Below, piece after piece: positions 1 to 35,663 of a DNA stretch of 35,663 nucleotides. The position numbers were made by a program, and so were the translations under genes. The stretch is taken from contig JACQTX010000136.1 of NCBI GenBank assembly GCA_016210585.1, positions 1 to 35,663 on the forward strand. Direction: 5' to 3'. The notes under the pieces are model-generated. The model searched no databases. It was not told the origin of the DNA and worked only from the letters and a program-made list of their open reading frames with translations. How positions within the stretch are numbered: the stretch's first letter is position 1; every line of letters begins with the position of its first letter. This stretch comes from Chloroflexota bacterium (GTDB taxonomy: Bacteria > Chloroflexota > Dehalococcoidia > Dehalococcoidales > JAFGLR01).

Positions 1-318
1 AAGGATGACATGATAATCCGAGGTGGCGAGAACATCTCGCCGGAAGAGGTGGAGGACGTGGTCTGTGCCCATCCCAAGATAGAAGAGGCGGCAGTGGTCG
101 GCGTGCCTGACTCCGAGTGGGGCTAGCAGCCGGTCGCCTTCGTGGTGCTGAAGAAGGGGGAGACGGCGACAGCCGATGAGATTATCGAGAGCTGCCGGGC
201 CAAGCTAAGCTTCAAGCGACCCTGGGATGTCGTCTTTGTGGAATCGTTGCCCCGCAACCCCATGGGCAAAGTACTGAAAAGACAACTGCGTGAGCAGTAC
301 ACCCAGATGTCACGGTAG
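1..318 (+). pseudogene. 3' end of an AMP-dependent acyl-CoA synthetase (truncated by window start), interrupted by in-frame TAG at 124-126
   Basis: Frame 1 reads [104 protein letters not shown]. Typical C-terminal domain of the ANL superfamily ([25 protein letters not shown]). Confidence 0.85.
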
Positions 319-332
319 GAACAGGAGGGGAG

Positions 333-455
333 ATGGCGAATCAGGTTGGCAAGAGGTACGTGTGCAAGAAGTGCGGCTCAGAATTCATCGTCACCCGTGG
401 CGGCGACGGCACGATACACTGCTGCGGGCAGCCAATGGAATTGAAGAAGGGCTAG
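333..455 (+). CDS. desulforedoxin-like / desulfoferrodoxin N-terminal-domain mini-protein (40 aa)
   Basis: ATG at 333 preceded by aggagggg; translation MANQVGKRYVCKKCGSEFIVTRGGDGTIHCCGQPMELKKG*. CxxCG...CCGxPM pattern of the desulforedoxin iron site. Too short for the supplied ORF track. Confidence 0.8.
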   Translation: MANQVGKRYVCKKCGSEFIVTRGGDGTIHCCGQPMELKKG

Positions 456-469
456 ACAGAGGGTACGCT

Positions 470-610
470 ATGAGCCAGTTGGGGAAGAGATATCGTTGTG
501 AGGTCTGCGGGACGGAGGCGCTCTGCACCAAGACCGGCGAAGGCACGCCAAACTGCTGTGACCAGCCGATGGTTGTTCAGGAGCCCAAGCCGATACCATC
601 CTCGGACTAG
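470..610 (+). CDS. second desulforedoxin-like mini-protein (46 aa)
   Basis: MSQLGKRYRCEVCGTEALCTKTGEGTPNCCDQPMVVQEPKPIPSSD*. Same CxxCG...CCxxPM pattern; the listed ORF 290..610 is an over-extension of this gene. Confidence 0.78.
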   Translation: MSQLGKRYRCEVCGTEALCTKTGEGTPNCCDQPMVVQEPKPIPSSD

Positions 611-725
611 CACCTGGTTGCTGAGAAGAAGCCTGCCGTTCTATATCTGTGACGAGCTTATCAGGCCACAAGGCTGTGCTTTAAGACAGTGCCTCAGGGT
701 TTGTAAGTTCTGGGCACCGCTAAGC

Positions 726-1763
726 TCATAGTAGAACAATGCCCCGCAACATTTCTCCTTTGTCCAGCATCTGGTAAGCCTCGTTTATTTGTTCCAGTTT
801 GAAGCGGTGGGAGACAATCTGGTCCAACTTGACGAAGCCTCTTTCTACAAGACTGATGACCTTGGGCAATTCGCGAACATTATAGTTCTTGGAGCCGATT
901 ACGTTGAGCTCAAGCCAGTTGAGGCGGTTGACACTAAGCTGAAACTTCTCGAAACTGAAGCCGACGACCACCACCTTGCCACCCGGTTTGGTCGCCCTAA
1001 ATGCGTTTTCTATCATGGCAGGGACGCCGGTCACGTCAATGGCGATATCGGCACCTCCGCCTGTCAAATTCCGCACCGCTCGGTCCGCCTGCTCAATTTC
1101 TTGAAGGCCAAGCACCTCGGCAGCGCCCAGCTCCCTGGCTTTTTGCAGCTTCCATTTCTTTCTACCAACGCCGATGACTTTGGCACCAAAGGCCGTGGCA
1201 ATTTGAACACAAATAAGGCCCAGGCCACCGGAAGCACCGAATATGGCTACCGTATCACCTCTCCTAACTCTGGCTCGATTGCAAAGGGCATGATAACAGG
1301 TTGCTACCGCATCGGTAATAACGGAACTCTCCTCAATAGGCAAGCTATCAGGGAGCGGGCAAACGCCCCAGTGTGGTGCGACCACATATTCAGCAAAAGC
1401 TCCATTGTGAGTAGCCCCCACCACCATCATGTTGGGGCATAGATTCTGCCGTCCACTCTGACAAAACGAACATGAAAGACAGGGAATTGGCGTGGCTACC
1501 AGAACTCTTTGCCCTGGCTTCACGTTAGTCACATTGGTGCCTATTTCAGCAACAATACCAGATGGCTCATGGCCAAAGATGATGGGTGGCTGTTTCGGAA
1601 TAGGTGCGCCCTTCAGGTATTCCAGGTCGGTCCGGCATAGACCACAGGCGGCGATTCTTACGAGCACATCATCGGGCTCCAGTCTTGGTTCCGGCACCTC
1701 TGTGACAACCATCGGCTTCTGCGGCCAGGATCCAGCCGGCCCGTAATAGACTGCTGCTCTCAT
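726..1763 (-). CDS. zinc-dependent alcohol dehydrogenase (MDR superfamily)
   Basis: [12 protein letters not shown], structural-zinc CxxCxxCx7C ([15 protein letters not shown]) and [14 protein letters not shown] nucleotide-binding motif. Confidence 0.93.
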
Positions 1764-1853
1764 CTTGTCTCCGACTTAAGGATTTGTAGCTGGCGCAATC
1801 TCAGGGCAAATAGAATGAGAAACTGCGTCACTAATGCGAAGAGAGAAGTAAAG

Positions 1854-2453
1854 CTAAGCCCCATCGAGGACACCATGCAATACCTGCTCCGCTAACGCCG
1901 CAACGACCTGGCTATCGTTGCTCTTTTGCTTGCGATACCAGATGCAGATTGAGTCCATAGAAGCTAGTAAGCAGTTGGCGATCAGTCTTGGCGGGAGTCT
2001 GCTCTTGAGCTTTCCCGGTGGTATCTCGGCAATAAGGGCTGTAAATGCCTCAGCGTAATCTTTCCGTTTGCGATGAATATCCTGTTGCAGTTCTCTCGGT
2101 AGCGCCGCAAGCTCATTTAGCAGGCCACCCAGCAGCACCTTCGTCATGATGGGGTCTTCGCAGCACGCTTTGACGTGAGCGTTGACTGTTCGTTTGAGTT
2201 TCTCGGCAGGGTCAATGGCCTCGGTAACCCCCATCTCTTCCAGAGCATCCTGATAGCGCTGAAAGATTAGCTCGTGTAAGGCGTGGAGAATATGGGCCTT
2301 GCTCTTGAAATAATAGTAGATATTACCCTTTGTGACGTTCAGGGCAGAGGCTATATCATCAATGTGGGCCGCACTATAGCCGTGCTTGCTGAAAATCTCG
2401 CCAGCAACCTGCAGTATCTGAAGTTTCTTCTTGTCATACACCGCTCTCTGCAT
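1854..2453 (-). CDS. TetR/AcrR-family transcriptional regulator
   Basis: N-terminal HTH: ILQVAGEIFSKHGYSAAHIDDIASALNVTKGNIYYYFKSKAHIL. Confidence 0.93.
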   Translation of the reverse strand: MQRAVYDKKKLQILQVAGEIFSKHGYSAAHIDDIASALNVTKGNIYYYFKSKAHILHALHELIFQRYQDALEEMGVTEAIDPAEKLKRTVNAHVKACCEDPIMTKVLLGGLLNELAALPRELQQDIHRKRKDYAEAFTALIAEIPPGKLKSRLPPRLIANCLLASMDSICIWYRKQKSNDSQVVAALAEQVLHGVLDGA

Positions 2454-2475
2454 AGTGTTTCACCCTTTCGATAAG

Positions 2476-2504
2476 AGAATAGCAACCATTAATGTGGGTG
2501 TCAA
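2476..2504 (-). promoter_or_regulatory. putative tetR promoter (TTGACA - 17 bp - TATTCT)
   Basis: Minus strand: TTGACA at 2504-2499, 17-bp spacer, TATTCT at 2481-2476, ~23 bp upstream of the tetR start codon. Confidence 0.5.
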
Positions 2505-2535
2505 CCATGATCTCGCTTGAGTCACCAGTCGTTAT

Positions 2536-2593
2536 TTGACAAATCCCTGCGAAAATGATAGTCTAGCTTTATTAAATACTAAGTATTTAATAA
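2536..2593 (+). promoter_or_regulatory. promoter-operator module 1 (TTGACA 2536-2541; TAGTCT 2559-2564; operator 2569-2593)
   Basis: Operator TTATTAAATACT-A-AGTATTTAATAA is a perfect 12-bp inverted repeat with a 1-bp centre, next to tetR and immediately upstream of the 8-gene + unit. Confidence 0.8.
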
Positions 2594-2633
2594 TGTCAAG
2601 TGAGTCGTGAATGTAACAAGTAAGGAGCTTCAG

Positions 2634-3782
2634 ATGGTGCCTGTAGCCGCGCTGACTGGACTACAAAAGGTGAAGTATATCTACAACAACCGGCTTGACC
2701 GGGTTAAAGAACTAAAGAGTGAAGGCAAACGAATAATCGGCTATCTTTGCTCTATGGCACCGCTTGAAATACTGGAAGCCGCCGGCCTTGTCCCCTTTCG
2801 TATTATGGGCAGCCCGCAGAAGGGCACCGCTAGCGCTGATGTTCATATTGAGACGAACATGTGCCCCTACGTGCGTAACTGCTTTGCTAGAGGTCTTGAA
2901 GGTGAGTTCGGGTTTCTTGATGGGTTGCTGTTGTCCCACACTTGTGATTCGGTACTGAGGCTGTATGGACTCTGGAAGTACCATCTGGATGCTCCTTTCA
3001 CTCACTGCGTTAACGTTCCCCATACGATAAGCGAGCCGACCATCCGCTTTTTCAGAGAAGAAATCGAACTATTCAAAGAGAAGGTTGAACAATATGCGGG
3101 CCAGGAGATTTCCGGACCAGCACTAAGAGCGTCAATTGAGCTTTACAACGCGAACAAAGCACTGGTGAAAGAGCTATACGGCCTACGGAAGGAGGACCCA
3201 CCGCTGATCTCCGGAACAGAGATGATGGAAACGCTAGTTGCCGGGTTGAGTATTCCGGCCAGGGAATTCAATCAACTGTTGAGAGAAGTCAAGGACGAGG
3301 TGATTACCCGCCCGCCAAAGCTGACCAAAAAGCCCAGACTCCTCTTACACGGCTGCATCATGGACAAGACAGGCTTTGTCAGTCTCATTGAAAAGTGTGG
3401 TGCTAAGGTGGTGATGGACGATACGTGCATCGGGACGAGGACCTTCTGGAATGAAGTAGCGACGGATGGTGACCTCCTTGATGGACTCATTGACAGCTAT
3501 TTTAAGAAGTTCCAGTGCCCACGCACCTATCGTGGCCGGAGTCTTCATCGTTTTGACTACCTGCGGCAGTATGCAACAGACTACAATGCTCAGGGTATGA
3601 TCTCCTATATCATGCGGTTTTGCGACTGCCATTCGCTCGACGCTCCCGATATGCGGGATTACCTCAGGGAGCTGAGGTTACCAGTGCTTATCGTGGAAGA
3701 CGATTACACCGAGGGTGCCGTGCAATCGCTGCGAGTGAGAATCCAGGCCTTTATTGAGTCAGTAACCGAAATATCAGTCTAG
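2634..3782 (+). CDS. 2-hydroxyacyl-CoA dehydratase / benzoyl-CoA reductase-like subunit (HgdB/BcrC type)
   Basis: GYLCSMAPLEILEAAGLVPFRIMG, CPYVRNC, SHTCDSVLRLY, VVMDDTCIGTR. Listed ORF starts at GTG 2607; ATG 2634 has AAGGAG 6 bp upstream and is the likelier start. Confidence 0.88.
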   Translation: MVPVAALTGLQKVKYIYNNRLDRVKELKSEGKRIIGYLCSMAPLEILEAAGLVPFRIMGSPQKGTASADVHIETNMCPYVRNCFARGLEGEFGFLDGLLLSHTCDSVLRLYGLWKYHLDAPFTHCVNVPHTISEPTIRFFREEIELFKEKVEQYAGQEISGPALRASIELYNANKALVKELYGLRKEDPPLISGTEMMETLVAGLSIPAREFNQLLREVKDEVITRPPKLTKKPRLLLHGCIMDKTGFVSLIEKCGAKVVMDDTCIGTRTFWNEVATDGDLLDGLIDSYFKKFQCPRTYRGRSLHRFDYLRQYATDYNAQGMISYIMRFCDCHSLDAPDMRDYLRELRLPVLIVEDDYTEGAVQSLRVRIQAFIESVTEISV

Positions 3783-3798
3783 TTCTGAGAGGGCGTAA

Positions 3799-5148
3799 AT
3801 GGTGACTTCTTCAAGCGAGTTTGCAAAGCCGATAAGACACACCGATGCAGCTAAATCGGTAAACAGGGTATTGAAAGACTGGTATGCCCGCAGCCAGGAG
3901 GCGCGGGCCAAGGGGGCACCATCAGCCTGGGTGATGGCCAGCACACCGCCGGAAATCTTGGAGGCATTCGATATCCAGGCAGTGTTCCCGGAAAACTACG
4001 GTGCCGTGTCAGCATCCCGAGGACAGGCCGTGCATTACATCAATATCGCCGAAAGCGAGGGCTACTCCCCTTCAATATGCTCGTACTGCCGGAATACCCT
4101 GGGATACATTCAAGAGCGCCAGCAACTTAAGGCAGAGCCACCGGACGCACCTCTGGGCGGGATGGGAGACCCGTCCATGCTGCTCAGTGTGAGTCTCTGC
4201 TGCGATATCAGAATCAAATGGTTTCAGACTCTGGCCACTCGCTATTTGAAGGTGCCCATACACATTATGGAGTCGCTCAATCCACCCTACGGGTTGGACA
4301 TGACAGATGAGCGGATTAAGAAACACTACATAGATGTAGCCCTGGCCGAGTTGCGCTCACTGGTCGCTTTCCTGGAAGAGCAGACAGGGAGGAAGCTGGA
4401 CGAAAGAAGGCTGAAACAGGTGATTGCCAACTCGTTGGTGGCCCGGCGCCTTTTATACCAGACCTACCAGCTACGTAAAGCGGTGCCCTCACCAATGCCA
4501 TCGGAAGACGCCTTTGCGTGCGTTGTCCCCTACCTCTATATGCGTGGCACCAGTTTCGCGGTGGATTTCTATCAAAAGCTGCATGAAGAGGTGAAGGAAA
4601 GGGTCGAAAAAAGGATAGCCGTTATCCCCGAGGAAAGATATCGCATCTTATGGGTGGGGATGCCACCGTGGTTCAACATGGGCATCTTTAACTACCTGGA
4701 AAGCCTGGGTACGGTATCAGCTATAGAGAGCCAGTATTACATGGGAACACCGATTGAGGTTGACCCGGAGAAAGGCCTGCAAGCCCTTGCTGAGATAGCT
4801 TGGCTGAGAAGTGTAGAACAGCATCGCCAGGGGGCCGAGATCGCGCCGGAGCAGTCAGGGCCGAGCGGCGACGTGGCTGGTCTGCCCGTCTCGCTTGTCG
4901 AGTCCTTCGCACGTGACTACAAGGTGCATGGCATAATAGTCCATCTTGTCCAGTCGTGCCGCATCATTTCTTTCGGGCAGGCGCACTATAAGAACGTGCT
5001 GCGGGAAAGACTCAACTTGCCCATGCTATCCCTTGAGAGCGATATGTCCGACCCACGCTTGTGGAATGACACCGAAATCAAGGGGCATATCAAGCTCTTC
5101 ATTGATGTGTTGGGACAACGCAAGGGCACGACCGCTGTAAAGCAATAA
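3799..5148 (+). CDS. 2-hydroxyacyl-CoA dehydratase / benzoyl-CoA reductase-like second subunit (HgdA/BcrB type)
   Basis: MASTPPEILEAFDIQAVFPENYGAV, SICSYCRNTLGY; paralogous fold and immediate adjacency to the first subunit. Confidence 0.85.
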   Translation: MVTSSSEFAKPIRHTDAAKSVNRVLKDWYARSQEARAKGAPSAWVMASTPPEILEAFDIQAVFPENYGAVSASRGQAVHYINIAESEGYSPSICSYCRNTLGYIQERQQLKAEPPDAPLGGMGDPSMLLSVSLCCDIRIKWFQTLATRYLKVPIHIMESLNPPYGLDMTDERIKKHYIDVALAELRSLVAFLEEQTGRKLDERRLKQVIANSLVARRLLYQTYQLRKAVPSPMPSEDAFACVVPYLYMRGTSFAVDFYQKLHEEVKERVEKRIAVIPEERYRILWVGMPPWFNMGIFNYLESLGTVSAIESQYYMGTPIEVDPEKGLQALAEIAWLRSVEQHRQGAEIAPEQSGPSGDVAGLPVSLVESFARDYKVHGIIVHLVQSCRIISFGQAHYKNVLRERLNLPMLSLESDMSDPRLWNDTEIKGHIKLFIDVLGQRKGTTAVKQ

Positions 5149-5185
5149 CTGTCGAACGCGGCAGAGCGGAGGAAGATACGCTATC

Positions 5186-6388
5186 ATGATGCCACTGGAA
5201 GGAATCAGGATTGTTGACATGAGCCGAGCCCAGATGGGGCCGTCGGCGGCTACCATGCTCGCGGACCTGGGCGCTGACGTGATAAAAGTGGAGCCGCTGG
5301 AAGGTGAGTACTCCCGCAACGCCACCTGGGCACTCTACCCGCGGGGGACGGTGGACGCCTTCATACTGGCGCATAACCGTGGCAAGAGGAGTTTGGCCAT
5401 TGACCACCGGCACGAAAAGGGCAAGGAAGTCATCTTCAAGTTGGTGGAAGCATCAGATGTCTTCATGCAGAATCTGCGCCCGGGGGCTATCGAGGCGCTG
5501 GGCTATGGCTATGACATGCTGAGCAAACTCAATTCCCGCCTTATCTATTTCAACGGCAGTGGCTTCGGACGGAAGGGACCGCTCGCCTCATGGCCAGCCT
5601 ATGACATCATCGGGCAGGCGATGGGCGGCATCATTTCTGTCACCGGCGGGCCAGATGACCCGCCTACTCCGGTGGGAGTCGCTATTGGCGACCAGGTCGG
5701 TGCGATGATGGTGGCCTTCGGCATCGTGACCGCTCTTCTCATCCGTGAGCGCACTGGCATCGGCCAGGAAGTGGACGTAAGCATGCTGGATACTCAGCTC
5801 GCTTTGCAGAACTGGGAGATTACGCATTACCTGGTCACCGGCAAGCTGCCGACCAGGCGCCGGTCCTCACAGCCTCTCCCGGGCACGGCCTGGCCCATGT
5901 GGCGTGTCTATCGGGCAAAGGACGGTGACCTTGTCCTGGGCGGCGTTACCCAGGAGCGGTGGCCGTCCTTCTGCCGTCTGCTGGGACTGGAACATGTCAT
6001 AGACGACCCACGTTTCAGAGACTGGGAAAGCCGGGTAAAGAACCGGGACGAATTGGTCGGCCTCCTCGAAAAGGCTTTCTCACAGAAAACAGTGGATGAG
6101 TGGATTGAGCTGATGCACCAGGCCGACCAGATGGTGGGGCCGGTTTACACCTATGCTGAGGTAGTGGAGAACCCACAGGTACTGGCCAACGAAATGGTTG
6201 TCTCCTTGCCGCACCGCTCCGGGCAGGAAGTCAAAACGGTGGGCGTCCCAATAAAATTCTCCAAGACACCGGCTAAGATTCGCTCGGCTGACCCCGAGGT
6301 GGGACAACACAATGAAGAAATACTGCTGGAACTGGGTTATACGTGGGATGATATTGCCCAGCTAAAGGAACAGAAGGTCGTGCTTTGA
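5186..6388 (+). CDS. class III CoA-transferase (CaiB/BaiF family)
   Basis: PLEGIRIVDMSRAQMGPSAATMLADLGADVIKVEPLEGEYSR; catalytic-Asp region EVDVSMLDTQLAL. Confidence 0.95.
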   Translation: MMPLEGIRIVDMSRAQMGPSAATMLADLGADVIKVEPLEGEYSRNATWALYPRGTVDAFILAHNRGKRSLAIDHRHEKGKEVIFKLVEASDVFMQNLRPGAIEALGYGYDMLSKLNSRLIYFNGSGFGRKGPLASWPAYDIIGQAMGGIISVTGGPDDPPTPVGVAIGDQVGAMMVAFGIVTALLIRERTGIGQEVDVSMLDTQLALQNWEITHYLVTGKLPTRRRSSQPLPGTAWPMWRVYRAKDGDLVLGGVTQERWPSFCRLLGLEHVIDDPRFRDWESRVKNRDELVGLLEKAFSQKTVDEWIELMHQADQMVGPVYTYAEVVENPQVLANEMVVSLPHRSGQEVKTVGVPIKFSKTPAKIRSADPEVGQHNEEILLELGYTWDDIAQLKEQKVVL

Positions 6389-6437
6389 TGTGCCATTCTC
6401 ATATTCGAGGACAGAACAACAAGAAGAGGAGGGACTG

Positions 6438-7106
6438 GTGGAGCTTGTTGAAGCCATAAAGGCGCGGAAAAGCATCAGGGGTTTTAAACCTGTCCCTGTG
6501 CCCAGGGAAACTGTCACCCGTGTGCTTGACCTGGCGCGGCATGCACCATCCGTTGTTAATAACCAGCCATGGGAGTTCATCGTGCTTGGTGGCGAAGCTC
6601 TGTCCAAAGTCAAGAGCATCAATGAAACGCAGCTTAGAGCGGAGGTGCCACCGGCACCGGAACTGTCCATTTGCAGTTTCTCCGGGCTGCAAAGGGACCG
6701 GCAGGTCACTCTGGGGCGGGAGCTCTACCGGCTTATGGGTATCGGTCGTGAAGACAGGCTGAAGCGACTGGAGTGGGCGGCTAAGGGGAACCGTTTCTAT
6801 GACGCACCGGCGGCTATCATTGTTTGTGTCGAGGACATCTCTTACAGACAGCCCATGTGCCTGGTTGATGTCGGTACGGTTATCTACGCTATCACCCTTG
6901 CGGCTGTGGAAGCCGGCCTAGGCACATGTGTCCAGCAGCAGGTGGTCTTCTACCCGGATGCCGTGCGGAAGGCACTTGATATTCCTGATTCCAAACGTAT
7001 TATTGTGGGTATTGCCATCGGCTACCCGGACGAGGACTTCCCGGCCAACTCCATCCGGACGGAACGCGAAACACTAGACAAACTCATAACGTGGAGGGGA
7101 CTATAG
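6438..7106 (+). CDS. nitroreductase-family flavoprotein
   Basis: AIKARKSIRGFKPVPV...ARHAPSVVNNQPWEFIVLGG...VDVGTVIYAITLAAVEAGLGTCVQQQ...VGIAIGYPDEDFP. Listed ORF starts at 6390; GTG 6438 preceded by AGAGGAGGG is a likelier start. Confidence 0.85.
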   Translation: MELVEAIKARKSIRGFKPVPVPRETVTRVLDLARHAPSVVNNQPWEFIVLGGEALSKVKSINETQLRAEVPPAPELSICSFSGLQRDRQVTLGRELYRLMGIGREDRLKRLEWAAKGNRFYDAPAAIIVCVEDISYRQPMCLVDVGTVIYAITLAAVEAGLGTCVQQQVVFYPDAVRKALDIPDSKRIIVGIAIGYPDEDFPANSIRTERETLDKLITWRGL

Positions 7107-7127
7107 GTCAGCGGCAGGAGGCTAGCT

Positions 7128-7559
7128 GTGAGTGTAGAGAAAATTGACCACATCCATGTTTATGTGAAAGACCTGGCCGGTGCCCTGAGGTTCTTCTCTG
7201 AACTTCTCGGGACGAAGTTCTCCAGGGTCATCCACAATGAAGAGTTTGGTTTCGAGGCGGCAATGGAACCGCTTGGCATCAGTCTGATCGCGCCGATATC
7301 GCCCACGAGCCATGTTGCCCGCTTTATTGCCAAGCGGGGCGAGGGCATGTCCGCAATCTGCCTCAAAGTGAGCGACCTTGAAGAGACGGCGCGAAAGCTG
7401 GTGGCGCTGGGTTTGCAGGTGGTGGGGCGGACACAGGACGGCGGCGTGAGGCAGGTCCATTTCCACCCTAAAGACAGCTATGGGGTCCAAATAGAGTTAT
7501 CCGAATATGACGATGTCCATGGTGCCATTATTGCTGCCGAAAGTCCCGGCCAGTATTAG
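7128..7559 (+). CDS. VOC/glyoxalase-superfamily protein (methylmalonyl-CoA epimerase-like)
   Basis: KIDHIHVYVKDLAGALRFFSELLGTKF...VHFHPKDSYGVQIELSEYD. Confidence 0.85.
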   Translation: MSVEKIDHIHVYVKDLAGALRFFSELLGTKFSRVIHNEEFGFEAAMEPLGISLIAPISPTSHVARFIAKRGEGMSAICLKVSDLEETARKLVALGLQVVGRTQDGGVRQVHFHPKDSYGVQIELSEYDDVHGAIIAAESPGQY

Positions 7560-7588
7560 TTCGTGAATAAGTCGAATAGAATAGCCCA

Positions 7589-8728
7589 ATGAAAGCCATT
7601 GTTTTTCACGGCACGCGGAATATCCTTGCCGAGGAACTGCCAATACCCAGGCCTGGCAAAGGTGAGTTGCTCCTGCGTCCCATGGCGGCTGGCATTTGCT
7701 TTAGCGACAAGCTCATCTACGAATCAGACCGCCCTTACTACCGAAAGGGCATCATAATTGGGCACGAGGGCTGTGGCGAAGTCGCTGAAATCGGTGAAGG
7801 TGTGACCGGCTGGCAAATGGGTGAACGCGTGGTAGTGGACCCGTTCATCTACTGCGGCCAGTGCCTCGCCTGCCTCATGGGACAGCACGCCATCTGCGAG
7901 GAGCGGCTGGCCAGACGGCTGGGTCGGACACTCGGAGCCAATGCTCTGCGTGCCGAAGATGGTAGCCTTTACCACGGGCTATTAGCCGAGTATTGCACTG
8001 TGCCAGCCCAGAACTGCTACCGGCTGCCGGAGAATGTGGATGTTGTGGCCGGAGCAAGCGTGGAGCCAATGGCCCAGGCACTACACGCCGTGCGGCAGGC
8101 GAGCATGGCGGTCGGCGACAACGTGGTCATCATGGGACTGGAAGACTACAATGCCGCCGCCATAAAGCTCCTGCCGCCACTGGTAAATTGTGTTGTAGTC
8201 GAACCAGTCCAAGTGAGACAGGCATTAGCCAAACGCCTGGGTGCTGATAGAGTCCTTGACCCCACAAAAGTTGAGGTTAGACAGGAAATGCGTAAGCTGA
8301 TGCCGTTTGGTGCCGATGTAGTCCTCGTGTCCGTTGAAGACTACATTGAGCCGTCGCTGCAATATCCGGACTGGGCGCACGAAATCGTCCGTAGCGGGGG
8401 CACCATAGTTATGATGCGCTTTTATCTGAAAGGCAACATCGGCGACCGGGCGGGTGTCCAGTATTCCTATGCCAAAGGGGTAACGTTGAAGCTGCCCGGG
8501 GCATTTTCAGAAGACACCACTAGAGGTGGCCGGGCGCGGAGCGATTACCAGACGGTTATTGACGGCATGGCGACTGGCAGACTGAACGGCACCTCTCATG
8601 TAAGCATGGTCATCCCCTTTCAGAGCATTTGCTCTAAGGCAGACATTGATGACCTGTTTGGCATGTTGCCTGAGAAGGAAACCAAAATCGTCATTAGCAT
8701 GGAGAATAAGCAAAGGCAAAGACCATGA
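7589..8728 (+). CDS. zinc-dependent dehydrogenase (MDR superfamily)
   Basis: ICFSDKLIYE, GHEGCGEVAEIGEGV, CGQCLACLMGQHAIC. Confidence 0.88.
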   Translation: MKAIVFHGTRNILAEELPIPRPGKGELLLRPMAAGICFSDKLIYESDRPYYRKGIIIGHEGCGEVAEIGEGVTGWQMGERVVVDPFIYCGQCLACLMGQHAICEERLARRLGRTLGANALRAEDGSLYHGLLAEYCTVPAQNCYRLPENVDVVAGASVEPMAQALHAVRQASMAVGDNVVIMGLEDYNAAAIKLLPPLVNCVVVEPVQVRQALAKRLGADRVLDPTKVEVRQEMRKLMPFGADVVLVSVEDYIEPSLQYPDWAHEIVRSGGTIVMMRFYLKGNIGDRAGVQYSYAKGVTLKLPGAFSEDTTRGGRARSDYQTVIDGMATGRLNGTSHVSMVIPFQSICSKADIDDLFGMLPEKETKIVISMENKQRQRP

Positions 8729-9486
8729 AGTTGGAGGATAAGGTAGCGGTAGTGACTGGCGCCGGCCAGGGAATCGGGCGGGCCATTGCCCTTGCCCTCG
8801 CCAGAGAAGGGGCTAGAGTCGTTACCACTGATATAGACTTGCCCTCAGCCCAGCAAACAGCCGATGAGATAAGAGCACTGGCGAGGCCGGCACTGGCCAT
8901 AAAGGCTGATGTCTCTCGGAGTGCCGAGGTAAGCCAGCTTGTTAGACAGACGCTTGAAGCATTTGGTAAGGTGGACATCCTGGTCAACAATGCTGGGATT
9001 GACCAGATTGTATCCGTCCGAGATACGACTGAAGCGCAGTGGGACGCCCACATGGACGTCAATTTGAAGGGTCCGTTTCTATGCAGCCAGGCATTCGGCG
9101 AGCACATGATAAAGCAGAAGTATGGGCGCATTATCAACATTGCCTCGGTAGTCGTGCACCGGACGCCACCGGGCCAGGCGGCTTACGGCGCTAGCAAAGC
9201 CGGGGTCATCATTCTTACGAGGGTCCTCGCTATTGAGTGGGCGAGACATAATATCAATGTCAATTCCGTTAGCCCCGGCATGGTCCGGACACCCCTGATT
9301 GAAAAGGCCCAGCAAGAAAACCCGCGGCTTTTTGATAAGTGGTGGGAGAGCATCCCCCAAAGGCGGTTCATTGAACCGGGGGAGATAGGCAATGCCGTCC
9401 TGTTCCTGGCCTCCCCGGAAGCCGATGCGATTACCGGTGCCAACCTGGTCGTTGATGGCGGTGCCAGCGCCATCTGGTCCTACTAA
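8725..9486 (+). CDS. short-chain dehydrogenase/reductase (SDR)
   Basis: VTGAGQGIGRAIALALAREGA, NNAGID, YGASKAGV, DGGASAIW; ATGA overlap with upstream gene. Confidence 0.95.
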   Translation: MKLEDKVAVVTGAGQGIGRAIALALAREGARVVTTDIDLPSAQQTADEIRALARPALAIKADVSRSAEVSQLVRQTLEAFGKVDILVNNAGIDQIVSVRDTTEAQWDAHMDVNLKGPFLCSQAFGEHMIKQKYGRIINIASVVVHRTPPGQAAYGASKAGVIILTRVLAIEWARHNINVNSVSPGMVRTPLIEKAQQENPRLFDKWWESIPQRRFIEPGEIGNAVLFLASPEADAITGANLVVDGGASAIWSY

Positions 9487-10322
9487 TGCCTGTGGTATGG
9501 AGAAAGACATTGCTTGACGAAACAATGGTAGCCAACATCCGCTCCTGCGGCATCATACAGGGTGAGGCCAAAAGCAAAGAGCGGTGGCGGCTCCTCACGG
9601 AGCAATTAGGCTTGCGGAGTGCTGGCAAAGCTGAATACGCATTGCTGGCCAGCTGCTACCTCCCCTTTCTGGTGCCGGAAGCTATGCGGTCGCTGGGTCG
9701 TCTCCTGGGATATTTCGAAGTGGACTACTCCCTGCTGCCACAGGAATATTGCTGTGGCGCGCCGCTTTTCCAGCAAGCTCTCCGGGACAAAGATGCTGCC
9801 GAGATGGTTGAAGTGGACGGACTGGCCAGGGCATTTCTGGAGAACAACCTGCATCAGGTGAGGGAGTTGGGTGCCCGCAAGATTATCACTTTCTGTCACG
9901 GCTGTAACATGGTTCATAACCGCTTCAAAGGCCTTATACCCTTCGATGTCGTGTGGTATCCCACTTTGTTGGCACAGCTCTGGCACAGTGGGAGATTGGA
10001 ACTGCATGCTGATTACTATGCTGGCTGCTATGACTTCTACGGCAAAGTCAGTCACGGAACCCCCGATCTCGAATCTCCCCTGTCAGTGCTAAGTGGAATC
10101 GAAGGGCTTCATCTGCATCAGCTCAATCACCGGCTGTGCTGCTACCGGACACGGCAAAAAGAACAGCTCGTGGCTAGTATCGAAAGCCACACGGTGATAA
10201 CTATCTGTGCCGGCTGTACGGTCAGAATCAGAGAGGCCCTGGGAAATCAGGCTGAGTGTAAGGTGCTCATGTTGCCGGAAGTTGCCTGGTCAGCGCTCGG
10301 CACTGTACGGGGGGAGGTGTAG
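9486..10322 (+). CDS. heterodisulfide reductase subunit B-like protein with two CCG domains
   Basis: SCYLP...QEYCCGAPL...CHGC and AGCYD...RLCCYR...CAGC. TAATG overlap with upstream SDR. Confidence 0.85.
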   Translation: MPVVWRKTLLDETMVANIRSCGIIQGEAKSKERWRLLTEQLGLRSAGKAEYALLASCYLPFLVPEAMRSLGRLLGYFEVDYSLLPQEYCCGAPLFQQALRDKDAAEMVEVDGLARAFLENNLHQVRELGARKIITFCHGCNMVHNRFKGLIPFDVVWYPTLLAQLWHSGRLELHADYYAGCYDFYGKVSHGTPDLESPLSVLSGIEGLHLHQLNHRLCCYRTRQKEQLVASIESHTVITICAGCTVRIREALGNQAECKVLMLPEVAWSALGTVRGEV

Positions 10323-10339
10323 ACCACGGAAAACAGCCC

Positions 10340-10409
10340 TTGACAAAGTCACTACACGGTGCTAGAGTATCGCTATCACTCGTAAATTTGAACACCCAGT
10401 ATTTAATAA
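10340..10409 (+). promoter_or_regulatory. promoter-operator module 2 (TTGACA 10340-10345; TAGAGT 10363-10368; operator 10385-10409)
   Basis: AATTTGAACACC-C-AGTATTTAATAA; right half identical to module 1; 17-bp spacer; upstream of dctP. Confidence 0.72.
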
Positions 10410-10574
10410 CATTGGCAATAAGCGCTATGATTTTCACAGGTTGCCGAAGGGGGGTGACACGGACGGATGAAATAGGGGCGGGTCTTATGGAACAGCATCA
10501 TTGGTTCTGCTATTACCAGAGCATGGGATTCAAGCACTGCTGCACTTGATTGAAAGAAGACAAAGGAGGAAAGT

Positions 10575-11699
10575 ATGACCCGGGGAAAATCGCTAGTCAT
10601 TGTATCTCTACTTGCCACACTAATTATTGTGCTAGTTGGTTGCTCTCAGCCCGCATCATCGCCGGCGCCTGCCCCGACAGTAACTGCTACGGCAACTGTC
10701 ACCACGACTATTACTACAACTGCCACACCCACTCCGCAGACGGCAACACCTTCTCCGACACCAACGACAGCGCCTCAGTTCTCGATGCGTCTAGCTTCAA
10801 CCGTCCCAGCAACACATCCCCAGGGCAGGGAGTTCTCACGTTTCGCCGATAGGGTTAATGAGCGGGCCAAAGGGAAACTCAAGATAACCTTTATGACCTA
10901 TGCCGAGCTTCCGGCATTCAAGTCCACTGAAGCGTTAACACTGCTGAAAGACGGTAGTCTTGATCTGTCCCTAGTGGCGAACATCCTCTTGGCTGGGAGT
11001 GACCCGCTTCTTTCTGCCAGTGAGTTGCCTTACATTACGCGTTCCCTCCCTGATGCTCAAAAAGCACTGGACATTGCCAAACCCTACTATGAACCAGTAT
11101 TTGCGAAATACAATGCGGTGCCGCTCGCCTACACATGGCTACCGGGCCTGCACTTCTGGTTTACCAAGCCGGTTGAGTCTCTGGCTGACGTAAAAGGGCT
11201 AAAAGTCCGTGTCTTCAGCCCGGAAACCAGTGAACTGGTGACCGGCATGGGCGGCAGTCCAATAACGCTGGCCAGTGGGGAGGTTAGTGCCGCCTTGGAC
11301 CGGGGAACCATCGAAGGCGTCATGACCCTGGCCAGTTCTTTGGGCACTATGGGCTGGGCAGCGTCCATAAAGAGCGGGATATGGATTAACTCACCATTCA
11401 CCATATCTATGCTGATGATAGGCAAACAGCAGCTGGATAAGCTGCCTAAAGACCTTCAGGACATCGTCTGGCAGTCGGCCAAAGAGATGGAGACCGAACT
11501 CTATAAGTATCCGACTGTGTGGGAAGGCGAAGGAGTTATTGACGTATTGCAGAGGGGCATAGAGATTAATACCCTCCCGAAGGATGACCAGGCCAAGATG
11601 CTTGAATTAGCCCGTGCGGTGTGGGACAACTGGGCAAAACGAGCTGGTGGTCAAGCCAACGAGCTCCTCTCCGCCATAAGGAAAGCCCTGAATTATTAA
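10575..11699 (+). CDS. dctP: TRAP transporter substrate-binding lipoprotein (DctP family)
   Basis: Lipobox LVGC after hydrophobic signal; Thr/Pro linker; FSRFADRVNERAKGKLKITF...LKGLKVRVFSPETSELV-type DctP core; AAAGGAGG ribosome-binding site. Confidence 0.93.
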   Translation: MTRGKSLVIVSLLATLIIVLVGCSQPASSPAPAPTVTATATVTTTITTTATPTPQTATPSPTPTTAPQFSMRLASTVPATHPQGREFSRFADRVNERAKGKLKITFMTYAELPAFKSTEALTLLKDGSLDLSLVANILLAGSDPLLSASELPYITRSLPDAQKALDIAKPYYEPVFAKYNAVPLAYTWLPGLHFWFTKPVESLADVKGLKVRVFSPETSELVTGMGGSPITLASGEVSAALDRGTIEGVMTLASSLGTMGWAASIKSGIWINSPFTISMLMIGKQQLDKLPKDLQDIVWQSAKEMETELYKYPTVWEGEGVIDVLQRGIEINTLPKDDQAKMLELARAVWDNWAKRAGGQANELLSAIRKALNY

Positions 11700-11715
11700 C
11701 TTGCTTGAAAGTAAC

Positions 11716-11797
11716 GGCAGGTGGTGAGTTACTGCTGATTGGTTCTCGGTAATAGTTACCAGCGACAGCAGCCAGTTCTTTGCCAGCACCACCTGCC
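11716..11797 (+). other. dctP-dctQ intergenic stem-loop
   Basis: Perfect 11-bp inverted repeat GGCAGGTGGTG (11716-11726) / CACCACCTGCC (11787-11797), with inner CTGCTG/CAGCAG pairing possible. Confidence 0.55.
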
Positions 11798-11823
11798 CCG
11801 TTGTCGACGGTCAAGACGCAGGT

Positions 11824-12417
11824 TTGGGGCGTGGCAAAAACAGTAACCCCTCGCGCTGCGAACGTAGACGGCAGGCCGTGACTGGAAGAATGAAAAAAAG
11901 AAGCGGGATGGTGCGGATGGACCATGCGATTAGGCGTATGGAAGACTGGAGTGGGCGAGCTTCTGCCTTCCTTATTTTTGTCATCATGATTCTGGTGACG
12001 GTAGACGTATTATCGAGAGGCATCTGGCGAAAGTCGTTGGTCTTCGCCGATGAGTACGCCGGATATCTCTTTGTAGGCGTCGTCTTTCTCGGTCTCGCTC
12101 ACACGTCTCGGTCCGGGGCTCACATTGGCGTAGACCTTATCGTGGGCCGCCTGCAAGGGGTCCGGAAGGCTGTCATCGAGCTACTTGCTAATATGCTCGT
12201 CCTTACGTATGTTACTTTGTTGGTGTGGTTTTCAATACGTTTTCTCCTGAACACCATCGCAGTGGGCATGCGCTCGTCAACCGTAATGCACACCCCTATG
12301 TTCATTCCGCAACTACTGGTACCAGTTGGCCTGTGCATTTTTGGGCTACATCTTCTGGCGAGCTTGATAAGAAACATTAGTGCATTACTGGCTTGGGGAA
12401 AGGAGTCAAGAGCTTGA
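11824..12417 (+). CDS. dctQ: TRAP transporter small permease (DctQ); start possibly 11890 or 11911
   Basis: Four hydrophobic segments, VDVLSRGIWRKSLVFADEYAGYLFVGVVFLGLAHTSRSGAHIGVDLI typical of DctQ. Confidence 0.9.
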   Translation: MGRGKNSNPSRCERRRQAVTGRMKKRSGMVRMDHAIRRMEDWSGRASAFLIFVIMILVTVDVLSRGIWRKSLVFADEYAGYLFVGVVFLGLAHTSRSGAHIGVDLIVGRLQGVRKAVIELLANMLVLTYVTLLVWFSIRFLLNTIAVGMRSSTVMHTPMFIPQLLVPVGLCIFGLHLLASLIRNISALLAWGKESRA

Positions 12418-13694
12418 TCCCGGGTGCCATTCTGCTTTTGGTACTTCTGTTCTCCGGTGTCTGGATCGGCGCCAGCCTGGGACTGGGAGGAATTGTCCAG
12501 TTGTTTTCGATAGGCGGCCTCGTGCAAATGCGTGCAGTAGGCAACCTGCTTTACAACTCCACAGACAACTTCCTTTTAGTAGCAGTCCCACTATTTATAT
12601 TCATGGGCGAGGCGTTTCAGAGAAGCGGACTTTCTATCCGATTCTATGAAAGTGCCGCCAAGCTGTTCGGGCGTTTCCCTGGGGGTCTTCTGCAAACAAA
12701 CATCATTGGTTGTGCCATTTTCTCGGCTGTAGCCGGGTCAAGTGCTGCCGTCGCGGCCACTATGTCTACCGTAGCTATACCGACCATGGAGAGGCAGGGC
12801 TACGATAAGGAGCTTACCTACGGGTCACTAGCGGCTGGCGGCACATTGGGTATTCTTATTCCACCAAGTCTTGCCTTGATTATTTATGGTGCTATGGTGT
12901 TACAGCCGGTGCCAGAGCTTTTTATGGCAGGGGTTATGCCTGGATTGATGCTGGCCGGTATTTTCTCACTCTACCTTGCCATCCGCGTGTTGCTTAAGCC
13001 AGGGCTGGCACCGCTTCCCCCCATGATTACATGGCGAGAAAGGGTGTCCTCTCTGCCTGGACTCATTCCAGTAATTCTGCTGGTATTCATATTGCTTGGT
13101 GGCATATACACAGGTATTGCTACCCCCACAGAGGTTGCCGCTCTGGGGTCGCTAGCCTGTATCGTGCTGGCAATTGCCTACCGTTGTTTTAGCTGGGCGG
13201 CTCTACGTGATTCCCTATTGGCTGCTACCAGGACAACATGTATGGTGATGTTTATTGTCCTGGGTGCGCTGACAGTAACCTTCGCCGTATCTCTTTCTGG
13301 AGTGGAAAGACAGATATTCGCCGCTGTGGGCGCTTACCATGGCCCGTCACTGGTTGTGCTTATTCTCATTCTACTTATGTATGGTATCCTGGGTATGTTT
13401 CTGGATGGGCTGTCAATGATGCTATTGAGCCTTCCGGTGGTCTACCCTGTTATTATTGCCCTCGGCTATGACCCCATCTGGTTCGCTGTAATCCTGGTAA
13501 TCTGGATTGAGATTGGGCTGCTCACGCCACCAGTTGGCATCAATCTTTTCATTGTGAGAGGCATCGCACGCGGTGCTACTCTGGGTGAGGTGATTCGCGG
13601 GGCGACTCCCTTTGTCTTTCTCATGATACTTGGCACCGTACTGTTGATAGCGTTTCCAAGTATTGCTCTCTGGCTGCCGGGGCAGATGAAATGA
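12414..13694 (+). CDS. dctM: TRAP transporter large permease (DctM)
   Basis: VPLFIFMGEAFQRSGLSIRFYESAAKLFGRFPGGLLQTNIIGCAIFSAVAGSSAAVAATMSTVAIPTM. Listed ORF begins at TTG 12393; TTG 12414 (AAAGGAG 8 bp upstream, TTGA overlap with dctQ stop) is likelier. Confidence 0.95.
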   Translation: MIPGAILLLVLLFSGVWIGASLGLGGIVQLFSIGGLVQMRAVGNLLYNSTDNFLLVAVPLFIFMGEAFQRSGLSIRFYESAAKLFGRFPGGLLQTNIIGCAIFSAVAGSSAAVAATMSTVAIPTMERQGYDKELTYGSLAAGGTLGILIPPSLALIIYGAMVLQPVPELFMAGVMPGLMLAGIFSLYLAIRVLLKPGLAPLPPMITWRERVSSLPGLIPVILLVFILLGGIYTGIATPTEVAALGSLACIVLAIAYRCFSWAALRDSLLAATRTTCMVMFIVLGALTVTFAVSLSGVERQIFAAVGAYHGPSLVVLILILLMYGILGMFLDGLSMMLLSLPVVYPVIIALGYDPIWFAVILVIWIEIGLLTPPVGINLFIVRGIARGATLGEVIRGATPFVFLMILGTVLLIAFPSIALWLPGQMK

Positions 13695-13698
13695 GCGT

Positions 13699-13759
13699 TT
13701 GACATAGCAGCATGGAAATGCTAAGCTAAGAGCAAAATTAGATACTCGGTATTCAACAA
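13699..13759 (+). promoter_or_regulatory. promoter-operator module 3 (TTGACA 13699-13704; weak -10 TAAGCT 13722-13727; operator 13735-13759)
   Basis: AAATTAGATACT-C-GGTATTCAACAA, same spacing as modules 1 and 2; upstream of the 14-gene unit. Confidence 0.68.
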
Positions 13760-13819
13760 TCCAGTTTGACTCGCAACTTCTGTAAGATTATCGTTCCATC
13801 TTGCTTTCCTGAAGATTTG

Positions 13820-16033
13820 ATGACTTTAGACAGCGATACGAAAATTGTCCGAACAGGGGCCTGCTACGATTGCGGTGGCCGGTGCGTCCACAAGCTCTAT
13901 GTGCAGAACGGGAGAGTCGTGCGGATGGAGACGGACGACGGCGAAGAGCCTCAGCTAAGGTCCTGCGCCCGGGGACGGGCTTATCGCCAAATCGTCTATC
14001 ATCCTGACCGCCTCAGGTACCCTATGAAACGGGCCGGGTCCCGCGGGGAAGGGAAGTTTGAACGCATTTCCTGGGACGAGGCGCTGGATACCATCGCCAC
14101 CGAGTTTAAGCGAGTCAAAGAGAAATATGGCAATGCCGCCATTCTCGGTAGTGATTGGTCGGGACCAGCCGGTATTTTCCATGGCCAGAGACACTTGACC
14201 CGTATTCTCAACTTGTTCGGCGGCGGTACCATGACCTCAGGCGGCGCCTCTGGGGAGAATTCCACCTTTGCCGCGAGAGCAGTCTACGGCACGATGACCA
14301 ACGGTAACACGCGTGATGACCACATGAACTCCAAGTTAATGATACTGTGGGGCTGGAACCCGGCCAACAGCATATGGAGCACAGGCACCACCCTTCATCT
14401 CGTCCGAGCCAGGGAGACGGGTGCCAGAGTGATTTATATTGACCCCCGGTTTACTGATAGTGCCGCTACCCTCGCTGACCAGTGGATACCCATCAGACCC
14501 GGGACAGATGCCGCCCTCTTACTGGCTATGGCTAATGTGATAATAACCGAGAACCTCCAAGAGCAGAGCTTTCTCAATAAATACACGGTGGGCTTTGACA
14601 TATTCAGGAATTATGTGACCGGCACCGGAGATGGTGTGCCCAAGACATCACACTGGGCAGAGAACGTTACTGGCATCCCGGCGACGATCATCGAGCAATT
14701 GGCTAGGGAATATGCCACGCTGAAACCAGCGGCACTAATTCCCGGATACGCACCGGGACGGACGGCATATGGCACCGAGTTCCATCGGCTCACCGCAACG
14801 CTAGCGGCAATGACCGGGAATATCGGCATCCACGGTGGTGGTGCCGCCGGTTTCGAGCGCGGGCCGGTAGGCATAATGATTGGACCGGTAATCCCGCAGG
14901 GTAGGAATCCTCTTGAGGAAGGCACACCTTCACTGCGGGGCAGTCTTGATACCGACCTGCGCCGCCGCTTCCGTCCGCACCACTGCGAGGTATGGGATCT
15001 TATTTTGCGAGGCAAAGCAGGCGGCTATCCAACTGATATCAAGCTCCTATATGTGGTTGGCTCCGACGTCCTCAATCAGTTTCCAAACGTGAACAAGGGC
15101 GTCCAGGCCTTGCAAAAGCTGGAATTCATCGTCATGCATGAGCAGTTCATAACGCCTACAGCCAAGTTTGCGGATATCCTGTTGCCGGCGAATACTAACT
15201 GGGAAAGGAATGACATTGCCCGGCCGTGGCTCTCCGGGCCTTACTATATCTTCATGAACCAGGCAATCGATTCCATGTATGAGACCAAGTCCGACTTTGA
15301 GATTTTTTGCGCGTTGGGGAAACGGCTAGGTATCACTTACAGCGATAAGACAGAAGAGGAATGGCTGGAAAAGCTGGTGCGGACCTCGGCTGATTTGGCG
15401 GAGGACATCCCCGACTACGAGAAGTTCAAGAAGGATGGCGTTCAGAAACTCAAACTGACAGGGCCACAAATCAGCTTCGAAAAGGAAATCAATGACCCGG
15501 GGCATAACCCATTCCCCACCCCCTCGGGCAAGATAGAAATATACTCCGACCGGCTGGCAAAGTTGAATAATCCCAGCATGCCTGCTGTCCCCAAGTATAT
15601 TGAGACGTGGGAGAGCGTAAATGACCCGATGGCCGAGAAGTATCCCCTGCAGCTGGTTACCACACATCACAAGACCCGGGCCCATTCCTGCTTCGATAAC
15701 GTTAGCTGGCTCAAAGAACTTGAGCCGCAGGTAGTCTGGATTAACCGCATCGACTCTGAATCCAGAGGCATCCGTGATGGCCAGCAGGTGCTGGTGTTTA
15801 ATGAGCGGGGTAAGACCGTGACCAGGGCTAAGGTGACCGAGAGAATAATGCCCGGCGTGGTCTCTATGGGTGAAGGCGCCTGGTACACTCCGGATAAGAA
15901 CGGCATAGACTGGGGTGGCAATCCCAATGTCCTGACAAGAGACTCGTATTGTGCTGGTGGTGGTTGGCCCACCAATACTTGCCTGGTTGAGGTGCTGCCC
16001 TTGCAGGAGGAACTCGCTGGAGGTAACGTGTAA
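13820..16033 (+). CDS. molybdopterin-dependent oxidoreductase (DMSO-reductase family, with N-terminal 4Fe-4S motif)
   Basis: ACYDCGGRC...SCARGRAYRQIVYHPDRLRYPMKR; FERISWDEALDTIA; LILWGWNPANS; VVTTHHKTRAHSCFDN. Listed ORF starts at TTG 13766; ATG 13820 is likelier and leaves the operator in the leader. Confidence 0.9.
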   Translation: MTLDSDTKIVRTGACYDCGGRCVHKLYVQNGRVVRMETDDGEEPQLRSCARGRAYRQIVYHPDRLRYPMKRAGSRGEGKFERISWDEALDTIATEFKRVKEKYGNAAILGSDWSGPAGIFHGQRHLTRILNLFGGGTMTSGGASGENSTFAARAVYGTMTNGNTRDDHMNSKLMILWGWNPANSIWSTGTTLHLVRARETGARVIYIDPRFTDSAATLADQWIPIRPGTDAALLLAMANVIITENLQEQSFLNKYTVGFDIFRNYVTGTGDGVPKTSHWAENVTGIPATIIEQLAREYATLKPAALIPGYAPGRTAYGTEFHRLTATLAAMTGNIGIHGGGAAGFERGPVGIMIGPVIPQGRNPLEEGTPSLRGSLDTDLRRRFRPHHCEVWDLILRGKAGGYPTDIKLLYVVGSDVLNQFPNVNKGVQALQKLEFIVMHEQFITPTAKFADILLPANTNWERNDIARPWLSGPYYIFMNQAIDSMYETKSDFEIFCALGKRLGITYSDKTEEEWLEKLVRTSADLAEDIPDYEKFKKDGVQKLKLTGPQISFEKEINDPGHNPFPTPSGKIEIYSDRLAKLNNPSMPAVPKYIETWESVNDPMAEKYPLQLVTTHHKTRAHSCFDNVSWLKELEPQVVWINRIDSESRGIRDGQQVLVFNERGKTVTRAKVTERIMPGVVSMGEGAWYTPDKNGIDWGGNPNVLTRDSYCAGGGWPTNTCLVEVLPLQEELAGGNV

Positions 16034-16479
16034 TGGGAGTAGAGCGATTGGACCATATCCATATCTATGTGAAAGACCTGCCGGGTGCGATGAAGCTGTT
16101 TTCGGCCATACTGGGCACCAAGTTCAGCAAGGTAATTAACAATCCGGAGCCGCTCGCCTTTGACGGCACTTTAGACCCACTGGGCGTAGAGCTTATTGCA
16201 GCGACTTCGCCTACAAGTCATATAGCGAAGTCAATAGAAAAGCGCGGTGAGGGGCTGTCCGCCATCTCGCTGAAAGTCACCGACATTGAAGAGACCACCC
16301 GGAAGCTGGAAGGACTTGGACTGCGTGTGGTTGGCCGGCTAGAAAAGGGTGGCCTGAAAGAGGTGCATTTCCATCCCAAGGATGCCTATGGTGTCCAGAT
16401 AGAGCTTTGCCAGTATGATGATGTGCACGGGGCTATCGTTGTCGCTGAAAGCGGCGCCGACAGACTCACGACTGAGTGA
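16033..16479 (+). CDS. VOC/glyoxalase-superfamily protein, paralog of 7128..7559
   Basis: RLDHIHIYVKDLPGAMKLFSAILGTKF...VHFHPKDAYGVQIELCQYDDVHGAIVVAES, extensively alignable with the first VOC protein. Confidence 0.87.
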   Translation: MGVERLDHIHIYVKDLPGAMKLFSAILGTKFSKVINNPEPLAFDGTLDPLGVELIAATSPTSHIAKSIEKRGEGLSAISLKVTDIEETTRKLEGLGLRVVGRLEKGGLKEVHFHPKDAYGVQIELCQYDDVHGAIVVAESGADRLTTE

Positions 16480-16493
16480 TTCGGGGGGTTAGC

Positions 16494-17969
16494 ATGCGGA
16501 GTTCAAGCGAATACATCGAAAATCTAAGGAGGATGAGGCCCAATCTCTACATTGGCGGCGAAAAGGTTGGGCGGGATGACCCAAGAATAAAACCGGGTAT
16601 CAATGCTGTTTCGCTAAGTTTCGACCTGGCGCAAAAGCCAGAGTGGGATGGACTGCTTACAGCAATATCCTCTCTAACGGGCAAAAAAGTAAACCGCTTT
16701 ACCCATCTACCTCAGCATCCTTTCGACCTGATGCAAAAACAGAAAATGATACGTCTGCTCTGTCACAGGACTGGTGGTTGTATCCAGAGATGCATGGGAA
16801 TGGATGCTATTATCGGCCTATCCATAGTCACCAAAGAGATTGACGAAAAATACGCTACGAGTTACCATTCTCGCTTCATGGAATACCTAAAGTGGTATCA
16901 AGAAAATGACCTGGCCGGGACATGTGCCCAGACCGATATGAAAGGCGACCGAATGAAGCGGCCCGCCGAACAGGTTGACCCTGACGCCTATGTCCATGTG
17001 GTTGAAGTTAGAGATGACGGCATCGTGGTAAAGGGTGCCAAGCACTGTATTACCATGGCCGCCTATGCCGAGGAATTGCTCGTCATTCCCACTCGTGCCC
17101 TGACCGAAGCAGACAAAGACTACGCTGTTGCTTTCGCTCTTCCGGCGGACTGGGAAGGCGTTCATCTCATTACCCACCCGGTGTCAGTGCGGCCGCGGCG
17201 GAAACTGGAGTGCCCTTATGCCAGCTACGGCGTTTCCGACTCCATGATAGTTTTCGATAATGTTTTTGTTCCCAAAGAGCGCGTCTTCATGTGCCGGGAG
17301 TGGGAATTTGCGCGGAGGCTCGCTTTGCTCTTTGCCGATTCACATCGGCATAGCTACTCCGGCTGTAAGCCGGCCGTGTCCGATGTTCTTGGCGGTGCCG
17401 CGGCCCTCGTTGCTGAAGCCAATAACATTGCCAAGGTTTCTCACGTTAGAGAGAAGCTCTCCGAGTTTGCCAGCGCTGCCGAGCTAGCCTATGCCGCGGG
17501 AGTAGCTTCCGCCATCTACGGTGAGAAGACCTCCTCGGGCACTTTCTTTCCGAATACCATTTACGCTAATGTTGGGCGGCGGCTTACTGGTGAGAACATT
17601 TTCCATGAATTCAATCTGCTCGTCGAAGTAGCCGGCGGGATAGCGGTGACCCTGCCTTACGAGGATGATTTCAATGTTGAACCGACAAAGGCCTGGCTGG
17701 AAAAATACATCATAAGAAACCCGAGTTTGTCGGCGGAGGACTCGCACCGCATCTGGAGACTAGTAGAGAATCTGACGGCCTCATCCATGGCGTGCTGGTA
17801 TGAGATTGCGGGTGTGCATGGTGGCGGCTCACCGGTTATGGAAACCATTGCACTGAACCAGGAGTATGATTACGCAGCCCGTCAGAGAATAGCACGCTAC
17901 CTGGCTGGTATTGACAAGGAACTGGACCAGTCCGGGCAACTGAAGGAAGAACCAAACTCGCTTTTCTGA
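16494..17969 (+). CDS. 4-hydroxybutyryl-CoA dehydratase-like (HpaB/AbfD superfamily)
   Basis: Retains the 4Fe-4S ligand pattern: GGCIQRCMGMDA (CxxxC) and SHRHSYSGCK (Hx6C), plus TDMKGDR. ATG 16494 preferred over GTG 16476. Confidence 0.86.
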   Translation: MRSSSEYIENLRRMRPNLYIGGEKVGRDDPRIKPGINAVSLSFDLAQKPEWDGLLTAISSLTGKKVNRFTHLPQHPFDLMQKQKMIRLLCHRTGGCIQRCMGMDAIIGLSIVTKEIDEKYATSYHSRFMEYLKWYQENDLAGTCAQTDMKGDRMKRPAEQVDPDAYVHVVEVRDDGIVVKGAKHCITMAAYAEELLVIPTRALTEADKDYAVAFALPADWEGVHLITHPVSVRPRRKLECPYASYGVSDSMIVFDNVFVPKERVFMCREWEFARRLALLFADSHRHSYSGCKPAVSDVLGGAAALVAEANNIAKVSHVREKLSEFASAAELAYAAGVASAIYGEKTSSGTFFPNTIYANVGRRLTGENIFHEFNLLVEVAGGIAVTLPYEDDFNVEPTKAWLEKYIIRNPSLSAEDSHRIWRLVENLTASSMACWYEIAGVHGGGSPVMETIALNQEYDYAARQRIARYLAGIDKELDQSGQLKEEPNSLF

Positions 17970-17986
17970 ATTGTGGAGTCGAGAAT

Positions 17987-18838
17987 ATGGAAATCAAGAA
18001 AGTCGGGGTTGTCGGCTGCGGCCTTATGGGACAGGGCATTACCGAGGTAGCGGCCCGTTCTGGCTATGATGTTGTGGTCTGTGAGGTGAAACGGGAGCTT
18101 CTGGACAAAGGACTGGAAGCTGTCAAAGGCTCTCTCAGCCAGGCAGAAGCCAGAAATAAAATCACTCCAGAGGAAGCAAGAGCTACTTTAAGCAGAATTA
18201 GCGGCGCCACCTCGCCTGATGCTTTCGGAGAGTGCGACATAGTTGTGGAAGCAGTGGTGGAGAACCTGGGCGTCAAAAAGGATGTGTTCCAGTCTCTCGA
18301 TAAGTGCTGCCCGCCACATGCCATACTGGCCAGTAACACTTCAGCCATCTCCATCATAGACATGGCCAGGGTTACCCGGCGGCCGGACAAAGTCATCGGG
18401 CTGCACTTTATGAATCCGGTGCCGGTGATGAAGCTGTGCGAGATGGTCGTCAGTATCATAACCAGTCAGGAGACGGCGAGAGACGCGAGGCACTTTGTCG
18501 AGTCGCTAGGCAAAATGGTGGTGACGGCCAAGGACACGCCTGGATTCATCATCAACCGGCTGCTTGTCCCTTACATCTTCGATGCCATCCGCATGTTGGA
18601 GTCAGGCCTGGCCAGCAAAGAAGATATTGATAAGAGCATGCAGTTCGGCCTGAACCACCCGATGGGACCGCTCACCCTGGTGGACCTGACCGGCCTTGAT
18701 ACCGCCCGCAATATCGGCGAGGCGATGTATAGAGAGACCAGAGACGCAAGGTATTACCCACCAGTCCTGTTGCAGAAAATGGTCGCCGCCGGTTGGCTGG
18801 GACGGAAGACGGGCAAAGGCTTTTATGATTACCGCTAG
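17987..18838 (+). CDS. 3-hydroxyacyl-CoA (3-hydroxybutyryl-CoA) dehydrogenase
   Basis: KVGVVGCGLMGQGITEVAARSGYDVVVCEV; GLHFMNPVPVMKLCEMV; DTPGFIINRLLVPY; GLNHPMGPLTLVDLTGLD. Confidence 0.96.
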   Translation: MEIKKVGVVGCGLMGQGITEVAARSGYDVVVCEVKRELLDKGLEAVKGSLSQAEARNKITPEEARATLSRISGATSPDAFGECDIVVEAVVENLGVKKDVFQSLDKCCPPHAILASNTSAISIIDMARVTRRPDKVIGLHFMNPVPVMKLCEMVVSIITSQETARDARHFVESLGKMVVTAKDTPGFIINRLLVPYIFDAIRMLESGLASKEDIDKSMQFGLNHPMGPLTLVDLTGLDTARNIGEAMYRETRDARYYPPVLLQKMVAAGWLGRKTGKGFYDYR

Positions 18839-18863
18839 CTCAGCCTCGAGGGAGGTAACTTAG

Positions 18864-20102
18864 ATGGGCAGCAGCATAGCGCACAAGATACTCGTGAAAA
18901 AATCAGGCAATAAGCCAATAGATGAAGGCGATGTCATCTACGCGGAGCCTGACCTGGTATTGCTGTATGACTGGCCGGGCTTCGATGGTTTCATGCGCAA
19001 CATCAGGATAAACCCGGACAAGATAGTCCTGAATATTGACCACTTCTTTCTGCCCAACACTGAACTGGCCGCGAAGACCCACCGTAACTATCGGGAGACG
19101 GCTAAGAAATACGGCATCAAACACTTCTACGATATCGGCAATAACGGCATCGGTTTTCATCTGGCCGCTGAAAAGGGACATATCAAGCCGGGGATGCTGA
19201 TTGTCCATGCCGACCCGCACGTCAGCACCTTCGGTGCCTTTGGCGCCTACTGTGTCGGTGTGGGGGGCGACCTCATGTCCGCTTTCCTGATGGATGAAGT
19301 GTGGCTGCGAGTGCCCCAAGTCATCAAAGTAAACCTGAGCGGCAATTTTGCCGCTGGCGTTACCAGCCGGGACCTCTTCGAGCATATCCTGGCTGACCTT
19401 GGCCCTGACGGAGCGGTTGGTCAAGTGCTGGAGTTCACCGGCCCGGCACTGGCCGCAATGAGCATGGACAGTCGCATGGGCTTGTGTAGCTCCATGCAAT
19501 ACCTTTCCGCCGAAACGGCCATTATAAACCCTGATGAAACAACCTACCAGTATGTCAGGTCAAGGACGGAAGAGCCTTTTGAGGCTGTCCTGAGTGACCC
19601 GGACGCAGCCTATGCCAGGGTGCTCAACTACGATGTGTCCGGGCTTGAGCCAATGGTAGTTACCCCTCCCGACGTCTATTACGTTAAAAGGGTTGGGGAG
19701 GTGGCGGGCATTGACATAGACCAGGCGTTCATTGGCACCTGTGCCAACGGGCGGCTCGATGACCTCCGGCTGGCTGCCCGCATACTAAAGGGAAGGAAAG
19801 TTCACCCGCGGGTCAGGTTCCTGGTAACGCCGGTCACGCAGCAGACCATGCTCGATGCCGTAAAGGAGGGTATCATAGATACATTTCTGCAGGCGGGTGT
19901 GCTTGTGGGGCCGCCCACCTGCGGGCCATGCTATGGCGGTTTCGGCTATCTTCTGCCCGGCGAGACGTGTTTGTCCACCGGCACGCTGAACATTCCCGGA
20001 CGCATGGGTAGCACGGAGGCGAAGATATACATGGCCAACCCGGCTACGGTGGCCGCCTCGGCCATTGAAGGGAAGATCACCGACCCCAGAAAGTACTTCT
20101 AG
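18864..20102 (+). CDS. aconitase/IPM-isomerase-family hydro-lyase large subunit (divergent)
   Basis: GTCANGRLDDLRLAARIL, GPPTCGPCYGG cluster-Cys motifs; HADPHVSTFGAFGAYCVGVG. Confidence 0.9.
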   Translation: MGSSIAHKILVKKSGNKPIDEGDVIYAEPDLVLLYDWPGFDGFMRNIRINPDKIVLNIDHFFLPNTELAAKTHRNYRETAKKYGIKHFYDIGNNGIGFHLAAEKGHIKPGMLIVHADPHVSTFGAFGAYCVGVGGDLMSAFLMDEVWLRVPQVIKVNLSGNFAAGVTSRDLFEHILADLGPDGAVGQVLEFTGPALAAMSMDSRMGLCSSMQYLSAETAIINPDETTYQYVRSRTEEPFEAVLSDPDAAYARVLNYDVSGLEPMVVTPPDVYYVKRVGEVAGIDIDQAFIGTCANGRLDDLRLAARILKGRKVHPRVRFLVTPVTQQTMLDAVKEGIIDTFLQAGVLVGPPTCGPCYGGFGYLLPGETCLSTGTLNIPGRMGSTEAKIYMANPATVAASAIEGKITDPRKYF

Positions 20103-20103
20103 C

Positions 20104-21528
20104 ATGGCAGGCATATTGTCTTACGGCGCCTATGTCCCGGTCTGGCGGATAAGCCGGGATGAAATTGCCCGCAATTCCGGCGGCGGGTCCATGGCCGGTG
20201 AGAGAGCGGTGGCTTCACGGGACGAAGATAGCTTGACCATGGCGGTAGAGGCCGGCCTTGACTGCCTGGGTAGTTTAGACTCCCAGGAGATAGACGAGCT
20301 GTACTTTGCCACAACCTCTTCTCCCTTTGTTGAGAAACAGGGTGCCGCTATTATTGCCTCCGCCCTGGACTTGCGCCGGGACGTTACTACTTGCGACATG
20401 ACGGGCTCGTTGAGGGCCAGCGTTCTGGCGGTCAAAGCGGCTGCCGATGCCGTCCAAGCAGGCAGGGCCAGGAAAGTCCTGGTTCTTGCAGCTGACGCAA
20501 GGAAGGCCCGGCCACGCTCTGATTTGGAGCAAAGTTCCGGTGACGGCGCCGCTGCCCTGCTGATTGGTGCCGGAGACGGTATAGCCCGCTTGGAAGGCTT
20601 TGCCAGCGCAGTTAACGCCATACCAGGGCCATGGAAACGGACGGAGGACGATTACCCTAATGTCTTTGACGCCAGATTCGACACCAGATACGGTTTCCTG
20701 AATGATATGCCCCAGGCAATGGCCAGCGTAATGGCGAAATGCGAGGTGGGTGCTGACACAATATCACGGTTTGCCCTTTACGCACCCGACCCGAGAAGTC
20801 ATATGGCCCTGGCCAGGGCAATGAAACTTGACCTAAAGACTCAGCTACAGGACATCATGTTCAGCAGCGTCGGCGTAACCGGCACAGCTCACAGCCTGCT
20901 GCTCCTTGTGGCCGCGCTGGAGAGAGCCACGGCGGGGCAATGGTTGCTGTGCGCCGGCTACGGGGAAGGTAGTACGGCCTTGCTGTCCAGAGCCACAGGA
21001 AAAATCGAGCAAGAACAAGGAAAGCACCGTGGGACAAAGTATGCCTTATCAGGGCGGCTTTTGCCCTCCTACGGGCATTTTCTTGACTTCAAGAATGAAA
21101 TTGACACGGGCTGGCCGGAGTGGCAAAAGAGCTCTGTCGTGAGATACTGGCGCGACGAGAATTCGGCGTTACGTCTTCACGGGATGAAGTGCCGCGCCTG
21201 CGGCGGCTTGCAGTACCCGGTGAGCCGGGTCTGCGCATTGTGTGGCGCAAAGGATAGCTACGAGGATGTGAGGCTCACCAGAAAGGGAAAGGTCTTTTCC
21301 TACACCCACGATTACCTCTTAGGCCCGGGCAACGTGCCGCCGGATGGCATCAGTCCCACGACGCGCGTTGTCGTTGACCTAGAGGACGGTTGCCGGTTAT
21401 GGCTGGAGATGACCGACCCTGACACGAGCGAAATCGGGGTGGGAACGCCGGTCGAACTCACCTTCCGGCTAGTAAACGAGAAGAGTAATTACCGCTTCTA
21501 CGGCTGGAAAGCCCGGCCCGTGAGATAG
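20104..21528 (+). CDS. HMG-CoA synthase-like (thiolase-fold) protein fused to C-terminal DUF35/OB-fold zinc-ribbon domain
   Basis: GILSYGAYVPVWRISRDEIA; DEDSLTMAVEAGLDCL; C-terminal MKCRACGGLQYPVSRVCALCGAKD zinc ribbon + OB fold. ATG 20104 preferred over listed 20065. Confidence 0.85.
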   Translation: MAGILSYGAYVPVWRISRDEIARNSGGGSMAGERAVASRDEDSLTMAVEAGLDCLGSLDSQEIDELYFATTSSPFVEKQGAAIIASALDLRRDVTTCDMTGSLRASVLAVKAAADAVQAGRARKVLVLAADARKARPRSDLEQSSGDGAAALLIGAGDGIARLEGFASAVNAIPGPWKRTEDDYPNVFDARFDTRYGFLNDMPQAMASVMAKCEVGADTISRFALYAPDPRSHMALARAMKLDLKTQLQDIMFSSVGVTGTAHSLLLLVAALERATAGQWLLCAGYGEGSTALLSRATGKIEQEQGKHRGTKYALSGRLLPSYGHFLDFKNEIDTGWPEWQKSSVVRYWRDENSALRLHGMKCRACGGLQYPVSRVCALCGAKDSYEDVRLTRKGKVFSYTHDYLLGPGNVPPDGISPTTRVVVDLEDGCRLWLEMTDPDTSEIGVGTPVELTFRLVNEKSNYRFYGWKARPVR

Positions 21529-21541
21529 CGGATGGTCTCGG

Positions 21542-22720
21542 ATGAGAATGAGAGAAGGCATAAGAGACAAAGTAGCCATTATCGGCACCGGCGTAACTAA
21601 GTTCGGCGAACACTGGGATAAATCAGCCGGTGATTTGATTGTTGACGCGGTGCACGCGGCCTGTGGCGAGGCCAATGTTGACCTGAAGAGAGATGTAGAG
21701 GCCATCTGGGCCAGCACTCTATATTACTGGTCAGGGATGTCTGGCTGGATTGCCGCTGACCCGCTGCGGTTCTACGGGAAGCCAGTGACCAGGGTGGAGA
21801 ACCAGTGCGCCTCAGGAATGGATGCCGTCAGGAATGCCGCTTATGCCGTTGCTGCCGGTGCCTACGACATAGTAGTCGCCTGCGGGGTAGAGAAACTGCT
21901 CGACCAGGGCGGCCGGGGGCTTTCCCAGGAAATAGTCCACACACACCCCGTGCTGGCCTGGCAGTCCGCCCCGGCCTATTTTGCCCCGTGTGCCGTCAGT
22001 GCCTTCAAGGAATGGGGCTGGTCAAGGGAAGACCTGGCCAGGGTTGCCGTTAAGAACCATCATAACGGGGCGAAACATCCAAAGGCTCATTTCCAGATGG
22101 AGATAACCGCCGAAATGGTGCTGAAAGCACCGATGGTCGCTTATCCGCTCGGTCTCTTTGATTGCTGCGGCTTGTCCGAAGGCGCTGCGGCTGTTGTTCT
22201 TACGAGGCCGGATATAGCCCGGAGTCTTGTTGGCGATAGTTACGCCTCGATCAAAGCCTTGGCCCTGGCGGTGGAGACGCAGTGGCCCTATTTCCGTCCA
22301 GACTGGACAGGGCTAGCACTGCCAGCGAATGTCAAGGCGGCGCAAATGGCCTACAGGGAAGCCGGTATTACAAATCCGCGGCGAGAGCTGGACTTCGCCG
22401 TTGTGCATGATTGTTTCACCATCACTGAGTTACTCATCTATCAGGATTTAGGACTGTGCCCACCCGGCGAGGCGACCGAGTTGGTCAAGAGTGGCGTCAC
22501 CGCCATTGATGGCGAGTTCCCGGTAAATCCTGATGGCGGACTGAAGTGCTTCGGGCACCCGGTTGGTGCCACCGGTGTCAGGATGGTTGCCGAGCTCACT
22601 AAACAGGTGCTGGGCAAAGCAGAGGGTTACCAGGTAAAGGATGCCAACATCGGGTTAGCCCACAACCTGGGTGGTCCACAAGCTATCGCTTCGGTGGCTA
22701 TTGTTGGTAAACCGGATTAG
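21542..22720 (+). CDS. thiolase / acetyl-CoA C-acyltransferase family (SCP2-type)
   Basis: ENQCASGMDAVRNAAYAVAAGAYDIVVACGVEKL; HDCFTITELL; CFGHPVGATGVRM. Confidence 0.93.
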   Translation: MRMREGIRDKVAIIGTGVTKFGEHWDKSAGDLIVDAVHAACGEANVDLKRDVEAIWASTLYYWSGMSGWIAADPLRFYGKPVTRVENQCASGMDAVRNAAYAVAAGAYDIVVACGVEKLLDQGGRGLSQEIVHTHPVLAWQSAPAYFAPCAVSAFKEWGWSREDLARVAVKNHHNGAKHPKAHFQMEITAEMVLKAPMVAYPLGLFDCCGLSEGAAAVVLTRPDIARSLVGDSYASIKALALAVETQWPYFRPDWTGLALPANVKAAQMAYREAGITNPRRELDFAVVHDCFTITELLIYQDLGLCPPGEATELVKSGVTAIDGEFPVNPDGGLKCFGHPVGATGVRMVAELTKQVLGKAEGYQVKDANIGLAHNLGGPQAIASVAIVGKPD

Positions 22721-22737
22721 CGAATCATCTCGGGGGA

Positions 22738-23262
22738 ATGGATATGGAAGATATCATAAGGGGCAAAGTAGTATGGCAGTTCGGCGATAACTTTAATGCG
22801 GACCTGATAGTCGGTTCCCGATATATCGAAGAACGCGATCCCGAGGTGCTGGGGAAGGTGTGTTTGGCTGACCTTGATGCTGGGTTCTCGCAACGCGTCA
22901 AGCCGGGCGACATGGTAATCGCCGGACGCAACTTCGGCTACGGGCATCCCCACTACCAGGGGCTAATATCCCTGCAGAGAGCCGGGGTATCCGTATTGAT
23001 TGCCGAGTCCCTCTATCCGGTGTGGTACCGGATGGCAGTCTTCTATGCTTTCCCAGCCCTGGAATGTCCGGGTATCAGCCAGAAGGCAAAACCAAATGAC
23101 CAGTTGGAAGTAGCCGTCAGCACGGGTCTAGTCAAGAACTTGACCACGGGAGAAGTGCTACAGGCTGAACCGATGCCGCAGTTCCTGCTCGATATCGTAA
23201 AGGAGGGCGGCATGGTGGCACACCTTAAGAAGAAGCTGGCTGCTGCCCAGACACCAAAGTAA
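22738..23262 (+). CDS. aconitase/IPM-isomerase-family small (swivel) subunit, divergent
   Basis: GKVVWQFGDNFNADLIVGSRYI; PGDMVIAGRNFGYGHPHYQGLISLQRAGVSVLIAESLYPVWYRMAVFYAFP, alignable to LeuD. Confidence 0.85.
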   Translation: MDMEDIIRGKVVWQFGDNFNADLIVGSRYIEERDPEVLGKVCLADLDAGFSQRVKPGDMVIAGRNFGYGHPHYQGLISLQRAGVSVLIAESLYPVWYRMAVFYAFPALECPGISQKAKPNDQLEVAVSTGLVKNLTTGEVLQAEPMPQFLLDIVKEGGMVAHLKKKLAAAQTPK

Positions 23263-23292
23263 TCACGCTTCTCGGCAGTTGAAGGAATAGAT

Positions 23293-24576
23293 ATGCCACC
23301 AGAAGAAGTAAAGGAACAGGCTGCCTCTGAGACGCTCCTGGATAACTACCGCGTCCTGGACCTGACGGAAGGGTTCTGCCAGATTGCCGGCAAGCTGTTG
23401 GGAGACCTGGGTGCTGATGTGATAAAGGTTGAGCCGCCCGGTGGTAGCCCTTCCCGGGATATTGGCCCCTTCTATAAAGATATACCCCATCGGGAAAGAA
23501 GTCTGTCCTGGTTTGCCTACAACGTAAATAAGCGGAGTATGACACTTAACCTGGAGACGGCCACAGGTAAAAAGTTATTTTGTCGGCTGGCTGAGAGGGC
23601 AGATGTTGTCCTGGAGTCATTTCCACCGGGTTACGTGCCGGGACTAGGGTTAGGCTATGAGAAACTCAGCCAGATTAACCGCGGTCTGATAATGGTTTCC
23701 ATTACTCCCTTCGGGCAGGATGGCGCCAAAGCACACTACAAAGGCAGCGACCTGACTAGCTGGGCTAGCGGCGGCGCGCTATATGTAGCCGGAGTTCCGG
23801 AGTGTCCTCCCGTCTGGGTCAGTTTTCCGCAAGCATCACTACACGCCGGCATTGATGCAGTTACCGGCGCTCTTATTGCTCTAAACGAGCGCTCATTTAG
23901 CGGCGAAGGCCAATACATAGATGTCTCCACGCAGGAAGCCGTTATTGCCGTTGACCAATTTGTGCCGCAGATGTGGGACATGGCCAGATATATTCCTAAA
24001 CGGACAGGCGCCGCCTATTCATTTCCACCGGGGACTATCATGCGCATGGGTCTTCCTTGTAAGGACGGCCATGTCGCCGCCATCCTGTTTGGCGGCGGTG
24101 GCCTGGCCTTCTCACAAGGAATGCAGAGGCTGGCGAATTGGATTGATGAAGAGGGGATGGCACCCGAATGGTTCCGCAACTTCGACTGGGTCAATGACTA
24201 TTCACTCGGTGGCGCATCACAAGAAACGGTCAACCGCGTGGAGAGAGTCATCGGTGATTTTCTGAAGACCAAGACGAAGGCAGAGTTGTTCGCTGAGGCT
24301 CTGAAAAGGGATATCCTGATTGCTCCGGTCAACGACCCGAAGGACGTGCTGGAATACGAACACCTTCAGGTCCGGGACTACTGGACAAAAATCCTTCACC
24401 CGGAGCTTGATGATACGTTGACGTATTGCGGGCCTTTCGTGAAAAGCAGCGTCGCTCCAGTAACCATTCGGCGACGTCCGCCATTGGTCGGAGAGCACAA
24501 CCGAGAGATTTACGAGGGTGAACTCGGGTTGACCACTGGAGAGCTTATTTCGCTTAAGGCCGCCGGCGTTATCTGA
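23293..24576 (+). CDS. class III CoA-transferase (CaiB/BaiF family)
   Basis: YRVLDLTEGFCQIAGKLLGDLGADVIKVEPPGGSPSRDIGPF; YIDVSTQEAV; VGEHNREIY. Confidence 0.95.
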   Translation: MPPEEVKEQAASETLLDNYRVLDLTEGFCQIAGKLLGDLGADVIKVEPPGGSPSRDIGPFYKDIPHRERSLSWFAYNVNKRSMTLNLETATGKKLFCRLAERADVVLESFPPGYVPGLGLGYEKLSQINRGLIMVSITPFGQDGAKAHYKGSDLTSWASGGALYVAGVPECPPVWVSFPQASLHAGIDAVTGALIALNERSFSGEGQYIDVSTQEAVIAVDQFVPQMWDMARYIPKRTGAAYSFPPGTIMRMGLPCKDGHVAAILFGGGGLAFSQGMQRLANWIDEEGMAPEWFRNFDWVNDYSLGGASQETVNRVERVIGDFLKTKTKAELFAEALKRDILIAPVNDPKDVLEYEHLQVRDYWTKILHPELDDTLTYCGPFVKSSVAPVTIRRRPPLVGEHNREIYEGELGLTTGELISLKAAGVI

Positions 24577-24592
24577 GAGGTAGAAGCAAGAG

Positions 24593-25846
24593 ATGGAATT
24601 AGAAAAGGCGCTTCCGCTCAAAGGCATCAAGATAGCTGATTTTACCTGGTATCAGGTGGGACCGCAGGGCATCCGCTACCTCGCTGTTCACGGAGCCACG
24701 GTGGTTCTGGTGGAAACGCACACCCGCCCTCAGGGGTTGAGGGCCTCATCACCATACAAAAAGAACATCCCCTCACTGGACGGTAGTGGGGCTTTTGCTA
24801 ACTGCAATGCCAGCAAGTATGGTATTAGCCTAGACTTGAACAAACGGCGTGGGCAAGATGTTGCCAAACGGCTCATTGAATGGGCGGACATTGTGGTGGA
24901 GGCTTACACACCAGGCATGATGAAAAGATGGGGGCTGGACTATGACTCGGTAAAGAGCATCAATCCAGACATAATATACCTGAGCACGTCACAGCAGGGA
25001 CAATACGGACCATGTGCCCGTTTCAAGGGCTTCGGCAACCTCGCCTCAGCACTGGCGGGCTTCAGCCATATCAGTGGCTGGCCTGACCAAGAGCCATCGC
25101 CGCCTTATGGGGCGTATAGTGACGCCATAGGGACACGTTTTGTTGCTATTGCATTACTGTCAGCGCTGGACTACCGGCGGCGCACCGGGAAAGGCCTCCA
25201 TCTGGACCTATCACAGTTAGAAGCCACCATTCATTTCCTGGCTCCGCTGATTATGGACTATTCGGTAAACGGCAGGATAGCCCAGCGAAACGGGAACCAC
25301 CTTGACCGGGCCGCTCCACACGGAGTCTATCCCTGTTCCGGAGATGACCGTTGGATTGCCATTGCCGTCTTCAATGATAGCGAATGGCAGGCTCTCTGCC
25401 GAACGTTGGGCGATCCTCCGTGTTGCCGAGATGCCAGATTTGCCACCTTTCTCGCCAGAAAACAGAATGAAGACGAGCTTGACAGAGCATTGAGCGAGTT
25501 GACCGAAGGCTTGGAGGCCGAATGGCTGGAGAAAGCGTTGCAGGCTGCCGGACTAGCAGCCCATGTGGTAGAGACGGCTAGAGACCTCTTCGAGGACCCA
25601 CAAATAAGACACCGCGGCTACTTTCATTGGCTTAATCACACCAAGATCGGGGCTCACGCCTACGATGGCACAGCCTTCAAACTATCAAGGAGTCCTGACA
25701 ACTACTTTGCCGCTCCATGTCTGGGTGAGCATAATGAGCTCGTTTTCAAGGAGCTCCTGGGCATGTCCGATGATGAGATTGGTGACCTGCTTGTCGAGAG
25801 GGTTATTACCACCGATGCCGATCTGCCTTCCGCATTGCAGAAGTAG
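24593..25846 (+). CDS. class III CoA-transferase (CaiB/BaiF family), tandem paralog
   Basis: LPLKGIKIADFTWYQVGPQGIRYLAVHGATVVLVETHTRP; LHLDLSQLEAT; LGEHNELVF. Confidence 0.94.
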   Translation: MELEKALPLKGIKIADFTWYQVGPQGIRYLAVHGATVVLVETHTRPQGLRASSPYKKNIPSLDGSGAFANCNASKYGISLDLNKRRGQDVAKRLIEWADIVVEAYTPGMMKRWGLDYDSVKSINPDIIYLSTSQQGQYGPCARFKGFGNLASALAGFSHISGWPDQEPSPPYGAYSDAIGTRFVAIALLSALDYRRRTGKGLHLDLSQLEATIHFLAPLIMDYSVNGRIAQRNGNHLDRAAPHGVYPCSGDDRWIAIAVFNDSEWQALCRTLGDPPCCRDARFATFLARKQNEDELDRALSELTEGLEAEWLEKALQAAGLAAHVVETARDLFEDPQIRHRGYFHWLNHTKIGAHAYDGTAFKLSRSPDNYFAAPCLGEHNELVFKELLGMSDDEIGDLLVERVITTDADLPSALQK

Positions 25847-25855
25847 GTAATCGCG

Positions 25856-26713
25856 ATGGACCTCAGCATACTGCCACAGACGCTATTAAATGGTGTTATT
25901 CTAGCCGGAATTTATGTCTTGGTCGCCATGGGCATAACCCTCGTATTCGCCATAATGCAAATACCCAACTTTGTCCACGGCGAATTTCTCATGATAGGAG
26001 CCGTTGCGACCTATTTCCTCGTTACTTTCGGATTAAGCTATCCCTTTGCCATTCTGGTGGCAATGGTGTTCGTAGCTTTACTGGGGGTGATGGTTGAGCG
26101 AATTTTCTTCAAACCGTTCCGCGGCGACCATTTGCCGGTGATAATTATCTGCCTCGGTCTGATTGCCATAATTCAGAGTAGTGCATTTATGGTCTTTGGT
26201 ACTGAAGTGCGTATGGTCCCCGTGTATTTCCAGGGCGTAGTGAGCCTGGGTAACGTAGCCACGTCAGTGGAGAGGCTGGTAATAGTCATAGCTGCGGTAA
26301 TACTTATCACAGTTCTGTACTATTTTGTACGCTACATGAAAATCGGCCGGGCCATGCGAGCTGTCCAGCAAAATCCGGAAGGGGCGGCTCTGCAAGGCAT
26401 AAACATAAACGCGGTATCGAGCACAGCAATGGCGATTGGTTCCGGGCTAGCTGGTGCTGCCGGCGCATTGCTGGCACCGGTGTTCTTTGTAACACCGACG
26501 ATGGGCTCTGACTATCTCCTTAAGGGCTTCATCGTAGTGATTATTGGCGGGATGGGCAGCATTTCCGGTGTCATCCTTGGCGGGATAGCTCTGGGCTTAA
26601 TAGATGCCATAGCGGTAGCTTACCTGGGCAGCTCTCTGGGCAACATCATCGGATTTGTCCTTCTCATAGTGATAATAATGGTCAAACCTAAAGGAATACT
26701 CGGTCGTGACTAA
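25856..26713 (+). CDS. livH: branched-chain amino acid-type ABC transporter permease (LivH)
   Basis: LNGVILAGIYVLVAMGITLVFAIMQIPNFVHGEF; GRAMRAVQQNPEGAALQGIN; GGMGSISGVILGG. Confidence 0.95.
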   Translation: MDLSILPQTLLNGVILAGIYVLVAMGITLVFAIMQIPNFVHGEFLMIGAVATYFLVTFGLSYPFAILVAMVFVALLGVMVERIFFKPFRGDHLPVIIICLGLIAIIQSSAFMVFGTEVRMVPVYFQGVVSLGNVATSVERLVIVIAAVILITVLYYFVRYMKIGRAMRAVQQNPEGAALQGININAVSSTAMAIGSGLAGAAGALLAPVFFVTPTMGSDYLLKGFIVVIIGGMGSISGVILGGIALGLIDAIAVAYLGSSLGNIIGFVLLIVIIMVKPKGILGRD

Positions 26714-27701
26714 AGGGACTACCAGGAATTTGTCAGCCGTGATAGCAGGGGGCATCTTCCTGCTAGCTCTTCCTCTGTTTCTGAAGAGTCCGTACTTTTT
26801 ACACATGCTGATTATGACCATGCTCGCCATAATTTACGCCGTTACGCTGCGTCCCCTAGTGATAACCGGACAGCTCAGTCTGGCACACGCCGCCTTCGTT
26901 GGTATTGGCGCGTATGCCTCAGCTCTCCTGGTGACGCGCCTGGGCATCTCCTTCTGGCTGGCACTACCCATGAGCGGTCTCATTGCCGCGCTTATTGCCG
27001 TGATTATTGGCTTTCCTGCCTTGCGGGCAAAAGGGCTCTTCTTCGCTATCGTTACCTTTGGCTTCACCGAGGTCGCCCGTTACACTTACATGGGCGTGAC
27101 CAGCCTGTTTGGTGGGCCGGCTGGCTTCAGGGGTATTACTCCGCCGGTGCTTGCGGGAATCCAGTTTGGGGGCAACAAGGTGGCTTACTATTATCTAATG
27201 GCCTTCCTCCTCACAATTACTCTTTTGGCCTGGTACAGCTTGGAGAAGTCGCGCTTCATGCTCACGGTGAGAGCTATCGGCAAGGCAGAGAACCTGGCCG
27301 AGGCGGTCGGTGTTAACCTGACCAAATATAAGATGGTAACATTTGTTTTCGCGGCTTTCTTCACTGGCATTGCCGGTAGCTTTTATGCCCACTATAATCT
27401 ATATATTGCTCCGATAAATTTCTCGGTCTGGCAATCTATAGCCTTCCTGACGTTAGTGGTGGTGGGCGGCAAGGAAAGGTTTATTGGGCCAATAGTAGGT
27501 GCTATTTTTCTCACCTTCATACCCGAGTTTCTGCACGGGACGGGGTATTTCCAGGCCATGCTGTACGGTGGCCTGATGGTGTTGACAGTCCTGTTTATGC
27601 CCAACGGCCTTATTGGCATACCGGGACAGATTGCGGCATTGACGTCAAGGCTAAGAAAAGTGAGGAAAGCGGGATGGCCTTTCTCGAAACCAGCAAGCTA
27701 A
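26706..27701 (+). CDS. livM: branched-chain amino acid-type ABC transporter permease (LivM)
   Basis: GQLSLAHAAFVGIGAYASALLV; GFPALRAKGLFFAIVTFGFTEVAR; SRFMLTVRAIGKAENLAEAVGVNLTKYK. Confidence 0.95.
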   Translation: MTKGTTRNLSAVIAGGIFLLALPLFLKSPYFLHMLIMTMLAIIYAVTLRPLVITGQLSLAHAAFVGIGAYASALLVTRLGISFWLALPMSGLIAALIAVIIGFPALRAKGLFFAIVTFGFTEVARYTYMGVTSLFGGPAGFRGITPPVLAGIQFGGNKVAYYYLMAFLLTITLLAWYSLEKSRFMLTVRAIGKAENLAEAVGVNLTKYKMVTFVFAAFFTGIAGSFYAHYNLYIAPINFSVWQSIAFLTLVVVGGKERFIGPIVGAIFLTFIPEFLHGTGYFQAMLYGGLMVLTVLFMPNGLIGIPGQIAALTSRLRKVRKAGWPFSKPAS

Positions 27702-28456
27702 CCAAGCGCTTTGCCGGACTACTGGCGGTAAACCATCTGGACCTGACAGTCAATGATGGCGAGGTCCTAGGCCTGATTGGCCCGAACGGCGCCGGCAAAA
27801 CCACGGTCTTCAATTTGATAGCGGGTACCATCCCGGCTACAGGTGGCAAGGTTATCTTCAGAGGCGAGGATATTTCGCGCTTGCCGCCATATCAGGTCGC
27901 TAGGCGAGGCATAATTCGCACCTTTCAGCTCAACACTGTCTTTCCGGACCTCTCCGTCACCGAGAACGTTGTCCTGGGCAGTCATTTGCAAGCGCGGACG
28001 GGTTTCTGGGGCGAACTCTTCAAAATGCCCGCGACGCGTCGCAGCGACCGCGAGATTGCTGGGAGGGCAGAGCAGCTAGTGGCTTCGGTCGGACTGCTGC
28101 GTCAGGATATGGACAAGCGACAAGCCCTCGCTAGCAATCTGTCTTACGGGCAGGTAAAGGCCCTGACGCTGGCAATAGCCTTGGCCGCCGACCCCAAGCT
28201 CCTGCTGCTGGATGAGCCGATGACCGGCGTCGGCGTTCGCGACGTTCCCAGACTGCTGAACCTAATCAGGGAGATTAATGGCCGCGGCATTGCTATTTTG
28301 CTGATTGAGCATAATATGAAGGCAGCCTTCGAGGTCTGCCACCGCATTGTGGTCATGAACCACGGCGATAAGATTGCGGAAGGCACACCCGCTGAAGTCA
28401 AAGACAACCCAGATGTAATCGAAGCCTACCTGACTAAGGATGGCCATGGGGCATAG
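27674..28456 (+). CDS. livG: ABC transporter ATP-binding protein (LivG)
   Basis: Walker A GPNGAGKTT; LSYGQVKALTLAIAL; LLLLDEPMTG. Confidence 0.95.
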   Translation: MAFLETSKLTKRFAGLLAVNHLDLTVNDGEVLGLIGPNGAGKTTVFNLIAGTIPATGGKVIFRGEDISRLPPYQVARRGIIRTFQLNTVFPDLSVTENVVLGSHLQARTGFWGELFKMPATRRSDREIAGRAEQLVASVGLLRQDMDKRQALASNLSYGQVKALTLAIALAADPKLLLLDEPMTGVGVRDVPRLLNLIREINGRGIAILLIEHNMKAAFEVCHRIVVMNHGDKIAEGTPAEVKDNPDVIEAYLTKDGHGA

Positions 28457-29165
28457 CATGTCTATCTGTCTTAAGAATGTATCTATCCACTATGGTGTCG
28501 TCGAGGCGGTAGCTGACGTCTGTCTCGAGGAAGAGCACCGGCAAATAATCAGTCTCCTCGGTGGTAATGGCTGCGGCAAAACATCGGTCATGAAGGCCAT
28601 TTCCGGGTTGATAAGGCCGTCCTCCGGCGAGATATGGTTTGATGGCAAACGGATAGACCGGCTATCTACCGGGGAAATTATCCGCCTCGGCATAGTACAG
28701 GTGCCACAGGGACGGCAGCTTTTTCCAGACATGACAGTCCATGAGAACTTAATCATGGGCGCCTATACTCGCAAGAGTAAGAAGGAGATACAGGCGGACA
28801 TGGAGATGGTCATTGCCCATTTTCCGGTATTGATGAAGAAGCGCAAACAAAAGGCGGGGACACTCAGCGGCGGACAGCAGGAGGCTCTCGCTTTCGGCCG
28901 GGCGCTCATGGCCAAACCCAGGCTACTGCTGATGGACGAACCGTCGCAGGGTCTGGCACCGGCTGTCGTCCAGGAAGTTAATCAGATTATCAAGGAGGTT
29001 AACCAGAAAGGCATCGGTGTTATTCTAGTCGAGCATAACCTGAGGCTGGCGCTCGACCTGGCAGATAAGGTCTACGTTCTGGAGGCAGGCCGCAAGATTT
29101 TTCAAGGCACGCCCAAAGACCTGTCACAGGATGACTACGTGAGGAAAATCTACCTCGGCACGTGA
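28440..29165 (+). CDS. livF: ABC transporter ATP-binding protein (LivF); ATG 28458 is an alternative start
   Basis: Walker A GGNGCGKTS; LSGGQQEALAFGRALM; LLLMDEPSQGLAP. Confidence 0.95.
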   Translation: MAMGHSMSICLKNVSIHYGVVEAVADVCLEEEHRQIISLLGGNGCGKTSVMKAISGLIRPSSGEIWFDGKRIDRLSTGEIIRLGIVQVPQGRQLFPDMTVHENLIMGAYTRKSKKEIQADMEMVIAHFPVLMKKRKQKAGTLSGGQQEALAFGRALMAKPRLLLMDEPSQGLAPAVVQEVNQIIKEVNQKGIGVILVEHNLRLALDLADKVYVLEAGRKIFQGTPKDLSQDDYVRKIYLGT

Positions 29166-29185
29166 GTCCGGGCTGTGGGCCAAGC

Positions 29186-29225
29186 AAAAAAGCAGCGAAG
29201 GGGCTCATTAGCGGGCCCCTTCGCT
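29186..29225 (-). terminator. intrinsic terminator between convergent livF and the liv substrate-binding gene
   Basis: Perfect 11-bp stem AGCGAAGGGGC (29194-29204) / GCCCCTTCGCT (29215-29225), 10-nt loop; on the - strand followed by GCTTTTTTG. Weaker U-rich tract (CTTGTT) on + side, so possibly bidirectional. Confidence 0.85.
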
Positions 29226-29266
29226 CTTGTTATGGGATTCTGGGCAACCCCAATCCTAAAGTCTCA

Positions 29267-30604
29267 CTAGAAGTCTTCTGGCGGCGGGATGAAGAAGGCA
29301 TGCTTGTTGACGCCGCCTTTGACAATGGCCACGGGCAGCGGGCCCTGCGATACGTGGTTCACACCGTAAGTCTTCTTGCCAACATGCTTTAGCGGCCCGT
29401 AGGGACCTTCAAATACCATGCCATCTTCCAACACCTTAGCAACATCCTTCGGTTCGATGCTCTGCGCTTTTTCCATGGCCGTCTGGAGCATTATGGGCAT
29501 GGGCGCGCTCATAATGCCAATCTGGTTCCACTCACCGTATTTGGTTACATTCTGGTTATAGAACCATTTCTGATAATCGGTTACCGGTTCAGCCAGGGTA
29601 AACCAGTTGTAAGCCCCCTCCACCGCAGCAGCACCGGCGGCCTGTACTAGCTTGGCACTGTCAGCGGAAAACAGAACGAAGGTGCCTTTATAGCCGAGCT
29701 CTCTCGCCTGCTTTATTATTTGAGTCTGGTGCGAAAGCTGGGTATAGCTGAGGTCGATGACGTCGGGTTTCTTGGCGATAAGACGTGTCAATACTGGATA
29801 GAAGTCAGAAGTCTCGATGTTAAAGAATTCCTGGGCCAGCAGAGTTATGCCAGCAGCTTCTGCACCGGCTTTGACACCCCTGCCGCCAATATAACCGGTG
29901 TCGGTGTCAGGCATCAGAGAAGCGACACTCTTGACGTTGGGATTGACCTTCACGAGCTCTTTGTACAAGTAGGTCAATATCTTCTCAGGAGGTATGCGGT
30001 TCCACATGAAAGTAAGCGGATATTTAGGGTTCATGTAATCCCAGATATCGCCGAACACTAGGTAGAACACATCCCCCGCCTGTTGGACGACCGGGGCAAC
30101 CGCAAGGCCGAGGACGCTGGCGTTCTGAATAAAGTATTTGACCTTGTCCTGGTAAATCAGCTTGTTAGCTACTTTCACTGACAGGTCGGTATTATAAGCA
30201 TTGTCCTCAACAACGAGCTGCCATTTGTAGTTCTGGTCACCAATCCAGAAGCCACCTCGTTCGTTAAGTTCATCTACCTGGAGCTGCAGGCCACGATTAA
30301 CCGGAATACCAGACACAGCTGCCGCCCCGGTGAGATAGACTGAGTGTCCTACTTTGATGAACTTGGTAGGCTTCGGAGTCGCCGTGATTGTCACAGGGGC
30401 GGGCGGTGATGCTGTCACCGTAGTTGTTGCTGTTGTAGTGACCGTGGGCGCAGGAGCGGGTGAAGCCGTAACGGTAGTTGTGGCTGTTGCCGTGACTGTG
30501 GGTGCGGGTGTTGCTGTCGGTTTGGGTGTGGCGCAGGCGCCGACCAACATGGTAACCAGAACCAGCATGGCACAGGAAATAAGCAGTAATCTCTTTCTGC
30601 TCAT
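29267..30604 (-). CDS. liv-type ABC transporter substrate-binding lipoprotein
   Basis: MSRKRLLLISCAMLVLVTMLVGAC lipobox, Thr/Pro linker, then IKVGHSVYLTGAAAVSGIPVNRGLQLQVDELNERGG. ATG at 30604 has AAGGAGG upstream; the listed start 30667 would run through the operator. Confidence 0.93.
   Translation of the reverse strand: MSRKRLLLISCAMLVLVTMLVGACATPKPTATPAPTVTATATTTVTASPAPAPTVTTTATTTVTASPPAPVTITATPKPTKFIKVGHSVYLTGAAAVSGIPVNRGLQLQVDELNERGGFWIGDQNYKWQLVVEDNAYNTDLSVKVANKLIYQDKVKYFIQNASVLGLAVAPVVQQAGDVFYLVFGDIWDYMNPKYPLTFMWNRIPPEKILTYLYKELVKVNPNVKSVASLMPDTDTGYIGGRGVKAGAEAAGITLLAQEFFNIETSDFYPVLTRLIAKKPDVIDLSYTQLSHQTQIIKQARELGYKGTFVLFSADSAKLVQAAGAAAVEGAYNWFTLAEPVTDYQKWFYNQNVTKYGEWNQIGIMSAPMPIMLQTAMEKAQSIEPKDVAKVLEDGMVFEGPYGPLKHVGKKTYGVNHVSQGPLPVAIVKGGVNKHAFFIPPPEDF
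30404..30502 (-). repeat. intragenic degenerate repeat encoding PTVTATATTTVTASP / PTVTTTATTTVTASP (linker)
   Basis: Two 15-residue copies at 54-nt period in the lipoprotein linker. Confidence 0.75.
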
Positions 30605-30625
30605 TCGTCCTCCTTCTACTGCATG

Positions 30626-30686
30626 ATTTTGAATACTGAGTATCCAAATGATGCGCCATAATAACATCTACAGATGTTCTTGTCAA
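30626..30686 (-). promoter_or_regulatory. promoter-operator module 4 (TTGACA 30686-30681; TATTAT 30663-30658; operator 30626-30650)
   Basis: ATTTTGAATACT-G-AGTATCCAAATG; 17-bp spacer and near-consensus -10; upstream of the liv lipoprotein start at 30604. Confidence 0.8.
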
Positions 30687-30770
30687 GGGGTTCTTCCCGC
30701 CGCTAAGGACTATGACCTTGCGGCACCGCGCTAGCGCTTCTTTAGCGCGAGAAGTGCTGCTATGGCGACC

Positions 30771-31748
30771 TCAACACCCGCAGACCTCTCTACAGGCTTG
30801 AACAATATCCCTGGCCCCGGGTAGCACGGCGTTTTCTAGGGAAGGGGCAAAGGGAATGGGCACGGAAGGCGCCCCAATTCGCTTGACGGGCGCATCCAGG
30901 TAATCGAAGGCCATTTCGGTAACAGTGGCCGCAATCTCCGCCCCCAAGCCACAAAAGCGCACCGCCTCATGAGCGACCACGAGCCGGCTCGTCTTCTTCA
31001 CCGAGGCGATAATAGGCTCAATATCAAGCGGATAAATGGTGCGAGGGTCAACCACTTCCACATCAATGCCCGCCTTCTCCAGGTCCTGAGCTGCCGTGAG
31101 CGCCTGTGACACCATCTCGGCAGTGGCCACAACAGTCACGTCCTTGCCGGCGCGTTTTGTCTCGGCAACACCCAGTGGAACGGTATACTCTCCCTCCGGA
31201 ACCTCACCTGGAGCACGCAACAACCCCTTGTGGTAGAGATACATCACAGGGTTATTGTCCCGGACAGCTGCTTTTAGCAGTCCCTTGGCATCATAAGAAG
31301 TGGAAGGCATGACCACCTTGATGCCTGGCGTATGGGCAAACCAGGCTTCCAGAGACTGGGAATGTTGCGGCCCGGCGCCCACCCGTCCACCGCAGCTTGC
31401 CATAATAACCAGCGGCACGCCTTGATGTTGCCCAGGGAACATATACTGCAGCTTCGCCATGTGGTTCACCAATGGGTCCATGCAAACCGTGACGAAGTCC
31501 ATTATGGTCAGCTCTACGATGGGTCTGAGTCCGTTGAGGGCCGCACCAACGGCAAGCCCTACTATGCCTGATTCGGAAATAGGCGTGTCAATTATGCGGT
31601 CAGTGCCGAAACGCTCAACCAGTCCACGTGTGCTGGCGAAGGCAGTGCCCATTCCGACGTCCTCACCGAGAATCAATACCCGGCTATCTCGCTCCAACTC
31701 CTCGGCTAAAGCTTCGGTGATAGCTTTATGATAGCGGATGCTCTTCAT
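30771..31748 (-). CDS. 2-oxoacid/acetoin dehydrogenase E1 component, beta subunit
   Basis: AITEALAEELERDSRVLILGEDVGMGTAFASTRGLVERFGTDRIIDTPISESGIVGLAVGAALNGLRPIVE; VVDPRTIYPLD. Confidence 0.95.
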   Translation of the reverse strand: MKSIRYHKAITEALAEELERDSRVLILGEDVGMGTAFASTRGLVERFGTDRIIDTPISESGIVGLAVGAALNGLRPIVELTIMDFVTVCMDPLVNHMAKLQYMFPGQHQGVPLVIMASCGGRVGAGPQHSQSLEAWFAHTPGIKVVMPSTSYDAKGLLKAAVRDNNPVMYLYHKGLLRAPGEVPEGEYTVPLGVAETKRAGKDVTVVATAEMVSQALTAAQDLEKAGIDVEVVDPRTIYPLDIEPIIASVKKTSRLVVAHEAVRFCGLGAEIAATVTEMAFDYLDAPVKRIGAPSVPIPFAPSLENAVLPGARDIVQACREVCGC

Positions 31749-32806
31749 TCAGTCCCTTCAGTGAAGACGCCGCGCAGCGCATCTGCCGGGTCGGGTGCCG
31801 GACTAGCGGTAGCGAATTCAAAGGCTGCGGTTACCTGCCTCTCTACTTCAGCCTTGACCTTCTCCAATTCCGCTGGCGTAAATACCTTTTCCATTAGTAA
31901 ATAGTCTTCAAACCGGGGGATTGGGTCACTGCGTTTGCACGCCTCAAGCTCATCTTTAGGTCGATACGCCTGGGGGTCACCGACGAAATGTCCCAGCCAG
32001 CGGTGCGTGCAGCATTCCAGCAGTGTAGGACCCTCCCCTCTCCTGGCCCGGGCGACAGCCCTTCCCGCGGCGCGATGGACAGCGATAACGTCATCGCCAT
32101 CAATTGTTTCTCCTGGCATACCATAGGACGCGGCGCGGACGGAAACGTCACCGATTTTCATAGCTTTACGTTGGGGCACCGAGACTCCATAACCATTGTT
32201 TTCACAGACATAGAGGATGGGCAAGTCCCACACTGCTGCCAGGTTAAGACTCTCGTGGAAGGCCCCTTGATTGGTAGCACTTTCGCCCAAAAAAGCCACT
32301 ACCACTTGTCCTGTTTTGCGATATCGTGAGGCGAAAGCAACGCCAGTGGCCAGTGAAAGGCCACCGGCAACTACACCGCTCGAACCGATGACACCTTTTG
32401 ACCAGTCGGCCATGTGCATCTCACCGCCTCTGCCGCCACAGATGCCGTCTCGTTTCCCCATAACTTCCGCCATCAGCGGGCCTGGTGCCATTCCCTTTGC
32501 CAGGAAATGGCCGCGGCAGCGGTGGGTGGACGCCACGAAATCATCCTCATTCAAGTGGGCACAGACACCGACAGCTATGGCTTCCTGACCCAGATAGGAG
32601 TGGAGCCAGCCGGGTAGCTTTCCTGACAGGAACATCTCCACTGTCCGCTCTTCCATCCGGCGCAGCAGGACCAGCATGCGGAACATCCAATCCAAGGTCT
32701 CAGTCGCCACATCGGATTGTAAGTCCTCTGAACTTTGCGGCTCTGTCTTGGCCATCAAATCCTTACCTGTCATCGTCCTGGTTACCGCCGCATCTTGGCG
32801 CGTCAC
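31745..32806 (-). CDS. 2-oxoacid/acetoin dehydrogenase E1 component, alpha subunit
   Basis: GWLHSYLGQEAIAVGVCAHL; FVASTHRCRGHFLAKG; VVAFLGESATNQGAFHESLNLAAVWDLPILYVCENNGYG. Confidence 0.95.
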   Translation of the reverse strand: MTRQDAAVTRTMTGKDLMAKTEPQSSEDLQSDVATETLDWMFRMLVLLRRMEERTVEMFLSGKLPGWLHSYLGQEAIAVGVCAHLNEDDFVASTHRCRGHFLAKGMAPGPLMAEVMGKRDGICGGRGGEMHMADWSKGVIGSSGVVAGGLSLATGVAFASRYRKTGQVVVAFLGESATNQGAFHESLNLAAVWDLPILYVCENNGYGVSVPQRKAMKIGDVSVRAASYGMPGETIDGDDVIAVHRAAGRAVARARRGEGPTLLECCTHRWLGHFVGDPQAYRPKDELEACKRSDPIPRFEDYLLMEKVFTPAELEKVKAEVERQVTAAFEFATASPAPDPADALRGVFTEGTE

Positions 32807-33696
32807 GACTTGGACTGGGGCTGTTCCGCATAGTATTTCTCCTCATAATCAATAACTTCGCGCAGGTTCATGAACTTGAAAAAGCCCCGGTAGTCCGGAG
32901 CACCGAGGCGTCCGAGGGTTTCCTTGACGGTTCCCTTCTCTTTGATTTCCTGCATCACATCGGCAACTGCCTTCTGAGCCGCAAACAATGCCTCCACCGC
33001 GTATGTCACCAGCCCTCTTGCCCCCGTTTGCCGAAGTTCGTTGACGGTAACATCAGTATGACAACCGAGAAGCAACCATAATGGTGCCCGTATGCCTCTT
33101 ACGAGCGCCCCAAACTCCTCCCGCTTGGCAGTTAACGGCATCACGAGGTCAGCACCGGCTTTTGCATAAGCATTACAACGGTCAATCTGCTCCTGCAAGG
33201 AGACAATGTCAGAATCGGTCCTGGCAGCAATGATGAAATCCGGGTCTTCCCGCGCTTCTAGGGCGGCCCTTATCTTGATGACCATTTCATCTCTGGGGAC
33301 TATCTTCTTGTATTTGCCAAGGGCACCACACCTGACCGGATGTTGCTGGTCTTCCAGGAAGATACCGGCGATGCCCGCCCTCTCCATCTCCCTCACCGTG
33401 CGCTGTATGTTAGTCAAGCTACCGTAGCCATCCTCGGCGTCAGCGAGTACGGGTATGTTTACCAGATTGGCAATGTTTCGGGTTTGGTTTACCACCTCGC
33501 TCATGGTCAGCAGACCAACATCGGGCTTGCCTAGGAGGCTAGCCGAAAGACCAAACCCACCGACAAAAACTGCCTTAAAACCTGCCTGCTCAATCACCCG
33601 GGCACTGACTCCATCGTATGCCCCCGGTGCTTCGACGATTTGGTCTTCGGACAAGTACTTCCTCAATAGAGCGGTTTTCTTCATTTCACCCTCCAT
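32803..33696 (-). CDS. PEP mutase / isocitrate lyase-superfamily carbon-carbon lyase (2-methylisocitrate or 2,3-dimethylmalate lyase-like)
   Basis: VEAPGAYDGVSARVIEQAGFKAVFVGGFG; PVLADAEDGYGS; GIFLEDQQHPVRCGALGKYKKIVP; FIIAARTDS. Confidence 0.9.
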   Translation of the reverse strand: MEGEMKKTALLRKYLSEDQIVEAPGAYDGVSARVIEQAGFKAVFVGGFGLSASLLGKPDVGLLTMSEVVNQTRNIANLVNIPVLADAEDGYGSLTNIQRTVREMERAGIAGIFLEDQQHPVRCGALGKYKKIVPRDEMVIKIRAALEAREDPDFIIAARTDSDIVSLQEQIDRCNAYAKAGADLVMPLTAKREEFGALVRGIRAPLWLLLGCHTDVTVNELRQTGARGLVTYAVEALFAAQKAVADVMQEIKEKGTVKETLGRLGAPDYRGFFKFMNLREVIDYEEKYYAEQPQSKS

Positions 33697-33756
33697 AAAT
33701 TACTCCAATGAGAACAGCAAAAAGGGGACCGCTTCGAAGAGTAGCACTTCATTGGA

Positions 33757-34992
33757 CTAAAGCCAGGCCTCAATTAGCTCACCTACCGGAAACCGAGTGA
33801 GCAACTCATAGCCGTCTTTAGTCACGAGCACCATCTCTTCGAGGCGCACGCCCTCCCTTTCCCCTTTCTTCCCGGTCCAAGTTTCCAGAGCCAAGACCAT
33901 GTTCTCCTTCAGCGGAATAGGATTATTTCGGGATAAGGCGTGCATTATTATCGGTTTATCATACAGGCTTAGTCCAACTCCATGTCCCATCGCCAGGTCG
34001 GCTATATCGCGGCGGAACTCGTGTCCCCAGTAAGCGGGGTCAGTAGGCCAGGACTTGGTGATATCCAGAGTGGTGGCGCCAGCTTTTGCCTTGCTAATGC
34101 CCTTATATAGCATTTCATAGCATTCCTGATAAAGTTCCTTCTGCCGGGATGAAGCTTTCCCCACCGAAAAAGTGCGGTAGACACATGTCTTGTAACCATT
34201 GAACGCTTGTCCGGCAATGTCAACGAAGACTAACTCACCCGGTCTTATCTGACGGTCGGACATCTGATGCGTATTGGGGTTGGTATGCTCACCCGAGCAG
34301 ACGACGAGGTCTTCATACTCGTCGCAACCCAACGAATATAGCTTCTTAGCGACAACGCCGCACAGTTCCATTTCCGTAACGCCGGGCCTGATGGCGTCGC
34401 GCACATCCGCCATGGCCGCCTCTGCATTGGCACACGCCTGCCGGATACATTCAATCTCATCCCTTGTTTTTATTTTGCGGGCTTCCATCATGGCAGGATG
34501 TCCATCAACAAGTTTCAGCCCGGCCTTGCCGAAATTCTCAATGAGCCAGAAATAGGGAACACCTGACGCCTGGTCCACGCCAATTGGCTCTTTCTCCAGA
34601 CCGTGCTGTGCCAGGATCTTCCCTATCTCGTTGACCATGACATCGGCGCGGACACCGGGTTCCAGATAGGCAAAGTGCGAGCCCGTGCTAGCCCGGACAT
34701 TGCCTTTTAGCCATGGGGTCCAGGCGTCTCGCACTTGAGTTGAAATAGCCCCCTCTATCCACAACACGGGATCGCCATTTCTTGGCAGCAACACATAACG
34801 CTGGGAAGATAGCCGAAAACAGCCCGGCGTGTAGAAACCAGTAATATAGCGCACATTGCAGTAATCGAAGCACAGTATGGAGCCAAGCCCATCTTTTTCC
34901 AACTGGCTTTTTGCTCTTTCAAGCCTCTCCCGGCGCAGGCGGTCATAGTTGATGCGCTCCTGCCAGTCAACGGCCATTCTGCCGAACGTCAT
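33757..34992 (-). CDS. M24-family (Xaa-Pro peptidase/creatinase fold) protein
   Basis: N-terminal creatinase-like domain; GELVFVDIAGQAFNGYKTCVYRTF, MGHGVGLSLYDKP, LALETWTG, VRLEEMVLVT. Confidence 0.88.
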   Translation of the reverse strand: MTFGRMAVDWQERINYDRLRRERLERAKSQLEKDGLGSILCFDYCNVRYITGFYTPGCFRLSSQRYVLLPRNGDPVLWIEGAISTQVRDAWTPWLKGNVRASTGSHFAYLEPGVRADVMVNEIGKILAQHGLEKEPIGVDQASGVPYFWLIENFGKAGLKLVDGHPAMMEARKIKTRDEIECIRQACANAEAAMADVRDAIRPGVTEMELCGVVAKKLYSLGCDEYEDLVVCSGEHTNPNTHQMSDRQIRPGELVFVDIAGQAFNGYKTCVYRTFSVGKASSRQKELYQECYEMLYKGISKAKAGATTLDITKSWPTDPAYWGHEFRRDIADLAMGHGVGLSLYDKPIIMHALSRNNPIPLKENMVLALETWTGKKGEREGVRLEEMVLVTKDGYELLTRFPVGELIEAWL

Positions 34993-35057
34993 GTCATGCC
35001 TCCGTTTGTCTTACTTATCTTGCCGCTATATGCCGGCCCAGTTTGATTTGAGACATA

Positions 35058-35112
35058 TATTTGAATACCGAGTATTTTACATTATTCAATCACTGTTAGA
35101 GCGAATTGTCAA
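35058..35112 (-). promoter_or_regulatory. promoter-operator module 5 (TTGACA 35112-35107; -10-like TTGAAT 35089-35084; operator 35058-35082)
   Basis: TATTTGAATACC-G-AGTATTTTACAT; upstream of the - strand M24/lyase/E1 unit. Confidence 0.7.
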
Positions 35113-35195
35113 GCCCCACTGAAAAGGTGGTCTGGCAGTATATAACACATCCTGATTGGCTGAGAAAGAAGGACAAAGTGATAGAAGAGACTCTA

Positions 35196-35663
35196 CTACA
35201 TACGGTCGTGATGACCGCCATCGCAGCAGATAACCTGCCCGGTTATGTAATCCGAATCGTCGGAAGCCAGAAATAGTGCCAAACTGGCAATATCCTCGGC
35301 CTTGCCTGCCCTCTTGAGTGCCGCTTGTTTAGCCCATTCCTTGATAAAGCGTTTCACTTCTGCTTTTGTTCGTTCCTGCAAAAGCATGGGTGTGATAATC
35401 AGGCCCGGGGCGATGGCGTTTACATTTATACCAAACGGACCTGCCTCACGAGCTGTTGCTTTGGTCAACTGGATGACACCAGCTTTGGAAGAGGCGTAAT
35501 TTGCCCGGGTTTCACTAAGGGCACCCAGAGCAACGATAGAGGAAACGTTTACTATTTTGCCGTAATGCTGCTTCATCATATGAGATAGAACGGCTTGTGT
35601 GCACAGGAACGTGCCTTTGAGATTTACTTCATGCACCGCATCCCAGTCGGCCTCGGCCATCTG
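35196..35663 (-). CDS. short-chain dehydrogenase/reductase (5' end beyond window)
   Basis: WDAVHEVNLKGTFLCTQAVLSHMM; KIVNVSSI; YASSKAGVIQLTKATAREAG; GQVICCDGGHHDRM. Confidence 0.93.
   Translation of the reverse strand, partial: QMAEADWDAVHEVNLKGTFLCTQAVLSHMMKQHYGKIVNVSSIVALGALSETRANYASSKAGVIQLTKATAREAGPFGINVNAIAPGLIITPMLLQERTKAEVKRFIKEWAKQAALKRAGKAEDIASLALFLASDDSDYITGQVICCDGGHHDRM

Follow-up and report, generated by a model that had tools for sequence, protein, structure and literature searches.

The aconitase superfamily is a textbook case of enzymes whose active-site residues are said to be kept while the substrates change. In the accepted mechanism of aconitase, Ser642 is the general base, and superfamily members other than aconitase X are reported to share more than 15 of 20 identical active-site residues (PMC8184944). 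Aconitase X, a cis-3-hydroxyproline or mevalonate-5-phosphate dehydratase, provides a precedent for an aconitase fold with a rebuilt site and unusual substrates (PMC8184944, PMC5144071), and it retains the serine base too (PMC8184944). The two-subunit form is represented by the isopropylmalate/citramalate isomerase LeuCD of Methanocaldococcus (4nqy/4kp1, large subunit; 3vba, small subunit). Aconitase-type pairs also lie near lyase-family genes: DmdAB of nicotinate fermentation is found with the 2,3-dimethylmalate lyase, a member of the isocitrate lyase family, and in phosphonate clusters of the pantaphos type, PEP-mutase-superfamily and LeuCD-like genes are described as neighbours. In the methylisocitrate and isocitrate lyases of this family, a CGH motif serves the leaving group.

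Here we analysed a stretch of 35,663 nucleotides from a Chloroflexota bacterium (the window), which contains an aconitase-type gene pair. The features of the pair are as follows.

18864–20102, plus strand: aconitase-type large subunit, partner of 22738–23262 (Pfam, alignments, model)
22738–23262, plus strand: aconitase-type small (swivel) subunit with a GHPHY loop, 174 aa (profile, PDB search, model, tree)
22930–22965, plus strand: catalytic loop NFGYGHPHYQGL, residues 65–76 of the small subunit (ungapped alignment to 3vba/1v7l/2pkp)

Loop and active-site residues of the gene pair

The product of 22738–23262 is of the LeuD type, scoring over the cut-off of the TIGR02087 profile (1.1e-36), and a PDB sequence search matched it to 3vba (1.3e-44). 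Its AlphaFold model (pLDDT 94.3) superposed on 3vba with a TM of 0.93 (target-normalised) and an rmsd of 1.6 A in Foldseek. Residues 64–76 of this product read RNFGYGHPHYQGL, with RNFGYGHPHYQGLI at the place where LeuD proteins have NFGCGSSREHAP, and GHPHY aligned without gaps to the GSSRE of 3vba, 1v7l, and 2pkp. Using the residue numbering of mitochondrial aconitase, which we take from established knowledge of that enzyme, we found His70, Pro71, and His72 at the positions of Ser642, Ser643, and Arg644, so the Ser642 and Ser643-Arg644 of the loop in the superfamily (aconitase X apart) are missing here. A preliminary description, made from the sequence alone, had claimed that the canonical loop of the small subunit is replaced and that its Ser and Arg are both lost. 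The intact ORF, the LeuD profile and fold, and the gap-free alignment opposite GSSRE confirm the replacement, and the changes Ser642 to His70 and Arg644 to His72 confirm the double loss.

The large subunit matched Pfam PF00330 (1e-70), and the pair has the two-subunit architecture of the superfamily (large domains 1–3 plus a swivel subunit). Both predicted folds are confident. In Foldseek, the model of 18864–20102 reached a TM of 0.92 to LeuCD structures, compared with 0.57–0.59 to aconitase X structures; LeuCD being much closer, membership of the pair in aconitase X was rejected. All NCBIfam equivalog cut-offs for IPMI/LeuCD and homoaconitase were widely missed (large subunit, 367.9 against 610.65 for LEU2; small subunit, 125.5 against 245.85 for leud).

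Alignments showed that the cluster cysteines C293, C353, and C356 are present in 18864–20102 and invariant in its relatives, and the pair is predicted to bind a [4Fe-4S] cluster. Also retained are D59-H60 (Asp100-His101), D117 (Asp165), H119 (His167), and R380 (Arg452); across the alignments of the clade that carries GHPH, the cluster cysteines, Asp59-His60, and Arg380 are invariant. The altered positions are Ser166 (Pro118), Glu262 (Tyr213), Asn446 (Thr374), and Arg447 (Leu375), and alignment to mitochondrial aconitase and relatives placed a Ser at Asn258. The NRNFxGR motif reads TLNIPGR, with Arg452 in place and Arg447 gone. The equivalent of His147 is Phe in the four-member subclade of the window and His in the wider clade, so the hydroxyl chemistry may differ in that subclade. 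Near-invariant positions of the clade are Y35, H73, H115, and R169 in the large subunit and Y68, H70, P71, H72, and P94 in the small one. Of the aconitase active-site positions that could be placed, roughly half are kept in the window pair. The kept half comprises the cluster and the hydroxyl-leaving machinery, and the lost half the carboxylate grip.

Compared with Methanocaldococcus LeuCD, the pair shares the two-subunit architecture, the fold (TM about 0.9), the cluster cysteines, Asp100-His101, Arg452, and Asp568, but it has GHPHY for GSSRE, TLNI for NRNF, DPH for DSH, and Tyr at the Glu262 position. Aconitase X, unlike the GHPH sequences, has an equivalent of the Ser642 base (PMC8184944), and is far more distant (TM 0.57–0.59).

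Distribution of the GHPH branch

A genome scan found relatives in Desulfobacteraceae (L034), Comamonadaceae (L035), and Deltaproteobacteria HGW-12 (L036), with 57–63% identity and all with GHPH. Another 77 loci, mostly at 35–41% identity and from Actinomycetota, Pseudomonadota, and Bacillota, were GHPH as well; because the six scan patterns included NFGYGHPH, this locus set is biased towards the loop and its invariance is partly by construction. The test was therefore repeated blind to the loop, on loci recovered via the large subunit or in full-length tblastn searches, some of which repeat earlier loci. Here, 15 pairs combined a large subunit lacking Arg447 with a GHPH small subunit, 52 combined an Arg447 large subunit with a GSSR/GSGR small subunit, and few were off the diagonal.

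In the small-subunit tree built without the loop columns, a branch with 97/87 support, recovered in 96% of bootstraps, separated the GHPH sequences from the rest, and their partners likewise formed one branch in the large-subunit tree (SH-aLRT 96). The phylogeny proposed as a check in the preliminary description thus shows that the GHPHY motif marks a single branch, even with the loop columns removed. This branch spans Actinomycetota, Bacillota, Pseudomonadota, and Thermodesulfobacteriota. Public records list several genes of this branch as 3-isopropylmalate dehydratase. The literature searched yielded no report on the branch, whether on the family as a whole, on its gene pair, or on its loop. 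The GHPH branch is a widespread and so far uncharacterised variant within a known superfamily.

Presence of the pair is patchy. Among 100 related genomes searched, the window's own genome was the only one with the GHPH pair; of 150 further Comamonadaceae genomes, 7 contain an orthologue of the L047 large subunit; and when the class to which the L034 genome belongs was sampled, an orthologue came from that genome alone. This patchiness, together with a similarity of about 60% across phyla, suggests horizontal transfer. The tetranucleotide signature of the window was nearer to other loci of its own genome (0.87) than to module loci of other organisms (0.53–0.64), which argues against gross mis-binning.

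Other loop variants were seen among the aconitase-type pairs. L026 (G024:C124, from the same order as the window genome) lacks the serine loop, with GFGSGKTHELG in the small subunit and D-A-V for D-S-H and STANY for NRNF in the large subunit, and this large subunit groups next to the GHPH clade. A third variant on a Roseomonas marmotae plasmid (L125:7001-8993) has a small subunit with NFGHHNHVE, annotated as hypothetical, a large subunit with DEGN and TQQFN, and a tripartite tricarboxylate binding protein beside it. In two Comamonadaceae loci (L163, L164), small subunits with NFGGGGKT[VI]EG stand beside large subunits that keep Arg447 (NESHT ... GNRN). On Haloferax and Peribacillus plasmids (L118, L119), canonical LeuCD pairs occur together with HMG-CoA lyase and a CoA-transferase, a different module that is possibly of citramalate type.

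The partner lyase and the surroundings of the pair

The following further features of the window bear on the context of the pair.

16476–17969, plus strand: 4-hydroxybutyryl-CoA dehydratase / vinylacetyl-CoA isomerase-like protein, with 61–66% relatives in the module loci L034 and L036
20065–21528, plus strand: HMG-CoA-synthase-like protein ending in an OB/zinc-ribbon domain at its C-terminus, encoded between the large and small aconitase subunits
21542–22720, plus strand: thiolase-family protein, likewise encoded between the aconitase subunits
25856–29165, plus strand: ABC transporter permeases and ATPases of the branched-chain-amino-acid type; many module loci are flanked by comparable transporters
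30771–32806, minus strand: genes for the beta and alpha chains of a 2-oxoacid dehydrogenase E1, immediately next to the lyase gene
32803–33696, minus strand: isocitrate-lyase/PEP-mutase-family lyase, the third module member, with Cys123 and the core kept and CGH changed to CGA

A gene of the isocitrate-lyase/PEP-mutase family lay within 6 kb of the pair on the same strand in 74 of the 80 GHPH loci. For four of the remaining loci (L050, L074, L094, L097), the end of the locus is close to the pair; in L060 another gene takes the place of the lyase, and L082 is a clear exception. The L082 pair (L082:7697-11873, from a gut Clostridium MAG) has no lyase nearby and is flanked by a D-2-hydroxyacid dehydrogenase on one side and by a CitMHS carrier on the other, a neighbourhood that is a possible lead to the substrate class. 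In L034–L036 the gene order is lyase-large-small, with the lyase directly upstream of the large subunit, and these lyases share 58–60% identity with that of the window. The window lyase lies about 9.5 kb from the pair on the opposite strand, which counts against a coupling of the pair to the lyase. The subunit genes are adjacent in L034–L036, whereas those of the window are split by the genes at 20065–22720.

The module lyases keep the catalytic core, with D59, D86, E115, and R159 in all 78 and C123 in 77 of 78. These residues are common to methylisocitrate lyase PrpB and petal death protein of the same family, and the closest solved relatives of the partner lyase cleave 2-alkylmalates or methylisocitrate. 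In contrast to PrpB and petal death protein, the K-[KR]-C-G-H leaving-group motif is changed: CGH occurs in none of the 78 module lyases, C-P/G/A-x stands in its place, and the Glu188 and Asn210 positions are changed too. Lyases beside canonical GSSR pairs have CGH (L115, L124, L146, L147) or CGY (L129). Most lyases of the wider clade have a Lys or Arg near the Glu188 position, which could bind another anion, so that a dicarboxylate bound in a different way is possible. The pair and the lyase probably act in sequence, and alteration of the substrate sites in both enzymes points to a changed substrate. Phosphonate biosynthesis by a PEP mutase with LeuCD, as in the pantaphos clusters, is not favoured because the module lyase, unlike a PEP mutase of that type, keeps the lyase cysteine in its K-C motif and because PrpB outscored the PEP mutase models for the window lyase. 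A second aconitase-type pair in the window's own genome (L129, G000:C251) also neighbours a lyase of this family; the pair has canonical DSH, GTRNF, and GSSR, and the lyase has KRCGY.

Sharing of the loop with characterised IPMI or dimethylmaleate hydratases, which the preliminary description had named as evidence against a changed activity, was checked in part. The aligned solved IPMI/homoaconitase small subunits all have GSSRE. DmdAB was sought through a PrpF-family neighbour in 391 clostridial genomes, and the L146 cluster contained molybdenum hydroxylase subunits, an amidohydrolase, a B12 mutase, a PrpF/Mii protein, a KKCGH lyase, and a large/small pair; from these families and their neighbourhood we infer a nicotinate-fermentation set with a DmdAB-like pair. 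This pair, unlike that of the window, is canonical, with NFGCGSSREHAP (GSSREH) in the small subunit and DSH and NRNF in the large subunit; the sequences are likewise canonical in L147 (PrpF, lyase, LeuCD). Dimethylmaleate hydratase was accordingly rejected as the explanation of the GHPH loop, as the nicotinate-type cluster is canonical in both subunits of its pair. No B12 mutase or methylitaconate isomerase (PrpF family) was found among the window genes scanned, and PF04303 is absent from the L034, L036, and L037 genomes.

For 16476–17969, Pfam called HpaB, and the nearest structure was 4-hydroxybutyryl-CoA dehydratase (1u8v, 6e-112); it has the C-x3-C cluster motif and the second motif of that family (HxxxxxxC, that is, H-x6-C). 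An oxygen-dependent hydroxylase was rejected on the 1u8v match and the cluster motifs. The window also holds HgdAB/benzoyl-CoA-reductase-like subunits, CoA-transferases, a TRAP transporter, a DMSO-reductase-family protein, and a hydroxyacyl-CoA dehydrogenase, and is an anaerobe-type catabolic island. Other module loci have ABC, TRAP, tripartite tricarboxylate, or CitMHS uptake systems and IclR regulators nearby, as well as FAD-/NAD-linked 2-hydroxyacid dehydrogenases and acyl-CoA ligases. Judging by the transporters, the common theme of these loci would be the import and catabolism of organic acids. Clustering of all neighbouring ORFs gave little beyond the three genes, with interference from shadow ORFs in GC-rich loci.

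Proposed function and alternative explanations

We consider it probable that the pair is an active [4Fe-4S] hydro-lyase with a His base and without a citrate-style grip on a second carboxylate, which feeds an altered lyase in the breakdown of an imported acid. The enzyme may be a dehydratase, a hydratase, or an isomerase. On the conserved residues, the cluster would bind the alpha-hydroxy-carboxylate head group and His101-Asp100 would protonate the leaving hydroxyl, while His70 or His72 of the loop may transfer the proton at the neighbouring carbon in place of the Ser642 alkoxide. Because Arg447, Arg644, Ser643, and Ser166 are gone, a second carboxylate would be either absent or bound otherwise than in the citrate or isopropylmalate manner. 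For the same reason, the loss of the carboxylate-binding residues, the dimethylmaleate- or citrate-type substrates proposed in the preliminary description are not favoured. The co-inherited lyase would handle the product or the substrate of the pair and, with its altered leaving-group pocket, may release a 2-oxo acid (for example, pyruvate or glyoxylate) together with an unusual fragment; the transporters suggest that the module would break down an imported organic acid. More tentatively, the branch may represent a new one in the superfamily with a His base, hydrating, dehydrating, or isomerising a 2-hydroxy acid without the usual second carboxylate and coupled to an altered C-C lyase, in a catabolic pathway shared across phyla.

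It seems unlikely that the pair hydrates or isomerises an ordinary dicarboxylate of the 2-alkylmalate type (dimethylmalate, citramalate, isopropylmalate) whose second carboxylate is held by new residues, for which His70, His72, His73, His115, and the Lys/Arg of the partner lyase are candidates. The reactions of the closest solved lyases would suit such a substrate, and the clade-specific His73 and His115 of the large subunit, with the Lys/Arg found in most lyases, could form a new anion site; however, pairs that probably do such chemistry, including the DmdAB-like one, keep GSSREH, NRNF, DSH, and the CGH of the lyase, and there is no evident reason for rebuilding two enzymes for the same substrate. 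The loss of the base and of most carboxylate-binding residues would also fit a protein that has lost hydro-lyase catalysis, either a non-catalytic or regulatory Fe-S protein, as regulatory forms exist among aconitase proteins (IRP1 is one), or an enzyme of another Fe-S reaction such as isomerisation without dehydration. We regard this as quite improbable, given that GHPH is kept together with the cluster cysteines and the Asp-His pair across phyla, and that the association of the pair with transporters and a core-intact lyase fits a metabolic enzyme.

Random decay or an assembly artefact of an ordinary LeuD gene is scarcely credible. The window is a single MAG contig, and the related genomes searched, other than its own, lacked the module; against this, the ORF is intact, the same loop occurs in intact relatives at 57–63% identity from three other genomes and in more than 70 further loci, the partners co-vary, and the tetranucleotide signature is nearer to the window's own genome. 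Decay is ruled out by the loop shared among relatives, the tree branch, and the loop-blind co-variation. The view of the preliminary description that the loop reflects changed chemistry or substrate and not decay is supported by the single branch, the large-subunit changes, and the co-inherited, altered lyase, the latter two of which that description had not mentioned.

The GHPH branch departs from the textbook picture of the superfamily in that the cluster is kept while the base and most carboxylate ligands are dropped, and it marks a three-gene catabolic module. This module occurs in cultured, tractable bacteria (Variovorax, Azospirillum, Rhodococcus, Nocardia, and Neobacillus) and is thus directly testable. 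In Azospirillum lipoferum 4B, for example, the pair is AZOLI_RS20400/RS20405 and its lyase is RS20410. The GHPH pair and the altered lyase together point to an undescribed breakdown pathway.
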